A DNA stretch of 64,000 nucleotides from Patulibacter minatonensis DSM 18081 (GTDB lineage Bacteria > Actinomycetota > Thermoleophilia > Solirubrobacterales > Solirubrobacteraceae): positions 1,161,369 to 1,225,368 of the forward strand of contig NZ_KI912613.1 in NCBI RefSeq assembly GCF_000519325.1. Direction: 5' to 3'. Below, piece after piece: positions 1 to 64,000 of the stretch. The position numbers were made by a program, and so were the translations under genes. The notes under the pieces are model-generated. The model saw only the letters and a list, made by a program, of their open reading frames with translations. It made no database searches and was not told the DNA's origin. Position 1 is the first letter of the stretch, and each line of letters opens with the position of its first letter.

Positions 1-25
1 CGGTGACGGCGAAGCCGCAGGACTA
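1..25 (+). CDS. C-terminal end of an unidentified gene (partial)
   Basis: An open frame enters from the left edge and ends at a TAG at 23-25. Only seven or eight codons are visible, so no function can be given. The main support is the hairpin at 41-65, which suits a terminator between this gene and the convergent gene ending at 73. The frame could equally be chance. Confidence 0.3.
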
Positions 26-40
26 GCGCGGCCCGCAGCG

Positions 41-65
41 GGGCGGGCCGGCGCCCGGCCCGCCC
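41..65. terminator. Bidirectional hairpin terminator
   Basis: A perfect 11-bp inverted repeat, GGGCGGGCCGG at 41-51 and its complement at 55-65, is separated by the 3-nt loop CGC. It lies between a frame ending at 25 and the oppositely oriented gene ending at 73. There is no clear T tract, as is common in GC-rich actinobacteria. Confidence 0.65.
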
Positions 66-72
66 AGCGGCC

Positions 73-1686
73 TCAGGGCCGGAGCGTCACCCGCCGACGG
101 ACGATCGTCTGCCCGCCCCGGGCGTCGACGATCGCGACGGTCAGGCGGGTGCGCTTCGCCGACCGCAGCCGCTGCGGGGGCGCGTCCGAGTCCCGGGACC
201 CCCCGACGTAGGGCACGACGATCCGGTGGGTCACGCGGGTCGCGGTCCGGGCGGCGTCGATCAGCCCGTCGCTGAGGCCCTTCAGCGCGATCGGGTCGGC
301 CACGACGCGGTAGGAGCACGCGTCGGCGCACCGGAGCCTCAGCCGGATCCGTCCCCGGTGGTCGAGCCGCAGCGTCCGGGGGACGCGGACCGACGCCCGT
401 GCGCTCCGCGGTGCGCCGCCCGCGACGCGGTACGCGAGGGTGGTGCCGGCGTCCGCGCCGTCCGACCGCGCCGTCAGCACGTTCTGCTTCCGGGTCACGA
501 GCGCGAGCGGGGTCTCTCCGGGAGTCGCCGCGGCGAGCTCGACGTCCGATGCCGACGCGACGGGGAGCGCCACGGGACGCGAGGGGGCTCCGCCGACGAC
601 GCCGTGCACCACGGTCGCGGTCTGCAGCTGCGGCATCCGCGGGTTGTCGGCCTGCGTCGCGACCCACCGACCACCGGTGAGCGCCGTGGAGATCGCGCGG
701 CCGTCGGTCCCGGAGACGCGAGCGACGGCAGTGAACGGCTTGCCGGGCGCACGGGACGCGACGTTCAGGAGGCTGTGCCCGCGACCGTCACCGTGCACCG
801 TCGCCACGAGGGCGGAGCCGTCGGGCTGCACGATGGTGTCGCCGCGCAGCGGGGCCGACGTCGCGGCGGAGAGGTCGACCCCGGCGGTGGTCGTGACCGG
901 CGCGACAGCCGTGCTCGAGCCGTTGCGCCACGCGACCACGCCGTTCCCGTCGGGGGCGACCGCGACGCGCACGCCGTCGTCGGCGTTGGCCATGCCCGCG
1001 CGTCCGGGGAGGACCTGGACGGGTCCGAGCGTGCCGTCCGCCGCGATCGTCGTCAGCGACGTGCGACGGGCCGCACCGCTCCCGGTCGACCAGGCGACGA
1101 CGCCGCGACCGGCGGCGTCGGCCCCGACCCGCACCGGGCTGGACTCGTCCGACGGGACCGGACCGCCGGGCAGGGCCGTCCGGGAGACGGTCGTGCCGTC
1201 GGCGCGCAGGCGCACCACCTCGGCCGGCTTCGACGCGACGACGCCGAAGGTCGACGCGCTGCCGCCCAGGTAGTCGGCACCGGCCGGGGCGACGCTGCCC
1301 AGGTCGGGGGCCGCGACGGGCGCGCCGAACGCGCCCCCGGGCGGACGGACCGCCAGCGAAGGCTGATCGCCGATGCCGGTGACGATCGCCTGCGCGCCGT
1401 CCGCTCCGGACGCGAGGACGGGATCGACGCCGTCCCCGCTGCCGAGTCGCCGGAGCGGTCCGACGGTCCCGGTGGGGCCGAGCGTCGCGGTGGAGAGCGT
1501 CTCGCGGGTGCGGCCGTCGCCGAAGAGGACGGCGGTGCCGTCGGGCGAGACCCCGGCGGGCTGCGCGCGAACGGCGCCGCCCGCGGGGACGGCCCGCTCG
1601 GCGTGCGCGGCGGGAGCGCCCGCCAACGGCGCGAGGGCGGAGGCGAGGACGACGATGCCGGCGTGGCGGCGAGCTGGGGGACGCAA
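73..1686 (-). CDS. Secreted beta-propeller-like protein of unknown function
   Basis: The 537-residue protein opens with a signal peptide (basic start, hydrophobic core, Ala-X-Ala near residue 28), so it is exported. The body is Gly/Ala/Val-rich with recurring short blocks of the type VAWRNG or VAPDGNG, as in beta-propeller repeats, but no catalytic motif is evident. The last 130 residues contain a beta-rich segment with a Cys pair (LRCADACSYRV), a feature often seen at the C-termini of secreted proteins of Solirubrobacterales. The TTG start at 1686 is chosen because AGGAA lies 4-5 nt upstream. It resembles in style the exported protein at 24442-25752. Confidence 0.6.
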   Translation of the reverse strand: MRPPARRHAGIVVLASALAPLAGAPAAHAERAVPAGGAVRAQPAGVSPDGTAVLFGDGRTRETLSTATLGPTGTVGPLRRLGSGDGVDPVLASGADGAQAIVTGIGDQPSLAVRPPGGAFGAPVAAPDLGSVAPAGADYLGGSASTFGVVASKPAEVVRLRADGTTVSRTALPGGPVPSDESSPVRVGADAAGRGVVAWSTGSGAARRTSLTTIAADGTLGPVQVLPGRAGMANADDGVRVAVAPDGNGVVAWRNGSSTAVAPVTTTAGVDLSAATSAPLRGDTIVQPDGSALVATVHGDGRGHSLLNVASRAPGKPFTAVARVSGTDGRAISTALTGGRWVATQADNPRMPQLQTATVVHGVVGGAPSRPVALPVASASDVELAAATPGETPLALVTRKQNVLTARSDGADAGTTLAYRVAGGAPRSARASVRVPRTLRLDHRGRIRLRLRCADACSYRVVADPIALKGLSDGLIDAARTATRVTHRIVVPYVGGSRDSDAPPQRLRSAKRTRLTVAIVDARGGQTIVRRRVTLRP

Positions 1687-1798
1687 GGGGTTCCTGGAGG
1701 TCGGGGACGCGCGACGGGACGGCGTGTCCGTACCCCTGCAGACACGCGGCTCACCACGGGGTTGCGGTCGAACCGGAACCCCGCGGGTTCTCGCGACG

Positions 1799-2305
1799 CT
1801 ACGCCGAGGCGCCGGGCGGCGTCGCGCCCGGGCGGGCCCAGATGTTGTTGCAGGCCTCGCACGTCTCGGGCGGGATGACGCCCAGGCGCATGAGGATCGC
1901 GAACATCTTGCAGCCGACGCACAGGCCGAGGAGCGACTCGAGCCCGGCGAAGACGACCATCAGGCCGAGGCAGACGTTCGCGAACGCCGTCCAGCCCAGG
2001 GCGAGGCCGCCGATCGCGGCCGCCGTGGTGACGACGGCGCCGATCGCCTGCGCGAAGCGCTTGGGCGGGCCGGGCGTCGGGACCTTCTCGCCGAGCCGTG
2101 GGGCGATGACGTCCATCGCCAGCCGGCCGAGCGGGCTGAACGTGGGGCCCGCGGCTGCGCGGGCGATGAACCCGTAGGCGATCGGGATCAGGAGCCACTG
2201 CCAGCCGGTCGCCAGCGCCAGGATCGCGGCGAGCATGACGACGAACGCCACCGAGCGCGCGGCCTTCTCGTTGATCGGGTTGGGAAAGCTGAAAATCTGA
2301 CCCAC
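1799..2305 (-). CDS. DUF4395 family membrane protein
   Basis: A 168-residue integral membrane protein with about four hydrophobic segments in two pairs. It matches the DUF4395 family in its conserved N-terminal phrase FPNPINEKAAR and the Cys motif LGLCVGCKMF near the end of the membrane part. A second pair, CEAC, lies in the short tail. The family's function is unknown; the CxxC pairs suggest thiol or metal chemistry at the membrane, which is inference. The GTG start is set by a TATAGT hexamer 7 nt upstream, typical of a leaderless message. The gene is divergent from the HugZ-like gene across 54 bp. Confidence 0.75.
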   Translation of the reverse strand: MGQIFSFPNPINEKAARSVAFVVMLAAILALATGWQWLLIPIAYGFIARAAAGPTFSPLGRLAMDVIAPRLGEKVPTPGPPKRFAQAIGAVVTTAAAIGGLALGWTAFANVCLGLMVVFAGLESLLGLCVGCKMFAILMRLGVIPPETCEACNNIWARPGATPPGASA

Positions 2306-2312
2306 GTTGCGG

Positions 2313-2318
2313 ACTATA
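2313..2318 (-). promoter_or_regulatory. -10 element, leaderless start of DUF4395 gene
   Basis: TATAGT on the minus strand lies 7 nt before the GTG at 2305, so transcription should begin at or next to the start codon. Confidence 0.65.
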
Positions 2319-2347
2319 CGCCGTCGCGATCGGGGCCCCCGAGGCGC

Positions 2348-2353
2348 GATGAT
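2348..2353 (+). promoter_or_regulatory. -10 element of HugZ-like gene
   Basis: GATGAT lies 6 nt before the GTG at 2360. It departs from TANNNT at the first base, but the spacing matches the other leaderless genes of the window. Confidence 0.4.
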
Positions 2354-2359
2354 GTCCGC

Positions 2360-3190
2360 GTGAGCGCGAACGACACGAGCACCCCGACCGAGCACGGCAC
2401 CCCGTCGTCGGGATCGCGCATCCCGGACCCGATCGCCCCGGTCCTGGCCCCGGCCCGGCGGTCGACGCCCGCCGAGGAGGCTCGCACCCTGGTGGCCGGC
2501 ACCCCGCAGGGCGTCCTGGCCTCGCTGACCGCCGACGGCGACCCGTGGGGCTCGGTCGTCACGTACGGCGCGCTCGACGACGGGTCCCCGGTCTTCCTCG
2601 TCTCCCGCATGGCCGAGCACACCCGCAACCTCGAGGGCGACCCGCGCGCGAGCCTCGTCGCGGCCGAGCCGCCGAACGACGAGAACCCGCTGGACCGCGG
2701 CCGCGTCACGCTCGCCGGCCGCGTGGAGCGCCCGACCGGGGACGCCCTCGCCGCCGCGCGCGCCGCCCACCTGCGCGCGATGCCGTCGGCCGAGCTCTAC
2801 GCCGACTTCGACGACTTCCTCTTCTTCGTCCTGCGCGTCGAGCGCGTGCGCTGGGTCGGGGGCTACGGCCGCATGGACTCCGCGACCGCGGAGGACTATG
2901 CGGCCGCGCGGCCCGATCCGGTCGCTCCGCACGCCGCCGGCGCGGTCGAGCACCTGAACGCCGACCACGCGGACTCGCTGCTCGAGATCGGGCGCGCGCT
3001 GGCGGGCTTCCCGGACGCCGTCGCGGTGCAGGCCGTGCGCGCCGACCGCCACGGCATGGACCTCGCCGTCGAGACACCCCGGGGGACGGCCTGGCCCCGC
3101 GTGGGGTGGCCCGCGTCGATCGACGAGCCGGGCGGCCTGCGCGCGGCGTCGGTCGCGCTCGTGAAGCAGGCGCGCGCCGCGCAGGGCTGA
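2360..3190 (+). CDS. HugZ-family pyridoxamine-phosphate-oxidase-like protein with DUF2470
   Basis: The 276-residue protein has two parts. Residues about 35-175 form an FMN-binding split barrel of the pyridoxamine 5'-phosphate oxidase clan (ASLTADGDPWGSVVTY, then VSRMAEHTRNLEGDPRASL). Residues about 190-275 are a DUF2470 domain (HLNADHADSL, then DRHGMDLAV). This two-domain layout is that of HugZ-type haem-utilisation proteins and related actinobacterial proteins, so haem binding or degradation is plausible but unproven here. The GTG start is supported by promoter spacing. The stop is only 3 bp from the stop of the convergent helicase gene. Confidence 0.7.
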   Translation: MSANDTSTPTEHGTPSSGSRIPDPIAPVLAPARRSTPAEEARTLVAGTPQGVLASLTADGDPWGSVVTYGALDDGSPVFLVSRMAEHTRNLEGDPRASLVAAEPPNDENPLDRGRVTLAGRVERPTGDALAAARAAHLRAMPSAELYADFDDFLFFVLRVERVRWVGGYGRMDSATAEDYAAARPDPVAPHAAGAVEHLNADHADSLLEIGRALAGFPDAVAVQAVRADRHGMDLAVETPRGTAWPRVGWPASIDEPGGLRAASVALVKQARAAQG

Positions 3191-3193
3191 GGC

Positions 3194-6106
3194 TCAGCCC
3201 CGCGGCCGCAGCCGCCCGAGCAGCTCGAGCGCCGCGGCCTTGTGCAGCGGCTCGTTGAGGTTGCCGCACTTCGGCGACTGCACGCACGAGGGGCAGCCCG
3301 ACTCGCACGGACATTCCTGCAGCAGCCGCTCGGCGTCGGCCGCCCACGCCTCGAACTCGCGGAACGCCTGCTTCGCGATCCCGACGCCGCCGACGTGGCC
3401 CTCGTAGACGATGATCGTCGGCCCGTTCGTCTGCGGATGGATGTTCGTCGACAGGCCGCCGACGTCCCAGCGGTCGCACATCGCCCGGAGCGGCAGCACC
3501 GCGATCTGGGCGTGCTCGGCCGCGTGCAGGGCGCCGAGGACGTGCTCGGTGGGGAACGGCTCCAGGCCGATCGGCGCGGCCGCGGCCCCGCCGCCGGGGA
3601 CGGACGGGAGGACGGTGACGTCCCCGGCCGCCACGCGCGCGGCGACCTCGGCCGCGAGGTCGCCGTCGGCGTAGAGCTCGCGCATCGCCGCCGCGACCTC
3701 CACCCCGCCGTGGATCAGGTGCCCCGGCTCGTACCAGACGGCCTCCGTCGTGAACGAGACCGACGGCAGGTCGATCGTGCGCAGGTCGATCACCTCGCCG
3801 GTCTTCCTGCGGCGCCGCTGGTAGCCGAGCACCGTGTCGGTCACCGTCACGCTGCCGTACGAGATCCGCATCGGTCCGCCGAGCGTCTGCACCTCGCGGC
3901 GGTCGAGCAGCCGGTCGAAGAGGACCTCGACCTCGCGCTTGGGCTCCGTCCACCAGTTCCCGGCGAACGGCTCGACGACCGCGTAGCCCGACTCGAGGTC
4001 GAGCCCCTGGACCTCGTACTGCCGGCCCTGGTGCAGGTAGACCGCGCCCTCGTGGACCGTCGACGGGGCCTTGTCCTGCTCGACGTGCCCGATCTCCTCG
4101 CCGGTGGTGCCGTCGACGATCACGACCCGGTGGGTGCTCGCCGAGCGCAGGCCGACGTCGCCGGCGGGGAACCCGTTGCCGTCGACCGGCCGGAACACGC
4201 CGCCGCGCTCGCGCAGGTCGCCGCGCCGGACGAGCTCCTCCGCATGCGTCCGCCACCGGGGCCCCAGCGCCGGGGCGTCGCGCTCGTCGAGCGGCGCCTC
4301 GTACGCCGCGCAGAGCAGGTGCGGCAGGTGGATCGACTCGTTCTCATGCCGGAGGATCGCGGACTCGACCGGGCGGTCCAGGAACTCGTCGGGATGGCGG
4401 CAGAAGTACTGGTCCAGCGCGTCCTCGCCCGCGACGTAGACCGCGAGGCCCCGCCCGCGGCGGCCGGCGCGCCCCCACATCTGCCTGAGCGACGCGACCG
4501 TCCCCGGGAACGTGACGACGACGCACGCGTCGAGCTCCCCGATGTCGATCCCGAGCTCCAGCGCGGTCGTCGTCACGACGACCCGGACCTCACCGTCCAC
4601 GAGCTTCCGCTCGAGCTCGTGGCGCTGGCCGGTCGTGTACCCGGCGCGGTAGGGGACGACGGCGCGGGCGAGGTCCATCCGCCCGCGCTCCTCGAGCTGG
4701 TCCTTCGCGATCTCCGCGACGACCTCGACGCCCTTGCGCGAGCGGATGAAGCAGATCGTCCGGGTGCCGGACTCCGCAAGATCGGCGAGCATCTCCCCGG
4801 CCTCGGTCAGCGCCGACCGGCGCACCCGTCCGGCGATCAGCTCGGACGCATCGAGGAGCTCGACGTCGGGGTTGCTGCCGGGCGACTCGAGGTCGGAGCC
4901 GTCCGGACCGTCGACGGGCGTGCCGTCGCCGTCGCCCCCGACCGCGTCCCAGAGCGCCTGCGAGTACGCGTCGACGTCCACGTCGGACTCGTCCTCCGAC
5001 TCGGCGCCGTCGCCCCCGGGGTGGACGATCGCCAGCGGGCCGTCGTGGTCGAGGTCGGCGGGTCCGGCGTCGGCCGGCTCCGGCGTCCCACCCCGATCGT
5101 CCCGTGTGCCGCTCGCGGGCTCGCCCCGCACCCGGGCGGCGACCGCGTGCTGGTCGTCGTCCTCGTCGAAGAGCGGCGGGTTCCACATCGCGATCTGGCG
5201 GGCGGTCCCCGGGGCGCCGTCCTCGTCGATCAGCGCGACGTCCTCGAGCCCGGTCAGCGCCTCGACGTGCTCGACGGGGTTGGCGATCGTCGCCGACGCG
5301 AGCATGAAGCGCGGGCCGGTGACCGTCGGGGAGGGAGGAGCATCGTCGCCCGCACCAGCGTCGCGTCGCGCGGCCGCACGGCGCGCCGCGGCCGGGTCCC
5401 GCGCCGCCATGGCCCGCGCCGCGCGGTCCGCCGCGGGTCCTGCCGGCCTGAGCCGCGCGTCCTCGTGCCGCTCCGTCAGCCGCCGCAGGCGCCGCAGGAC
5501 GTTCGCCACGTGCGACCCGAAGACCCCGCGGTAGACGTGGGCCTCGTCGACGACCACCACGCGCAGCCGCGCGAGGAACTCGCCCCACAGGTCGGGCCGC
5601 GGCAGGATCCCGACGTGGAGCATGTCCGGGTTCGTCAGGACGACGTTCGCGCGGGTCCGGACGTCCTTGCGGGCCTCGCGCGGCGTGTCGCCGTCGTAGA
5701 TCGCGACGCGCAGCTCGCGCGGCAGGCCGAACGACGCGAGCGACCGCGCCTGGTCCTGCGCCAGCGCCTTGGTCGGGTAGAGGAACAGCGCGCGGGCGCG
5801 GGGCTCGCGGAGCAGGGCGTCGATCGCGGGGAGCTGGAACGCGAGCGACTTGCCCGAGGCCGTCCCGGTCGTGACGACGAACGGCTGCGTGCGGGGCAGC
5901 GCCACGGCCTGCGCCTGGTGGGCGTAGAGCTCGGAGATCCCGCGGTGCGCGAGCGCGTCCTGCAGCCGCGGGTGCAGCTCGCCCGGGACCGGCGCGGTGC
6001 GCGCCGGGCGCGCGGCCTCGTACGCCTCGCGGACGAGGCGGTCGTCCTCGCGGCCGGCCTCGAGGGTCGGCCACCACGGGTCGCGGGGGCGGGCTGCCAT
6101 CGCCAC
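3194..6106 (-). CDS. DEAD/DEAH-box helicase with DUF1998 domain (YprA/Hrq1-like)
   Basis: A 970-residue superfamily 2 helicase. Walker A (TGTASGKS) is at about residues 80-87, DEAH at 187-190, SAT at 271-273 and motif VI (QMWGRAGRRGRG) near 542-553. The C-terminal DUF1998-type region ends in a four-Cys cluster (CPCESGCPSC, then a further Cys) that probably binds metal. This order is that of the YprA/Hrq1-like 3'-5' DNA helicases linked to DNA repair. Two low-complexity insertions stand out: an Ala/Arg stretch at about 215-260 and an acidic stretch of about 110 residues (313-425) between the RecA lobes. The start is the GTG at 6106; an in-frame ATG lies two codons later. Confidence 0.85.
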   Translation of the reverse strand: MAMAARPRDPWWPTLEAGREDDRLVREAYEAARPARTAPVPGELHPRLQDALAHRGISELYAHQAQAVALPRTQPFVVTTGTASGKSLAFQLPAIDALLREPRARALFLYPTKALAQDQARSLASFGLPRELRVAIYDGDTPREARKDVRTRANVVLTNPDMLHVGILPRPDLWGEFLARLRVVVVDEAHVYRGVFGSHVANVLRRLRRLTERHEDARLRPAGPAADRAARAMAARDPAAARRAAARRDAGAGDDAPPSPTVTGPRFMLASATIANPVEHVEALTGLEDVALIDEDGAPGTARQIAMWNPPLFDEDDDQHAVAARVRGEPASGTRDDRGGTPEPADAGPADLDHDGPLAIVHPGGDGAESEDESDVDVDAYSQALWDAVGGDGDGTPVDGPDGSDLESPGSNPDVELLDASELIAGRVRRSALTEAGEMLADLAESGTRTICFIRSRKGVEVVAEIAKDQLEERGRMDLARAVVPYRAGYTTGQRHELERKLVDGEVRVVVTTTALELGIDIGELDACVVVTFPGTVASLRQMWGRAGRRGRGLAVYVAGEDALDQYFCRHPDEFLDRPVESAILRHENESIHLPHLLCAAYEAPLDERDAPALGPRWRTHAEELVRRGDLRERGGVFRPVDGNGFPAGDVGLRSASTHRVVIVDGTTGEEIGHVEQDKAPSTVHEGAVYLHQGRQYEVQGLDLESGYAVVEPFAGNWWTEPKREVEVLFDRLLDRREVQTLGGPMRISYGSVTVTDTVLGYQRRRRKTGEVIDLRTIDLPSVSFTTEAVWYEPGHLIHGGVEVAAAMRELYADGDLAAEVAARVAAGDVTVLPSVPGGGAAAAPIGLEPFPTEHVLGALHAAEHAQIAVLPLRAMCDRWDVGGLSTNIHPQTNGPTIIVYEGHVGGVGIAKQAFREFEAWAADAERLLQECPCESGCPSCVQSPKCGNLNEPLHKAAALELLGRLRPRG

Positions 6107-6154
6107 CCATGATGACGAACGTGCGTTCGCTCCGGGTGGGGCGGGCCCTGGCCT

Positions 6155-6574
6155 TCAGTCGCCGGTGGGACGATCGCCCGTCAGCGGCATCCCGGTGCTC
6201 AGGCGCTGCGGGTGGTCCTCGGGGATCTGCACGAGGACGACCTGCAGCCCGTCGGGGTCGGCGACCGTCGCCTCGAGCAGCCCCCACGGCTTGCGCTCGG
6301 GCTTATGGAGCACGGGCACGCCGGCGTCCCGGAGCCGGCCGAACTCGCGGTCGAGGTCGCGCACCTGCAGGAGCAGCCGGGTCGCCGGGCTCGGGACGTC
6401 GGTGCCGTGACCCGAGAGCTCGAGGAGCCCGGAGCCGACGAAGAAGACGATCCCGGGGTGCTCCGGCGTGCCGAACTCGCGGAAGACCCCCAGGCCCACG
6501 GTGTCCTCGTAGAAGCGTCGCGACACCGCGTGGTCGCGCGGGTGCAGCAGGAGGCGGCTGGCGAGGACTTCCAC
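6155..6574 (-). CDS. VOC (glyoxalase/bleomycin-resistance fold) protein
   Basis: A 139-residue single-module vicinal-oxygen-chelate protein. The first beta-alpha-beta unit begins LLLHPRDHAVSRRFYEDTVGL and the second ends with ATVADPDGLQVVLVQ, as is usual for the fold. The metal ligand and substrate cannot be assigned by eye. The GTG start lies 7 nt after a TAGTCT hexamer. It stands alone between the helicase and the glycolipid-binding-like gene, in the same orientation, with 31-48 bp gaps. Confidence 0.8.
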   Translation of the reverse strand: MEVLASRLLLHPRDHAVSRRFYEDTVGLGVFREFGTPEHPGIVFFVGSGLLELSGHGTDVPSPATRLLLQVRDLDREFGRLRDAGVPVLHKPERKPWGLLEATVADPDGLQVVLVQIPEDHPQRLSTGMPLTGDRPTGD

Positions 6575-6581
6575 GGCGGTG

Positions 6582-6587
6582 AGACTA
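6582..6587 (-). promoter_or_regulatory. -10 element of VOC gene
   Basis: TAGTCT on the minus strand, 7 nt before the GTG at 6574. Confidence 0.6.
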
Positions 6588-6605
6588 GCCGCGACCGCCC
6601 GTCGC

Positions 6606-7211
6606 TCAGCCGGCGACCCGCGCCGCGAGCCCCGGGTACGTCCGCACCAGCCCGTCGGGGTCCAGCGCGAGGTCCGCGACGAACCCGTCCTCCCCGGTGT
6701 ACCGGACCGTCGAACCCTCCTCGCCGCGCCCGAGGTGCGTGTAGCGCTGCGCCGACGCGGTGACCGCGAGCGACGGCACGTCGACCCACGCCATCAGCAT
6801 GTCGTGCTCGCCCTCGTGGAGGTGCAGGGCGTGCCGGCAGACGGGCATGAGGTTCGTCAGGGGCGAGCACGCCAGGTCGCAGTCGATCGCGCCGCGCACG
6901 TCGTCGAGGTCGCCGCCGGGCTCCGGCAGCCCGGGGGCCGACCCCGACTCCTTCGTCGTGCACCGCCACCGCCCCGCGCCGTCGTGGCGGAGGTCGAGCT
7001 CGCGCGACCAACCGGCCCCGGAGGACCGCGCGGTCAGCCGGTGGGTCTCCCACCCCGCGGACGTCTCCAGCTCGTACTCCAGCCGGTACGGCACGGGCTC
7101 CACACCGATCTGGGTGCCGGTCGCCCGCACCCGGTCGACGCCCAGGTCGACGACGGCGACCTCGGCGCGCCAGGCGTCGGTCCCCTCCCAGACGATCGTG
7201 CGCGCGGCCAT
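6606..7211 (-). CDS. Putative glycolipid-binding family protein
   Basis: The 201-residue soluble protein begins TIVWEGTDAWRAEVAVVDLG and continues with a run of beta strands (PYRLEYELETSAGWETHRL, LDLRHDGAGRWRC). This fits the putative glycolipid-binding family (PF06475), a beta-barrel group of unknown cellular role. No signal peptide or membrane segment is present. The ATG start is 6 nt after TACGCT, so the message is probably leaderless. The gene is divergent from the ABC transporter operon at 7330. Confidence 0.65.
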   Translation of the reverse strand: MAARTIVWEGTDAWRAEVAVVDLGVDRVRATGTQIGVEPVPYRLEYELETSAGWETHRLTARSSGAGWSRELDLRHDGAGRWRCTTKESGSAPGLPEPGGDLDDVRGAIDCDLACSPLTNLMPVCRHALHLHEGEHDMLMAWVDVPSLAVTASAQRYTHLGRGEEGSTVRYTGEDGFVADLALDPDGLVRTYPGLAARVAG

Positions 7212-7217
7212 GGGCCG

Positions 7218-7223
7218 AGCGTA
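7218..7223 (-). promoter_or_regulatory. -10 element of glycolipid-binding-like gene
   Basis: TACGCT on the minus strand, 6 nt before the ATG at 7211. Confidence 0.6.
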
Positions 7224-7317
7224 CCCGGGCGGGACGTCCGGCCCGCGGGCACGGAACCGAACCCGTCGCCGCGCCGACCCGGACGTGGCGCATCGCCGCC
7301 CGTCGACCCGTGCCGCC

Positions 7318-7323
7318 TACGCT
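7318..7323 (+). promoter_or_regulatory. -10 element of ABC transporter operon
   Basis: TACGCT, 6 nt before the GTG at 7330. Confidence 0.6.
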
Positions 7324-7329
7324 GTGGCG

Positions 7330-8343
7330 GTGAGCACCGCGTCCCCCACCGGCTCCTTCGGCCCGCCGCCCCCGACGACCGCCGGCGCGATCGTCGTCGA
7401 GGGCCTGCGCAAGCGCTACGGCTCGGACGGTCCCGAGGCCGTCAAGGGCATCGACTTCTCCGTCGCCCAGGGCGAGATCTTCGGCCTGCTCGGGCCGAAC
7501 GGCGCGGGCAAGACGACGACCATCGGCGTCATCACGACCCGGGTGCGGCCCACGGGCGGCCGGGTCCTCGTCGACGGCCTCGACGTCACGCAGGACCAGG
7601 TCGCGGTGAAGCTGCGCCTGGCGATCGTGCCGCAGCGCCCGAACCTCGACCGGTCGCTCAGCGCGCTCGAGAACCTCACCTTCCACGCCGCCTACTTCGG
7701 CTTCTCGCGGAAGGCGCGGCGGGAGCGGGCGCTCGAGCTGCTCGAGCAGGTCGGCCTCGCGGGCCGCGAGGACGACCGCGTCGACCAGTACTCCGGCGGC
7801 ATGGCGCAGCGGCTGATCATCGCCCGCGCCCTGATCCACCGCCCCCAGATCCTGATCCTCGACGAGCCCACGACCGGCCTGGACCCGCAGTCCCGGCTGT
7901 TCCTGTGGGACACGATGCGCGACCTGCAGTCCCGCGGGACGACGCTGATCCTGACGACGCACGACATGGCCGAGGCCGACCAGCTCTGCGACCGCATCGC
8001 GATCGTCGACCACGGCGAGGTGATCGCGCTCGACACGCCCAGGGGCCTGCGGAAGCTGCTCCCGTCGGAGCAGGGAGTCGAGGTCGTGGTCGTCGCCGCC
8101 GGGGACGCCGGGACCGGGACGGGCGACCCCCTCGAGGCCGTCCGGTCGACCCCCGGCGTCGAGCGCGCGGACGTCGTGGCCGAGGCCGAGGGCCGCACCA
8201 CCGTGCGGGCCTACGGCGCCGTCGACGCCGGCGACCTCGTCGACCGGCTGAAGCGCGCCGGACTCGAGCTCGTCGAGCTCCGGCAGCTCGAGGGCTCGCT
8301 CGAGGACGTCTTCGTCCACCTCACCGGAAGGGAGCTCCGATAA
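7330..8343 (+). CDS. ABC transporter ATP-binding protein, DrrA type
   Basis: A 337-residue nucleotide-binding subunit. It has Walker [10 protein letters not shown], signature YSGGMAQRL, Walker [13 protein letters not shown] and the switch His in [13 protein letters not shown]-terminal extension of about 90 residues after the nucleotide-binding domain is typical of DrrA-type (daunorubicin-resistance) exporters. It should energise the permease encoded immediately downstream, with which it overlaps by four bases, to export a lipid, antibiotic or other hydrophobic compound; the substrate cannot be told. The GTG start fits a leaderless promoter. A second DrrAB pair lies at 17459-19209. Confidence 0.88.
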
Positions 8344-9137
8344 GCACTCCCGGCGCCGCGCCCGGCACCCGCCGCCGCGCCTTCCTCGCGATCCTGAGCC
8401 GCGACCTGTGGGTGACGGTCCGCCGCGAGCCCGGCGGCTTCCTCGCCCAGGCGCTGCTGCAGCCGATCTTCTTCCTCTTCATCTTCGGGCGCGTCCTGCC
8501 GGAGATCGGTCAGGCGCAGGGCTCGTACGGCAACCTGCTGCTGCCCGGCGTCATGGCGCTGACGGCGATCACGGTGTCGCTGCAGAACGTCGCGCTGCCC
8601 CTCGTCATCGAGTTCTCGTTCACGAAGGAGATCGAGGACCGCCTGCTCGCGCCGCTGCCCGCGTGGGCGGTCGGGGTCGAGAAGATCGTCCACGCCGCGC
8701 TGCGCGGCATCTTCTCCGCCTTCGTCCTCCTGCCGATCGCCGCACTGGTGCTCCCGGACGGCCTGCAGCTCGGCGGCGCGAACTGGCCGGCGCTGATCGG
8801 CGTGATCCTGGGTGGTGCGATCGCCGGTGGCTGCGTCGGCCTCGTGATGGGCACGATCGTGCCGGCGAACAAGATCAACATCGCCTTCGCGGTGATCCTC
8901 ACCCCGCTGCTCTTCACCGGCGCGACGTTCTACCCGTGGGAGTCCCTCGACAGCCTCCGCTGGTTCCAGGTCGTCACGCTCCTGAACCCCCTGACCTACG
9001 TCAGCGAGGGCGCCCGCGCCGCGATCGGCACCGGCGAGCACATGGCGACGTGGGCGATCCCGCTGGGCATCGTCGGCAGCATCGCGGTGTTCGGCACCGT
9101 CGGGCTCCTGGGCTTCCGGCGCCGCGCGATCGACTGA
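8340..9137 (+). CDS. ABC-2 type permease, DrrB type, with apparent ATA start
   Basis: A permease of about 265 residues with six hydrophobic segments and the ABC-2 family region near LTYVSEGARAAIG. It is the membrane partner of the preceding ATPase. The expected start overlaps the upstream stop, but the bases read ATAAGC rather than the usual ATGAGC, so the codon in frame at the junction is ATA. The next usable start is a GTG at 8412, which would remove 24 residues including the segment RRRAFLAILSRDLW that normally precedes the first membrane helix. Either initiation occurs at ATA, the protein is shorter, or the sequence has an error. Confidence 0.75.
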   Translation: MSTPGAAPGTRRRAFLAILSRDLWVTVRREPGGFLAQALLQPIFFLFIFGRVLPEIGQAQGSYGNLLLPGVMALTAITVSLQNVALPLVIEFSFTKEIEDRLLAPLPAWAVGVEKIVHAALRGIFSAFVLLPIAALVLPDGLQLGGANWPALIGVILGGAIAGGCVGLVMGTIVPANKINIAFAVILTPLLFTGATFYPWESLDSLRWFQVVTLLNPLTYVSEGARAAIGTGEHMATWAIPLGIVGSIAVFGTVGLLGFRRRAID

Positions 9138-9158
9138 CGGGCGGCGAGCGGCCCGCGG

Positions 9159-9737
9159 TCAGCCGGCGCGATCCTCGCGGACCCCGACCGGCGTCCCGTC
9201 CGGCCCGACCAGCCGTCCCGCGACGAGGTGGACGTCGGCGGCCTCCAGGTAGCGGCGTGCCTGGCCGACCACGAGCCCGATGTGGCGGGCCGTCGCGAGC
9301 AGGAGCACGGCCAGCGGGACCTCCAGGAGCACCGCCATGGCGATCGCCTCGACCTGCTCGGCGCCGGCCGACGCCGTCGTGACGTCGAACCAGGCGTCGA
9401 CGAGCAACATCGTCCCGCAGGCGGCCGCGAGCGGACCCGCCCACACCGACCGCACCGCCACCGCCACCGCGGTGCAGCCGAGGACCACGGCCATCCCGAC
9501 GTCGAAGCCGGCCCATGCGAGGTTCCAGGCGTGGGCAGTGGCGTGCTCGGGAAGCGAGAGTACGAGGAAGACGCTCCACGGGATCAGGAGCACGGCGCAG
9601 ACCGCGAACAGCCGGACGACCCAGCGCGGGATCAGGCGCCCGTACCGCTCGTTCTGCTCGTGCAGGTGCGCCGCGTACCCCCGGATCCGGGACGCGACGT
9701 TCGGGTGCGTGGCCGTCTCCGCGGCCGGGCCGGTCAT
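9159..9737 (-). CDS. Small integral membrane protein, function unknown
   Basis: A 192-residue protein with four predicted membrane segments (about residues 40-62, 70-95, 98-118 and 130-152) and soluble tails. I do not recognise the family; the phrase HEQNERYGRLIPRW before the first helix and DAWFDV in the third are the most distinctive parts. It is convergent with the DrrB gene. The ATG start lies 6 nt after TACCGT. Confidence 0.6.
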   Translation of the reverse strand: MTGPAAETATHPNVASRIRGYAAHLHEQNERYGRLIPRWVVRLFAVCAVLLIPWSVFLVLSLPEHATAHAWNLAWAGFDVGMAVVLGCTAVAVAVRSVWAGPLAAACGTMLLVDAWFDVTTASAGAEQVEAIAMAVLLEVPLAVLLLATARHIGLVVGQARRYLEAADVHLVAGRLVGPDGTPVGVREDRAG

Positions 9738-9743
9738 GGACCG

Positions 9744-9749
9744 ACGGTA
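9744..9749 (-). promoter_or_regulatory. -10 element of membrane protein gene
   Basis: TACCGT on the minus strand, 6 nt before the ATG at 9737. Confidence 0.55.
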
Positions 9750-9866
9750 CCCGGACGGCGCGCGCGGCTCGCCGGGACGGGGCTGTGAAGGCCATCGCGG
9801 GTCGAGCGGCGATGGGATCCCCGGCGATGAACCCGTCCGCGCTCAGTGGCGCCCGCCGCCCGCCCT

Positions 9867-10739
9867 TCAGCCCCCCGACGCGGTCCGGTTCGCGGCGTCG
9901 AGCTGCTTCTGCCGGGGGCCGCTGCGCGCGATCGGCAGGGCGTACCGGTCGACGTACGCGACGTCCTCGCGCCAGATCGCGAGTGCGCGGTCGCCGTCGA
10001 TCGGGCCGCCGTGGCCGGGGATCACCCAGTCGGCCTGGTCGACCAGCGGCTTCAGGACGTCGAGGGTGGCCCGGTACTGCGAGCGCGAGCCGTCGTGGTC
10101 GTGCCAGGTGGGGATCTCGACGGGCGAGAGGTAGTCGCCGCAGATCAGCGTCCGCGCCCACGGCACCCAGATCGCCATGCCGTCTGCGACGTGGCCCGGC
10201 GCGGGATGGAGCTCGAGGTCGTGCTCCGGCGGGGCGGATCCGGAGCCGTCGTCGGGACCGGCGAGCCCGATCTTCCCCGGGACCGGCAGCGCCTGCAGCT
10301 CGCCGAGCTTCAGCCCGGGCGGCGTGCCGTTCTGGCCGCGCTGCACGTAGTGCTCGGCGTCGAACTCCCGCAGCGCGCGGACCGCCTCGCCCGAGTGACC
10401 GGACAGCCGCGCCGCCGTGGTCTCCGCGACGCCCAGTGCGGCGTCCGGGAACGCGAGGCGCCCGAGCAGGTGGTCCCAGTCGCCGTGCGTGGCCAGGAGC
10501 CCGGCGACGCCGAAGCCCGCCTGGCCCGCGACCTGCGCGGTCAGCTCGAGCTCGTCGGGGTAGACCGGCGAGTCGACGAGGAACGCCTCGCGCGGCGCGG
10601 CCTGCGCGGCACCGCCGAGCGGATCTCCGCCTGCCGGCGGCGCGTCGGGGCCGGCCGGTGCGCGGACGATCGCGGCCGTCGTCTGCCAGACGCGGGAGAC
10701 GACGACGAGGACGTCGGGATGGACGGCGAGGGCACGCAT
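9867..10739 (-). CDS. MBL-fold metallohydrolase
   Basis: A 290-residue protein of the metallo-beta-lactamase fold. The metal motif is THGDWDH, followed by a distal His in LHPAPGHVADGM and another in VIPGHGGPID, so a di-metal site is likely. The substrate is unknown; proteins of this type act on thioesters, lactones or phosphoesters. No signal peptide is seen, so it is cytoplasmic. The ATG at 10739 has GATCCT 7 nt upstream, a weaker version of the promoter layout found elsewhere in the window. Confidence 0.8.
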   Translation of the reverse strand: MRALAVHPDVLVVVSRVWQTTAAIVRAPAGPDAPPAGGDPLGGAAQAAPREAFLVDSPVYPDELELTAQVAGQAGFGVAGLLATHGDWDHLLGRLAFPDAALGVAETTAARLSGHSGEAVRALREFDAEHYVQRGQNGTPPGLKLGELQALPVPGKIGLAGPDDGSGSAPPEHDLELHPAPGHVADGMAIWVPWARTLICGDYLSPVEIPTWHDHDGSRSQYRATLDVLKPLVDQADWVIPGHGGPIDGDRALAIWREDVAYVDRYALPIARSGPRQKQLDAANRTASGG

Positions 10740-10860
10740 CGTTCAGAGGATCCCAATCGTGATCCGGCGGGCGGTTCCGCGCGGGTTCGCGCAGCCCGGT
10801 CCGCCGGGGAGCACCGGGCCGGCGGGCGCGACGTCGCCGCGGACCGCCGACCGGCTCCGG

Positions 10861-11550
10861 TCACTTCAGACCGAGCTCGCGGACCGCGTCGAGCAGGGTC
10901 TTGACCTCGACTGTCGGGCCCTTGGCCTTCGGCTCGAGCTCCTCGCCGTGGCGGTTGATCCACACGACGGGGACCTTCGCCTTGATGCACGGCGCGATGT
11001 CGGCGTAGTAGCCCGACGCGATGTGGACCCAGTTCTTCTTCGAGCCGTAGCGGCGCGAGATCTCCGTGAAGTGCGCGGTGTCCGGCTTGTAGGAGCGCAC
11101 CTGCTGCGCGGTCACGACGAGGTCGAAGTCGTGGCGGATGTGGCGGCGGGTGAGGCCGAGGAGCTTGTCGTCGATGTTCGAGACCAGGCCGGTCTTGAAC
11201 TCCTTGCCGAGCTTGCGCAGCTGCGGCATGGTCTCGCGGAACGGGCGCCAGCGCTCGACGGAGTCCGGCAGGAAGTTCGCGCGGGCGGGCTCCTGGCGCA
11301 GATCGTCCCAGCCGAGCTCGGCAGCGACCTCTCGGGCGGTGCGGCGCAGGACCTCGGCGTAGAGCTCGTACGAGCCGGCCGCGATCTCGCGGTGCTTCTC
11401 GTGGAACAGGTTCAGCAGGCGGTCCTTCTCGAACGTGAAGCCGTCCTTGCCGGCCTCCTTCGTGAAGGCCTCGAGGATCCCGGCCTCCCAGTCGATCAAC
11501 GTGCCGTACACGTCCATCGTGACGAAATCGATCTGCTTGGGAAGAGGCAT
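10861..11550 (-). CDS. HAD-superfamily hydrolase, haloacid dehalogenase-like (type II)
   Basis: A 229-residue HAD hydrolase. Motif I is DFVTMDVYGTLIDWE with the nucleophile Asp and the Tyr-Gly-Thr-Leu pattern of the type II haloacid dehalogenase group. Motif II is LVSNIDD, and the conserved Lys follows in VRSYKPDTAHF. The acidic motif IV is weak: the usual position reads HIASGYYADIAPC. It probably hydrolyses a small phosphoester or halo-acid. The ATG at 11550 is chosen because the upstream in-frame extension is unlike the family. Confidence 0.78.
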   Translation of the reverse strand: MPLPKQIDFVTMDVYGTLIDWEAGILEAFTKEAGKDGFTFEKDRLLNLFHEKHREIAAGSYELYAEVLRRTAREVAAELGWDDLRQEPARANFLPDSVERWRPFRETMPQLRKLGKEFKTGLVSNIDDKLLGLTRRHIRHDFDLVVTAQQVRSYKPDTAHFTEISRRYGSKKNWVHIASGYYADIAPCIKAKVPVVWINRHGEELEPKAKGPTVEVKTLLDAVRELGLK

Positions 11551-11790
11551 CCCCGCGATTAAAGCATTGTGGACGACGTACACGCCGGGGCCACCTGCCT
11601 GACCGTCCGTCCCGTCCCCCCCGGCGACCTGCACCGGACCGCGCCGGACGAGCACGCGCGCCGGGTTCCGTGACGTTCCCGGAGCATCCACCGTCCCGCG
11701 ATCCGCGCGGTCGAGGGGTGCGCCGGGCGCGGTGCGGGTAGTTCCTCGTCTACGCCGTACTTCCGCGGCGTCCCGCAACCAGGATTCCCC

Positions 11791-12912
11791 ATGGCATCTC
11801 CTCGCACCCGCTCACTGCCGATCGCGCTGGCGGCCGCCGGCGCCGTCGCCGTCCTCGCGCCGTCGGCCGACGCCGCGCAGTTCAAGACCATCAACTGCAG
11901 CAACCCGGCTTCGAGCCCGATCTCGAACTACATCCAGAAGGGGGCGGAGCTGCCGAACGACAGCTGCCTCCAGTCCCTCAACGGTCGCTACCGCGCGAAG
12001 ATGCAGGGCGACGGCAACTTCGCGATCTACGGTCAGGTGACCGGAGGATGGAACGCTCGATGGTCCGCGGGCTCCAACCGCACCGCCGTCCGCGGCAACT
12101 ACGTCCGGGTCGGGAACGACGGGAACGTCGTGATCTACGGCGCGAAGCCGCAGCCGGGCGTCAACGGCGCCGTGGCGTGCGCGTTCAACGTCGCGGGCAA
12201 GGGCGTCGCCCGACTGGCCCTGCTGGACGACGGCACGCTGCAGGCGCAGCCCGTCGCCGGTGCGTCGTTGTGGAACAGCGGGCTCTACCCCGCGCCGACC
12301 GGCAGCTGCATCGCCGCCGACGGGACGACGCCCCCGGAGCCCGCCCCCGACCCGACGCCGACCCCGACCCCGCCGGCGGCCGGGCTCCCCGCCGCGTGGT
12401 CGCGCGGTCCCGTGAACGCCCCCACGTGGAAGCCAGCGAAGAAGAAGTGGAGCTCGATCACCTGCGGGCTCAGCGCGATCCCGGCCGGCCTGGCGCCGGA
12501 GTCCGTGCGCAACGGGTTCACCCCCCGGTCCCAGGCGATCATCGCGACGATCAAGGCGGCGCCGTTCAACTTCGCGTCGGTTGGCGGCGGCGCGTCGAAC
12601 GGCAAGCGATCCGGTCACGTCTCCAACTCGTTCCACTACTGCGGGCGCGGACTCGACTCCTACGCGAAGGGCGCGAAGTCCGGCAAGCGGCAGACGGGCG
12701 CGACGCTGGCTTCGAGCTGGAAGATGGCCAACTGGGCGGCGCACAACGCTCCCGCGCTCAACATCGCCCAGGTCATCTTCATGGACCGCATCTGGACCGC
12801 GGACAAGGGCGGTTGGCGGCCGTACACGAACGACGGCCTGAAGAACGCCAAGACCGAGAGCCAGCGGAACACGCTGCAGCACCGGGACCACGTCCACCTG
12901 AGCGTGTTCTAG
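11791..12912 (+). CDS. Secreted B-lectin-like protein with ARB-07466-like C-terminal domain
   Basis: A 373-residue exported protein. Residues 1-29 form a signal peptide. Residues about 40-170 carry two bulb-type lectin-like repeats (MQGDGNFAIYG and VGNDGNVVIYG, close to the QxDxNxVxY sugar-binding motif). A Pro/Thr linker follows at about 178-195. The C-terminal 150 residues end in QHRDHVHLSVF with IWTADKGGWRPY before it, the pattern of the ARB-07466-like domain found in actinobacterial cell-wall proteins. I infer a cell-wall or glycan-binding role, possibly hydrolytic. The ATG has AGGA 5-7 nt upstream, so this message has a leader. Confidence 0.7.
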   Translation: MASPRTRSLPIALAAAGAVAVLAPSADAAQFKTINCSNPASSPISNYIQKGAELPNDSCLQSLNGRYRAKMQGDGNFAIYGQVTGGWNARWSAGSNRTAVRGNYVRVGNDGNVVIYGAKPQPGVNGAVACAFNVAGKGVARLALLDDGTLQAQPVAGASLWNSGLYPAPTGSCIAADGTTPPEPAPDPTPTPTPPAAGLPAAWSRGPVNAPTWKPAKKKWSSITCGLSAIPAGLAPESVRNGFTPRSQAIIATIKAAPFNFASVGGGASNGKRSGHVSNSFHYCGRGLDSYAKGAKSGKRQTGATLASSWKMANWAAHNAPALNIAQVIFMDRIWTADKGGWRPYTNDGLKNAKTESQRNTLQHRDHVHLSVF

Positions 12913-12926
12913 CGCCCGGGAGCGCG

Positions 12927-12952
12927 CGACCCGCCCGGCGAGGGGCGGGTCG
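12927..12952. terminator. Bidirectional hairpin terminator
   Basis: CGACCCGCCC at 12927-12936 pairs with its complement at 12943-12952 across the loop GGCGAG. It sits between the convergent lectin-like gene and cysI. Confidence 0.65.
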
Positions 12953-13011
12953 GCGCCGGTCGACCACGCCGGGCAGCCCCGAGAGCGCCCGGCGCGATCG
13001 GACCCCGGCCC

Positions 13012-14805
13012 TCAGTCGTTGAAGTTCCGTCCCGCCGTGACCTCCGCCACGAACCCGGCCCGGACCACGAAGTCGCCGAAGCGCTCGCCGTCCTTGCGAT
13101 CCTTCGCGTAGGCGCCGAGGCACTCGTCGAGGACCTCGAGGATCACGTCCTCGCCGACGTTCTCGCGGACCATCTTGTTCAGCCGCTGGCCGTGGAAGCC
13201 GGCGCCGAGGTAGAGGTTGTACTTGCCGGGCGCGCGGCCGGTGAGGGCGATCTCGGCGATGTACGGGCGGGCACAGCCGTTCGGACAGCCGGTCATGCGG
13301 ATCGTGATCGGATCCTCCGTCAGCCCGTGCTTCTCGAGCTGACCCTCGATCTTCGTGATGAGCTCGGGGAGGTACCGCTCGGCCTCGGCCATCGCCAGGC
13401 CGCAGGTCGGCATCGCGACGCACGCCATCGAGTTCAGGCGCAGCGCGCTGCGGCCCTTCGTCGGCGCGTTGTCGATCCCGTGCTCGGCCAGGATCGCCTC
13501 GACCTTCGGGCGGTCCTCGGGGAGGACGTCCGAGAGGATCACGCTCTGGTTCGGCGTCAGGCGGAAGACGCACAGGCCGGCGTCGGCGACCGCGCGCAGC
13601 CCGGTCATCAGGCGCCGCTCGCCGCGGTCGATGATCCGACCGCTCTCGATGAACAGCGTGCAGTGCTCGAGGCCGTCGTCGCCGGTGGTCCAGCCCAGGT
13701 CGTCGCCGTTGGACGTGAACGCGAACGTCTTCGCCGGGGCGAGCGCAAAGCCGAGGCGGCGCTCGATCTCGCCCGTGATGACGTCGAGGCCCTTGTCGTC
13801 GATCGTGTACTTGAATCGCGCGTGGGCACGGGTCACGCGGTCGCCGAAGTCGCGCTGGACGCCCATCACGGCGTCGAGCGTCGGCTGCAGCTGGTCGACG
13901 TCGATGTAGCCGATGACGTCGCCGAGGCGCGGGTAGGTCGCCGGGGCGTTGTCGGCACGGCCCATGCCGCCGCCGATCACGACGTTGAAGCCCTTGAGCT
14001 TGCCGCGGTTCGCGATCGCGACGAAGCCGAGGTCCTGCGAGTAGATGTCGATGTCGTTGCTCGGCGGGACCGCGAAGCCGATCTTGAACTTCCGCGGCAT
14101 GTACTGCTTGCCGTAGAAGGGCTCCTCGGACTCGCCGCGCGGCTGCTCCGGCTTCTCGCCGAACCAGATCTCCTCGTACGCGGACGTCTTGTGGATGACG
14201 TGGTCGGAGGCGAGCTGCGCCTGCTCGTAGACCTGCTTATGGAGCTTCGTGAGGCCCGGGTGCACGCCGCTCATCACCGTGCGGGCGACGTCGCCGCAGG
14301 CGGCCTTGCCATCGAGCCCGACGTCGCGCAGGCCGAGCATGACCTCGCGCAGGGCGTTGCGGTTGAGGTAGTGGAACTGGAACGTCTGCCGCGTCGTGAG
14401 GCGGAACTGGTCGTTCCCGTACGTGCGACCCAGCTCGTCGATCTTCAGCCACTGCTCGGCCGTGCAGACCCCGCCCGGCATGCGGCCGCGGAGCATGAAC
14501 GTGAAGAAGGGCTCCAGCTTCTGCCGGCGCCGCTCGTCGCGGATGTCACGGTCGTCCTGCTGGTAGATCCCATGGAACTTCATGAGCTTGTTGTTGTTCT
14601 CGTCGACGGCGAGCGTGATCTCGTCGATGAGGTCCGTCGTGATCGAGCCCGCGAGGTAGTCGGACTCGAACTTCATCCGCTCCTCGGGCGCCAGCTCCTC
14701 GAGCGGGCGGGAGAGGTCGCGGCTGCGGTCGATCTCGACCGTGGCGGCCGGCGGCGCGGGCTTCTTCGCCGCGGGCTTCCGGGTCGTCTTCGTCGTGGGG
14801 GCCAT
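13012..14805 (-). CDS. cysI: Assimilatory sulfite reductase haemoprotein subunit
   Basis: A 597-residue sirohaem/4Fe-4S enzyme that reduces sulfite to sulfide. The Cys ligands of the cluster are in CVAMPTCG (Cys 462 and 468) and GCPNGC (Cys 507 and 511). The duplicated ferrite-reductase-like halves are visible, including LTTRQTFQFHYL in the first. The first 20 residues are a Lys/Ala/Pro-rich tail not seen in the enteric enzyme. It follows cysJ with a single base between the stop and the ATG, so the two are co-translated. The presence of a flavoprotein partner favours the NADPH-dependent enzyme. Confidence 0.9.
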   Translation of the reverse strand: MAPTTKTTRKPAAKKPAPPAATVEIDRSRDLSRPLEELAPEERMKFESDYLAGSITTDLIDEITLAVDENNNKLMKFHGIYQQDDRDIRDERRRQKLEPFFTFMLRGRMPGGVCTAEQWLKIDELGRTYGNDQFRLTTRQTFQFHYLNRNALREVMLGLRDVGLDGKAACGDVARTVMSGVHPGLTKLHKQVYEQAQLASDHVIHKTSAYEEIWFGEKPEQPRGESEEPFYGKQYMPRKFKIGFAVPPSNDIDIYSQDLGFVAIANRGKLKGFNVVIGGGMGRADNAPATYPRLGDVIGYIDVDQLQPTLDAVMGVQRDFGDRVTRAHARFKYTIDDKGLDVITGEIERRLGFALAPAKTFAFTSNGDDLGWTTGDDGLEHCTLFIESGRIIDRGERRLMTGLRAVADAGLCVFRLTPNQSVILSDVLPEDRPKVEAILAEHGIDNAPTKGRSALRLNSMACVAMPTCGLAMAEAERYLPELITKIEGQLEKHGLTEDPITIRMTGCPNGCARPYIAEIALTGRAPGKYNLYLGAGFHGQRLNKMVRENVGEDVILEVLDECLGAYAKDRKDGERFGDFVVRAGFVAEVTAGRNFND

Positions 14806-14806
14806 C

Positions 14807-16687
14807 TCAGTACACGTCCAGGAGGTAGCGGTGGTCGCGCTGCAGCTCGGTCAGGTGGGCGTCGGCGGCCTCGCGGTCCAGGCCGCCGTGCTCGACGGCG
14901 ATCTCGGCCAGCGCGGTGTGCACGTCGGGCGCCATGGCGTTCGCGTCGCCGCAGACGTAGATCCGGGCGCCGTCCTGCAGCCAGTCCCACACCTCGGCGC
15001 CCTTCTCGCGCAGGCGGTCCTGCACGTACCTCTTCGTCGCGGAGTCGCGGGAGAACACGGGGTCGAGCCTCGTCAGCGTCCCGTCCTTCAGGAGGTCCTG
15101 CCACTCCACCTGGTAGAGGAAGTCGCTGCGGAAGTTCCGCTCGCCGAAGACGAGCCAGTTCTTCCCCTGCGCGCCGCGGGCCTCGCGCTCCTGGAGGAAC
15201 GCGCGGTACGGCGCGACCCCGGTGCCGGCGCCGACCATGATGATCGGCGCGTCGTCGTCGGGCAGGCGGAAGTGGTCGTTCCGCTGCACGTACACCGGGA
15301 CGGTCGCGTCCTCGTGCAAAAGGCGCGCGAGGTGCCCGGAGGCCACACCGGTGCGGCCGGACCCGTGCAGGTCGTACTGCACCGTGGAGACCGTGAGGTG
15401 CGCCTCGTCCGGTGCCGCGGCCAGGCTCGACGCGATCGAGTAGAGGCGCGGCTGCAGCGGCCGGAGGCCCTTGACGAACTGCTCGGCCTCGATGCCCGCG
15501 ACCGGGAAGCGGTCGACGAAGTCCGAGACGTGGTGCTCGTGGAAGAACGCGGTGCGGGCCTTCGCGTCGCCGGCCTTCAGGGCGGCGAGCTCGTCGGAGC
15601 CCGTGAGCTCGGCCCACTGCTCGAGGAACCGCGGGGTGGCCGCCGTGATCTCGAACGTGCTCGTGAGCGCGTCGCGGAGGGCGACCTCGCCCTGCTTCGT
15701 CGTGACCGGCGCGTCGGCCGACAGCCCGGTCTTCTCGAGCAGCAGGTCGACGAGCGCGGGGTCGTTCTCCGGGACGACGCCGAGCGCGTCGCCGGGCTCG
15801 TACGTGAGACCCGAGTCCTCGAGGGACAGCTCGACGTGCCGGGTCTCCTTCGTGGAGCCCCGGCCGGTCAGCACGACGTTGTCGAGGACGGCGGCGGAGA
15901 ACGGGTGCTTCTTCGAGTGCGCGGTGGCCGGCGCGACCCCGCCCGCGGGGGCGGAACCGACGGCCGCGGCCGTCGGGGCGCCGGCCGTCGCGGGCGCCTC
16001 GTCGGGCGTGAGCCGCTCGACGACGCCGGCGATCCAGGCCGCGGCATCGTCCTCGTAGTCGACGTCGCAATCGACGCGGTCGGCGATCCGCTCGGCCCCG
16101 AGCTCCTCGAACCGCGCGTCGACCTGCTTGCCGGCGGAGCAGTAGTGCTCGTACGTGGAGTCGCCGAGCGCGAGGACCGAGAACCGGACGCCGTCGAGCT
16201 TCGGCGCCTTGCGGCCGGCGAGGAACTCGAAGAAGCCCAGCGCGTTCGGCGGCGGATCGCCCTCGCCGTGCGTGCTGGTGATGACGAGGACGTCCTGCTC
16301 GTCCTTCAGCGCGCGCGGCTTGTAGTCGGACATGTCGGCGACCTGCGCCTCGAGGCCCTGGGCCTTCGCGGCGGCCTGCAGCTCGCCGGCGAGCTCGGTG
16401 GCGTTGCCGGTGTCCGTGCCGACGAGGATCGTCAACAGGCGGGCGGCAGGGCCCGCGGCGAGCGGCTCGGGGGCCACGACACCGGCGGCCGCGCCGTCCG
16501 GGGCGACGCCGTTCGTGACGGCGCCGTTCGACGCCGCACCGTCCTGGGCGGGGACCGCGGTGCCGTGGCCGGCGATGCCGGCGAAGTAGCCGCTGAGCCA
16601 GATCGCCTGGTCGCGGTCGAGGGACCCCGCCAGACGGTCGAGCTGCTCGAGGTTCTCGGGCGTGAGTGTGGGGACGGGAGGTCGCAA
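14807..16687 (-). CDS. cysJ: Assimilatory sulfite reductase flavoprotein subunit
   Basis: A 626-residue diflavin reductase passing electrons from NADPH to CysI. The N-terminus matches the CysJ type (LTPENLEQLDRLAG, then WLSGYFAG). A variable linker leads to a flavodoxin domain (GTDTGNATELAG near residue 95, LGDSTYEHYC). A second Ala/Pro linker precedes the FAD domain (RLYSIASS), then the NADPH domain (GAGTGVAPYRAFLQ, YVCGDANAMA), ending LLDVY. The only plausible start that keeps the CysJ N-terminus is the TTG at 16687, which has no clear ribosome-binding site. No ATG or GTG is in frame nearby upstream. Confidence 0.88.
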   Translation of the reverse strand: MRPPVPTLTPENLEQLDRLAGSLDRDQAIWLSGYFAGIAGHGTAVPAQDGAASNGAVTNGVAPDGAAAGVVAPEPLAAGPAARLLTILVGTDTGNATELAGELQAAAKAQGLEAQVADMSDYKPRALKDEQDVLVITSTHGEGDPPPNALGFFEFLAGRKAPKLDGVRFSVLALGDSTYEHYCSAGKQVDARFEELGAERIADRVDCDVDYEDDAAAWIAGVVERLTPDEAPATAGAPTAAAVGSAPAGGVAPATAHSKKHPFSAAVLDNVVLTGRGSTKETRHVELSLEDSGLTYEPGDALGVVPENDPALVDLLLEKTGLSADAPVTTKQGEVALRDALTSTFEITAATPRFLEQWAELTGSDELAALKAGDAKARTAFFHEHHVSDFVDRFPVAGIEAEQFVKGLRPLQPRLYSIASSLAAAPDEAHLTVSTVQYDLHGSGRTGVASGHLARLLHEDATVPVYVQRNDHFRLPDDDAPIIMVGAGTGVAPYRAFLQEREARGAQGKNWLVFGERNFRSDFLYQVEWQDLLKDGTLTRLDPVFSRDSATKRYVQDRLREKGAEVWDWLQDGARIYVCGDANAMAPDVHTALAEIAVEHGGLDREAADAHLTELQRDHRYLLDVY

Positions 16688-16847
16688 CGTGGTGAGGTGC
16701 TCGGGCTTCCCGTGCCGACGGTCGGCGTGCCAGGCGACGCGCGGAGGGAACGCGGCGCGGCAGGGGGTAAGCGGATCGGATTTTGGCAGATTCGGGTCCG
16801 GCCCCGACGATGATGCCCGCCCCGGAGCCCCTCGTGGCGGAGGAACA

Positions 16848-16864
16848 GGAAACCCAGGTATTCC
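16848..16864. promoter_or_regulatory. Candidate sulfur-regulon operator upstream of cysJI
   Basis: GGAAA-N7-ATTCC lies about 160 bp before the cysJ start. It matches, with one base change, the GGAAT-N7-ATTCC unit in front of cysHDN at 41354-41370. AT-containing half-sites are rare in this GC-rich sequence, so the resemblance is suggestive. The regulator is unknown. Confidence 0.35.
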
Positions 16865-16896
16865 GCGAAGGAAGGGACCAGGGGCGGCCGCGACGG

Positions 16897-17367
16897 CTAC
16901 CCGTCGTCGCGCAGCGTGAACGGCGGCCCGTCGCCGGCACCCCGCTCGAGCCGGTCCCCGTGATCGCACACGAGGTCGACGACGTCGGCGGCGATCGTCG
17001 CCGCCGCGCGGTCCAGCGGGTCGCCGCCGGTGGACCGCCAGCCCCGGGTGACGGTGCCGTCGGCGGACCACACGCCGATCGGCGTGCCCGGCGCGGCCAG
17101 GGCGGCGGATTCGAGGATCCGCACCGCGGACTCGTCGGGCGCCACGCCGTCGATCCGCGCGGCGAGGGTCTCGCGCACCGCGTGACGGAGCCGCAGGAAG
17201 CGGGAGAGCTCGGTCGACGCGACCCGCACGCCCTCCGCGGCGAGGCCCCGGGCGACGAGCCACCGCTCGAGCACCCGGGCCGCCTCCGCAGCGTCGTACC
17301 CGTCGTCGGGGGTCGACGCGAACAGCAGCGAGACCGCCGTGCTGTCGTTCAGGCAGGGCCCGGTCAT
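16897..17367 (-). CDS. ABATE-domain-like protein lacking a CGNR zinc finger
   Basis: A 156-residue protein resembling the N-terminal ABATE domain of CGNR-type putative regulators. It has a phrase at the position of the conserved LDFVNT (here SLLFAST), a helix with LERWLVARGL, and LRHAVRETL followed by a Gly and a variable loop. The usual C-terminal CGNR zinc finger is absent and the frame stops after about 20 polar residues. It may be a shortened member or a related non-DNA-binding protein. The ATG at 17367 lies 6 nt after TACCTT; a longer upstream start is less likely. Confidence 0.5.
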   Translation of the reverse strand: MTGPCLNDSTAVSLLFASTPDDGYDAAEAARVLERWLVARGLAAEGVRVASTELSRFLRLRHAVRETLAARIDGVAPDESAVRILESAALAAPGTPIGVWSADGTVTRGWRSTGGDPLDRAAATIAADVVDLVCDHGDRLERGAGDGPPFTLRDDG

Positions 17368-17373
17368 CCCCCG

Positions 17374-17379
17374 AAGGTA
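17374..17379 (-). promoter_or_regulatory. -10 element of ABATE-like gene
   Basis: TACCTT on the minus strand, 6 nt before the ATG at 17367. Confidence 0.55.
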
Positions 17380-17458
17380 CCGGGCGACCGCCGCGCCGCC
17401 CGGGCGCGCGGGCGAGCACCGGGGCGCATTCCCCGGCACCGGCCCGCACGTCCCGGGC

Positions 17459-18241
17459 TCAGCCCGCCAGCGAGCGGTAGCGCCGGACCGCCAGGAACGA
17501 CGCGACGACGGTGATCGCCACGATCCAGACGATCGACATCCAGACGTCGGAGTTCGCCGGGGCGGCCTCGCCGCCGATCCACAGGTGCCGCGTGGCGTCG
17601 ACGAGCGTCGTGAACGGGTTCGCCTCGGCGAACTGCCGCAGACCGTCGGGCATCGTCGACGGCTGCACGAAGGCCCCCGACGCGAACGTCAGCGGGAAGA
17701 TCACCGTGAAGCCGATCGCGTTCGACGTCTCCGCGGAGCCCGACAGCAGGCCGATCAGGCAGAACACCCACGAGAACGCGAAGCCCAGCCCGAGCAGCAG
17801 CAGGATGCCGAGCAGGACCTTCAGCACGTCGGTGCCGAAGCCGAAGCCGACCACCAGGCCGATGCCGATCAGGACGACGAGCTGCAGCGCGTTCAGGGCG
17901 ATGTCCGCGAACGCGCGGCCCGACAGCACGGCGATCCGCGACATCGGCAGCGACCGGAAGCGGCCGATCAGCCCCTTGTTCATGTCGTCCGCGATCGCCA
18001 GGGCGGTCACGAACCCGCCGAAGGCGATCGACTGCACGATGATCCCCGGCATCAGGTAGCTGGCGTAGTTGTCGAAGCCCGGGGTCGCGATCGCGCCGCC
18101 GAAGACGTACCGGAACAGCAGCACGAACATCACCGGCTGGATCGTGTAGCCGATCAGCAGGTCGGGCTGGCGGGGGATGCGGCGCAGCTGCCGCATCGCG
18201 AGGACGAGGGTGTCCGAGACGGTCCAGCGCAGGCTGCTCAT
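17459..18241 (-). CDS. ABC-2 type permease, DrrB type
   Basis: A 260-residue membrane protein with six hydrophobic segments. It has the ABC-2 features PGIIVQSIAFGG, the loop after MNKGLIGRFRSLPMSR, and NPFTTLVDATRHLWIG before the last helix. It is the membrane half of an exporter with the ATPase encoded just upstream, whose stop overlaps its ATG by four bases. The substrate is unknown. It is clearly a separate pair from the one at 7330-9137. Confidence 0.88.
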   Translation of the reverse strand: MSSLRWTVSDTLVLAMRQLRRIPRQPDLLIGYTIQPVMFVLLFRYVFGGAIATPGFDNYASYLMPGIIVQSIAFGGFVTALAIADDMNKGLIGRFRSLPMSRIAVLSGRAFADIALNALQLVVLIGIGLVVGFGFGTDVLKVLLGILLLLGLGFAFSWVFCLIGLLSGSAETSNAIGFTVIFPLTFASGAFVQPSTMPDGLRQFAEANPFTTLVDATRHLWIGGEAAPANSDVWMSIVWIVAITVVASFLAVRRYRSLAG

Positions 18242-19209
18242 GCGGGCTCCTCCCCGTCGGTCGACGCTTCCTCGGCCGGGCGGCCGGTGAGCGTCAGGAA
18301 CGCGTCGTCGAGCGTCGGGCGACGGACCGCGATGTCCGTCACGCCCACGCCGGCGTCGTCGAGGCGGCGCACCGCGGCGACGACCCCGCCGCTGCCCTGA
18401 CGCAGCGGCGTCGAGAGCGACGCCCCGTCGACGGCCGGCTCGCCGTCGGCCAGGGGCGCGAGCGCCTCGGTGGCCGCGGCGGCCTGCGCCTCGTCCTCGA
18501 GCACGAGGTCCAGCCGCTCGCCGCCGACCTTCGCCTTCAGCTCGTCGGAGGTGCCCTCGGCGATGACCTGGCCGTGGTCGATGACCGCGATCCGGTCGGC
18601 GAGGCGGTCGGCCTCCTCCAGGTACTGGGTCGTCAGGAGCACCGTGGTGCCGTCCGCGACGCGGTCCTCGATCGTCTGCCACAGCGAGTTGCGGCTCCGG
18701 GGGTCGAGGCCGGTGGTCGGCTCGTCGAGGAACAGGACCGGTGGGCGCATCACGAGCGCGGCCGCGAGGTCGAGCCTGCGGCGCATGCCGCCCGAGTACG
18801 TCCCGGCCGTCCGGCCGCCGGCGTCGACGAGGTCGAACTCCTCGAGCAGCTCCTTGGCGCGGGACCGCGACTCGGCCGGGCTCAGGTGGTAGAGCCGCCC
18901 GACCATCTCGAGGTTCTCCTTGCCGGTCAGGTACTCGTCGACCGCGGCGTACTGGCCGGCGAGGCCGATCTTCGACCGGAGCTCCTGAGCGTCCTTCACG
19001 ACGTCGAGCCCGGCGACGGTCGCGCTGCCGCCGTCGGGCGGGAGCAGCGTCGTCAGGATGCGGACGGCGGTCGTCTTGCCCGCGCCGTTCGGCCCGAGGA
19101 CGCCCAGCACCGAGCCGGCGGGCGCGACCAGGTCGACCCCCTGCAGGGCGTGGACGTCACCGAACGACCGGCGCAGACCTCGGGCTTCGATCACGGCGTC
19201 GGTGCTCAT
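18238..19209 (-). CDS. ABC transporter ATP-binding protein, DrrA type
   Basis: A 323-residue ATPase with Walker [10 protein letters not shown], signature YSGGMRRRLDLA, Walker [13 protein letters not shown] and TTQYLEEADRLADR, where Gln replaces the usual switch His as in many DrrA proteins. The C-terminal 90 residues (ending PTLDDAFLTLTGR) are the DrrA-type extension. It forms an operon with the following permease. The ATG at 19209 lies 8 nt after TATGGT, so the message is probably leaderless. Confidence 0.88.
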   Translation of the reverse strand: MSTDAVIEARGLRRSFGDVHALQGVDLVAPAGSVLGVLGPNGAGKTTAVRILTTLLPPDGGSATVAGLDVVKDAQELRSKIGLAGQYAAVDEYLTGKENLEMVGRLYHLSPAESRSRAKELLEEFDLVDAGGRTAGTYSGGMRRRLDLAAALVMRPPVLFLDEPTTGLDPRSRNSLWQTIEDRVADGTTVLLTTQYLEEADRLADRIAVIDHGQVIAEGTSDELKAKVGGERLDLVLEDEAQAAAATEALAPLADGEPAVDGASLSTPLRQGSGGVVAAVRRLDDAGVGVTDIAVRRPTLDDAFLTLTGRPAEEASTDGEEPA

Positions 19210-19686
19210 CGGGGCGCACCATACTTGGCGCCTTCGCACTCGTCGCGGCCCGCGGCACGGGTCGGGACGGCGGGCTCGGGGTTCGAGTCCGGCGGGTGGG
19301 GGCCGGGGGACTGCTGCGTGATCGGCATGGCGCAACCGTGTCGGGGAACGAGGACATGGACCGTCCGCGATCGCGCGGGCCGGGCCAGGGCGGACCCCTC
19401 GGGGTCCACCGCTGTGCCATGAAGACCGGGGGACGGGCGGAAACTCATCGGCCGGACCGCCGCGACCGTGCCCGTCCGGGCTGCACCCACCCGGCCGTGG
19501 GGTGAACGGCGCCCGGAAACAGGGCCTATACGCGCGTGGACGGGCCGCGTACTAGTGTCCCGGCGGTCCGTCCGGACGGCCGCTTTTACCGGGTCGCCCG
19601 GCGTCATGCACAGCGCGACCGTCGCCGAGGTCCACCCCGGACCTCCCCGCCCGCCGCGCGCTTCCACACGACACAGGAACCGCCAC
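19210..19686. other. Intergenic region with divergent promoters
   Basis: This 477-bp gap separates the divergent DrrA gene and sucC. On the right side TACTAGTGT at 19551-19559 is a plausible -10 region for sucC. It would give a leader of roughly 120 nt holding a small CCGGG-TCG-CCCGG hairpin and an AGGAA ribosome-binding site just before the sucC ATG. No convincing small gene was found in the rest. Confidence 0.45.
19218..19223 (-). promoter_or_regulatory. -10 element of DrrA-type operon
   Basis: TATGGT on the minus strand, 8 nt before the ATG at 19209. Confidence 0.5.
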
Positions 19687-20835
19687 ATGGACCTGCTCGA
19701 GTACCAAGGCAAGCAGCTGTTCGCGAAGCACGGCCTCGACGTGTCGGACGGCAGCGCCGTCACGACCGTCGACGACGCCGTCGCCGCAGCCAACAAGATC
19801 GGCTATCCGGTCGTCGTCAAGGCCCAGGTCTTGATGGGCGGCCGCGGCAAGGCCGGCGGCGTGAAGCTCGCGTCGGACGAGGACGAGGCGCGCGAGCACG
19901 CGACCAACATCCTCGGCCTCGACATCAAGGGGCACATCACGCGCACCCTGTGGATCGAGCACGCCTCGGACATCGCGACGGAGTACTACGCCTCCGTGCT
20001 GCTCGACCGGTCGGCCAAGAAGCCGCTGGTCATGTTCTCCACGGAGGGCGGCGTCGAGATCGAGACCGTCGCCGAGGAGACGCCCGAGAAGCTCATCAAG
20101 CAGAACGTCGACCCGCTCGTCGGGCTGACGAAGGAGCAGGCGCTCGACATCGCCACGCAGGGCAAGGCGGACGAGGACGTCATCGAGGGCGTCGCCGACG
20201 CCCTGGTCGCGCTCTACGAGGTCTGGATCGAGGAGGACGCCTCCCTCGCCGAGATCAACCCGCTGATCGTCACGCCCGACCGCAAGGTCAAGGCGCTCGA
20301 CGCGAAGGTCTCGCTCGACGGCAACGCCGCGTTCCGTCACCCGGACCACGCCGAGCTCGGCGACAAGGCCAACCTCGACCCGATCGAGGTCAAGGCGGCC
20401 GAGCAGGACGTCGTCTACGTCAAGCTCGACGGCAACATCGGCATCCTCGGCAACGGCGCCGGGCTCGTGATGTCGACCCTGGACGTCGTGGCGCAGGCCG
20501 GCGGCGAGCCGGCCAACTTCCTGGACGCCGGCGGAGGATCCGACGCCGCCAAGGTCAAGCAGGCCGTGGAGATCATCCTCTCCAACGACAACGTCAAGGC
20601 CGTCCTCTTCAACATCTTCGGCGGCATCACCCGCTGCGACGAGGTCGCCAACGGCCTGGTCGCCGCGTTCGCCGACCTCAAGCCGACCGTCCCGTTCGTC
20701 GTCCGCCTCGACGGCACGAACGACGTCGCGGGTCGCGAGATCCTCGAGAAGGCCGCGCTGCCCAACGTGCAGACGGCGAAGACGATGAACGAGGCGGCCG
20801 AGAAGGTCGTCGCGGCGGCGAAGGGGAACAGCTGA
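19687..20835 (+). CDS. sucC: Succinyl-CoA synthetase beta subunit
   Basis: A 382-residue ADP-forming subunit of succinyl-CoA synthetase, the citric-acid-cycle step that couples succinyl-CoA cleavage to nucleotide phosphorylation. It starts MDLLEYQGKQLFAKHG, has the ATP-grasp motif VVKAQVLMGGRGKAGGVK, and near the end NIFGGITRCDEVA. The ATG is preceded by AGGAA at suitable spacing. Its stop overlaps the sucD start (TGATG), so the two subunits are made together. Confidence 0.95.
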   Translation: MDLLEYQGKQLFAKHGLDVSDGSAVTTVDDAVAAANKIGYPVVVKAQVLMGGRGKAGGVKLASDEDEAREHATNILGLDIKGHITRTLWIEHASDIATEYYASVLLDRSAKKPLVMFSTEGGVEIETVAEETPEKLIKQNVDPLVGLTKEQALDIATQGKADEDVIEGVADALVALYEVWIEEDASLAEINPLIVTPDRKVKALDAKVSLDGNAAFRHPDHAELGDKANLDPIEVKAAEQDVVYVKLDGNIGILGNGAGLVMSTLDVVAQAGGEPANFLDAGGGSDAAKVKQAVEIILSNDNVKAVLFNIFGGITRCDEVANGLVAAFADLKPTVPFVVRLDGTNDVAGREILEKAALPNVQTAKTMNEAAEKVVAAAKGNS

Positions 20836-21713
20836 TGTCGATCCTGGTCACCGAGAACACGAAGCTCGCCGTCGCCGGCATCACCGGCCGCGAGGGGCGC
20901 TTCCACACGCTGAACAACAAGAACTACGGGACGAACGTCGTCGGTGGCGTCAACCCGAAGAAGGCCGGCGAGAACGTCGAGGGCATCCCCGTCTTCGGCG
21001 ACTGGGAGACCACGGTCAAGGAGAGCGGCGCCAACACGGCGATGATCTTCGTGCCGCCGCCGTTCGCCGCCGCGTCGGCCCTCGAGGCCGCCGCCGCGGG
21101 CGTCGAGCTCGTGATCATCATCACCGAGGGCATCCCGGCCCACGACGAGCTGAAGCTCTACAACACGGTCAAGCGGGACTACCCGGGCACGACCGTCGTC
21201 GGCCCGAACTGCCCCGGCATCCTGTCCCCGGGCAAGGCCAACGTCGGCATCATCCCGGCGTCGTTCTTCAAGCCGGGCAACGTCGGCGTCGTCTCGCGCT
21301 CCGGCACGCTGACCTACCAGATCGGCAACGAGCTGGCCCAGGCCGGCTTCGGCAACTCCTCGATCGTCGGCATCGGCGGCGACCCGGTCCCGGGCTCGTC
21401 GTTCATCGACGTCATCGCGCAGTTCGAGGCCGATCCCGAGACCGAGCTCATCGTGCTCTCCGGCGAGATCGGCGGCTCCGCCGAGGAGGAGGCCGCCGAG
21501 TTCATCGGCGCCAACGTCACGAAGCCCGTCGTCGGCTACATCGCCGGCTTCACGGCGCCCGAGGGCAAGCAGATGGGCCACGCCGGCGCCATCGTCTCCG
21601 GCTCCGCCGGCACCGCCAAGGCCAAGGCCGAGGCGCTCGAGGCCAAGGGCGTGCGCGTCGGTCGCACCCCCACCCAGGTCGCGGAGATCGCGATCGACAT
21701 CCTCAAGGGCTAG
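20835..21713 (+). CDS. sucD: Succinyl-CoA synthetase alpha subunit
   Basis: A 292-residue CoA-binding subunit. The N-terminal Rossmann domain has [11 protein letters not shown]. The ligase domain has the catalytic His, phosphorylated during the reaction, at residue 249 in [12 protein letters not shown]. The sequence [13 protein letters not shown] is typical of the family. It is translationally coupled to sucC through a one-base stop-start overlap and is full length. Confidence 0.95.
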
Positions 21714-21730
21714 GACGCCGCGCGGGTCCC

Positions 21731-21754
21731 GCCCCGGGCTTCCCGGAGCGGGGC
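21731..21754 (+). terminator. Possible sucCD terminator
   Basis: GCCCCG at 21731-21736 pairs with CGGGGC at 21749-21754, 18 bp after the sucD stop. The loop is 12 nt and there is no T tract, so support is weak. Confidence 0.35.
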
Positions 21755-21880
21755 CGCGTCGGACCGCGGCAGGGCTCGGGGCACCCGCAGGGTGTGCCAC
21801 CACCCGGGCCTGGAGTCGCGGGAGCAGGACCACGCGGGGCGGCCATCGGCCGCCCCGTCGTCGTTCCCGGGCCGGACGTC

Positions 21881-21917
21881 GCGTTCCCGATCTCGTACCC
21901 GTGGGGTACCGGATCGG
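21881..21917. repeat. REP-like palindromic repeat, copy A
   Basis: A 37-bp unit begins GCGTTCCCGATC and ends CGGATCGG. Its core pairs GATCTCGTACCC with GGGTACCGGATC across the loop GTG, leaving two mismatches. Copy B, 82 bp further on, has the same length and ends. Confidence 0.6.
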
Positions 21918-21962
21918 TCGCACGGGTCGAAGGGTCCGCGGCGTCCGGGGCCGGGACCGGCC

Positions 21963-21999
21963 GCGTTCCCGATCCGGTACCTCGGAGGTAGCGGATCGG
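21963..21999. repeat. REP-like palindromic repeat, copy B
   Basis: The 37-bp unit matches copy A in length and outer bases. The core pairs GATCCGGTACCT with AGGTAGCGGATC across the loop CGG, with one mismatch. The last stem pair is T-A here and C-G in copy A, which preserves pairing. Confidence 0.6.
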
Positions 22000-22062
22000 C
22001 ATCGCGGGGCCGACCCGCCGTCGTCGACGACAGGTCGGCCCCGCCCCCGGACCGCCGCGCGG

Positions 22063-22068
22063 TAGCGT
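22063..22068 (+). promoter_or_regulatory. -10 element of ribH
   Basis: TAGCGT, 7 nt before the GTG at 22076. Confidence 0.6.
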
Positions 22069-22075
22069 CCGGAGC

Positions 22076-22549
22076 GTGAGCACGCCCGCGTCGTCCCTCA
22101 ACACCGCCGACCTCCGCGTCGCCTTCGTCCAGGCGTCGTGGCACCACGACATCGTGGACCAGGCCCGCGTCGGGTTCCTCGCCGAGATCGCCGAGCACGG
22201 CTTCTCGGCCGGCAACGTCGACCAGTTCGCCGTGCCGGGTGCCTACGAGCTGCCCCTGCACGCCCAGAAGCTCGCCCGCACCGGCCGCTACGCCGCGATC
22301 GTCGGCGCCGCGCTGGTGGTCGACGGCGGCATCTACCGCCACGACTTCGTCGCCGCCGCGGTCGTCGACGGCCTGATGCGCGTCCAGCTCGACGAGGGTG
22401 TCCCCGTGTTCTCCGTCTCGCTCACCCCGCACCACTTCCACGAGCACGCCGAGCACGTCGACTACTACACGGAGCACTTCGTGAAGAAGGGCGGCGAGGC
22501 CGCCCGCGCCGTCGCGAACACCCTCAAGTCGCTCGCCACGATCGACTGA
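22076..22549 (+). CDS. ribH: 6,7-dimethyl-8-ribityllumazine synthase, type II (RibH2-like)
   Basis: A 157-residue lumazine synthase, the penultimate step of riboflavin synthesis. Recognisable parts are FVQASWHHDIVDQAR at the start, FAVPGAYELPLHA, and VVDGGIYRHDFVAAAV with the active-site His. The sequence LTPHHFHEHAEH is characteristic of the RibH2 type described from Brucella and Mesorhizobium rather than the icosahedral RibH1 type. No other riboflavin gene lies nearby, which also fits RibH2 enzymes. The GTG start follows a leaderless-type promoter. Confidence 0.85.
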   Translation: MSTPASSLNTADLRVAFVQASWHHDIVDQARVGFLAEIAEHGFSAGNVDQFAVPGAYELPLHAQKLARTGRYAAIVGAALVVDGGIYRHDFVAAAVVDGLMRVQLDEGVPVFSVSLTPHHFHEHAEHVDYYTEHFVKKGGEAARAVANTLKSLATID

Positions 22550-22570
22550 CCGCCGACGGATCCGGGGTGT

Positions 22571-22605
22571 CGGACGTCCGCCGTCCCTGCGGCGGCGGAC
22601 GTCCG
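22571..22605 (+). terminator. ribH terminator hairpin
   Basis: CGGACGTCCGCCG at 22571-22583 is perfectly complementary to 22593-22605, with a 9-nt loop. It begins 22 bp after the ribH stop. Confidence 0.65.
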
Positions 22606-22770
22606 GGACCCCGGACCGGCCGCGGTCGACGGGCCCCGCCGACCCCCACCCCACCGACCGGGCCGCCGGAAGCCGCCACGCGCGTCGAGATCCGCCGGGA
22701 GGAGTCGGCCCTCCGACGTCGAAGGAGGTCCGTCACCCGTTCCCACCGGCGTTTCCGCCGATCCGCCGCG

Positions 22771-22776
22771 TACAGT
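22771..22776 (+). promoter_or_regulatory. -10 element of small protein gene
   Basis: TACAGT, 6 nt before the GTG at 22783. Confidence 0.5.
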
Positions 22777-22782
22777 GGCGGC

Positions 22783-22980
22783 GTGGCCGGTTCGTTCGAT
22801 CTCGACGGCATGTTCGCGGCGCTCGAGCGCGCGGTCCTCCCGGCACCCCTCGACCCGCTCGACGCCCTCGACGCCGCGGCGGTCACGGCCCGCGACCGCA
22901 TGCGGATCTTCGACCCCGCCTGCACGTCGGACCCCGCGCCGCAGCCCGTCGCCCCGCGCGGGCGTCGTCCCGGTCGCTGA
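22783..22980 (+). CDS. Small protein of unknown function (65 aa)
   Basis: A short frame beginning GTG GCC GGT encodes a 65-residue protein. The first 45 residues are acidic and helical in character (FDLDGMFAALERAVLP, LDPLDALDAAAVTARDRMRIFD) and the tail is Pro/Arg-rich. I recognise no family. The main support is an exact leaderless-type promoter (TACAGT plus 6 nt) and a terminator hairpin of the previous gene upstream. It could still be a chance frame. Confidence 0.45.
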   Translation: MAGSFDLDGMFAALERAVLPAPLDPLDALDAAAVTARDRMRIFDPACTSDPAPQPVAPRGRRPGR

Positions 22981-23183
22981 CCCCTCCGGCGCCGCGCGGT
23001 CGGCCCAGATTCCGGCGTCGCCGAGGCCTCTCGCACCCGGGCCCACCGTCGGGGCACCGGGACGCCCGCCGGCCACCGGACCGCGCCCCGGGCTGCCACC
23101 CGCGGCGGGGGTCGAACCCGTCCGCCGCCGGGACCACCGCGCACCCCCGTCCCGCCTGCACGTCACCTGCGGGAGCCGGTGAA

Positions 23184-23189
23184 TAGTCT
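23184..23189 (+). promoter_or_regulatory. -10 element of aminotransferase gene
   Basis: TAGTCT, 6 nt before the ATG at 23196. The spacing decides between this ATG and the adjacent GTG at 23193. Confidence 0.6.
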
Positions 23190-23195
23190 GGGGTG

Positions 23196-24305
23196 ATGGC
23201 CGACTCCATCTCCTTCTCCCGTGGCGCGCCGTCCGCCGACATCGTCGACATCGACGGGCTCAAGGAGGCCGCGGTCCGCGCCTTCGAGAAGGACCCGGCC
23301 GGCGTCGCCGGCTACGGCACGGCGATCGGCTACGTGCCGCTGCGCCGCCACATCGCCGAGAAGCACGGCGTGCCCGAGGACCACGTCATCGTCACCAACG
23401 GCTCGATGCAGGCCGACGCGTTCCTCTTCGACGAGGTCGTCTCGTCCGGCGACGCCGTCGTCGTCGAGCGCCCGACGTACGACCGCACGCTCCTCGGCCT
23501 GCGCGAGCGCGGCGCCGACGTCCGCCTGATCGGCCTGCAGGCCGACGGCATCGACGTCGACGAGCTCCGCGCCGAGCTCGAGGGCGGCCTGCGCCCGAAG
23601 CTCGCGCACGTCATCCCGAACTTCCAGAACCCGGGCGGCTCCACGCTGTCCCTCGAGAAGCGCCACGCGCTGCTCGAGCTGGCCGCGAAGTACGGGTTCC
23701 TGATCTTCGAGGACGACCCGTACGTCGACGTCCGCTTCACCGGCGAGCCCCTCCCGCGGATGCTCGAGCTCGACGCCCCCGACGGCGGCACGCCGACGAA
23801 CGTCGTCTACGCCTGCTCGTTCTCCAAGACGGTCTGCCCGGGCGTCCGTGTCGGCTACCTCGTCGGCAACCCGGAGCTGATCAAGAAGATCCAGCGCCGC
23901 GCGACCAACACGTACATCGCCCCGAGCCAGGTCTCGCAGGCCATCGTCTACGAGTTCGTGGCCGGCGACCGCTTCCCCGCCGCCCTGCAGAACGTCAAGG
24001 ACGCGCTCGCCGAGCGCGCCGGCACGCTCGGGAAGGCCCTGAAGGAGCACCTCCCGCAGGCCAGCTTCGTCCAGCCCGAAGGCGGCTACTTCCTCTGGGT
24101 CGAGCTGCCGGAAGGCGAGGGCCACGACTGCGCGAAGATCGCGAAGGAGGCCGCGGACCGCGGCGTCCAGATCGTCAAGGGCACCGACTTCCTCGTCGAG
24201 GGGGGCGAGAACGCCTTCCGCCTGGCCTACTCCGCGGTCACCGCGGACAAGATCGACGAGGGCGTCCGCCGCCTGGCCGAGGCCGTCGAGGCCGCGAAGG
24301 GCTGA
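23196..24305 (+). CDS. PLP-dependent aminotransferase, class I/II (LysN-like)
   Basis: A 369-residue fold-type I aminotransferase. The cofactor Lys is at residue 211 in CSFSKTVCPGVRVGY. The Asp contacting the pyridine nitrogen is in LIFEDDPYVDVRF, and the substrate carboxylate Arg is in AFRLAYSAV near the end. IPNFQNPGGSTLS is typical of the 2-aminoadipate/aromatic aminotransferase branch related to LysN and to MocR domains. No GntR domain is attached. The exact amino acid substrate cannot be set from sequence alone. The gene stands alone. Confidence 0.85.
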   Translation: MADSISFSRGAPSADIVDIDGLKEAAVRAFEKDPAGVAGYGTAIGYVPLRRHIAEKHGVPEDHVIVTNGSMQADAFLFDEVVSSGDAVVVERPTYDRTLLGLRERGADVRLIGLQADGIDVDELRAELEGGLRPKLAHVIPNFQNPGGSTLSLEKRHALLELAAKYGFLIFEDDPYVDVRFTGEPLPRMLELDAPDGGTPTNVVYACSFSKTVCPGVRVGYLVGNPELIKKIQRRATNTYIAPSQVSQAIVYEFVAGDRFPAALQNVKDALAERAGTLGKALKEHLPQASFVQPEGGYFLWVELPEGEGHDCAKIAKEAADRGVQIVKGTDFLVEGGENAFRLAYSAVTADKIDEGVRRLAEAVEAAKG

Positions 24306-24307
24306 CC

Positions 24308-24334
24308 GGCCGGCCGGCCCACCACCGGCCGGCC
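24308..24334 (+). terminator. Terminator after aminotransferase
   Basis: GGCCGGCCGG at 24308-24317 pairs with CCGGCCGGCC at 24325-24334 across a 7-nt loop, just after the stop at 24305. Confidence 0.6.
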
Positions 24335-24441
24335 CCTCCGCCGCAGCCCGACGTCCGGGCGGGCCCGCCGCCGTCCGCATGGCTCTGAGGACGGCGTGAG
24401 GACCGCTGTCCACCGGTCCTCCCACCTGGGAGGATCGGGCC

Positions 24442-25752
24442 ATGCGTGCGAGCGTCCCGGCGGCCCACCCACGACGGACCGCCCTCGGCGCCGCGGCCCT
24501 CGCGGTCACCTCGGGCCTCGCGCTCGTCCCGACCGCCGGCGCCGACGTCCTCGTCTCGCGCTCCGACGACGCGCGCGGCACCGCGCGTCCGGTCCTCGTG
24601 ACGCCGGACGGCACGCGGCGCGAGCTCGCCGCCGCCCCGATCGACGGCCTGGGCCACGCCCCGGTGGTCTCGCCCGACCGCTCCGTCGTCGCGGTCGTCG
24701 GCCCCGCGACCGTCGACGGGCTCGACGGCGTGACGCTCCTGCCGACCGACGGCTCCCCGGCCCGGCCGCTCGCGGGAGCGACCACGAGCATCGCCTCCAG
24801 CGGGTCCGAGTTCTGGTGGACCGACGGACCGCCCCGGCTGATCTCGGCGATCACCGGCCTCGGCGTCCGCGGCGAGGTCGACACGTGCGCCGTGCCCGCA
24901 CGGACCTGCAAGGAGACAAAGGCGCCCGGCGAGACGCTGATCGGCTCGTTCGACACCGGCGCGAGCCTCTGGACGCGCTCCGGCACCTTCCTGCTCCCCG
25001 AGACCCTCGGCAGCGCCTACCAGCGCTGGACGACCGCCACCGCCGCCCAGGTCCGGCGGGTCCGCGCCGGTCTGCGCCGCCGGCTCGTCCAGCGCGTCGT
25101 CCTCCGCTCGTCCGACGGGAAGGAGCGGATCCTCTCGACCGCCCGGCGTGCCCCCGGCACGGGCGTCCTCGACTACGAGCGGCTCACCGACCGGGGGCCG
25201 GCGATCGTCACCGACCGCGTCACGCACCGGACGACCATGAGGACCCGCACCCGGAAGGGGCGCCTGCAGCTGCGCCTGACCGAGGAGCTCCGGGGCTCGG
25301 TGACACGTGCGTACTCCCCGTCCGGACGCTCCTCGGCGTTCCGGCTCCGCGTCCCCGCGGGCACCACCGGCGCGGTCGGCGAGGCGCCGACCCCGGTCGC
25401 CGGCGGATGGCTGATCGCCGTCCGCGCGAAGGACGTGCCCGCCACGCGGCGCCTGGCCCGGTTGGCCCCCGACGGCACGACGAGGACGATCACCCTCGGC
25501 GGCTCCCCCCTGACCGTCACCTCGCTCAGCGCCGCACTGGGCCTGCCGAAGCCCGAGGCCGGCCCCCGCCGGGGCGACATCAGCGGCCTGCGCCCCGTCG
25601 GCTACGAGGCGGCGACCGACAGCGACGTGGTGATGTTCGACGTCCCCGCCGACAGCCACCAGGTGATCGCCCGGATCCCGCGGTCCGGCGCCGCACCGTC
25701 CCTCGTCCTGACCGGTGCCCCGCACCAGCGGGTGGGCGCGATCGCCTGGTGA
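24442..25752 (+). CDS. Secreted beta-propeller-like protein of unknown function
   Basis: A 436-residue exported protein with a signal peptide ending near residue 34 (PTAGAD). The remainder has short beta-strand repeats such as APVVSPDRSVVAVVGP and TLLPTDGSPARPLAG, suggestive of a TolB/WD40-like propeller. A Cys pair (CAVPARTCK) lies near residue 150. I recognise no enzyme motif. The ATG is preceded by GGAGGA 7 nt upstream, so translation is by a normal ribosome-binding site. It is close in style to the protein at 73-1686. Confidence 0.6.
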   Translation: MRASVPAAHPRRTALGAAALAVTSGLALVPTAGADVLVSRSDDARGTARPVLVTPDGTRRELAAAPIDGLGHAPVVSPDRSVVAVVGPATVDGLDGVTLLPTDGSPARPLAGATTSIASSGSEFWWTDGPPRLISAITGLGVRGEVDTCAVPARTCKETKAPGETLIGSFDTGASLWTRSGTFLLPETLGSAYQRWTTATAAQVRRVRAGLRRRLVQRVVLRSSDGKERILSTARRAPGTGVLDYERLTDRGPAIVTDRVTHRTTMRTRTRKGRLQLRLTEELRGSVTRAYSPSGRSSAFRLRVPAGTTGAVGEAPTPVAGGWLIAVRAKDVPATRRLARLAPDGTTRTITLGGSPLTVTSLSAALGLPKPEAGPRRGDISGLRPVGYEAATDSDVVMFDVPADSHQVIARIPRSGAAPSLVLTGAPHQRVGAIAW

Positions 25753-25825
25753 GCCGGGGCGGGTCGAGGGACCTCCCCGATCCCCCGGCACGTAATGCGC
25801 GCCACCCTCCCGGCAGAGAGGAGGT

Positions 25826-26503
25826 GTGAGCGAGAACCCGACACGAGGCCCCGGATCCGGCGACGCCGGCCGCTGGGCCGTCTACGACGAGCACCACGCG
25901 GCCGTGCACCGGTACGTCGCCCGGCGCGCGGACCCCGCGGCGGTCGAGGACCTGACGGCCGAGACCTTCGCGATCGCCTGGCGCCGGCTGCCCCGCGCGA
26001 GCGACGACCCGCTGCCGTGGCTCTACGCCGTCGCGCGGAGGGTGGTCCACGGCCACCGGCGCAGCACGGCCCGACGCGCCGCGCTGGTGCGCAAGCTCGG
26101 CCGGGCCGGCGAGGACCGCACCGCCGGCGGCGACCCGCACGACCGGGTCGCCGGCGACCCCCGGCTCGTGGCCGCCTTCGCCACGCTGTCGGCCAAGGAG
26201 CAGGAGGCCCTGGCCCTCGTCGCCTGGGAGGGCCTCGACCACGACCGCGCCGCACGGGCGGCCGGATGCTCGCCCGGGACCTTCGCCGTCCGCCTGAGCC
26301 GCGGCCGCACCCGGCTGCGCGCCGCGCTCGCGGAGCCGGACGACGCGCCGGACCCGTCGCGGCTCGTCGGACGGGCCGGCCCGTCCGGCGCGGCAGCGCT
26401 CGGCGCTCCGCCGTCCGCCGTCCCGACGCCCACGTCCCCGCCCTCCGTCGCCGTCCGCGCGACGCACCCCCGCCCCCGAACGATCACGACCCCGGAGGCC
26501 TGA
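25826..26503 (+). CDS. ECF-type RNA polymerase sigma factor
   Basis: A 225-residue sigma-70 family protein. Region 2 runs from about residue 20 to 85 (YDEHHAAVHRYVARRA, VEDLTAETFAIAWRRL, LYAVARRVV) and region 4 from about 115 to 170 (FATLSAKEQEALALVAWEGL, then AARAAGCSPGTFAVRLSRGR, the helix-turn-helix). A Pro/Ala-rich tail of about 50 residues follows. The GTG start sits directly after AGGAGGT with almost no spacer, which is unusual. The next gene starts one base after its stop and encodes a membrane protein likely to act with it. Confidence 0.82.
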   Translation: MSENPTRGPGSGDAGRWAVYDEHHAAVHRYVARRADPAAVEDLTAETFAIAWRRLPRASDDPLPWLYAVARRVVHGHRRSTARRAALVRKLGRAGEDRTAGGDPHDRVAGDPRLVAAFATLSAKEQEALALVAWEGLDHDRAARAAGCSPGTFAVRLSRGRTRLRAALAEPDDAPDPSRLVGRAGPSGAAALGAPPSAVPTPTSPPSVAVRATHPRPRTITTPEA

Positions 26504-26504
26504 G

Positions 26505-27407
26505 ATGCTCCACCCCACCGATCCCCTGCTCACGCGGCTGCGCGCCGCCGACCCCGCCGCGACGACCACCCCCGCGGCCGACCGGCCCGCGGTGCGCCGT
26601 GCCCTCGCCCACCGCAGCCGCGCGGCCACCCGCCGCCGCTGGGCGATGGCCCCCGCGCCCGTCCTCGGCGCGGTCCTGGCCGGCGCGCTCGTGCTCGTCC
26701 CGTCCGGGACCCCCGCCCTCGCGCAGATCGTCGACCGCGCAGCGGCGGCGAGCGCGCCCTCGCCGGGCACGATCGTGATGGTCCGCTCGAGCGTCGAGAG
26801 CCGCTCGACCACCGCGGGACGGGACGACGCACCGTTCGCCCTGGAGGAGCGCGGCTGGGTCCGCTTCGCCCGCGACGGCCGCCCCCTCGACGTCCGGTCC
26901 GTCCGGCTGCGGTCCTCGGACCAGGACGACGGAGGTGCGGCCCCGGGGTTCGAGGAGACGACGACCTACCCCCGCTCCGCGGACGGCACGCCCACGTCGC
27001 AGGCGTACGACCCGCGGACCGGCCGCACGACCACGCAGGACGGCACGGCCGCGGTGCCGCGGCTCGTCTTCCGCGCCCACGAGCTGCTGGAGCGCGCCCG
27101 GCGTGGGACGGCAGGCGTGCGGCTCGACGGCGAGCGGACGGTGGACGGCCGGCGCGTCTTCCGCCTCGTGATCGAGGATCGCGGCGACGGCGGCCCCGTC
27201 CCCGGGATCGCCGGGCGCACCGAGCTCGACGTCGACGCGTCGACGTACGCGCCCGTCGCGTACCGCGACGTGACCGAGGGCCGCACGCAGCCGGGCGACG
27301 TCCCGTTCCGCACCGAGGTCACCCAGCGCGTGATCGAGCACGACGAGCTGCCGGACACACCGGCCACCCGCCGGCTGCTCGAGCTGCGCGGCCCGCGGGA
27401 GCCCTGA
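26505..27407 (+). CDS. Single-pass membrane protein paired with ECF sigma factor
   Basis: A 300-residue protein with a cytoplasmic N-terminal part of about 50 residues (LLTRLRAADP start), one membrane segment (APVLGAVLAGALVLVP) and an extracytoplasmic domain of about 220 residues that is mostly beta. The layout sigma factor, then a protein with LLxRLRAADP and one membrane pass, is repeated in many actinobacteria, where the second protein is thought to act as a sensor or modulator. No zinc-binding anti-sigma motif is seen, so calling it an anti-sigma factor would be inference. Its start is coupled to the sigma gene stop. Confidence 0.6.
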   Translation: MLHPTDPLLTRLRAADPAATTTPAADRPAVRRALAHRSRAATRRRWAMAPAPVLGAVLAGALVLVPSGTPALAQIVDRAAAASAPSPGTIVMVRSSVESRSTTAGRDDAPFALEERGWVRFARDGRPLDVRSVRLRSSDQDDGGAAPGFEETTTYPRSADGTPTSQAYDPRTGRTTTQDGTAAVPRLVFRAHELLERARRGTAGVRLDGERTVDGRRVFRLVIEDRGDGGPVPGIAGRTELDVDASTYAPVAYRDVTEGRTQPGDVPFRTEVTQRVIEHDELPDTPATRRLLELRGPREP

Positions 27408-27452
27408 GCGCCGGGAGGCGAACGTCCGGGGCGCTCCCGCGACGTCCGTCGG

Positions 27453-28163
27453 TCAGCGCCCGAAGGCGGCCTGCTCCAGCACGACCGCGGCGGGCAGCCC
27501 GACGCGCTCGGGCGGGGACGGGTCGGCCTTCACCGAGACGGTCTCGGCGGCGCTGATGGTCAGCGCGTGCGTCACGCCGGCCGCGTCCTCGAACGCGACG
27601 TGCTCCTCGCCGCGCTCGGTGACCGTGCCCTCGAGGCCGGGCTGGACGCCCGCGCCGTAGAGGTAGTGGAGGACCTGTTCGGCCTCGTTCTCGAAGCGCA
27701 GCACGGTGATCTTCGCGCCGATCTCGACGTCCGCCAGGGGCGCGCCCGGGACGCGCTTGCCGACCTCGATCGGGTGGCCGTGCGGGCAGGTCGTCGCCGT
27801 GCCGATCGCGGCGCGCATGCCGGCCTCGATCTGCGGGCTCATGGCGTGCTCCATGCGCTCGGCCTCCTCGTGGACCTCGTGCCACGGGATGTTCAGCACG
27901 TCGGTGAGGAAGCGCTCGACGAGTCGGTGCCGGCTGACGACGTTCTCGGCGACGGAGAGCCCGCGCTCGGTGAAGGAGATCCGCTTGCGCTCGTCGCGGC
28001 TGATCAGGCCGTCGGCCTCGAGGCGCTTGACCATCTCGTGCACCGTGGGTGCCGAGAGCAGCATCGCGCGCGAGACATTCGCCGCGGTGAGCGGCAGCTG
28101 GACCTCGTGGAGCCAGTAGAGCGTCTCGAGGTATTCCTCTTCACCGGCGGTCGGATGGCCCAT
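27453..28163 (-). CDS. DtxR-family metal-dependent transcriptional regulator
   Basis: A 236-residue repressor of the DtxR/IdeR/MntR group. The winged helix covers about residues 5-65 (EEEYLETLYWLHE, LSAPTVHEMVKRLEADGLI). The metal-binding and dimerisation domain follows, with EVHEEAERMEHAMS and CPHGHPI as family hallmarks. The C-terminal FeoA/SH3-like domain occupies about residues 150-235. It should sense Fe(II) or Mn(II). The ATG lies 6 nt after TACGAT. It is divergent from a small membrane protein gene across 69 bp, so both may answer to it. Confidence 0.88.
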   Translation of the reverse strand: MGHPTAGEEEYLETLYWLHEVQLPLTAANVSRAMLLSAPTVHEMVKRLEADGLISRDERKRISFTERGLSVAENVVSRHRLVERFLTDVLNIPWHEVHEEAERMEHAMSPQIEAGMRAAIGTATTCPHGHPIEVGKRVPGAPLADVEIGAKITVLRFENEAEQVLHYLYGAGVQPGLEGTVTERGEEHVAFEDAAGVTHALTISAAETVSVKADPSPPERVGLPAAVVLEQAAFGR

Positions 28164-28169
28164 GGTGTC

Positions 28170-28175
28170 ATCGTA
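28170..28175 (-). promoter_or_regulatory. -10 element of DtxR-family gene
   Basis: TACGAT on the minus strand, 6 nt before the ATG at 28163. Confidence 0.6.
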
Positions 28176-28220
28176 CCCCCGCAGCGCGCGCGAACCGTCG
28201 TGCCCGTGGCGCCGCAGCGC

Positions 28221-28226
28221 TACGCT
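28221..28226 (+). promoter_or_regulatory. -10 element of small membrane protein gene
   Basis: TACGCT, 6 nt before the ATG at 28233. It lies back to back with the DtxR-family promoter, 45 bp apart. Confidence 0.6.
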
Positions 28227-28232
28227 AGACGC

Positions 28233-28445
28233 ATGCGCACCGAGAGCCAGTCGCCGAAGCAGGGAATGACCGCGCTGGACGGCGCGAAGATCATCGGGGC
28301 GATCGTCCTCGTGATCGTGGTGCTGAAGGTCGTCGGCGCCATCGTCGGGGCGATCATGAGCATCGTCTGGGGCGCCCTGATCGTCCTCGCGGTCGCGGCG
28401 GCCGCGTGGGTCGTCTTCAGCCTGGTGCGCGGCGGCTCGGACTGA
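28233..28445 (+). CDS. Small membrane protein (70 aa), function unknown
   Basis: A 70-residue protein with a polar start of about 18 residues and a long hydrophobic stretch at about 20-63, enough for two helices (AIVLVIVVLKVVGAIVGAIM and the following segment). It ends in a short basic tail. No family is recognised. The exact leaderless promoter and the divergent position next to a metal regulator support a real gene. Confidence 0.6.
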   Translation: MRTESQSPKQGMTALDGAKIIGAIVLVIVVLKVVGAIVGAIMSIVWGALIVLAVAAAAWVVFSLVRGGSD

Positions 28446-28571
28446 GCCCCGTCCCGGCGGGCGGCCGCCGGGACGCCCACGCCTGGGCCGATCGCGCCGT
28501 CGTAGCGAGACCAGGCGCACCGAACTCGCGCGTACCGCTCGGTCCTGCCGCGGGTACTTCCATGTGACCCG

Positions 28572-29723
28572 ATGACCGAGCGCCCCCGCCAGCACGCCGC
28601 GCCCATGCGCGGCGTCAACCTCCCCAACCCCCTCGGCCGACGGGCGGTCGTCGTCGGCGCCGGCTCGTTCGGCACCGCCATCGCGGTGCTCCTCGCCCGC
28701 GGCGGGTTCCGCACCACGCTGCAGACGCGCACCCAGGAGCAAGCCGACCGCCTGCGCTCGACCCGCGAGAACGAGCGCTACCTCGCCGGCGTCGAGCTGC
28801 CGCAGAACCTGAGGATCGACTCGATCGACGCCGGGCCCGGCAAGGCCGAGTTCGTCTTCCTCGGCGTGCCCTCGGCGCACCTGGGGGAGGCCGTCGACCG
28901 CCTCGAGGCCCAGGGCCTCGACCGCCGGACGAAGATCGTCTCGCTCGCCAAGGGACTCGTCCCGCCGCTCGGCGTCCCGCCGACCGTGCTCCTGACCGAG
29001 CGCTTCGGTCCCCACCGCGTCGCGTGCATCGGAGGGCCGGCGCACGCCCGGGAGATGGTCACCCACGGCGCCGGGCTCGTCGCCTCGTCGACCGACCGGG
29101 ACCTGGCCGCCGTCATCGCCGCCGCCTTCCTCCGGGCCGGCGTGGTCTGCGAGCACACCGACGACCCGGTCGGGGTCGAGCTCGCCGGGGCCGCCAAGAA
29201 CGCCGCCGCGCTCGCCGCCGGCGCCACGGAGGGCCAGGGGCTGAACGCCGCCGGTGCCGCGGCCGGGCACATCTTCACCGAGGTCTGGCGGCTCGCCGAG
29301 AGCCTCGGGGCGCAGCCCGCGACGTTCATCGGGCTCGCCGGGACCGGCGACCTCGTGGCCACGGCGCTCGCGCCGCAGAGCCGCAACCGCCGCGCGGGCG
29401 AGCTGCTCGCCGCCGGCGTCCCGCGCGACGAGATCCCCGACCGGATCGGCCAGGCCGTCGAGGCGTTCGAGTCGGTCCCGCTGCTCGAGGGCGCCCTGCG
29501 CCGCGCCGGGGTCGCCTCCCCGGTGACCTCCGGGCTCGTCGGCCTGATCCAGGGATCGCTGCCGCTCGACGGCTGGGTCGCGCTCGTCCGCACGACCGTC
29601 CCGCAGCCCGCCAGCTGGCGCTCCCGCCGCGAGGCCGGACGGTTCCGGCGGTGGTGGGAGCGTCTCCGGGCCCGCCTGTTCGGCCCCGCGGAGCACGTGC
29701 AGCTCACCGAGACGGTCGAGTAG
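28572..29723 (+). CDS. gpsA: NAD(P)H-dependent glycerol-3-phosphate dehydrogenase
   Basis: A 383-residue cytosolic dehydrogenase that makes sn-glycerol 3-phosphate for phospholipids. The Rossmann motif is VVVGAGSFGTAIAVLLAR, followed by ENERYLAGVELPQNL. The family motif around the catalytic Lys appears as ELAGAAKNAAALAAGATEG, and GLAGTGDLVATALAPQSRNR is diagnostic of GpsA. An extra Arg/Trp-rich tail of about 50 residues follows the usual end. The ATG at 28572 has no strong ribosome-binding site; an in-frame ATG at 28605 is an alternative start. Confidence 0.88.
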   Translation: MTERPRQHAAPMRGVNLPNPLGRRAVVVGAGSFGTAIAVLLARGGFRTTLQTRTQEQADRLRSTRENERYLAGVELPQNLRIDSIDAGPGKAEFVFLGVPSAHLGEAVDRLEAQGLDRRTKIVSLAKGLVPPLGVPPTVLLTERFGPHRVACIGGPAHAREMVTHGAGLVASSTDRDLAAVIAAAFLRAGVVCEHTDDPVGVELAGAAKNAAALAAGATEGQGLNAAGAAAGHIFTEVWRLAESLGAQPATFIGLAGTGDLVATALAPQSRNRRAGELLAAGVPRDEIPDRIGQAVEAFESVPLLEGALRRAGVASPVTSGLVGLIQGSLPLDGWVALVRTTVPQPASWRSRREAGRFRRWWERLRARLFGPAEHVQLTETVE

Positions 29724-29781
29724 GTCCGCCGTCGAGGGGGTGCGGACACGCCCGGGCCACGTCGCCCGGTCGCGGGCCACC

Positions 29782-29787
29782 TACAGT
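29782..29787 (+). promoter_or_regulatory. -10 element of pyk
   Basis: TACAGT, 6 nt before the GTG at 29794. Confidence 0.6.
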
Positions 29788-29793
29788 AGGGGT

Positions 29794-31215
29794 GTGTCGC
29801 AGCTTCCCCGTCGTACGAAGATCGTGGCCACCATCGGGCCCGCCAGCCGGGATCCCGAGGTGCTGGTCCGCATGATCGACGCCGGCATGGACGTCGTGCG
29901 CCTGAACTTCAGTCACGGGTCGCACGAGGACCACGCGGAGACGGTGCAGATGGTGCGCGCCGCCGCGGACCGTGCGGGACGTCCGATCGCCGTCCTGCAG
30001 GACCTGCCGGGACCGAAGATCCGCCTGGGCCAGGTCGCGGACGAGCCCGTGCAGCTGCACAAGGGCCAGCGCCTGACGCTCGCGTCCGGCTCGGTCAGCG
30101 ACATCGGCACCGCCGAGCGGCTCGTCGTCGCGTGGGACCGCTTCGCGGAGGCCGTCGAGGTCGGCGAGGAGGTCCACATCGCCGACGGGATGATCCGGCT
30201 GCGGATCGAGTCCGTGCGGTCCGGGGACGGCGAGGCCGACTGCGTCGTGGAGATCGGCGGCCCGGTCTCCTCCCGCAAGGGCGTCAACCTGTCCGGCCCC
30301 GCCGACCTGCTGCCCGCTGTGCCGGAGGAGGATCTCGAGCACCTCGCCGCCGGCAAGGCGATGGGCGTCGACCTCGTCGCGGTGTCGTTCGTCCGGCGCG
30401 CGGAGGACCTCGAGGCCCTGCGCTCCCGCACCCGTTGTCCGCTGATCGCGAAGTTCGAGAAGCCGCAGGCGATCGCCGCCGCGGAGTCGATCGTCGCGGC
30501 GTCGGACTGCATCATGGTCGCGCGCGGCGACCTCGGGATCGAGCTGCCGCTGCAGCAGGTCCCACGGGTCCAGAAGCAGCTGATCGCGCTCGCCGGTGCC
30601 TACGCCCGCCCGTCGATCACGGCGACGCAGATGCTCGAGTCGATGGTCTCCTCGGCGCGGCCGACGCGCGCGGAGGTCACCGACGTCGCCAACGCGATCC
30701 TCGACGGCACCGACGCCGTGATGCTGTCGCAGGAGTCCGCGATCGGGATGTACCCGGTCGAGGCGATCACCACGCTGGCGGAGGTCGCGCGGGAGACCGA
30801 GACGATCGCCCCGTTCCACGACTGGAACGAGCGCCGCGTCCGCCGCGACTCCAAGGACCCGGGCTGGGCCGTCGCGCGCTCCGCGGTCCACACGGCGCAG
30901 GAGCTCGACGCCGCCGCGATCGTCGTCCCGACGCTGTCGGGCCGCTCCGCGCGCCTCGTCTCCGCCCACCGCCCCGACCGCCCGGTGATCGCGCTCTCGC
31001 CGTCGCGGGAGACCGTCGCCCGCTGCAACCTCATGTGGGGCGTGGACGGCGCGATGATGCACCACCACGCCGTCACCGAGGAGCTGATCAAGGACGCGGC
31101 CACCAAGGTCCGGGAGCTCGGCTGGCTGAAGCCCGGCGACCGCGTCGTCATCACCGCCGGCCTCCCCTCCGGCACCCCGGGCACGACGAGCCTGCTGCAG
31201 GTCCAGACGGTGTGA
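29794..31215 (+). CDS. pyk: Pyruvate kinase
   Basis: A 473-residue enzyme of the last step of glycolysis. It begins RRTKIVATIGPAS, and has VLQDLPGPKIRLG at the edge of the B domain, MVARGDLGIELP and ATQMLESM from the active site, and GTDAVMLSQESAIGMYP. The C-terminal domain of about 115 residues is present. All usual catalytic blocks are intact. The GTG start is set by a leaderless-type promoter, and the first residues SQLPRRTK fit the normal N-terminus. Confidence 0.94.
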   Translation: MSQLPRRTKIVATIGPASRDPEVLVRMIDAGMDVVRLNFSHGSHEDHAETVQMVRAAADRAGRPIAVLQDLPGPKIRLGQVADEPVQLHKGQRLTLASGSVSDIGTAERLVVAWDRFAEAVEVGEEVHIADGMIRLRIESVRSGDGEADCVVEIGGPVSSRKGVNLSGPADLLPAVPEEDLEHLAAGKAMGVDLVAVSFVRRAEDLEALRSRTRCPLIAKFEKPQAIAAAESIVAASDCIMVARGDLGIELPLQQVPRVQKQLIALAGAYARPSITATQMLESMVSSARPTRAEVTDVANAILDGTDAVMLSQESAIGMYPVEAITTLAEVARETETIAPFHDWNERRVRRDSKDPGWAVARSAVHTAQELDAAAIVVPTLSGRSARLVSAHRPDRPVIALSPSRETVARCNLMWGVDGAMMHHHAVTEELIKDAATKVRELGWLKPGDRVVITAGLPSGTPGTTSLLQVQTV

Positions 31216-31233
31216 AAGCGGGGCGGGCCCCAT

Positions 31234-31248
31234 CCCGAGCTTCTCGGG
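31234..31248. terminator. Hairpin between convergent genes
   Basis: CCCGAG at 31234-31239 pairs with CTCGGG at 31243-31248 across CTT. It lies 18 bp after pyk and before the end of the convergent dioxygenase gene. Confidence 0.5.
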
Positions 31249-31323
31249 TACGAGCCGCGAAGGACTGCGGCTGGCTCGGGAGACCCGCCTGCCGAGCAGG
31301 GTCGGCGGCGCGTCGGCGGCCCC

Positions 31324-32295
31324 TCACCAGTCTTCGCGCGGGTCCGGGATCGGCTGGAGGTTCGCCTCGATCGCCGCGCGGTGCTCCTCGAGCCACGGCG
31401 GCAGGATCGTCTTCACGCCCCAGTCCTCCCGGGGGTTCCGCGACTCGAACCCCGGGAGGTCGGTGGCCAGCTCGTAGAGCACGCCGCCGGGCTCCCGGAA
31501 GTAGATCGACCGGAAGTAGAAGCGGTCGACGAGGCCGGACGTGTGGAGGCCCGAGGTCTCGACCTGCGGCAACCACGCCTCGTAGTCCGCGTCGCGGACG
31601 CCGAAGGCGACGTGGTGCACGGTTCCCGCGCCGTGCCGCGGGCGCTCCACCGGCGGCCGGTCGAGCGTGACGAGGCCGCCGCGCCGGTCGGAGCGCAGCT
31701 CGTAGCGGTCGCCGGCGCTCCTCGCGTCCGGACCGCCCGCGAGGGCGTCGTCGATCGGCGTGCCCTCGTCCAGGCGGGTCGCGCCCAGCACGTCGGTCAG
31801 CACCGCTCCCGACCGCTCGGGCGCCGCGCTGAACATCCGGACCCCGTCGAAGCCGCGCAACGCGACGTCCTCCGGGATCTGCGGGTGGTGTGCGCGGAGC
31901 GGCGCGTCGCCGCTGTCGTCGACGACGAGCTCGAACCCGAGGCCCTCGGGATCCTCGAAGCTCAGGGTCCCGCGCTCCCGGCGGTTCGGCAGCCCGTACC
32001 GGGTGAGCCGGTCCGCCCAGAAGTCGATCGCCGCGGGGTCGGCGACGCGGAAGCCGATTCGGTGGACCATGCCCGCGCCGTCGCGGCCGCGGGGCAGGCC
32101 GCGGGCCTCGAACATCGTGAGGTCGGAGCCCGCGCTCGCGTCCTCGTCGGTGAAGAACAGGTGGTACATGTCCGGCGCGTCCTGGTTGACGGTCTTGGCC
32201 GCCAGCCGGAGGCCGAGCACGCCGGTGACGAAGTCCGTCGCCGCGCGACCGTCGCCCGTCATGGTGGAGATGTGGTGGATGCCGTCGATCTGCAT
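31324..32295 (-). CDS. VOC-family ring-cleaving dioxygenase (MhqO-like)
   Basis: A 323-residue protein with two tandem vicinal-oxygen-chelate modules. The first starts IDGIHHISTMTGDGRAATDF, with a metal His, and the second has GTVHHVAFGVRDADYEAW and YFREPGGVLYELATD, with His and Glu ligands. This is the pattern of MhqO and related hydroquinone/catechol ring-opening enzymes, induced by quinones in Bacillus. The ATG at 32295 has GCGAGGCG upstream. The promoter carries an inverted repeat over its -10 region, and no regulator gene is adjacent. Confidence 0.8.
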   Translation of the reverse strand: MQIDGIHHISTMTGDGRAATDFVTGVLGLRLAAKTVNQDAPDMYHLFFTDEDASAGSDLTMFEARGLPRGRDGAGMVHRIGFRVADPAAIDFWADRLTRYGLPNRRERGTLSFEDPEGLGFELVVDDSGDAPLRAHHPQIPEDVALRGFDGVRMFSAAPERSGAVLTDVLGATRLDEGTPIDDALAGGPDARSAGDRYELRSDRRGGLVTLDRPPVERPRHGAGTVHHVAFGVRDADYEAWLPQVETSGLHTSGLVDRFYFRSIYFREPGGVLYELATDLPGFESRNPREDWGVKTILPPWLEEHRAAIEANLQPIPDPREDW

Positions 32296-32337
32296 GGTGC
32301 GCCTCGCCCGCCGGTCGGTCCCGGCGATCGGACTGTG

Positions 32338-32355
32338 TAGTTGCATACGCAACTA
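32338..32355. promoter_or_regulatory. Operator over the MhqO-like promoter
   Basis: A perfect 7-bp inverted repeat, TAGTTGC and GCAACTA with spacer ATAC, overlaps the likely -10 (TATAGT, minus strand, 32352-32357) and start of transcription of the dioxygenase gene. A MarR- or TetR-type repressor would fit its size and position. Confidence 0.6.
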
Positions 32356-32357
32356 TA
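32352..32357 (-). promoter_or_regulatory. -10 element of MhqO-like gene
   Basis: TATAGT on the minus strand. Here the start codon is about 57 nt downstream, so this message has a leader, unlike most neighbours. Confidence 0.5.
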
Positions 32358-32501
32358 CGCCTTCTGCCGTCACGCACAAGGGCGGAGGGAAGCGCTCCGC
32401 GCGCGGAGCAGGCGGCGCCCGCCGCGGGCCCGGACCCGCGTCCGCGACGACCGCGACGGCGGGGCGATCCGGCCGGGAGCACCCCACTCGGTGTTGCGCC
32501 C

Positions 32502-32521
32502 CCTGCAACTTCCGTTGCAGG
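32502..32521. promoter_or_regulatory. Palindrome in the -35 region of an exported-protein gene
   Basis: CCTGCAAC and GTTGCAGG are perfect complements with spacer TTCC. The repeat ends 5 bp before the -10 (TACCGT at 32527-32532), so it covers the -35 region. It may be an operator. Confidence 0.5.
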
Positions 32522-32526
32522 ACGGG

Positions 32527-32532
32527 TACCGT
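32527..32532 (+). promoter_or_regulatory. -10 element of exported protein gene
   Basis: TACCGT, 7 nt before the ATG at 32540. Confidence 0.6.
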
Positions 32533-32539
32533 TCCCTCG

Positions 32540-33592
32540 ATGGCCGCTTCCGCAGGCCCGCCGCCCCGCGGCGGCGACGAGGGACCACCGGCACCCGACG
32601 ACGGCACCCGGCCGGCGCGCCGCCGCGACCGCGCGGGCGGACCACCACCGCCGCTCGCGCCGTGGCTGCTGCCCTCGGTGATCGTCGGCCTGTCGGTCCT
32701 CCTGCTCGTGATCGTCTTCGGGTTCATCGTCGGGCGCGACGACGGGGCGCCCGCGACCGCCGCGACGGCCCCCGCCGACGAGCGGCCGCTCCCGGAGCTC
32801 CCACGCGGTGGCCGCGAGCTCCTGCCGGGCCACCGGGTGGTCTCCTACGCCGGCGCCCCGCAGGACCCGGAGCTCGGCGCGCTCGGCGTCGGCTCGCTCC
32901 GCGGCGCCCTGCGCGGGCTCCAGCGACAGGCGCGCAGCTACGCGCGCAGGACCCGGCCGGCGCAGCCCGCGCTCCAGCTGATCTCGACGATCGCCCACGC
33001 CGACCCGGGCCGCGACCGTCGCTACAACCAGCACCAGAGCACCCGCGTGATCGAGCGCCACCTCCGCGAGGCCCGGCGGATCCGCGCACTCCTGATCCTC
33101 GACATCCAACCCGGCCGGTCGAACTTCGTCGGCGAGACCCGGCGCCTGGAGCGCTGGCTCCGCGAGCCCGACGTCGCGATCGCCTACGACCCCGAGTGGC
33201 GCATGCAGAAGGACGGCGACGTCCCGGGCCAGGTGATCGGCTCCGTCGACGCCCCCGAGCTCCAGCGGTCCCTCGACGAGGTCGCCCGGATCGTCCGCGA
33301 GCACCGGCTGCCGAAGAAGCTCGTGATCGTCCACCGCTTCACGAGGAACATGATCCGGAACCTCCCGAGCATCAGGATCCCGCCGGAGCTCCAGATGGTG
33401 ATGTCCGTCGACGGCGTCGGCGACCGGGCGAACAAGCTCGTGAAGTACGCCGAGCTCACCCGCGACCTGCCCCGCGGGTGGCGCCCCGGGTTCAAGGTCT
33501 TCCTCAAGGAGGACCGGGCGGCCGGCGGACTGATGAACCCGCGCCAGGTGATGGGTCTGCGGCCGCGGCCGGACGTCGTGCTCTACGAGTAG
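32540..33592 (+). CDS. Membrane-anchored extracytoplasmic protein of an uncharacterised family
   Basis: A 350-residue protein. A Pro/Arg/Gly-rich cytoplasmic start of about 40 residues is followed by one membrane segment (LLPSVIVGLSVLLLVIVFGF). An outer domain of about 260 residues has conserved-looking blocks HRVVSYAGAPQDPELGALG, LQLISTIAHADPG, RALLILDIQPGRSNF, YDPEWRM and LVIVHRFT. These blocks recur in actinobacterial exported proteins with no known function. The acidic residues at strand ends look like a TIM-barrel glycosidase-type fold, which is inference only. The start fits a leaderless promoter. Confidence 0.6.
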   Translation: MAASAGPPPRGGDEGPPAPDDGTRPARRRDRAGGPPPPLAPWLLPSVIVGLSVLLLVIVFGFIVGRDDGAPATAATAPADERPLPELPRGGRELLPGHRVVSYAGAPQDPELGALGVGSLRGALRGLQRQARSYARRTRPAQPALQLISTIAHADPGRDRRYNQHQSTRVIERHLREARRIRALLILDIQPGRSNFVGETRRLERWLREPDVAIAYDPEWRMQKDGDVPGQVIGSVDAPELQRSLDEVARIVREHRLPKKLVIVHRFTRNMIRNLPSIRIPPELQMVMSVDGVGDRANKLVKYAELTRDLPRGWRPGFKVFLKEDRAAGGLMNPRQVMGLRPRPDVVLYE

Positions 33593-33719
33593 GCGGCGGT
33601 CGGGCGGGCCCGGCGGGCGACCGGTCCGACGTCGTGCGGGCCGGCGGGTCGCCGGCGAACGCGTCAGACGTCACGTTCGGGCCGCACCCGCTGACGCGGA
33701 TCCGCGGATCGCCCGGCCA

Positions 33720-33725
33720 TAGCTT
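33720..33725 (+). promoter_or_regulatory. -10 element of signalling-type ATPase gene
   Basis: TAGCTT, 7 nt before the ATG at 33733. Confidence 0.5.
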
Positions 33726-33732
33726 GCGATGC

Positions 33733-35286
33733 ATGCCCCGGACCCTCGATCTCCTCCGCGACCAGCGCGACGCCGCCCGCTTCCAGGGCCGCCGCGGCGA
33801 GCTGACCACGCTCCTCGATCTCCTCGCCCCGGCACCTCCGCGACCGGTGCTCCACGTGCACGGCCCGGCCGGGATCGGCAAGAGCGCCCTGCTGCGCGAG
33901 CTGGTCCGCCGGGCGCACGTCGCCGGTGCCGCCGTCGGCGTCGTCGACGGGCTCACGGCGCTCGGCGACCTCGACCGGGTCGACCGCACCGCCGACGCCC
34001 TGCCGAGCACCGGGACCTCGCTCCTCGTGATCGACGCGGCCGAGCACCTGCCCGGACTCGACCGGCACCTGCAGCACGGCGTGCTGCTCCGGGCGTCGGC
34101 CGACCTGCGCGTCGTCGTCGCCGGGCGCCGGGTCCCCGACGACTCCTGGAACGCCGGTGGCTGGGACGCCATGACCGGCACCCTGGCCCTCGGCCCGCTC
34201 GCGGACGGCGACGCGGACGAGCTGCTGCGCCGCCGCGGCCTCGTCGCCCCGGCGGACCGCGTCCGTGCGACGCGGTGGGCCCGCGGCCTGCCCGCCGCGC
34301 TCGCGGCGGCCGCCGACGCGGCGACCGGCCCGCACGCCGGGGACGACGCCCGCCGCGACGACGCGCTGCTGCGCGCACTGGTCGGCGGCGAGCTCGAGGG
34401 TGCCGACGACGACCTCGTCGCCGTCGCGTCCATCGCTCCCGCGGTCGACGCCCGCCTGCTCGGCGCGGTGCTGCCCGGCGTCGACGGCGACGCCGCCCGC
34501 GCATGGCTGGGCTCCCGGTCGTTCGCCTCCGCGGACGGCGAGCGGGTCGCGATCGACCCGCGGGTCCGCGAGCTCCTCGCCGGCGCGCTCACCCGTCGCC
34601 GTCCCGACCGCGAGCACGCCCTGCGCCGTGCGCTGGCCGACCACCTCCACGACCGGGCGGTCCTGGGCGAGCCGTGGCTGACGGGCGACCTCGCGCACCT
34701 CGCCCGGGACCCCGAGGCCCACGCGCTCGCCGCGACCGGCGGACCGTCCACGCCCGGGCTCGCCGGCCTGCTGCACGCCTGGATCCACCGCGAGCTCGGT
34801 CTGGAGCCCCCGGGGGCCCGCCGCGACGCTCAGGCCGTCGGCGCCGACGTCGTCCGCGACGCGCTGCGCGCGTTCCACGACCCGCTCGCCCTCGCCGCCT
34901 CGCCGCTGGGCCGCGGCACGACGACCGCCGCCCGCGCCGCCTCCGCGCGCCGCGTCCTCCTCGACGCGATCGACCGCGCGTTCGGCGCGACCCAGGACGC
35001 CGAGCTGCACCGCGCGATCCTCCGCCGCGGCTACGTCGATGCCGACGGCGGGCACGCCCGCGCCCAGGTCGACCTCCACATCAGCCGATCCGCGTACTTC
35101 CGCAGGCTCGCGCACGCCACGACCGTGGTGGCGGAGCTGATCGTGGCGGACCGCTGCCCGGGGACCGGGCGGCCGGGCGCCCCGGCGACGCCCGCCACCG
35201 GGGCGGTCGTCGCCGCGCCGGTCGCGGCCGCCACGGATCCCGTGGACCCGCACCGGGCGGGACGTCGGGAGATGGTCGCCGCCTGA
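33733..35286 (+). CDS. AAA/STAND-type ATPase, possible regulator
   Basis: A 517-residue protein. Walker A is GPAGIGKSALLREL (residues 44-51 for the loop) and Walker B is SLLVIDAAEHL. The N-terminal phrase FQGRRGELTTLLDLL is typical of LuxR/AfsR-like ATPases that bind a ligand and multimerise. The middle is Ala/Arg-rich helical sequence. The segment VDLHISRSAYFRRLAHAT near the end resembles a helix-turn-helix-like unit seen at the C-terminus of related actinobacterial ATPases. No enzyme domain is visible, so a regulatory role is inferred. It stands alone. Confidence 0.6.
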   Translation: MPRTLDLLRDQRDAARFQGRRGELTTLLDLLAPAPPRPVLHVHGPAGIGKSALLRELVRRAHVAGAAVGVVDGLTALGDLDRVDRTADALPSTGTSLLVIDAAEHLPGLDRHLQHGVLLRASADLRVVVAGRRVPDDSWNAGGWDAMTGTLALGPLADGDADELLRRRGLVAPADRVRATRWARGLPAALAAAADAATGPHAGDDARRDDALLRALVGGELEGADDDLVAVASIAPAVDARLLGAVLPGVDGDAARAWLGSRSFASADGERVAIDPRVRELLAGALTRRRPDREHALRRALADHLHDRAVLGEPWLTGDLAHLARDPEAHALAATGGPSTPGLAGLLHAWIHRELGLEPPGARRDAQAVGADVVRDALRAFHDPLALAASPLGRGTTTAARAASARRVLLDAIDRAFGATQDAELHRAILRRGYVDADGGHARAQVDLHISRSAYFRRLAHATTVVAELIVADRCPGTGRPGAPATPATGAVVAAPVAAATDPVDPHRAGRREMVAA

Positions 35287-35313
35287 CGTCCGGGTCGGTC
35301 GCCCCGGGAACGA

Positions 35314-35339
35314 CGACGGGCCGCTCGCGCGGCCCGTCG
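35314..35339. terminator. Strong hairpin terminator
   Basis: CGACGGGCCGC at 35314-35324 pairs perfectly with 35329-35339 across TCGC. It lies between the convergent ATPase and carboxylase genes. Read from the carboxylase side it is followed by TCGTTCCCGGG. Confidence 0.75.
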
Positions 35340-35414
35340 GGAAGCTCGACCCGGTCGGCCGCCCGCAGTGCGGACGGTCCGGGCGGTCGCGACGGCGCGG
35401 GGCCGTCGCGGGGA

Positions 35415-37214
<1,800 letters not shown>

Positions 37215-37223
37215 ATGGCGCCG

Positions 37224-37229
37224 AATCTA
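37224..37229 (-). promoter_or_regulatory. -10 element of carboxylase alpha gene
   Basis: TAGATT on the minus strand, 9 nt before the ATG at 37214. Confidence 0.45.
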
Positions 37230-37368
37230 TTCGATCGCAGGCCCGATCCGCCGTCAGCATGGGGCGTACCCGCCGGATGAGGGGAGCCTCCCGCGTGTGG
37301 CGTGGCACCCCGCCGCCACCCGCCCGCCGGGCCCCGGGCGACCGGCGGGGTGACGAGCGGCCGACCGC

Positions 37369-37374
37369 TACCCT
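37369..37374 (+). promoter_or_regulatory. -10 element of lipoprotein pair
   Basis: TACCCT, 7 nt before the GTG at 37382. Confidence 0.55.
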
Positions 37375-37381
37375 GCGCTCC

Positions 37382-37705
37382 GTGCGCATCCCGGGCCGGA
37401 TCCTCCTCGCCGCCACGACCGCGACGCTCGGCGTCGCGCTCGCCGGCTGCGGCGGATCGGACGGCGGCACGTCCTGCACGGACAGCGTCTGCACGGTGCA
37501 GTCCGACGGGCCCGGGAGCTTCGACATCGACCAGCTCTCCACGAAGGTCACGCTCAGCGACCTCAGCGCCGACAGCGTCGTCGTCCGCATCAACGCCGAC
37601 CGCGCGACCATCCGGCGCGACGCGGACCCCGTCCGGATGCGCGGGTTCCTCGTGACCGCCCCGGAGACGGGGCCGGACCGCGCGAAGGTGCGGATCGAGC
37701 GATGA
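37382..37705 (+). CDS. Small lipoprotein, first of a tandem pair
   Basis: A 107-residue protein with a lipoprotein signal (lipobox LAGC at about residues 20-23). The mature part has a Cys pair in SCTDSVCTVQSDG and then a beta-rich domain with an Asp/Ser/Val pattern. The second gene overlaps it by four bases and has the same plan with CVNDRCTFKANG, so the two look like old duplicates. I know no family for them. The GTG start fits a leaderless promoter. Confidence 0.6.
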   Translation: MRIPGRILLAATTATLGVALAGCGGSDGGTSCTDSVCTVQSDGPGSFDIDQLSTKVTLSDLSADSVVVRINADRATIRRDADPVRMRGFLVTAPETGPDRAKVRIER

Positions 37706-38076
37706 GACGGGCGGGCGCCGCGCCACGGCGCGCCGTCGACCGGTCGCGGTGCGCGCCGGCGGCCTCCGCGTCGGTCGTGGCGGGGCTCGCCCTCACCGGG
37801 TGCTCGACGAGCTCGTACACCTGCGTGAACGACCGGTGCACGTTCAAGGCGAACGGGTCCGCCACGACCACGCTCGGCGACGACGACCGCGTCGGATCGA
37901 CCGGCCGTCGGGAGCTGCGGATCGCCGTCGACGACCTCCGCGACGGGTCGGTGGAGGTCAGCGTCCAGGGACAGCGCCGGACGGTCCGCCGCGGCGAGAC
38001 CGTCACGTTCGAACGGGCCCGGGTGACCGCCGTGAAGGCGACCGCGGGCAAGGTCGAGCTGCGGATCCTGCGCTGA
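37702..38076 (+). CDS. Small lipoprotein, second of a tandem pair
   Basis: A 124-residue protein. A basic start of about 17 residues precedes a hydrophobic stretch and a lipobox (LTGC near residue 34). The mature domain begins with a Cys pair (CVNDRCTF) and continues with beta strands such as VEVSVQGQRRTVRRGETVTF. Its ATG overlaps the stop of the preceding paralogue, so they are made together and may act as a pair at the membrane surface. Confidence 0.6.
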   Translation: MRRAGAAPRRAVDRSRCAPAASASVVAGLALTGCSTSSYTCVNDRCTFKANGSATTTLGDDDRVGSTGRRELRIAVDDLRDGSVEVSVQGQRRTVRRGETVTFERARVTAVKATAGKVELRILR

Positions 38077-38134
38077 TCGGGCCGCCCACCGATGTCGGGG
38101 TCGGACGTCCCGTCCGCCCGATCCGCGCCGCGAC

Positions 38135-39481
38135 CTACCGGATCATGCCGCCGGCGACGGTGTCGTTCGTGCCCTCCTCGATGAGGATGAACGCCCCCGT
38201 CGCGCGGTCCCGCAGGTAGGTGTCGCCGACGAGCGGGCGCTTCACGCGGATGCGCACGCGGCCGATGTCGTTGAGCTCGAGGCCCTGGGCGTCCTCGCGC
38301 TCGAGCGTGTGGAGGTCGACGCGGTCGATCACGGCGTCGACCTTCGCCGCCGTCGTCGTGGTCGTGTGCTTGAGGAGGTAGCGGGCGCCCGGCTTCAGGG
38401 CGCGGTCGCTCATCCAGCAGACGTCGGCCTCGATCTCGCGCAGCGTGATGCCGGCCGGGTCCTCGTCGGCACCGACGATCACGTCGCCGCGGCTGACGTC
38501 GACGTCGTCCTCGAGGTGCACCGTGACCGACATCGGGGCGGTCGCGACGTCGAGGTCGCCGTCCAGCGTCTCGATCCGCGCGATGCGGGACCGCACGCCC
38601 GACGGCAGGACCTGGACCTCTTCGCCCGGGCGCAGCACGCCGCCGGCGACCTGGCCGGCGTAGCCGCGGTAGTCGTGGAGGTCCTCGGCGTCCCAGCGGC
38701 CGCCGGCGGTGTCGCCGCCCTCGCCGGGGCGGATGACCCACTGCACCGGGAAGCGCAGGTCGGTGAGGTTGCGGTCGGTCGAGACCTGGACGGTCTGCAG
38801 GTGCCGCAGCAGCGTCGGGTGGTCGTCGTCCTCCGGGTACCACGCGGGGAGCTCGCCGCGGTCGACGACGTTCTGGCCCTGCAGCGCGGAGATCGGGATG
38901 ACGTGGATGTCCGGGATCCCCAGCTGCGACGAGATCCGGGTGGTCTCGGCCTCGATCGCGCGGAAGACGCCCTCGTCCCAGTCGACGAGGTCCATCTTGT
39001 TGACCGCGAACGTCACGTGGCGGATGCCCAGCAGCGACGCGATGAACGTGTGGCGGCGCGTCTGCTCGATGACGCCCTGCCGCGCGTCGACGAGGACGAT
39101 CACGAGGTCGGCCGTGGAGGCGCCCGTGACCATGTTGCGCGTGTACTGCACGTGGCCGGGGGTGTCGGCGAGGATGAAGCTGCGGTCGCCGGTCGTGAAG
39201 TAGCGGTAGGCGACGTCGATCGTGATGCCCTGCTCGCGCTCGGCGCGCAGGCCGTCGGTCAGCAGCGAGAGGTCGACGGCGCCCTCGCCGTGCCGGCGGA
39301 CGGACGCCTGCTCGACCTGCTCGAGCTGGTCGGCGAGGACCTGCTTGGAGTCGTAGAGCAGCCGGCCGATGAGGGTCGACTTGCCGTCGTCGACGGAGCC
39401 GGCGGTGGCGACGCGCAGCAGGTCGGCCCGCAGGAGCGGGTCGTCGGACGCGACGGTCGGCGTGGGCGCGAGCTCGGACAT
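38135..39481 (-). CDS. cysN: Sulfate adenylyltransferase subunit 1 (GTPase)
   Basis: A 448-residue GTPase that drives ATP sulfurylase. The G motifs are GSVDDGKSTLIGRLLYDS, ILADTPGHVQYTRNM and FAVNKMDLVDW. EF-Tu-like beta-barrel domains follow. The protein ends at IR without an APS kinase domain, unlike the CysNC fusions of some bacteria. It works with CysD, whose stop overlaps the cysN ATG by four bases. Confidence 0.93.
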   Translation of the reverse strand: MSELAPTPTVASDDPLLRADLLRVATAGSVDDGKSTLIGRLLYDSKQVLADQLEQVEQASVRRHGEGAVDLSLLTDGLRAEREQGITIDVAYRYFTTGDRSFILADTPGHVQYTRNMVTGASTADLVIVLVDARQGVIEQTRRHTFIASLLGIRHVTFAVNKMDLVDWDEGVFRAIEAETTRISSQLGIPDIHVIPISALQGQNVVDRGELPAWYPEDDDHPTLLRHLQTVQVSTDRNLTDLRFPVQWVIRPGEGGDTAGGRWDAEDLHDYRGYAGQVAGGVLRPGEEVQVLPSGVRSRIARIETLDGDLDVATAPMSVTVHLEDDVDVSRGDVIVGADEDPAGITLREIEADVCWMSDRALKPGARYLLKHTTTTTAAKVDAVIDRVDLHTLEREDAQGLELNDIGRVRIRVKRPLVGDTYLRDRATGAFILIEEGTNDTVAGGMIR

Positions 39482-40437
39482 CAGAAGTACCCCTGGGCCT
39501 TGCGGTCTTCCATGGCGGCCTCGGACGCGCGGTCGTCGGCGCGCGTCTCGCCGCGCTCGGTGATGCGCGTGGCGGCGATCTCGGTGACGACCTGGTCGAG
39601 CGTGGTGGCCGTCGACTCGACCGCACCCGTGATCGTGAGGTCGCCGACCGTGCGGTAGCGGACCGACAGGGTCTCGACGGTCTCCCCGTCCTGCGGCTGC
39701 AGGTACGGCGAGACGGCGTAGAGCATCCCGTTCCGGCGGACGACCTCGCGCTCGTGGGCGAAGTAGATCGACGGGAGCTCGAGCTCCTCCTCGGCGATGT
39801 ACTGCCAGACGTCGAGCTCGGTCCAGTTCGAGATCGGGAAGACGCGGACGTTCTCGCCCTGCCGGAGCCGGCCGTTGTAGAGGTTCCAGAGCTCGGGGCG
39901 CTGGTTCTTCGGGTCCCAGCCGCCGAAGTCGTCGCGGAAGCTCATGATCCGCTCCTTCGCCCGGGCGCGCTCCTCGTCGCGGCGCGCGCCGCCGAAGCAG
40001 GCGTCGAACTCGTGCTCCTCGATCGCGTCGAGCAGCGTCTGCGTCTGCTGCTGGTTGCGCGACGTGCCCTGCTTCGCCGGGTCGTAGCCGTCGACGACGC
40101 GGCCGGCGTCGATCGTGTCCTGGACCTTCGCGACGATCAGGCGCTCGCCGAGCTCGGCGGCCCGGCGGTCGCGGTACTCGAGGACCTCGTCGAAGTTGTG
40201 GCCCGTGTCGACGTGCACCAGCGGGAACGGGAAGCGCCCGGGGCGGAACGCCTTCTCGGCCAGGCGCAGCAGGACGATGGAGTCCTTGCCGCCGGAGAAC
40301 AGGAGCGCCGGGCGCTCGAGCTCGGACGCGACCTCGCGCATGACGTGGATGGCCTCGGACTCCAGGGCCCGGAGCTTGGAGAGCGCGTCAGCGCCGCCGA
40401 GGTCGGCGGGATCGATCGGGGTCATGGAGGAGGTCAT
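39481..40437 (-). CDS. cysD: Sulfate adenylyltransferase subunit 2
   Basis: A 318-residue catalytic subunit that makes adenosine 5'-phosphosulfate from ATP and sulfate. The PP-loop is LLFSGGKDSIVLLRLA. VHVDTGHNFDEVLEYRD and FGGARRDEERARAKER are family hallmarks, and NWTELDVWQYIA follows. It starts 42 bp after the cysH stop and is coupled to cysN. Confidence 0.93.
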   Translation of the reverse strand: MTSSMTPIDPADLGGADALSKLRALESEAIHVMREVASELERPALLFSGGKDSIVLLRLAEKAFRPGRFPFPLVHVDTGHNFDEVLEYRDRRAAELGERLIVAKVQDTIDAGRVVDGYDPAKQGTSRNQQQTQTLLDAIEEHEFDACFGGARRDEERARAKERIMSFRDDFGGWDPKNQRPELWNLYNGRLRQGENVRVFPISNWTELDVWQYIAEEELELPSIYFAHEREVVRRNGMLYAVSPYLQPQDGETVETLSVRYRTVGDLTITGAVESTATTLDQVVTEIAATRITERGETRADDRASEAAMEDRKAQGYF

Positions 40438-40479
40438 GGTGCGGCGGTCGGGGTCGGGATGGCGGCGGACGCGCTCATG

Positions 40480-41172
40480 TCACGCGTCCTCCTGGTGCAG
40501 ACCGCACTCGATCTTGTCCGAGCTGGCCCAGCGGCCCTCGCGGCCGGCGCCCTGCTTCGTGCAGTGGAAGCAGCCGATCGAGGCGTAGTCCTGGTCGTGC
40601 AGCGGGTTGTACGGCAGGTCGTTGGCGAGGACGTACCGCCAGACCGCCTTGTCGTCCCAGTCGGCGAGCGGGTTGACCTTGACGAGGCCGAACGCGTCGT
40701 CCCACTCGACCTTGCGGGCGCCGGCGCGGGCGGGCGACTGGTCGCGGCGGATGCCGGTGATCCAGGCGTCCAGCGTCTTCAGCCCGTCGCGGAGCGGGCC
40801 GACCTTGCGGATGCCGCAGCACTTCGAGGGATCGCGCTCCCACAGCCGGTCGCCGTGCTCGGCGGCCTGCTGGGCGAGGCTCGGACCCTGCCAGCGCTCG
40901 ATCGTCGTGTCGTAGCGCTCCTCGGTCCGCTTCCACAGCTCGTACGTCTCGTCGAACAGCACGCCGGTGTCGAGCGCGAAGACGCGGGCGTCGGGCTTCG
41001 CCGCGAAGACGAGGTCGAGCAGCACCGACTCCTCCTTCTGGAAGGAGCAGGCCAGCGCGATCTGCGGGTGGTAGGCGTCGAGCGCCCACGCGACGACCTC
41101 GGCGGCCGAGGAGGCCTCCAGGTCGGGCAGGTCCGGCTTCACCGGTGCGGCGTCGTTCGAGGTGGTGCTCAT
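40480..41172 (-). CDS. cysH: Adenylyl-sulfate (APS) reductase, Fe-S type
   Basis: A 230-residue reductase giving sulfite. Besides the PP-loop-like fold (ACSFQKEESVLLDLV, FALDTGVLFDETYELW) it has the Cys pairs CC (118, 119) and CFHC (201, 204) that bind a 4Fe-4S cluster. It also has the catalytic Cys in ECGLH (223). The cluster marks it as using APS rather than PAPS, which agrees with the absence of an APS kinase gene. It is the first gene of cysH-cysD-cysN. The ATG is preceded by AGGAG. Confidence 0.92.
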   Translation of the reverse strand: MSTTSNDAAPVKPDLPDLEASSAAEVVAWALDAYHPQIALACSFQKEESVLLDLVFAAKPDARVFALDTGVLFDETYELWKRTEERYDTTIERWQGPSLAQQAAEHGDRLWERDPSKCCGIRKVGPLRDGLKTLDAWITGIRRDQSPARAGARKVEWDDAFGLVKVNPLADWDDKAVWRYVLANDLPYNPLHDQDYASIGCFHCTKQGAGREGRWASSDKIECGLHQEDA

Positions 41173-41200
41173 GTGCGGGCTCCTGGACGGATCGGGCCCG

Positions 41201-41272
41201 TCAGGCCGGCGTCCCGGCGACCGCGTGCTCGTCGTGCTCGACGAGGTTCGTGGACGGCGGGGCGGCGGTCAT
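41201..41272 (-). CDS. Possible 23-residue leader peptide upstream of cysH
   Basis: A short frame starts at ATG 41272, about 40 nt after the inferred transcription start, and ends 28 nt before the cysH ATG. It encodes a peptide with STNLVEHDEHAV in the middle. It has no run of Cys codons, so cysteine attenuation is not indicated, and no clear ribosome-binding site. It may be a chance frame. Confidence 0.25.
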   Translation of the reverse strand: MTAAPPSTNLVEHDEHAVAGTPA

Positions 41273-41316
41273 GAGGGTCCGTCGAGGGTGAGGCGGCGAT
41301 ACGAGGGACCACCAAA

Positions 41317-41322
41317 AGTATC
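41317..41322 (-). promoter_or_regulatory. Possible -10 element of cysHDN
   Basis: GATACT on the minus strand. It lies about 145 nt before cysH and just downstream of the GGAAT/ATTCC operator pair. Confidence 0.4.
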
Positions 41323-41332
41323 GAACGGTTAT

Positions 41333-41371
41333 GGGAATTACCGGATTCCATCTGGAATAGCACGTATTCCC
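41333..41371. promoter_or_regulatory. Double operator upstream of cysHDN
   Basis: Four half-sites alternate: GGGAAT at 41333-41338, ATTCC at 41345-41349, GGAAT at 41354-41358 and ATTCCC at 41366-41371. They form two inverted repeats, GGAAT-N6-ATTCC and GGAAT-N7-ATTCC, with centres about 20 bp (two helix turns) apart, next to the likely -35. A related half-match lies upstream of cysJI. The regulator is unknown; an Rrf2- or LysR-type sulfur regulator is possible. Confidence 0.6.
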
Positions 41372-41481
41372 GACAGGCATAGCGGGGATCCTGCCGCCGG
41401 GGCGCGCCGGATGACGCACCGCCGTCGTGGCCTCCGCCACCGGCCGCGGAGGGCACCCGCCTCGGGATGCCCGCCGTCCCC

Positions 41482-41487
41482 TACTCT
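41482..41487 (+). promoter_or_regulatory. -10 element of PHP gene
   Basis: TACTCT, 6 nt before the GTG at 41494. The spacing selects this GTG over the ATGs at 41467 and 41518. Confidence 0.55.
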
Positions 41488-41493
41488 CGCCAG

Positions 41494-42408
41494 GTGCCCC
41501 CGGCACGCCCGAGACCCATGTCCGGCGACCAGCCACCGACCTTCGACCTCCAGTCCCACTCGACGGCGAGCGACGGGGCGCTGGTGCCCGCGCGCGTCGT
41601 GCGGGCCGCGCACCAGGCCGGAGTGCGGACGATGGCGCTCACCGACCACGACTCCGTGGCGGGCGTCCAGGAGGCGCTCGACACCGCGGCGAAGCTCGAC
41701 GGCATCCGCGTGATCCCCGCGATCGAGGTGTCGGCGATCGACGAGGCCCACGCCGACCTGCACGTCTGCGGCTACCTCGTCGACCACACGTCCGCGGAGC
41801 TCGCGGTCGCCCTCGAGCGGTGGCGCGCGGACCGCGCCGGGCGGGCCGACCGCATGATCGACGCGCTCTTCGAGCTCGGGTGGGCCGTCGACGTCGCCGG
41901 GCTCCGCGCCCGCCGCGACGCGGGCCGGTCGATCGGCCGGCCGCACGTCGCGGCGGCCGCGTTCGACCACCCGGCCAACGCGGAGCGCACCGAGGCGGAG
42001 GGGCTGGAGACGTCGACGGACCTCCTCGTCGCCTACCTGATCGACGGTGCGCCGGCCTTCCGCACGCGGACCACCCCGACGGTCGAGGAGGCGATCGCGG
42101 CGATCCACGCGGCCGGCGGGGTCGCCGTCTGGGCCCACCCGTTCTGGGACGTGATGGACGGCGAGGAGGTCCGCTCCACCCTCGAGCGCTTCAAGGCGAT
42201 GGGGCTCGACGGCGTCGAGGCGTTCTACCCGAGCTTCTCGGAGGAGCAGACGCGGCTCCTCCACGCCGAGGCCACGCGCCTGGACCTGATCACGACCGGG
42301 TCGGCCGACTTCCACGGCCCCCGGCACCCGAACTTCTCGCGCTTCCGGGACTTCTCCCTGCGCGGCCTCGAGCCCCGGTGGGGCGCGCTGGCCGACTGGT
42401 TCGACTAG
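41494..42408 (+). CDS. PHP-domain phosphoesterase (YciV/TrpH-like)
   Basis: A 304-residue metal-dependent phosphoesterase. The PHP motifs are FDLQSHSTASDGALVP, ALTDHDSVAGVQEAL, VIPAIEVSA and, at the end, TTGSADFHGP. This set matches YciV/RnaM-type enzymes that release nucleotides from 3',5'-bisphosphates or short 5' RNA ends. A link to sulfur metabolism is possible, since APS/PAPS reduction releases nucleotides and the gene is divergent from cysHDN. Its stop codon overlaps that of the convergent epsilon-like gene within the palindrome CTAG. Confidence 0.82.
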   Translation: MPPARPRPMSGDQPPTFDLQSHSTASDGALVPARVVRAAHQAGVRTMALTDHDSVAGVQEALDTAAKLDGIRVIPAIEVSAIDEAHADLHVCGYLVDHTSAELAVALERWRADRAGRADRMIDALFELGWAVDVAGLRARRDAGRSIGRPHVAAAAFDHPANAERTEAEGLETSTDLLVAYLIDGAPAFRTRTTPTVEEAIAAIHAAGGVAVWAHPFWDVMDGEEVRSTLERFKAMGLDGVEAFYPSFSEEQTRLLHAEATRLDLITTGSADFHGPRHPNFSRFRDFSLRGLEPRWGALADWFD

Positions 42409-42626
42409 CCCCAGCGGCTGAGGTCCGCGGCGCCCGCGTCCCACGACGCGCTGCGGGTGACGCCCTCGCGCCGGGCGGTGCGGCCCCAGGCGCTCTCGAC
42501 CGGGGCCTCCTCGACCGCGACGGCGGTGTCGCGGAGGAACTGCTCGACGGCGGCCACGAGCGCGGCGGCCTCCTCCGGCGTCGCCGAGGCGGGGACGTCG
42601 ATGCGCGGGGCTCCGTCGGAGGACAT
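42405..42626 (-). CDS. Probable acyl-CoA carboxylase epsilon subunit
   Basis: A 73-residue protein with the layout of actinobacterial epsilon subunits. A short strand near the start (RIDVPASATPEEAAALVAAV) gives a helix with the EEAAAL pattern, and the C-terminal part has SAWGRTARREGVTRS. These small proteins hold carboxylase alpha and beta subunits together. It stands alone rather than beside either subunit gene, so the assignment is moderate. The ATG is 7 nt after TACGCT. Confidence 0.5.
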   Translation of the reverse strand: MSSDGAPRIDVPASATPEEAAALVAAVEQFLRDTAVAVEEAPVESAWGRTARREGVTRSASWDAGAADLSRWG

Positions 42627-42633
42627 GCGCGGA

Positions 42634-42639
42634 AGCGTA
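42634..42639 (-). promoter_or_regulatory. -10 element of epsilon-like gene
   Basis: TACGCT on the minus strand, 7 nt before the ATG at 42626. Confidence 0.55.
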
Positions 42640-42693
42640 GCCGCCCGGGGCCGCGACCGGCCCGCCCGGCGCGCGCGATCCCGCCGACGGGCG

Positions 42694-42715
42694 GGGTCCG
42701 ACCGCGGACGGACCC
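42694..42715 (-). terminator. metYX terminator hairpin
   Basis: GGGTCCG at 42694-42700 pairs with CGGACCC at 42709-42715, with an inner CCGCGG that can extend the stem past one mismatch. It is 60 bp beyond the metX stop. Confidence 0.5.
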
Positions 42716-42774
42716 GTCGGCGTCGCCCGGTCCGGACCCCGGACGCCCGGGCGGTGGCCCGCACCCTGAGGACG

Positions 42775-43992
42775 CTACGCCCGCAGGAAGCCCCGGACCA
42801 CGTCGATGTGGTCCGGCAGCGGCAGCAGGAACGAGTCGTGCCCCCACGGCGACCGGACGTCCCGTCGCTCGACGGGGACGCCCGCGGCGGACAGCGTCGC
42901 GGCGATGCGGTCGCCGTGCTCGGGCCCGAAACGCCAGTCGCTCGTGAACGTCTCGACGAGGAACCGCGTCCCGGCCTCCCGGACGCGGTCGAGCCGACCC
43001 GCGGCGTCGGGGGCGTGAAACGGCGCGAAGTCGTCCATCACCTTCGACAGGTACAGGTAGCTCAGCGCGTCGAAGCGCTCGAGGAACGCGGTCGCCTGGT
43101 GGTCGAGGTAGTGCTCGACCTCGAACGACGGCGCGAACCAGTCGTGGCCGTCGCGCGGCGGGGTCGCGCGCGGGCCGTCGATGGCCGATCCGACCCCGCC
43201 GACCCGGCGCCGGCGCCCGAACTTCGTCGCGAGCGCCTCCTCCGACACGTAGGTCACGTGCCCGAGCATCCGGGCGGCGGCGAGGCCGGCCCGCGGGATC
43301 CGCCCCGTCCCGACGTAGCGCCCGCCCGCGAAGTCCGGGTCGCGCAGGATCCCCTCGCGGGCGGCGGTGGACAGCGCGAGGTTCTGCGCCGTGAGGGCGG
43401 AGGAGGCGCAGACGACGACGGCGCGCTCGACCTCCTCCGGCGCCTCCAGCGCCCACTCGAGGACCTGCATGCCCCCGAGCGACCCGCCGACCGCCGCCGC
43501 GACCCGGTCGACGCCGAGGTGCCGCACCAGGGCGCGCTGGACGCGGACGAGGTCGGCCACGGTGAACGCCGGGAAGTCCAGGCCGTAGGCCTCACCGGTC
43601 GACGGGTCGGTGGAGCTCGGGCCCGTCGTGCCGCGGCAGCCGCCGAGGAGGTTCGCGCAGACGACGAACCAGCGGTCCGTGTCGATCGCCCGGCCGGGTC
43701 CGACGAGGGCGTCCCACCAGCCGCGCCGCTCCGGGTCGCCGTGGTGCCCGGCGGCGTGCGCGTCGCCCGTCAGCGCGTGGCAGAGGACGACCGCGTTGGA
43801 CGCCGCCGCGTCGAGCGTCCCGTAGGTCTCGTACGCGACCTCGACGGGGCCCAGACGGGCCCCGTTGTCGAGGACCAGCGGGGCGTCGGGCGTGAACAGG
43901 ACGACCCGCTCGGTCCCGGTGCGACCGAGGCCCGGGCCGAGGTCCGGGGCGGACCCGTCGCCGCCCCCTCCCGTGATCGTCCCGTGGGTCAC
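42775..43992 (-). CDS. metX: Homoserine O-acetyltransferase
   Basis: A 405-residue alpha/beta hydrolase that activates homoserine for methionine synthesis. The nucleophile Ser is at residue 171 in VGGSLGGMQVLEWAL. The substrate-binding block VVCANLLGGCRGTTGPSS is diagnostic, and the catalytic His is near the end in SPWGHDSFLLP. It follows metY by 12 bp in the same operon. The acyl donor could be acetyl-CoA or succinyl-CoA, which sequence similarity alone does not settle. The first 25 residues are Gly-rich and variable. Confidence 0.88.
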   Translation of the reverse strand: MTHGTITGGGGDGSAPDLGPGLGRTGTERVVLFTPDAPLVLDNGARLGPVEVAYETYGTLDAAASNAVVLCHALTGDAHAAGHHGDPERRGWWDALVGPGRAIDTDRWFVVCANLLGGCRGTTGPSSTDPSTGEAYGLDFPAFTVADLVRVQRALVRHLGVDRVAAAVGGSLGGMQVLEWALEAPEEVERAVVVCASSALTAQNLALSTAAREGILRDPDFAGGRYVGTGRIPRAGLAAARMLGHVTYVSEEALATKFGRRRRVGGVGSAIDGPRATPPRDGHDWFAPSFEVEHYLDHQATAFLERFDALSYLYLSKVMDDFAPFHAPDAAGRLDRVREAGTRFLVETFTSDWRFGPEHGDRIAATLSAAGVPVERRDVRSPWGHDSFLLPLPDHIDVVRGFLRA

Positions 43993-44004
43993 CGGCGTCC
44001 GGCG

Positions 44005-45321
44005 TCAGGTGGCGACGACGGCCGCGGCCTGCGACTTGGCGAGCGCCTGGTCGAGGTCGGCGCGCAGGTCGTCGATGTGCTCGATGCCGACCGACAGGCG
44101 GACGGCGTCGGGCGTGACGCCGGCCGCGGCGAGCTCCTCCTCGTTCAGCTGCGAGTGCGTCGTCGAGGCGTTGTGGATCGCCAGCGACTTCGCGTCCCCG
44201 ATGTTCGCCAGGTGCGAGAACAGCGAGAGCGACTCGATGAACGTGCGGCCGGCCTCGAAGCCGCCCTTCACGCCGAAGGAGACGAGCGCGCCGCCACCGC
44301 CGCGGAGGACCTTCTTGCCGACCTCGTGGTAGGCGTTGCCCTCCAGGCCCGGGTGGTTGACCCAGGCGACGGCGTCGTGGGACTCGAGGTGGCGGGCGAC
44401 CGCCAGCGCGTTCTCGTTGTGGCGCTCGAGCCGCAGGCTCAGCGTCTCGACGCCCTGGAGGATCAGGAACGCGTTGAACGGCGACAGCGCCGCGCCGGTG
44501 TTGCGCAGGAGCACCGTGCGGGCGCGCAGCACGTAGGCGATCGGCCCGGCGGCCTCCGTCCAGACGACCCCGTGGTACGACGGGTCGGGCTTCGTGAGGC
44601 CCGGGAAGCGCTCCGGCTGGGCGGACCAGTCGAAGTTCCCGGAGTCGACGATCGCGCCGCCGATGGACGTGCCGTGGCCGCCCAGGAACTTCGTCAGCGA
44701 GTGGACGGCGACGTCGGCGCCCTGCTCGAAGACGCGAGCGCCGACGGGCGTCGGGACGGTGTTGTCGACGATCAGCGGCAGGCCGGCGGCGTGCGCGGCC
44801 TCGGACCAGCGCGGGATGTCGAGCACGTTGAGCCGCGGGTTGCCGATCGTCTCGCCGAAGACGAGCTTCGTCCGGTCGTCGGCCAGACGGGCGACGGCGT
44901 CCGGGTCGTCGGCGTCGGCGAAGCGGACCTCGATGCCGTACTGCGGCAGCGTGTGCGCGAAGAGGTTGTAGGTCCCGCCGTAGAGCTGGGAGACCGAGAT
45001 GATGTTGTCGCCGGCGTTCGCGATGTTCAGGACGGCGTAGGTGACGGCCGCCTGCCCCGAGGCCGTGACGAGCGCCGCCGGGCCGCCCTCGAGCTGCGCG
45101 AGCCGCTGCTCGAGCACGTCCCACGTCGGGTTCATGATCCGCGTGTAGATGTTGCCCGGCGTCTTCAGCGCGAAGAGGTCGGCCCCGTGCTGGACGTCGT
45201 CGAAGACGTACGACGTCGTCTGGTAGATCGGCACCGCGCGCGCGTTCGTGGCGCCGTCGGGCTCCTGCCCACCGTGCAGCGCGATGGTCTCGGGGTGGTA
45301 CTGGGGCTGCTCGTCGCTCAT
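44005..45321 (-). CDS. metY: O-acetylhomoserine aminocarboxypropyltransferase (sulfhydrylase)
   Basis: A 438-residue PLP enzyme that joins sulfide to O-acetylhomoserine to give homocysteine. The start [20 protein letters not shown] is typical of MetY. The cofactor Lys is at residue 211 in [17 protein letters not shown]. Tyr and Arg of the neighbouring subunit are in [18 protein letters not shown]. It is the first gene of metY-metX and uses the sulfide from CysJI. The upstream region carries a 10-bp inverted repeat. Confidence 0.92.
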
Positions 45322-45403
45322 CGGTGCTCCGGGGGTCGCTGGCGGGGCGCCACGGGCGTCGGGAGCCGCGGCGTGGCAGGCAGCCTAACGCCATCCGGGG
45401 CCC

Positions 45404-45437
45404 AAACACCAGAAATCAGGTCACATATCTAGTGTTT
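45404..45437. promoter_or_regulatory. Inverted repeat upstream of metY
   Basis: On the minus strand AAACACTAGA and TCTGGTGTTT are complementary except for one pair that would be a U-G wobble in RNA. The 14-nt centre is TATGTGACCTGATT. It lies 82-116 bp before the metY start in an AT-rich island. It may be an operator or, if transcribed, a leader hairpin. Confidence 0.45.
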
Positions 45438-45465
45438 AACGCGGCCGGCACCGCCACGACGCGTC

Positions 45466-47025
45466 TCAGCGCACCTGGACCTTCGACGCGTACGCGCGGA
45501 GCGCCGCCGTCATCACGTCGGCGTAGGCCTGGTTCCCGGGCACGTTCGGGTGGATCGAGGCCGTCGCCGGGAGGGTCGGGGCCAGACCGATCGGCGTCCC
45601 GGGGTCGACCAGCTGGACCGTGTTGATCCACGGCGCAGCGCTGCCCGCGCCGTGCCCCTCGAACGCCGCCAGGACCTCGGTCGTGACCGGGTGCAGGCCG
45701 GCGGCGCGCGCCGCCGCGGCGACCTCCTCGTCGACCTGCGTGGCCCACACGTTCGCGAGCTTGCGCTCCGCCTGGGTGAGCGTCGTCGCGAACACCGCGT
45801 CCAGGGGCACCGCGGCCTCGGTGAAGAGCTTCGGGTACCCCGCGACGAGCACGTCGGCGCCCGGCGCGACCTGCCGGACCTGGGCGAACGTCGCGTCCAG
45901 GTTGCGGCGCACCTCGCCGCGGATCAGCGCCGTCTCGGTCTCGGCGTCCTTCGTGCAGTCGCCGGTCACGCAGCGCGTGAACTGCGGGACGAAGCGGGCG
46001 TCGTTGCCCCCGATCGAGAACGTGACGAGCGCGGGACCGGGCATCGCCCGCAGGCCGACGCGGACGCGGTCCAGCTGCGTGCCGCCGATGTCCGGGATCT
46101 GCGCGACGCCGCCGTCGCCGGAGAGCCGCACGTTCTCCGTCTTGGCGCCGCTGCAGGCGATGAACTGCGGGACCGGCACGAGGTCGCGGGGGATGAGGTT
46201 CGCCCACATCCGGCCGGAGCGCGCGCACGGCTGGTCGTCGTAGGGCTGTCCGACGCCGGTGCCTGCGGAGTACGAGTCGCCGAGCGCGTAGTAGGCGGCG
46301 TAGCCCGGCATGCCGGGGGCGCGGACCTCGACCGGGACCGACGGCCGGGCCTCCGCGCCGCCGTCCATGGCCACGACGCGGTAGCGCAGCCAGCGACCCG
46401 CCAGCCGGGCCGGCGCGGTGTCCGCGAGCGTGCGCGCCGTCGACGGCCTGCCGATCCGCTCCACGTCGCCGCTGAGGACGTCGACCCGCTCGACGCGGTA
46501 GCGGGTCGCGCCCTTCGAGGCCGGCCACTGGATGGTGGCGCCGTCGCCGGCGGGCGTGGCGCCGACGCCGGTGACGACCGCGGGGATCTTCCCGAGCGCC
46601 CGGACGATCACCGTCGGACCCGGAGCACCGAACGCGCGGCCGGTGGTGCGGAAGCGGATCCGGTAGCGGTACCGGTGACCGGCCTTGAGGCCCTTGATCT
46701 TCACCGTGTTGGTGCGGACGGTGGCCACGGTCCTGTAGCGGCGCGATTTCGAGGCGAGGTCGCGGCCCTCGACGCGCGTGGCCGTCACGCCCTTGCCCGC
46801 CGGGCGCATCCAGGTGAGCTGGACGGCGTGCGGCGTGTTCACCGGCTTGGCGAAGACGCCCCGGGGTGCGGAGGACGCGACGGACGGCAGGGCCAGCAGG
46901 AGGGCACCGGTGAGGACCGCGCCGGCGGCCGCGACGCGTCGTGCGTCGGTCCCTGGGAGCGGGGACCGCTCATCGCCGTCCGGACCGACTCGGGTTGAAC
47001 GACGGGGGGCACACGATGAACGCAC
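45466..47025 (-). CDS. Secreted SGNH/GDSL hydrolase with fibronectin III-like domains
   Basis: A 519-residue exported hydrolase. The signal peptide has a long polar start (about 30 residues) and a core ALLLALPSVASSA. Two fibronectin III-like units follow at about 58-142 and 147-235. The GDSL domain has block I with nucleophile Ser 251 in ALGDSYSAGTGV, the Gly-Asn oxyanion residues in FSIGGNDARF, and the His of block V in ASIHPNVPGNQAYA. It should be an esterase or lipase acting outside the cell. The GTG start is set by TAGGGT 6 nt upstream. Confidence 0.82.
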   Translation of the reverse strand: MRSSCAPRRSTRVGPDGDERSPLPGTDARRVAAAGAVLTGALLLALPSVASSAPRGVFAKPVNTPHAVQLTWMRPAGKGVTATRVEGRDLASKSRRYRTVATVRTNTVKIKGLKAGHRYRYRIRFRTTGRAFGAPGPTVIVRALGKIPAVVTGVGATPAGDGATIQWPASKGATRYRVERVDVLSGDVERIGRPSTARTLADTAPARLAGRWLRYRVVAMDGGAEARPSVPVEVRAPGMPGYAAYYALGDSYSAGTGVGQPYDDQPCARSGRMWANLIPRDLVPVPQFIACSGAKTENVRLSGDGGVAQIPDIGGTQLDRVRVGLRAMPGPALVTFSIGGNDARFVPQFTRCVTGDCTKDAETETALIRGEVRRNLDATFAQVRQVAPGADVLVAGYPKLFTEAAVPLDAVFATTLTQAERKLANVWATQVDEEVAAAARAAGLHPVTTEVLAAFEGHGAGSAAPWINTVQLVDPGTPIGLAPTLPATASIHPNVPGNQAYADVMTAALRAYASKVQVR

Positions 47026-47031
47026 CGGCTC

Positions 47032-47037
47032 ACCCTA
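47032..47037 (-). promoter_or_regulatory. -10 element of GDSL hydrolase gene
   Basis: TAGGGT on the minus strand, 6 nt before the GTG at 47025. Confidence 0.55.
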
Positions 47038-47170
47038 GTGCGCGTCCCCGAGCCGTGCGCCGCATCACACAGCCGGCCCAGGAGACCGCCTTTCCGGCGT
47101 CAGCGCCCGTCCGAGGTCCGGGCCCGTCCGGGGTCAGCGCCGGCCCGGTGGGGCACCCGCGAGCGCCGCG

Positions 47171-47986
47171 TCAGCAGCCCGGGTCGTCGTCGCGGTAGAT
47201 GACGCGGGTCCACGAGATCCGCCGGGCGGGGGTCGTCGCCGTCGCCGGGACGATGAGGCTCACGATCTGCCCGACGGCACACTCGTCGCCGTCGCCGAAC
47301 GGCACGTCGATCGCCAGTCCGCGGCCCACGGCGGCGGCGTCCGCGGCGGGGACGGTCGCCGCCAGGACCGTGTCGCCGTCGGGGCGCAGCTTCATCGCCG
47401 GGTCCTTGTCCGTCTCGCCGGTCGCCGGCTCCACCGTCGGAGCGTCCTCGTCGTGGCCCGGGACCGCGAGGACGACCCGCCCGCCGGCCGTGACCCATGC
47501 GGCGACGCGGTACGTCCCGGCGAGTGCGACGACCCGGTCCGACCGTCGGCTGGTCGTCGCGGTGCGGGGGACGGCCGCCACGTGGTCCAGCCATCGCGAC
47601 CGCTTCCCGCCCGGGGACTCCAGGTCGAAGGCCGAGACCCGGTCCACCCCACCGCCGGACCTCGGCGACCGCGTGGTCCAGATCGCCGTGCCGTCGGCCA
47701 GCCGTGCGGCGTCCCCGGCGTGCCAGGCGCCGATCCGGAAGGCCTCCCCGCCGGAGCAGCCGCGAAGGACGGTGCCCTGGTGCCACATCCGATCGCGGTG
47801 GTCGCGGGCGACCGTCCCGGGCTTCGGCGCGCAGGAGCGGACGGCGGACGCCTGACCCGCGCCGGCGGACGTCGCGAGGCCCCCGAGCGTCGCGACCACC
47901 GTCAACACGATCCCGCTCCGAAGAGGGCGGCGACCTCCGACCCCACGCTCCCCCGACATGCCCGACTCCCCCTCCGCTCGACCCAT
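47171..47986 (-). CDS. Secreted protein of unknown function
   Basis: A 271-residue exported protein. The signal peptide has a long polar start and the core GIVLTVVATLGGLATSAG. The mature part has three Cys residues that could form disulfides (CAPKPG, RGCSGGE, DPGC at the end) and short beta strands of the type RVVALAGTYRVAAWVTAGGRVVLAV. I recognise no family. The ATG at 47986 may be too far upstream; an in-frame ATG at 47959 is an alternative. Confidence 0.5.
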   Translation of the reverse strand: MGRAEGESGMSGERGVGGRRPLRSGIVLTVVATLGGLATSAGAGQASAVRSCAPKPGTVARDHRDRMWHQGTVLRGCSGGEAFRIGAWHAGDAARLADGTAIWTTRSPRSGGGVDRVSAFDLESPGGKRSRWLDHVAAVPRTATTSRRSDRVVALAGTYRVAAWVTAGGRVVLAVPGHDEDAPTVEPATGETDKDPAMKLRPDGDTVLAATVPAADAAAVGRGLAIDVPFGDGDECAVGQIVSLIVPATATTPARRISWTRVIYRDDDPGC

Positions 47987-48064
47987 CGGAACCCGACGGT
48001 AGCCGCAGCGTCCGCCCGCGCGGCGGACTTCGGGGTCAGCACCTGCGGGCGGGCGCCCTCGGTA

Positions 48065-48847
48065 CTACGGCAGCGGGGCGAGCAGCTGCAGCCCGGGGTG
48101 GTCGGTCCAGACCTCGGCGCCGGTGAGGATGGTGCGTGTCACGTTCGCGAACGACTTCGAGGCGAAGATGTGCATCACCCGGCCGTCGTTGAAGTCCTGC
48201 AGCGCGTCGGGCTTGGCGAACTGCGCCGCCGGCTCGGGATCGAGGTTCAGGTCGGCGCCGACGAACATCAGCGGGTTGCGGTTCACGAGCAGCGCGTCCA
48301 GCTGCGCGCGGAGCTCCTTCGCCTGCGCGCGCTTCACGCCGGTGGGGTCGAGGTGCGTGGTGCACACGAGCGCTCCCGACGAATCGGCGCACGTGAGCAG
48401 GCGCTTCTCGGGGTTCCCCTTCGCCTGCGCCGCGTACGCGTAGCGGTACGGCGACGTCAGCGTGCGCTGCGGCGCGGCGAGGATCGCGTTGCCGTACTCC
48501 CCGCGGTTCCCGCGACCACCGCGGCAGACGGACTTCGGACCGGCCTGGGTGAAGACGTGGTGGTAGCCGGTCTCCTTCGCGATCGTCCTGACCGACTTCG
48601 AACAGATCTCGTTCAGCGTGAGCAGGTCCGGCTTGCGCGCCTTGACCGTGGCGATGATGCTGCCCGTCGCGGTACCGCGCTTGTTCTCGCACTTCTGCGC
48701 CCGGTCGCAGGCGTTGAGGTGGATGAGCGGCGTGAACCGGCCGGCGGCCGACGCCGGGGACGCGGCGACGACGGGTGCGAGGGCTGAAGCCAGCGCGAAC
48801 GCGGCGGCGACGCGGCGCAGCGTTCGGGCGGGACTGGACGTGGTCAT
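48065..48847 (-). CDS. Secreted endonuclease/exonuclease/phosphatase-family protein
   Basis: A 260-residue exported protein with a signal peptide to about residue 34 (AASPASAAG). The EEP fold shows in LIHLNACD at the start, LTLNEICSKS (metal Glu), TTHLDP, VGADLNLDPE (catalytic Asp-Asn) and the terminal WTDHPGLQLL (Asp-His). It could be an extracellular nuclease or phosphodiesterase. Five or more Cys residues suggest disulfides. The ATG at 48847 is chosen because the signal peptide starts there. Confidence 0.78.
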   Translation of the reverse strand: MTTSSPARTLRRVAAAFALASALAPVVAASPASAAGRFTPLIHLNACDRAQKCENKRGTATGSIIATVKARKPDLLTLNEICSKSVRTIAKETGYHHVFTQAGPKSVCRGGRGNRGEYGNAILAAPQRTLTSPYRYAYAAQAKGNPEKRLLTCADSSGALVCTTHLDPTGVKRAQAKELRAQLDALLVNRNPLMFVGADLNLDPEPAAQFAKPDALQDFNDGRVMHIFASKSFANVTRTILTGAEVWTDHPGLQLLAPLP

Positions 48848-48936
48848 GGCCCCCATGCTTCCACGCCGTTCCGGGACGGCCCGGGATCCTCACGAACCGT
48901 TCACGAACCGGGGATCGGCCCGGCGGGACCCGGGAA

Positions 48937-48970
48937 CGACGACGGCCCGGGAGCTCCCGGGCCGTCGTCG
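48937..48970. terminator. Terminator after carboxylase beta gene
   Basis: A perfect 34-bp palindrome centred at 48953/48954, with arm CGACGACGGCCCGGGAG. It lies 39 bp beyond the beta-subunit stop. Read in that direction it is followed by TTCCCGGG, the same tail as at the carboxylase alpha terminator. Confidence 0.75.
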
Positions 48971-49009
48971 GACCTCTTCTTGCGCGCGGGATCCGGCCCG
49001 CGCGGCGCG

Positions 49010-50584
49010 TTACAGCGGGATGTTGCCGTGCTTGCGCTTCGGCAGCGCGACGCGCTTGGTGCGCAGGACGCGCAGGGCGCCGGCGACCTTCGAGCGGGTC
49101 AGGGACGGCTCGATGACGTCGTCGATGTACCCGCGCTCGGCCGCGACGTACGGGTTCGCGAAGCGCGCCTTGTAGTCGTCCATCAGCGTGGCGCGGCGCT
49201 CGTCCGGCGTCGGCGAGCCGGCGATGTCGCGCCGGTAGACGATGTTGACCGCGCCCTCGGCGCCCATGACGGCGACCTCGGCCTGCGGCCACGCGAAGTT
49301 GAAGTCCGCACCGAGGTGCTTGGACGCCATGACGTCGTAGGCGCCGCCGTAGGACTTGCGCGTGATGACGGTGACCTTCGGGACCGTCGCCTCGGCGTAG
49401 GCGTAGAGCATCTTCGCGCCGTGGCGGATGATGCCGTCCCACTCCTGCGAGGTGCCCGGCAGGAAGCCCGGGACGTCGCAGAACGTGATCAGCGGGATGT
49501 TGAACGCGTCGCAGGTGCGGATGAACCGCGCGCCCTTCTCCGACGCCTCGATGTCGAGCACGCCCGCCATCTGGTTCGGCTGGTTGCCGACGATGCCGAC
49601 CGCGTGCCCCTCGATGCGCCCGAAGCCGACGAGGATGTTCCTCGCGAAGTTCTCGTGGACCTCGAAGAACTCGGCGTCGTCCGTGACGAGCTTGATGACC
49701 TCGCGCATGTCGTACGGCTTGTTCGGGTTCGCCGGGACGGAGTCGTTCAGCGCGAGCTCCTCGCGGTCCCACGGGTCGTCCGTCGGGACGACCGGCGTGG
49801 TCTCGAGGTTGTTCTGCGGCAGGAACGAGAGGAGGTAGCGGGTCTCCTCGAGCGCGTGGTCCTCGTCCTCGAAGGCGAAGTGCGCCACGCCGGAACGGGA
49901 GCTGTGCGACATCGCGCCGCCGAGCTCCTCCATCTCGACCTCCTCGCCGGTGACCGTCTTGATGACGTCGGGGCCGGTGATGAACATGTGGGAGGTCTCC
50001 TTGACCATCCCGATGAAGTCGGTGATCGCGGGCGAGTAGACCGCGCCGCCGGCGCACGGCCCCATGATCAGCGAGATCTGGGGGATGACGCCGGAGGAGT
50101 CGACGTTGCGCTGGAAGACGTCGCCGTAGGCACCGAGGGAGACGACGCCCTCCTGGATGCGGGCGCCGCCGGAGTCGTTGATGCCGATGACCGGGCAGCC
50201 GATCTTCCCGGCGAGGTCCATGACCTTGCACATCTTCTCGCTCATGACCTCGCCGAGCGAGCCGCCGAAGACGGTGAAGTCCTGGGAGAAGACGGCGACC
50301 GGGCGACCGTCGATCGTGCCGTGCCCGGTGACGACGGCGTCGCCCCAGGCCCGCTGCTTCTGCATGTCGAAGTCGTACGTGCGGTGCCGCACGAAGGTGT
50401 CGAGCTCCTGGAACGATCCCTCGTCGAGCAGCTTCTCGATGCGCTCCCGGGCGGTGTACTTGCCCTTGGCGTGCTGCTTCTCGACGGCCTTCTCCGATGC
50501 GGAGTGGATCGCCTGGTTCCGGAGGTCGCGGAGCAGCTCGAGCTTGTCCTCGAAGGTCTCGGGCGAATGCAGACGCTGGCTCAT
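49010..50584 (-). CDS. Acyl-CoA carboxylase beta subunit (carboxyltransferase)
   Basis: A 524-residue carboxyltransferase that moves CO2 from biotin to acetyl-, propionyl- or a similar CoA. The N-terminal half has [33 protein letters not shown] and [14 protein letters not shown]. The C-terminal half has [18 protein letters not shown] and [10 protein letters not shown]. The general PccB/AccD type is clear, but the choice of acyl-CoA depends on residues I cannot compare here. It is the likely partner of the alpha subunit at 35415. A TAGCAT hexamer lies 10 nt before the ATG. Confidence 0.93.
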
Positions 50585-50734
50585 GAGGCAGCCGATGCTA
50601 TCCGCGCGCGGCCCGCGCACGCCGTGCGGGGAGGACGGCCCGGACGGCCGGGGGGCTCCGACCGGCGGTAGGACCGCCGTGCGGCACGGTCCGACGGGCG
50701 CGCCGCCGGTCGGGACGCGTGTCAGCATGAGGGC

Positions 50735-51481
50735 ATGCGCAACGCGGCTCTCCGCCCGCTCCTCGTCGTCCTGGCGTCGGGAGGCCTGGCCCTCGGCACG
50801 GCGTCGTCGGCGTCGGCCCACGGCGGCACGAAGATCGCCGAGGGCGGCACGGGCGGGGTCACGATCCTGACCCAGGCGGAGGAGACGCAGACCGCCTCCG
50901 GCGGCGAGGCCGTCGACATCTCCACGACGCTCGAGGGCCCGGGCACCGGGAAGAGCGCGACCGTCGTCTACTACATCCGCCCGAAGGGCGGGAAGACGTT
51001 CCGCAAGACGACGACGCGCGACGAGGCCGGGATCGCGCACACCGACGTGCCGACCGCGGACCGCGGCGACTGGCGGTCGTGGGACGTCTCCGCCGTCGTC
51101 GACCTGAGCACCGGCAAGCGCCTGCGCGTCAGCAACGCCGAGGCGAACCCGCCCGGTCCGGAGCCCGCGAGCACCCCCGGTGGCGGCGCGACGGGCGCGG
51201 ACGACGACGAGCCCGGGACGACGACCGCCACGACCCCCTCGTCGGGCGGGACCTCGCCGGACCCCGGGACGGACGCCGCCCCCGCGACGACCACGGACGG
51301 CGGCAGCGCGGACGACGGCGGCACGGTCACCGCCGAGACCGTCGAGGACGTCTCCGGGAAGAGCGACGGCACGCCGGGCTGGGTCGTCCCCAGCGGCATC
51401 GTCATCGTGCTCGCCGCGGTCGCACTGGCCGTCGTCCAGCAGCGGCGGCGCACGAAGGACGACATCGCCGACGAGGACTGA
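50735..51481 (+). CDS. Exported protein with C-terminal membrane anchor
   Basis: A 248-residue protein. The signal peptide ends near residue 28 (SASAHGG), giving a mature N-terminus starting with His. A beta-rich domain of about 110 residues follows ([30 protein letters not shown]). Then comes a Gly/Thr/Pro/Asp-rich linker of about 80 residues, a membrane helix ([17 protein letters not shown]) and a short basic tail. The plan resembles CopC- or YtkA-like anchored domains, but no metal site is evident beyond the N-terminal His. Function unknown. Confidence 0.6.
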
Positions 51482-51496
51482 GCGCCGGCCGGCGGC

Positions 51497-52168
51497 CTAC
51501 TCGAGCAGCCCGCGCTGCGCCGCCCAGTGGCTGACCTCGTGCCGGCTGGTGAGCTGCAGCTTGCGGAGCACCGAGCCGACGTGCGACTCGACCGTCCGCG
51601 GGCTGATCTCCATCCGCAGCGCGATCTGCTTGTAGGCGTAGCCCCGCGCCAGGTGGTGCAGGACCTCGCGCTCCCGCGGGGTCAGCGCGTCGAGGTCGTC
51701 GGGATCGTCGGCCGGCGGCCCCTCGGCGAAGGCGCGCAGCACGAACGTCGCGAGGCGGGGCCCGAAGACGGGCTCGCCCTCGTCGGTCCGCAGGATCGCG
51801 TCGACGAGGTCCGCCGCGCGGATCGTCTTGGTGACGTACCCGGTCGCCCCGGCGCGGATCACCGCGACGACGTCCTCGGCGGCGTCCGAGACGGAGAGCG
51901 CGAGGACCCGCGACCGGCTGCCGGCCGCCTTCAGGCCGCGCAGGACCTCGACCGCGCCGCCGCCGGGCAGGTGGACGTCGAGCAGCACGACGTCCGGGGT
52001 CGCGGCGAGCACGGTCGCGACGCCGGACGCCACGTCGCCGGCCTCGCCGACGACGTCGCACGCGGCCTGCAGCTCCCCGCGCACGCCCGCGCGGAAGAGC
52101 TCGTGGTCGTCGACCACCACGACCGTCGGACGGCGGGCCGGCGCGGCGCGCGGGGGCTGGGTGCTCAT
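51497..52168 (-). CDS. NarL/LuxR-type response regulator
   Basis: A 223-residue regulator. The receiver domain has VVVVDDHELFRAGVR, the phosphorylated Asp at residue 64 in VVLLDVHLPGGG, and the switch Lys in TGYVTKTI. The HTH domain at about 157-215 has LTPREREVLHHLARG and ISPRTVESHVGSVLRKL. Its ATG overlaps the stop of a truncated kinase frame, so the original operon was kinase then regulator. No intact sensor kinase is in the window. Confidence 0.9.
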   Translation of the reverse strand: MSTQPPRAAPARRPTVVVVDDHELFRAGVRGELQAACDVVGEAGDVASGVATVLAATPDVVLLDVHLPGGGAVEVLRGLKAAGSRSRVLALSVSDAAEDVVAVIRAGATGYVTKTIRAADLVDAILRTDEGEPVFGPRLATFVLRAFAEGPPADDPDDLDALTPREREVLHHLARGYAYKQIALRMEISPRTVESHVGSVLRKLQLTSRHEVSHWAAQRGLLE

Positions 52169-52310
52169 GCGGGATCCTCCGGGTGTGCGCCCTGCCGCTC
52201 GTCGTCGGTGGGCGTCCCGGCAGGGTCGTGGTCGCCGGGTCGCGTCCGGGACGACTCGTCCGGCAGGGTCAGCACGACCTCGGTGCCGGCCCCCGGCGTC
52301 CGCCGGGCCC
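52165..52310 (-). pseudogene. C-terminal remnant of a sensor histidine kinase
   Basis: The frame ending at TGA 52165-52167 reads TPGAGTEVVLTLPDESS, the last strand of a histidine-kinase ATPase domain, followed by about 30 polar residues. The rest of the kinase is missing. Upstream of about 52300 the frame is Arg/Gly-rich junk, and the GT39 gene in another frame ends at 52365. The stop overlaps the ATG of the response regulator in the usual kinase-regulator manner. The left end of the remnant is approximate. Confidence 0.65.
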
Positions 52311-52350
52311 GCGACCGGTGCGGTCGACCGCGTCGCCGCGGGACGGCCCC

Positions 52351-52364
52351 GGCCCGCGCGGGCC
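52351..52364. terminator. Possible GT39 terminator
   Basis: GGCCCGCGCGGGCC is a 14-bp self-complementary sequence directly after the GT39 stop. It is short and GC-rich, so support is weak. Confidence 0.3.
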
Positions 52365-54020
52365 CTACGGTCGGAAGATCGTCGAACGCGGGGTCTGCGG
52401 CGCGATCCACTGCACGCCCTGGGGCAGCACGGGGGTCGGCGCCGCCGCGCGCCACACGAAGACCCGCCACTGCGAGCCCTGCTCGGCGCGGACCAGCCGG
52501 AACCCCGCGGGGCCCTGCGGGGTCGGGATCCGCGACAGCCCGTCGCCGTTCGAGAGCCGGTCGACGATCGCGATCGTCTGCGCGACGACGGGCGTCTCCG
52601 CCGGGATCTGCCGCAGGGTCGGCGCGTAGTAGGTCGCCGCCGGGTCCTGGTAGTTCGCGATCATCAGGACCTCCGGCCCCGGCTGGCCGCCGAGCGCCGC
52701 CCGGAGCGCCCCGCGCCAGTCGTCGCGCTGGTAGACGGGTGTCAGCGCCACGACGACGATCGTCGCGAGCTGGACCGCCCCGACGACGGCCAGGCCGACG
52801 ACCGCGCGGCGGCCCAGCCGCCACGCCCCGAGCGCCGCGAGCACCGCGAGCGGTGGGATCAGGAGCACGTAGTTGCGGGTCAGGACGACGTCGAAGCCGA
52901 CCGCGAGCCCGGCGATCGGCAGGATCCAGACGACCACGCAGAGCCCGAGCAGCGCCGTCCCGCGCGTCGGGCGACCGTCGCGCGGCCACGCGCCGGCCAC
53001 GACCACGACGGTCAGGGCGACGACGAGGATCGCGCCGAGGACGTACTCGGCCGGCGCGTTGTAGCCCACCGCGAACTGCTTCGGCGTCTCGAGCAGTCGG
53101 GCACCGAGGCCCTTGACGTTCGAGATCGCCTGGTACATGTCCGTCGACTGCTGGTTCTTCGCGATCGGCGCCAGCGCGGCGACGGCGATCCCCGACAGCG
53201 CCGCGGGGGCGAGGAGCGGCAGCAGGGCGCGCAGCCGGCCCGGTCCGCCACCGGCCCGCACGAGGACGACCAGCCCGATGGCCCCCCAGCCGACGAGGAA
53301 GAGGATCCCGCCGAAGTAGTGGGTCCACGCGACCGCGACCGCGACGACCGCCCAGAGCCACAGGCGCCGGCCGGACGGGCGGTCGCAGGCCTGCAGCAGG
53401 AACACCCAGGCCGTCGCCGCCAGGAGCACGAAGACGCCGTAGCTGCGGGCCTCCTGCGAGAACCACTGCGCGAGGGGGTTGACGGCGAGCAGCGCCCCGG
53501 CCGCCAGCGCGATCCCGAGCGGGACCACGGTGCCGGCCGGCCCGGTGCCCCGGCCGAGCGCGCCCTCGACGGCACCGGCCGCGCGGGCGACCCGTCCGCG
53601 AGGCCCGGTGCCCCCGGTCGACGCCCGGTCCGCCGACGCACCGTCCCGGGGTGCGGCGGGACCATCCTGGCGCGGGGCGCGCCCCTCCGCCCCGTCGGGC
53701 CCCCCGCCGACGACGCGGGTGAGCCGGACCACGGGCCACACCGCGAGCGCGCCGGCCACGGCCGACAGGGACCGGAGCGCGAGCTCGCCCGTGCCGAAGA
53801 GCCGACCGACGACCCAGTCGAGGAGGTAGAAGAGCGGCGGCGTGTTCTCCGTCCGCTGGATCGTGGACCACGCGTGGCCGAGCGAGCCGTCGACGATCCG
53901 GCCGGTGTAGACCTCGTCGAGCCAGAAGCTCTGCTCCCCGGCCGTCGGGAGCCGGAGCACGAGCGCGCCCAGGACCAGCGCGCCGACGAGCAGCAGGGCG
54001 CGACGGGGCGGGGCGCCCAT
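52365..54020 (-). CDS. GT39/GT-C-type membrane glycosyltransferase
   Basis: A 551-residue protein with about ten to twelve membrane segments. The first outer loop has the catalytic-type pair Asp35-Glu36 in SFWLDEVYTG, as in protein mannosyltransferases and ArnT-like enzymes using polyprenyl-phosphate sugars. WFSQEARSYGVF and WTHYFGGI are other family-like blocks. The loop at about residues 105-160 is a variable Gly/Arg/Ala-rich insertion. The acceptor is unknown. It lies directly next to a kinase remnant. Confidence 0.8.
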   Translation of the reverse strand: MGAPPRRALLLVGALVLGALVLRLPTAGEQSFWLDEVYTGRIVDGSLGHAWSTIQRTENTPPLFYLLDWVVGRLFGTGELALRSLSAVAGALAVWPVVRLTRVVGGGPDGAEGRAPRQDGPAAPRDGASADRASTGGTGPRGRVARAAGAVEGALGRGTGPAGTVVPLGIALAAGALLAVNPLAQWFSQEARSYGVFVLLAATAWVFLLQACDRPSGRRLWLWAVVAVAVAWTHYFGGILFLVGWGAIGLVVLVRAGGGPGRLRALLPLLAPAALSGIAVAALAPIAKNQQSTDMYQAISNVKGLGARLLETPKQFAVGYNAPAEYVLGAILVVALTVVVVAGAWPRDGRPTRGTALLGLCVVVWILPIAGLAVGFDVVLTRNYVLLIPPLAVLAALGAWRLGRRAVVGLAVVGAVQLATIVVVALTPVYQRDDWRGALRAALGGQPGPEVLMIANYQDPAATYYAPTLRQIPAETPVVAQTIAIVDRLSNGDGLSRIPTPQGPAGFRLVRAEQGSQWRVFVWRAAAPTPVLPQGVQWIAPQTPRSTIFRP

Positions 54021-54037
54021 CGGAGGCGCCCGGACGC

Positions 54038-54574
54038 CTACAGGTCCCCGCCGGCGGTGGGGGGCGCGCCGGCCTCGGCCTCGTCGCCGCCGCCCATGCC
54101 CTCGCGGGCGAGGAACTCCTCGACCCACAGCGGGTTGGCCTCGGAGCGCTTCACGGTCGTCAGGAGGTCGCCCATCGTCGAGACCTCCTCGACCTGCTCC
54201 TTGAGGAACCACTGGATGAACTGCTCGGACTGGTAGTCGCCGGTGTCCCGGGCGATCTTCGCGAGGTTGGAGATCTGGCCGGTGACGACCTTCTCCTGCT
54301 CCAGCGCGACCTGGATCGGCTCCACGAGGTCCGCGAAGCCGTTGCGGGGGCCGGCGACGGCCGGGATCACGACCTCGGCGTCCTGGTCCATCAGGTACTG
54401 CACCATCTTCATCGCGTGCCCGCGCTCCTCGACGGCCTGCGCGTAGAAGAACGCCGCCAGGCGGGGCAGGGTCTGCGTGTCGTAGTGCACGGCGACGGCC
54501 ACGTACTGCTGGCTGGCCGCGAACTCGTGCGCGACCTGCTCGTTGAGCGCTTCGACGAACTCGGGGGCGGGCAT
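54038..54574 (-). CDS. Ferritin
   Basis: A 178-residue iron-storage protein. Ferroxidase ligands are in LNEQVAHEFAASQQYVAVAV (Glu) and FYAQAVEERGHAMKMVQYL (Glu and His), with further Glu in EPIQVALEQEKVV and IQWFLKEQVEE. The last 20 residues are Gly/Ala-rich. No haem-binding Met of the bacterioferritin type is evident, so ordinary ferritin is the best call. The ATG follows TACAGT by 7 nt. Confidence 0.9.
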   Translation of the reverse strand: MPAPEFVEALNEQVAHEFAASQQYVAVAVHYDTQTLPRLAAFFYAQAVEERGHAMKMVQYLMDQDAEVVIPAVAGPRNGFADLVEPIQVALEQEKVVTGQISNLAKIARDTGDYQSEQFIQWFLKEQVEEVSTMGDLLTTVKRSEANPLWVEEFLAREGMGGGDEAEAGAPPTAGGDL

Positions 54575-54581
54575 GCGCGCA

Positions 54582-54587
54582 ACTGTA
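54582..54587 (-). promoter_or_regulatory. -10 element of ferritin gene
   Basis: TACAGT on the minus strand, 7 nt before the ATG at 54574. Confidence 0.6.
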
Positions 54588-54694
54588 CCCGCCGCACCGC
54601 GACCACCGGCCGTCCGGCTCCCGGCCCGACGGCGCGCCGTCCTCCCGTCCCTCGTCGGTTCCGACACACCCCCACCGGGTATCCTCGGAGGCTC

Positions 54695-54871
54695 ATGGCC
54701 GACACCCTCCGCGTGAAGAAGAAGTGCTGCAAGAGCGGCCCGCGGTGCAAGAAGTGCCCGGTCGTGTGGAAGCGGCTGGAGACCGCCGGGCTCGCCGAGC
54801 GGCTCGACAAGCGCACCTACGTCCCGGGGGAGAAGATCCCCGGCAAGGCGTTCAAGACGGCTCGCCGGTAG
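54695..54871 (+). CDS. Small Cys/Lys-rich conserved actinobacterial protein (58 aa)
   Basis: A 58-residue basic protein. The distinctive part is [20 protein letters not shown], with four Cys in a CC-x5-C-x2-C arrangement that could bind zinc or an Fe-S cluster. Similar short proteins recur in actinobacteria without a known role. A GGAGG ribosome-binding site sits 4 nt before the ATG, and a TATCCT hexamer is 9 nt upstream, so a very short leader is possible. It starts 22 bp before the next gene's promoter. Confidence 0.65.
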
Positions 54872-54880
54872 GCGCCCGGG

Positions 54881-54886
54881 TAGGGT
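54881..54886 (+). promoter_or_regulatory. -10 element of UXS-like gene
   Basis: TAGGGT, 7 nt before the ATG at 54894. Confidence 0.55.
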
Positions 54887-54893
54887 CCGTCCC

Positions 54894-55841
<948 letters not shown>

Positions 55842-55953
55842 CGTCGTACGCGGCGGCCATCGTGCCGCTGCGACGGACGGCGCACGCATCTGGCAGGCTT
55901 CCCGGTTGGTGCATCAGGCGAGGCGCAGGCCCGAACGGGTCCCCGGGCAGCCC

Positions 55954-57459
55954 ATGAGGCGCGAGCTCCAGGAGCCCGCGTCGGTCACGCCCCTGCGGCC
56001 AGCGGTCGACATCAGAGCAGGTCGCCCGGCGATCGTTCAGTCGCTCCTGAGCCGCGACACGCTCCGGCAGTTCATGCGCCTCGCGGCGCTCGTCGCCATC
56101 GACGCCGCGAGCGTCTACGCCGCGATCTTCACCGCCCTCGGACTGAAGGCCGCGTGGCTCGGGTCCTTCACGCCGGGCTGGCACGCGCACCAGGCGCGCG
56201 AGATCGCCCCGTTCACGATCCTCATCGTGCTCCTGAACTTCGGGCGGATGGGCCTCTACGGCCGGCGGACGGAGCGCCCCGGACTGGGGAAGATCGTCAC
56301 CGGTCTGTTCCAGGTGATGGTCGTCTCGATGGTCTTCGTGCTGATCAACGGCCAGCGCGACCAGTTCTCCAGCTACTACATCTTCTACGGCTCGGTCATC
56401 GTCGGGGTCGTCTACATCGGGCTCCTGCGACTGGTGTACGAGAACATCAGCGCCCGGCTGCTCAGGTCGTCGGGCCAGCAGCGCCGGGCGATCCTCGTCG
56501 GCACGAGCGCGCACTCCGACGCCGTCGCCGCCGCGCTCTCGGAGGACGTCGACTCGGCGATCCAGGTCACCGGCATCCTGACGACGGACGCCCCGGGCTC
56601 CCGCCCGCTGCGCGCCCGCACGCTCGGCACGGCGGCGGACCTGCCCGTCCTGCTCGGCGCCGGGAACATCGACGAGGTCATCATCACCGACCCCGCGTTC
56701 CCGGAGGAGCAGGCGCTCGAGATCGTCGACCAGGCCCACCGGCTCGGCATCCACGTGCGCGTGGCCCCGTCGACGATGGAGATCCTCGTCCACCGGGCCG
56801 AGTTCATCCCGGGCCAGACGGTCCCGCTGTTCGAGCTCAAGCCGCCGGTCTCCGAGGGCCTCGACTTCGCGATCAAGCGCACGTTCGACCTGCTGGTCTC
56901 CAGCCTGATCCTCGTGGTGCTCAGCCCGCTGCTGCTGATGATCGCCGCGGCGGTGCGCTTCACGAGCACCGGCCCGGTCGTCTACCGCTCCCGCCGCCCG
57001 GGCGTCGGCGGCGTGCCGTTCGACTGCCTGAAGTTCCGCACGATGTACGACGACGCGGACGTCCGCCAGCACGAGCTCGAGGCCCTCAACGAGGCCGGCG
57101 GCGCGATCTTCAAGATGCGCAACGACCCGCGCGTCACCCCGGTCGGCCGCATGCTCCGGCGCCTGTCGCTCGACGAGCTCCTGCAGCTCATCAACGTGCT
57201 GCGCGGCGAGATGTCGCTCGTGGGCCCGCGCCCGCTCCCGCAGCGCGACTACGACCGGCTCGAGGAGTGGCACAAGAAGCGCTACCTCGTGCTCCCCGGT
57301 GTCACCGGCCTCTGGCAGGTCTCCGGCCGCTCGGACCTCGACTTCGACGACATGGTCCGCCTCGACTTCCTCTACCTCGAGCGCTGGTCCGTCTCGCTCG
57401 ACATGACCATCCTCGTGAAGACCATCCCCGCCGTCTTCGGACGACGCGGCGCCTTCTGA
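55954..57459 (+). CDS. Polyprenyl sugar-1-phosphate transferase (exopolysaccharide initiating enzyme)
   Basis: A protein of about 500 residues in the bacterial sugar-transferase family. The N-terminal half has four to five membrane helices and a CoA-binding-like Rossmann domain (ILVGTSAHSDAVAAAL). The C-terminal catalytic part has FDLLVSSLILVVLSPLLL (membrane insertion), FDCLKFRTMYDDAD, SLDELLQLINVLRGEMS and VGPRPLPQRDY, then GVTGLWQVSGRSD. It loads the first sugar phosphate on undecaprenyl phosphate. The ATG at 55954 is tentative; upstream in-frame GTG (55909) and TTG (55906) codons are alternatives. Confidence 0.88.
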   Translation: MRRELQEPASVTPLRPAVDIRAGRPAIVQSLLSRDTLRQFMRLAALVAIDAASVYAAIFTALGLKAAWLGSFTPGWHAHQAREIAPFTILIVLLNFGRMGLYGRRTERPGLGKIVTGLFQVMVVSMVFVLINGQRDQFSSYYIFYGSVIVGVVYIGLLRLVYENISARLLRSSGQQRRAILVGTSAHSDAVAAALSEDVDSAIQVTGILTTDAPGSRPLRARTLGTAADLPVLLGAGNIDEVIITDPAFPEEQALEIVDQAHRLGIHVRVAPSTMEILVHRAEFIPGQTVPLFELKPPVSEGLDFAIKRTFDLLVSSLILVVLSPLLLMIAAAVRFTSTGPVVYRSRRPGVGGVPFDCLKFRTMYDDADVRQHELEALNEAGGAIFKMRNDPRVTPVGRMLRRLSLDELLQLINVLRGEMSLVGPRPLPQRDYDRLEEWHKKRYLVLPGVTGLWQVSGRSDLDFDDMVRLDFLYLERWSVSLDMTILVKTIPAVFGRRGAF

Positions 57460-57601
57460 GGGCACTCCTCCGGCCGAGTCGTCCACGCGGACGCCGCCGG
57501 CCCGCGTGACCTATCCGTCCCCGAGCAGCTCGTCGGGCGCCGACCGCGGCCCCGGACCGGGATCGCGGTGACCCCCGCGATCCCACCGGGGAGGAGGGGC
57601 C

Positions 57602-57633
57602 CGGGTGGCCGGCGTGCGTGCGCCGGCCACCCG
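57602..57633. terminator. Bidirectional hairpin terminator
   Basis: CGGGTGGCCGGCG at 57602-57614 is perfectly complementary to 57621-57633, with the loop TGCGTG. It lies between the convergent sugar-transferase and collagen-like genes. Confidence 0.75.
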
Positions 57634-57640
57634 AATGCGG

Positions 57641-59230
57641 TCAGGGGCTGGAGGGAAGCTCCTGCCCGCCGACGGTCCCGTCCTTGCCGGTGGCCGGCTC
57701 GACGTCGACGACGCTCGTGTCGCCGGCCGGTGCGTCGTACAGGGACGGATCGAGGTACGTGCCCTGGTCCTTCGCCGACTTCGTCCGCACCGGGGTGATC
57801 GCCTGCTTCCGCGCCTGCGGGTCGTTCCGGACGCCGGTCACCGACCACGAGACCTTCGTCCCGCCGTGCTCGGTGCGCACGACGAACGTCCCCGCGTCGT
57901 CGACCTCTCGGTCGACGATCGCCTGGCCGAAGCGCCCGATGGGCGTCAGCTGGTAGCGCCACCGCCCGGCGAGGGCGGTGGCGTAGTCGGGGAGGTCCAC
58001 GGTGGCGCGACCGTCGTCGCCGGTCGTGACGTTGCCGGTGTAGACGACGGTGAGCACGTCGGTCTCGACCGGCGTGTGGGTGAGCGTCCGCTCCTTCGGC
58101 GCGCGCGGGTCGTCGATCTGGAAGCCGCTCTTCGTGCCGGTCACCGTGAGGTTGCCGTTGATCTGGACGTTGCCGTTGAAGAGCCCTGCCGTCGTGCCCT
58201 GACCGAAGATGCCGGCGCCGCTGCCGTTCGTGACGCCCTCGATCGCGTTGCGGGGGTTGGCGGCGTTGACGTTCTCGCCGCGGACGCCGACGCCGGTGCC
58301 GCCGCTGATCCCGGCCTGGCCGAGCACCCCGATGGCGCCGTTCGGGTCGGTGACGAAGCCCCGGACGCCGTAGCCGCCCTCACCGTCGTGCCGGCCGACG
58401 ACGGCGCCGATGCCGTTGCACTTGCCGGGGTTCAGCTCGCACTTCGCCCCGTTCTGGCGCGCGACGACGGCCTCACCGGTGGAGCTGTCCCCGATGACCG
58501 CGGCGGCGCTCACCGATCCGACGACGCCCCAGATCGAATTCCCGCCGACGGTGTTCACGAACACCCCCGGGCCGACGCCCTGGTTGTCGACGTCAATGGC
58601 GCGGGCACCGCTGCCCGCGTTGGTGATCTTCGCCGAGAGGACCCCGTCGGTGGTCCCGCTCTGGGTCAGGTTGAGCGGGACGCTCACCGAGGCGTCCGCG
58701 CCGGCGGGGCCGGCCGGGCCGATCGGACCTGCCGGCCCGATGGGTCCGATGGGTCCGATGGGACCTGCGGGACCGGCGACGCCCGCCGGGCCGACGGGAC
58801 CGATCGGCCCGACGGCGCCGGTGTCGCCCTTCGCCCCGGTGGGGCCGGTGTCGCCCTTGGCACCGGTCTCGCCCTTCGCGCCGGTCTCGCCCTTGGCGCC
58901 CGTGGGTCCGGCCTCGCCCGTCGGTCCGGGTGCCCCGGCCGGACCCGTCGTGCCCGCGGCACCGTCGGAGCCGGACGGCCCCTTCGGCCCGTAGACGTTC
59001 CACGAGATCTTGGCCTGGCCGCGCGGGCAGCGCGCCTTCTTGGTCGTCAGGTTGATGGTCTTGTAGGCGCGCGTCACGCACGCGTAGAGGCGCTCTGGGG
59101 TGGCGACCCCGGCCGCGGCACCGGCCGGGGCCGGACGGGCGACGAGGAGGGCCACGACGATCGCGAGCAGTGCCGCCGTGGAGAGGAATGAGTGGCGCCC
59201 TCGTACCGGGCGCGAGTGGGAATGCGTCAT
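57641..59230 (-). CDS. Secreted collagen-like protein
   Basis: A 529-residue exported protein. A signal peptide ends near residue 40. A Cys-containing neck follows ([20 protein letters not shown]). Then 33 uninterrupted Gly-X-Y triplets (about residues 81-179; GAKGET, GPIGPI types) form a triple helix. The remainder is a Gly-rich beta domain ([20 protein letters not shown]) and a terminal domain with [16 protein letters not shown] and [17 protein letters not shown], seen at the tips of bacterial fibres. It is probably a trimeric surface fibre. TAGACA lies 6 nt before the ATG. Confidence 0.82.
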
Positions 59231-59236
59231 GTCGCG

Positions 59237-59242
59237 TGTCTA
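59237..59242 (-). promoter_or_regulatory. -10 element of collagen-like gene
   Basis: TAGACA on the minus strand, 6 nt before the ATG at 59230. It lacks the final T but keeps the leaderless spacing. Confidence 0.4.
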
Positions 59243-59440
59243 CCACCGCCACGGGCGCGCATCGCCCGCGATCCCGGTCCCGGCGGGCGAGGTTCGGGGG
59301 TGGCCCGGATCCGTGAGGGCCCGCACCCCCGATCGTTCGACGTCGACGGCGTCCTCGCGCCATGATGGAGGGGCGCCACGGGCCGTCCGCCCCGGCGCGA
59401 CGCGCCCACTCCGGTCCCCGCGCGATGATGTGCCGGCACG

Positions 59441-60274
59441 GTGTCCACTCCCGCCGCGCCGCCCGTACCGATGAGCTCGACGTCCCTCTCCCGCCCGTCC
59501 GACCTCAAGGGTCACGGCTTCCTGTTCGAGCAGCTCGTCCAGCGCGAGCTGCGGCAGAAGTACCAGGGCTCGGTCCTCGGGCTGCTCTGGTACCTCGTCA
59601 ACCCGCTGCTGCTGCTCGGGGCGTACTACCTGATGTTCGGGGTCGTGCTGAAGCCCGGCTTCAGCCACCCGTCGTACCCCCTGTTCATCATGACCGCGAT
59701 GGTCGTCTGGCTGTTCGTGCAGTCGACGCTGGGGGCCGCGGGCGACAGCCTCCTGAGCCAGGCGGCCCTGCTGCGCAAGGCGCGGTTCCCGCGCGAGATC
59801 ATCCCCACCGCGGTGGTGACGGTCCAGGCGATGACGTTCCTGGCGCTGCTCGTGGTCGTCTCGGTCCTGACGGTGGCGTTCCAGGGCACCCTCGGCGCGC
59901 AGCTCCTGCTGCTGCCGGTGGTCGTGGTGCTCCTGCTGGCGTTCGTCCAGGGCCTGGCGCTGGCGATCTCGGCGCTCCACGCGCACTTCCGCGACGTCCA
60001 GCCGATCGTCGGCGCGATCCTCGTCCCGTGGTTCTTCGTGACGCCGATCTTCTACCGGCCGACCGACATCACCGACCAGGAGCTCGCGCGGTTCGCGCTG
60101 GAGTGGCTGAACCCCGTCGCGCCGTTCGCCGAGGCCGTGCGCACGATCCTCTACGACGGGAACGTCCCGTCCGCGTCGACCTGGCTCTACCTCGCGCTCG
60201 TCGGCGCGGTGGCCCTCGTGGTCGGTGCCGCGATCTTCCGCCGGCTCCAGCGCGACCTGGCGGTGATGCTGTGA
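59441..60274 (+). CDS. wzm: Polysaccharide ABC exporter permease (Wzm type)
   Basis: A 277-residue ABC-2 permease with six membrane helices. QLVQRELRQKYQGSVLGLLW at the start and NPVAPFAEAVRTIL near the end are typical of Wzm/TagG polysaccharide and teichoic acid exporters. It forms the channel with the ATPase encoded next, with which it overlaps by four bases. The start is uncertain: GTG 59441 or the in-frame ATG 59471 are both possible. Confidence 0.87.
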   Translation: MSTPAAPPVPMSSTSLSRPSDLKGHGFLFEQLVQRELRQKYQGSVLGLLWYLVNPLLLLGAYYLMFGVVLKPGFSHPSYPLFIMTAMVVWLFVQSTLGAAGDSLLSQAALLRKARFPREIIPTAVVTVQAMTFLALLVVVSVLTVAFQGTLGAQLLLLPVVVVLLLAFVQGLALAISALHAHFRDVQPIVGAILVPWFFVTPIFYRPTDITDQELARFALEWLNPVAPFAEAVRTILYDGNVPSASTWLYLALVGAVALVVGAAIFRRLQRDLAVML

Positions 60275-61155
60275 GCGGCGGCTACGAGCAGGACGGCGTC
60301 CCCGCCGGGACGATCGAGCTCGACGGGGCGACCCGGTCGTTCCGGGTCCAGGCCGACGCCGGCCGCACCCTGAAGGAGCTCGTGCTCCGCTCCGGTGCCC
60401 GGCGCAAGGGCATCAAGGGCCCCGACGAGGTCTGGGCCCTGCGCGGGGTCGACCTCCACATCGCCCCGGGCGAGACCGTGGCGATCGTCGGCCGCAACGG
60501 CGCCGGCAAGAGCTCCACCCTGCGCGTCCTCGCGGGCATCGTGCCGCTCGACGGCGGGACCGTCCGCGTCGGCGGCCACGTCGCCGCGCTGCTCGACCTC
60601 GCCGCGGGCTTCAGCCGCGACTTCTCGGGCCGCGAGAACATCATGATGGGCGGCGCCCTCTACGGCCTCACCCGCAAGCAGGTCGAGGACCGGCTCGAGG
60701 AGATGGTCGCGTTCTCCGAGCTCGGCGAGTTCGTCGACCTGCCGCTCAAGGCGTACTCGAGCGGCATGCTCGTGCGCCTCGCGTTCGCGATCGTCGCGTT
60801 CCTCGACGCCGACGTCCTCCTGATCGACGAGGTCCTCGCCGTCGGCGACGGCGCGTTCCAGCGCAAGTGCGAGGAGCGCATCGCCGCCCAGGTCGCCGGC
60901 GGGTCGACCCTGGTGCTCGTCTCGCACGACCTCCACCTGATCCAGCGCACCTGCGCCCGCACCGTGCTGCTGGAGGGCGGCCGCGTCGCCGCCGACGGGC
61001 CGACCGAGGAGATCCTCGACCGGTACGTCGCGCTGCTCGAGGGCCAGGCGGCCCCCGTGCGCGGCACCGACCACCTCGCGGAGGTCGCCGCGGGCACCAC
61101 CGGGCCGCAGACGCGCCCCGCCGACGACACGACGTCCCGGGAGGACGACGCATGA
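60271..61155 (+). CDS. wzt: Polysaccharide ABC exporter ATPase (Wzt type)
   Basis: A 294-residue ATPase. Walker A is VGRNGAGKSS (residues 73-82), the signature is YSSGMLVRLAFAI, and Walker B is DVLLIDEVLAVGD. The long N-terminal extension with LKELVLRSGARRKGIK and the phrase AALLDLAAGFSRDFSGREN identify the Wzt/TagH class. The C-terminus is only about 50 residues long after the ATPase core, so the carbohydrate-binding domain of some Wzt proteins is absent. It is coupled on both sides by four-base overlaps. Confidence 0.9.
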   Translation: MSGGYEQDGVPAGTIELDGATRSFRVQADAGRTLKELVLRSGARRKGIKGPDEVWALRGVDLHIAPGETVAIVGRNGAGKSSTLRVLAGIVPLDGGTVRVGGHVAALLDLAAGFSRDFSGRENIMMGGALYGLTRKQVEDRLEEMVAFSELGEFVDLPLKAYSSGMLVRLAFAIVAFLDADVLLIDEVLAVGDGAFQRKCEERIAAQVAGGSTLVLVSHDLHLIQRTCARTVLLEGGRVAADGPTEEILDRYVALLEGQAAPVRGTDHLAEVAAGTTGPQTRPADDTTSREDDA

Positions 61156-61652
61156 GGCCCGAGGACGCCCTCGCCCAGGCACGACTAACGGCCGCGGAGC
61201 ACGCCGCGACGACGATCCCCAAGGGCGGGCTCGAGGTCGAGCGCTCCAGCGAGCCGACCGACGACCAACTCGCCTCGTGGGCCGTCGTCGAGCCGGACCT
61301 CCGCGAGGTCCGGTCCACGCGCGGCGGCCCGGTCGGCCGCACCGTCACGGCGCTGAAGCAGGGCCAGCTGCGCCTGATGGCCCAGTACCACGCCCAGGTC
61401 ATGTCGGTCCAGAACCGGCTGAACGTGCACCTGGCGCTGCGCGCGACCCTCATGCGCGAGGACATCACCGAGATGCGCGCGGAGCTCAAGTACCTCCGCG
61501 GGCGCGTCGAGGAGCTCGAGTCCCGGGCCGGCATCGTCCCGCCCCCGGATCCGAACGCGAAGAAGGACGACACCGCGTACGTCGGCCCGGCGAACACCGG
61601 GTGGGTCGGCTCGGGGACGGTCCAGGACCGACCGGAGAAGGACGCCCGATGA
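61152..61652 (+). CDS. Coiled-coil protein of the polysaccharide export operon
   Basis: A 166-residue soluble protein of unknown family. Residues about 75-130 form a long helix with heptad-like hydrophobic spacing (ALRATLMREDITEMRAELKY, then RGRVEELESRAG), likely a coiled coil. The tail is Pro/Asp/Gly-rich. Four-base overlaps join it to wzt upstream and to the glycosyltransferase downstream, so it is made in step with them. It could tether or measure the glycan chain, but this is inference. Confidence 0.6.
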   Translation: MRPEDALAQARLTAAEHAATTIPKGGLEVERSSEPTDDQLASWAVVEPDLREVRSTRGGPVGRTVTALKQGQLRLMAQYHAQVMSVQNRLNVHLALRATLMREDITEMRAELKYLRGRVEELESRAGIVPPPDPNAKKDDTAYVGPANTGWVGSGTVQDRPEKDAR

Positions 61653-62692
61653 GCCTCGTCGTCCACCAGGTGATCGGCGGCGCGGGGCCGTACGACGCGA
61701 TCACGAACCAGGCGCTGCGGTTCCGGAAGCTCTTCGACCGCTGGGGCTGGGGCGGCGTCGACGCCGCGGTCCACATCGACCCGCGGATGGGCCAGAAGTT
61801 CGTCCCGATGCGCTCGCTGGTCCCGCACCCGGACGAGGTCATCTTCACGCAGTACTCGGCCTACACGCCGGGGCTGCGCGACATGCTCGAGGCCCACGGC
61901 CGGTCGCTCGTCCTCTGCCAGAACATCACGCCGCCGGAGTGGTTCTGGCAGTACGACCCGCTGACGGCGCTGCAGTGCTTCCTGGGCCGCCGCGACGCCG
62001 CACGGGTGATGGCCGCGGCGACGGTGCCCGCCGGCGCGTCCCGCTACACCGCGGAGGAGTTCGGGGCCGACACCGTCATCCCGATCCTCTTCGAGCCCGA
62101 GCGCTACGGCGCCCCCGGCCCGCCGCGCGAGACGCCGGCGGACGGCGGCGAGATCCTCTTCGTCGGGCGCCTGTGCCCGCACAAGCGCCACGACGCGCTG
62201 GTCCGCGCGGTCGCCCTGCTGCGCGCGCGGCACCGCCCGAACGCGACCCTGCGGATCATCGGGGAGCCCGTCAACGACCACTACGGCGCGCAGGTCCGGG
62301 AGCTCGGCGAGCGCCTGCTGGGCAAGGACGCGTTCGTCTGGGAGCGCGGCATCACCCAGGAGGACCTCGCGGACCGCTACCGGTCCGCCGACGCGCTCTG
62401 CTGCATGTCGGAGCACGAGGGCTTCTGCGTCCCGATCCTCGAGGCGTTCCACTTCGGCCTGCCCGTCGTGGGCCGCCCCTCGGGCGGCGTGGCGGAGGTC
62501 GCGGGCGACGCGGCGCTGCTGACCGACGACGAGGACCTCGGCGTCGTCGCCGCCCTCCTGGACGCCGTCCTCGGCGACGCCGAGCTCCGCGGCGAGCTCC
62601 TGGAGCGCGGCCGCCGGCGCCTGGTCGCCTACGACGAGACGACGACGGCCCAGGCGCTCCGCGACGCGATCGAGCGCGTCGTCGCGACGTAG
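61649..62692 (+). CDS. GT4-family glycosyltransferase
   Basis: A 347-residue GT-B enzyme. The C-terminal domain has ILFVGRLCPHKRHDALVRAV, LRIIGEPVNDHYGAQVREL and the donor-binding motif SEHEGFCVPILEAFHFGLPV, with the two Glu residues seven apart. The N-terminal domain has a Gly-rich acceptor loop (VIGGAGPYDAITNQALRFR). It should add a sugar to the polysaccharide exported by the preceding ABC transporter. It is the last gene of the coupled set. Confidence 0.88.
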   Translation: MSLVVHQVIGGAGPYDAITNQALRFRKLFDRWGWGGVDAAVHIDPRMGQKFVPMRSLVPHPDEVIFTQYSAYTPGLRDMLEAHGRSLVLCQNITPPEWFWQYDPLTALQCFLGRRDAARVMAAATVPAGASRYTAEEFGADTVIPILFEPERYGAPGPPRETPADGGEILFVGRLCPHKRHDALVRAVALLRARHRPNATLRIIGEPVNDHYGAQVRELGERLLGKDAFVWERGITQEDLADRYRSADALCCMSEHEGFCVPILEAFHFGLPVVGRPSGGVAEVAGDAALLTDDEDLGVVAALLDAVLGDAELRGELLERGRRRLVAYDETTTAQALRDAIERVVAT

Positions 62693-62697
62693 GGCGG

Positions 62698-62703
62698 TAC
62701 GCT
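62698..62703 (+). promoter_or_regulatory. -10 element of SRAP gene
   Basis: TACGCT, 6 nt before the ATG at 62710. Confidence 0.6.
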
Positions 62704-62709
62704 CGCGGC

Positions 62710-63411
62710 ATGTGCGGCCGCTACACCACCGCCGGGCAGCCGGCCGAGTTCGACGCCCGCTTCGACGCCTCCGCGGCGGAGCTCGGGTCGTCGCTCGGCC
62801 GCTACAACGTCGCCCCGCGGCAGCAGGTCGGCGTCGTCGAGCGCGCCGAGGACGGCAAGCTCAGCGGCCTGACGGCGCGGTGGGGCCTGCTGCCGCGCTG
62901 GGCGAAGACGAGCAAGGACCGCCTGCAGCCGATCAACGCGCGCAACGACAAGCTGCTCGAGTCGAAGATGTGGCGCCCGCTGCTGAACTCGCCGAAGCAC
63001 CGCGTCCTGATCCCCGCCGACGGCTGGTACGAGTGGATCAAGGCCGAGTCGAAGTCCGAGAAGCCCGCGCCGTTCCACCACACCGTCGACGGCGGCGGCT
63101 GGTTCGCGTTCGCGGGCCTGATGAACACCACGAAGGTCGACGATCTGGACGAGCCGATCACCACGGTCACGATCGTCACGACGACCGCGAACGGCCCGGC
63201 GTCGCGCGTCCACGACCGCATGCCGGCGGTCCTCGGCACCCGCGAGGAGGAGCTCGCGTGGCTGAACCCCGAGCTCGGCGCGGAGGACGCCATCGAGCTG
63301 ATCCAGCCGCTCGCGGACGAGCGCGTGAGCCTGGCCCCGGCGTCCAAGAAGGTCAACGCCGTCAAGAACCATGGCGCCGAGCTGCTCGACCCGACGGTCG
63401 AGATCGACTGA
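62710..63411 (+). CDS. SRAP-domain protein (YedK/HMCES-like abasic-site shield)
   Basis: A 233-residue protein. The catalytic Cys is residue 2 (MCGRYTTAGQ). Other conserved blocks are RYNVAPRQQ, NARNDKLLES, ADGWYEWIK (catalytic Glu) and RVHDRMPAVL (His). These proteins bind covalently to abasic sites in single-stranded DNA and protect them. The leaderless start places Cys2 correctly. It is not part of the polysaccharide operon. Confidence 0.92.
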   Translation: MCGRYTTAGQPAEFDARFDASAAELGSSLGRYNVAPRQQVGVVERAEDGKLSGLTARWGLLPRWAKTSKDRLQPINARNDKLLESKMWRPLLNSPKHRVLIPADGWYEWIKAESKSEKPAPFHHTVDGGGWFAFAGLMNTTKVDDLDEPITTVTIVTTTANGPASRVHDRMPAVLGTREEELAWLNPELGAEDAIELIQPLADERVSLAPASKKVNAVKNHGAELLDPTVEID

Positions 63412-63478
63412 CGCGGCGGAGGACCGCGGAACGGCGTTCGGCGGCGGGCCCGTCCCGCTCCGGCCGCCGGCGGACTCC

Positions 63479-64000
63479 TCAGGCGCCCGGCTTCGGCAGC
63501 GCGCCGGTGTCGACGACCTCGAAGTCGCTGCCCTTCAGCCGGTCGAGCGTGTGGAGGTCGTCGTCGTCCCAGCGGCGGTCCGGGGCGCCCGAGAAGTACC
63601 ACGCCGACCCGTTGTCGGCGAGCATCCCGCCGTAGCGCTGCAGCGCCGTCGCGATCACCCGGGCCTGCGGCCCGAGGCCCGAGAGGCTCGTCCCGGCCTT
63701 CAGCCGCACGCGGAGCCCCATCGGCGGCAGAGACGCGTCGTCGGACGACCCGGCCTGGTGCCGCGCCGAGTAGACGTAGGCCTTGCGGGTCCGGGGCATC
63801 GTGAACCGCAGCGCGTGGTCGATCGCGCCGCGGCGGACCTCCTCGTAGCGCGCGAGGCCCGGCAGGATCGGCAGGCCCGCGGCGTCCGCCGACGTCCAGC
63901 CCGCCGGCCGCAGGCGGTTGGAGCGCAGGTCGAAGATCGCCCCGGACCCGGCCTTCCACGACCGCCAGCCGGCGACGGGGTGGGCGTCGTAGAGCTCGTA
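63479..64000 (-). CDS. Exported-type conserved protein, 5' end beyond the window
   Basis: The frame is open from the right edge and ends at 63479, giving the last 173 residues. Visible blocks are DLRSNRLRPAGWTSADAAGL, LPGLARYEEVRRGAIDHALR, YVYSARHQAG, PPMGLRVRLKA, MLADNGSAWYFSGAPD and LKGSDFEVVDTG. This set recurs in uncharacterised exported proteins of soil bacteria. The many conserved charged residues suggest an enzyme or glycan-binding protein, but no function is known. The N-terminus is not in the window. Confidence 0.65.
   Translation of the reverse strand, partial: YELYDAHPVAGWRSWKAGSGAIFDLRSNRLRPAGWTSADAAGLPILPGLARYEEVRRGAIDHALRFTMPRTRKAYVYSARHQAGSSDDASLPPMGLRVRLKAGTSLSGLGPQARVIATALQRYGGMLADNGSAWYFSGAPDRRWDDDDLHTLDRLKGSDFEVVDTGALPKPGA

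What the first reader, a model, noticed from the sequence alone, without database searches (positions are those of the whole stretch)
41333..41371. Two stacked GGAAT/ATTCC inverted repeats before cysHDN
Half-sites GGAAT-N6-ATTCC and GGAAT-N7-ATTCC lie with centres about 20 bp apart in an AT-rich island next to the likely promoter of the APS reductase/ATP sulfurylase operon. Such an arrangement suits cooperative binding of two dimers of a sulfur regulator. I do not recognise a described actinobacterial sulfur regulator with this site.
Basis: partly seen in the sequence, partly recalled or inferred. Interest (0 to 1): 0.6.

Follow-up and report, generated by a model that had tools for sequence, protein, structure and literature searches.

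The report
Tandem LysR-regulator sites before sulfate-reduction operon
The repeats are a real pair of regulator binding sites, grouped differently from how they were first read; they sit in front of the sulfate-reduction genes of the soil bacterium Patulibacter and most likely bind a LysR-type sulfur (probably sulfite) regulator that has not been described in this part of the Actinobacteria.

Summary
The grouping is wrong. Across the genus the conserved unit is ATKCC-N5-GGMAT, a T-N11-A LysR box. Two units lie in tandem with right halves exactly 21 bp apart, centred at about -65 and -43.5 from a TACTTT -10 element, in six of eight cysH promoters. The same tandem also precedes cysJ in P. medicamentivorans and the sulfate-binding-protein gene in P. 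americanus. The unit lies in front of one LysR-type gene in 6 of 7 Patulibacter orthologues and 11 of 17 orthologues from other genera (0.02 expected in all 24). That gene is missing in one species whose cysH promoter lacks the sites. Outside the genus it often sits beside YeiH or SLAC1 transporter genes, and it is closest to the sulfite-sensing YeiE/FinR regulators. Best explanation: an autoregulated YeiE/FinR-like LysR regulator binds cooperatively and activates cysHDN. The DNA side is well supported. Effector and sign of regulation are inferred; nothing was tested at the bench. New member of a known kind.

The parts
41366..41380 (-). Distal LysR-type recognition box ATGCC-TGTCG-GGAAT (T-N11-A), centre about -65
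   Evidence: Conserved within 1 mismatch in 6 of 8 Patulibacter cysH promoters at -65/-66; top matrix hit of the window
41345..41358 (-). Proximal (activation) box ATTCC-AGAT-GGAAT, N4 spacer, centre about -43.5
   Evidence: Identical in G002 and G007; right half GGAAT 21 bp from the distal right half in all six
41334..41338 (-).
   Evidence: Exact form not conserved; a related AAT/GGAAT element lies nearby in several relatives
41315..41320 (-). Presumed -10 element TACTTT of cysHDN (start predicted near 41308)
   Evidence: G[CA]TA[CG]TTT conserved in seven of eight genus cysH upstreams, GCTACCTT in the eighth
41201..41272 (-). Short ORF of 23 codons in the cysH leader
   Evidence: Translation; similar ORF in G002 and G007
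40480..41172 (-). cysH, APS/PAPS reductase
   Evidence: PF01507; NF002537 above cut-off
39481..40437 (-). cysD, ATP sulfurylase small subunit
   Evidence: NF003587, TIGR02039 above cut-off
38135..39481 (-). cysN, ATP sulfurylase large subunit
   Evidence: TIGR02034 above cut-off
16860..16874 (-). Probable single, one-mismatch box CTTCC-TTCGC-GGAAT about 180 bp before cysJI
   Evidence: Second-best matrix hit of the window; similar position to the boxes of G005 and G007
14810..16681 (-). cysJ, sulfite reductase flavoprotein (frame matched; start not determined)
   Evidence: TIGR01931 above cut-off
13012..14805 (-). cysI, sulfite reductase hemoprotein
   Evidence: NF010029 above cut-off

Best explanation
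The element is a tandem operator for a LysR-type transcriptional regulator (LTTR). On the minus strand the recognition site is ATGCC-TGTCG-GGAAT (41366-41380, T-N11-A, centre about -65) and the activation site is ATTCC-AGAT-GGAAT (41345-41358, centre about -43.5), in front of a TACTTT -10 with no good -35. Two dimers, 21 bp (two helical turns) apart on one face of the DNA, would bind cooperatively and, when the effector changes the tetramer, contact RNA polymerase to switch on cysHDN. The regulator is most likely the LysR-type protein encoded at G000:C1:2180121-2181035, outside the window; it carries the same box in its own promoter and so probably represses itself. It resembles the sulfite-sensing YeiE/FinR group, so sulfite or a related sulfur compound is the likely effector. 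Shown by computation: the conserved site, its geometry, the link to cysH, cysJ and sulfate-uptake promoters, and the link to this LysR gene. Inferred: binding itself, activation rather than repression, and the effector.
For: (1) ATKCC-N5-GGMAT-N16-GGMAT with at most 1 mismatch finds the cysH promoter in 6 of 8 Patulibacter genomes, the cysJ promoter in P. medicamentivorans and the sulfate-binding-protein promoter in P. americanus, plus a few hits elsewhere; the reversed control finds 0 in all 8 genomes (neighbours). (2) Constant geometry: distal centre 53-54 bp before the -10 in all six cysH promoters, giving -65/-66 and -43.5/-44.5. (3) The box was then looked for in front of the LysR gene: exact in 6 of 7 genus orthologues, 27-30 bp before the ATG, and in 11 of 17 orthologues of other genera at 44-55% protein identity; 0.019 expected in 24 shuffled upstreams. 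The other LysR genes of this genome have no exact box nearby. (4) G003 lacks the LysR orthologue and lacks the sites at cysH. (5) A matrix built only from LysR promoters of other genera ranks the distal cysH site 1st and a cysJI upstream site 2nd of 63,986 window positions. (6) The LysR is 33% identical to E. coli YeiE and 24% to CysB; best solved relatives include YeiE structures. Outside the genus its neighbours include YeiH (PF03601) or SLAC1 (PF03595) genes. In two species a TauE/SafE gene lies next to cysH in the operon.
Against: No binding or expression data. The window's proximal box has N4 instead of N5 spacing. P. americanus has the LysR but no tandem at cysH (it is at the sulfate-binding-protein gene instead, closer to the -10 than -43). 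The cysJI site in the window is single, one mismatch, and 82 bp before the presumed -10. The link to cysH is known only within Patulibacter: cysH promoters of other genera lack the box even where the LysR is present. Sulfite activating a sulfite-producing enzyme would be positive feedback, so sign or effector may differ. The LysR scores below the NCBIfam cut-off for YeiE (151 against 480 bits).
Confidence: 0.82

Rival explanations
1. Same DNA architecture and same LysR protein, but it works like CysB: it senses sulfur starvation through O-acetylserine or N-acetylserine (or another signal) and activates cysHDN, rather than sensing sulfite.
For: Targets span uptake, APS reduction and sulfite reduction, as in a cysteine regulon; sulfite induction of a sulfite-producing enzyme would be odd.
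Against: Protein is closer to YeiE (33%) than to CysB (24%); outgroup neighbours are YeiH/SLAC1 transporter genes.
Confidence: 0.3
2. One reading: GGAAT-N6/7-ATTCC palindromes bound by two dimers of a Rrf2- or TetR-type regulator.
For: Both palindromes are perfect and unique in the genome.
Against: This pairing is absent at cysH in all seven other Patulibacter genomes, while the regrouped pairing is conserved and recurs at cysJ, the sulfate-binding-protein gene and the LysR gene.
Confidence: 0.06
3. The sites bind a different LysR-type protein (for example the paralogue encoded next to the candidate), and the box at the candidate's promoter is cross-regulation.
For: A second LysR gene lies directly upstream of the candidate in this genome and in P. 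medicamentivorans.
Against: In other genera the box accompanies the candidate's orthologue, with YeiH or SLAC1 genes as the other neighbours; G003 has lost the candidate together with the sites.
Confidence: 0.1
4. Chance repeats in an AT-rich promoter region, without a function.
For: None beyond the single-genome view.
Against: 0 expected by shuffling; conserved in six species with fixed spacing.
Confidence: 0.02

Closest known systems
YeiE of Salmonella/Cronobacter/E. coli (LysR-type, sulfite-binding; controls yeiH and, in E. coli and C. sakazakii, cysJI; PMC12880088)
   Same: LysR-type, 33% identity; YeiH-family gene as neighbour in two outgroup orthologues (one divergent, one same-strand); box in its own promoter; sulfite-related targets.
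   Different: Below the NCBIfam YeiE cut-off; ATTCC-N5-GGAAT is not in the E. coli yeiE-yeiH intergenic region; here linked to cysHDN and sulfate uptake, in Actinobacteria (Thermoleophilia).
FinR of Pseudomonas aeruginosa (LysR-type, controls fprA; PMC5302815)
   Same: Overlapping dyads with TCC...GGA cores at -46 to -83 of the target promoter and over its own promoter; negative autoregulation.
   Different: Box TATCCATATTCTGGATA (TATCC-N7-GGATA) rather than ATTCC-N5-GGAAT; target is a ferredoxin-NADP reductase gene.
CysL of Bacillus subtilis (LysR-type activator of cysJI; cited in PMC5322559)
   Same: LysR-type regulator of sulfite reductase genes.
   Different: Primary paper not held; protein and site could not be compared.
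CysB of enterobacteria (activator of the cysteine regulon)
   Same: LysR-type, upstream sites at several cys promoters (general knowledge).
   Different: Only 24% identity over part of the protein; far below the CysB-family cut-off.
McbR/CysR of Corynebacterium glutamicum (PMC2580772)
   Same: Actinobacterial regulators of sulfur assimilation.
   Different: McbR is a repressor and CysR a ROK-type regulator; neither is LysR-type.

Membership tests
LysR-type regulator operator (recognition plus activation site) | T-N11-A imperfect dyad as recognition site | tested here: met
   ATKCC-N5-GGMAT contains T-N11-A; distal box in six cysH promoters within 1 mismatch
LysR-type regulator operator (recognition plus activation site) | Recognition site near -65 and activation site near -40 of the target | tested here: met
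   -65/-66 and -43.5/-44.5 from the inferred -10; the start site itself is not mapped
LysR-type regulator operator (recognition plus activation site) | Regulator gene carries the box in its own promoter | tested here: met
   17 of 24 orthologues exact, 0.019 expected
LysR-type regulator operator (recognition plus activation site) | Direct binding by the regulator | not testable with these tools
   Needs an experiment
LysR-type transcriptional regulator (protein) | HTH_1 plus LysR_substrate domains above cut-off | tested here: met
   PF00126 and PF03466
YeiE (NCBIfam NF040889 equivalog) | Score above the curated cut-off | tested here: not met
   151.3 bits against 480
YeiE/FinR-like sulfite regulators | YeiH-type gene next to the regulator | tested here: inconclusive
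   YeiH in two outgroup loci, SLAC1 in several others, neither seen next to the gene in the Patulibacter loci examined
YeiE/FinR-like sulfite regulators | Binds sulfite | not testable with these tools
   Stretches shared with YeiE in the effector domain are suggestive only
CysB subfamily (NCBIfam NF009327) | Score above the curated cut-off | tested here: not met
   53.6 bits against 402
   Absent at cysH in all seven other Patulibacter genomes

The most novel reading that the evidence does not exclude
A LysR-type regulator family of Solirubrobacterales, with operator ATTCC-N5-GGAAT, ancestrally guards sulfite export (YeiH/SLAC1). In Patulibacter it was rewired to command the whole sulfate-assimilation pathway (uptake, APS reduction, sulfite reduction), with promoter geometry that may make the sulfite-producing step respond oppositely to the sulfite-removing steps.
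Probability: 0.3. Interest if true: 0.6.

Novelty: new member of a known kind. Interest (0 to 1): 0.45.

Why it matters
I found no described sulfur regulator in Thermoleophilia, a little-studied class of Actinobacteria. This gives a candidate protein, its operator, and a small predicted regulon (cysHDN, cysJ(I), sulfate uptake, itself), all directly testable in cultured Patulibacter. It would extend the recently recognised YeiE/FinR-type sulfite regulators to a distant phylum and suggests a rewiring from sulfite defence to sulfate assimilation.

Tried and rejected
A wide search of that pattern in 151 genomes gave mostly scattered hits that I did not follow up. Rrf2 candidates: no supporting link found, not pursued. 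Other LysR genes of the genome: no exact box nearby. The LysR paralogue next to the candidate: not favoured, because in other genera the box accompanies the candidate's orthologue. E. coli yeiE-yeiH intergenic region checked for the box: absent. Rfam: no RNA family in the window above gathering score, so no known riboswitch or T-box. Promoter and terminator scans around the site: nothing. The papers on CysL's site and on the YeiE crystal structure were not held.

Full report
WHAT IS THERE. The window comes from a 5.52-Mb single-contig genome; its nearest relatives by cysH are Patulibacter species (Solirubrobacterales, Thermoleophilia). On the minus strand lies cysH-cysD-cysN (40480-41172, 39481-40437, 38135-39481). 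The two repeats are exactly where the finding says and are the only GGAAT-N6/7-ATTCC matches in the window and in the whole genome.

REGROUPING THE HALF-SITES. I compared the cysH upstream regions of all eight Patulibacter genomes held. What is kept in six of the eight is an AT[TG]CC...GG[AC]AT dyad and a second right half GGAAT exactly 21 bp downstream of the first. On the minus strand the window reads ATGCC-TGTCG-GGAAT, 7 bp, ATTCC-AGAT-GGAAT, 24 bp, TACTTT.

TEST OF THE REGROUPED UNIT. The pattern ATKCC-N5-GGMAT-N16-GGMAT with at most one mismatch was searched in the eight genus genomes. It found the cysH promoters of six species, a second promoter in P. medicamentivorans, one in P. americanus, and a handful of other hits. 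The reversed control gave no hit in any genome. The P. medicamentivorans hit lies about 180 bp before cysJ. The P. americanus hit lies before a sulfate ABC transporter binding-protein gene followed by a permease gene. The positions are fixed: the distal centre is 53 or 54 bp before the -10 in all six cysH promoters, that is at -65/-66, and the proximal centre is at -43.5/-44.5 (assumes that the -10 hexamer spans -12 to -7). This, with T-N11-A spacing and no recognisable -35, is the textbook layout of a LysR-type activator (general knowledge of the family; T-n11-A also in PMC5002191).

THE REGULATOR. One of the ATTCC-N4/5-GGAAT hits of the genus-wide search lay just before a LysR-type gene in P. 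medicamentivorans. Its orthologues are in seven of eight genus genomes, including this one at G000:C1:2180121-2181035. Six of the seven have an exact box, and the seventh one mismatch, 27-30 bp before the start of the matched frame, probably over the promoter's own -10. Orthologues in other genera (44-55% identity) have an exact box upstream in 11 of 17 cases. Over all 24 upstreams 0.019 matches are expected after dinucleotide shuffling. The other LysR genes of this genome have no exact box nearby. G003 (96% complete), the only genus genome without the orthologue, also lacks the sites at cysH. P. americanus keeps the gene but has the tandem at the sulfate-uptake gene instead of cysH. So gene and sites go together in all eight genomes, though only one loss is seen.

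A CROSS-CHECK. A matrix built only from the 11 LysR-promoter boxes of other genera ranks window position 41366 first (17.9 bits) and 16860 second (13.2 bits) of 63,986. The next best, 7.5 bits, is position 41344, one base off the proximal cysH box. A shuffled window reaches 17.9 in 7 of 400 cases, and 0.3 positions of 13.2 bits or more are expected per shuffled window. The first rank is not fully independent, because the boxes were recognised with a pattern derived from cysH promoters. The second rank is a new prediction: 16860-16874 is about 180 bp before cysJI, the sulfite reductase operon of this same window (14810-16681 and 13012-14805), at about the same distance as the full tandem in P. 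medicamentivorans and a single exact box in G007. It is single and degenerate here, and far from the presumed -10, so I treat it as probable at best.

WHAT THE REGULATOR SENSES. The protein has standard LysR domains. It is 33% identical to E. coli YeiE and 24% to CysB. Solved YeiE structures are among its best matches in the structure databank, and the effector domain shares the T-[IV]-G-x-[YF] and RExxSGTR stretches with YeiE. It scores below the curated cut-offs of every named LysR subfamily shown, so I do not call it YeiE. Outside the genus its neighbour genes are YeiH-family (PF03601, two loci) or SLAC1-family (PF03595, several loci). In Salmonella YeiE represses itself and activates yeiH in response to sulfite, and YeiE regulates cysJI in E. 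coli and C. sakazakii (PMC12880088). FinR of P. aeruginosa binds TATCCATATTCTGGATA, in a region at -46 to -83 of its target and over its own promoter (PMC5302815). In two Patulibacter genomes a TauE/SafE-family gene follows cysH in the operon. Sulfite or a close relative is therefore the likeliest effector. A caution: cysH makes sulfite, so induction of cysH by sulfite would be positive feedback; either the sign at cysH differs or the effector is something else, such as O-acetylserine.

MECHANISM AND WHAT IS SHOWN. Shown by sequence: site, spacing, conservation, promoter positions, association with sulfur promoters and with one LysR gene. Inferred: that this protein binds, that it activates cysHDN and represses itself, and what it senses. 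In the model the distal box anchors one dimer and the proximal box takes a second dimer two helical turns away; the extra half-site near -35 may be where the proximal dimer shifts on effector binding.

LIMITS. The link to cysH is confined to Patulibacter: none of the cysH upstreams outside the genus that I scanned has the box. No experiment has been done. Regulator and operator look new for this clade, but the kind of system is known.

Noticed in passing
L265:1478, L262:1469, L260:2565, L261:2572 (sulfate-binding-protein promoters); also L056:1418 and L091:1809 near cysH of another genus: A second, different palindrome AAACYC-N5-GRGTTT (mostly with GATC in the spacer) lies close to a TAATAT-type -10 in Patulibacter sulfate-uptake promoters, exact in four of the six genus loci scanned, and near cysH outside the genus; looks like a repressor operator of another sulfur regulator.
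   Followed up: partly
window 41201-41272, minus strand: A 23-codon ORF (MTAAPPSTNLVEHDEHAVAGTPA) in the cysH leader, out of frame with cysH and ending just before it; a similar short ORF occurs in sister genomes G002 and G007.
   Followed up: partly
L179:13787-14674 and L185:567-1463: A TauE/SafE-family (sulfite exporter) gene follows cysH in P. medicamentivorans and G006, but not in the window.
   Followed up: yes
L182:5598-5612: A single exact ATTCC-N5-GGAAT box about 100 bp upstream of a 4Fe-4S ferredoxin gene in P. medicamentivorans; could be a further target.
   Followed up: partly
window 42775-45321, minus strand: Genes resembling homoserine acetyltransferase (alpha/beta hydrolase) and O-acetylhomoserine sulfhydrylase (Cys/Met PLP enzyme) near cysHDN; no Rfam riboswitch above gathering score in the window.
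   Followed up: no
L268:9606-11000 and L271:5760-6941: A second LysR-type gene lies directly upstream of the candidate regulator in this genome and in P. medicamentivorans (the frame called at L268:9606-11000 is unreliable); its role is unknown.
   Followed up: no
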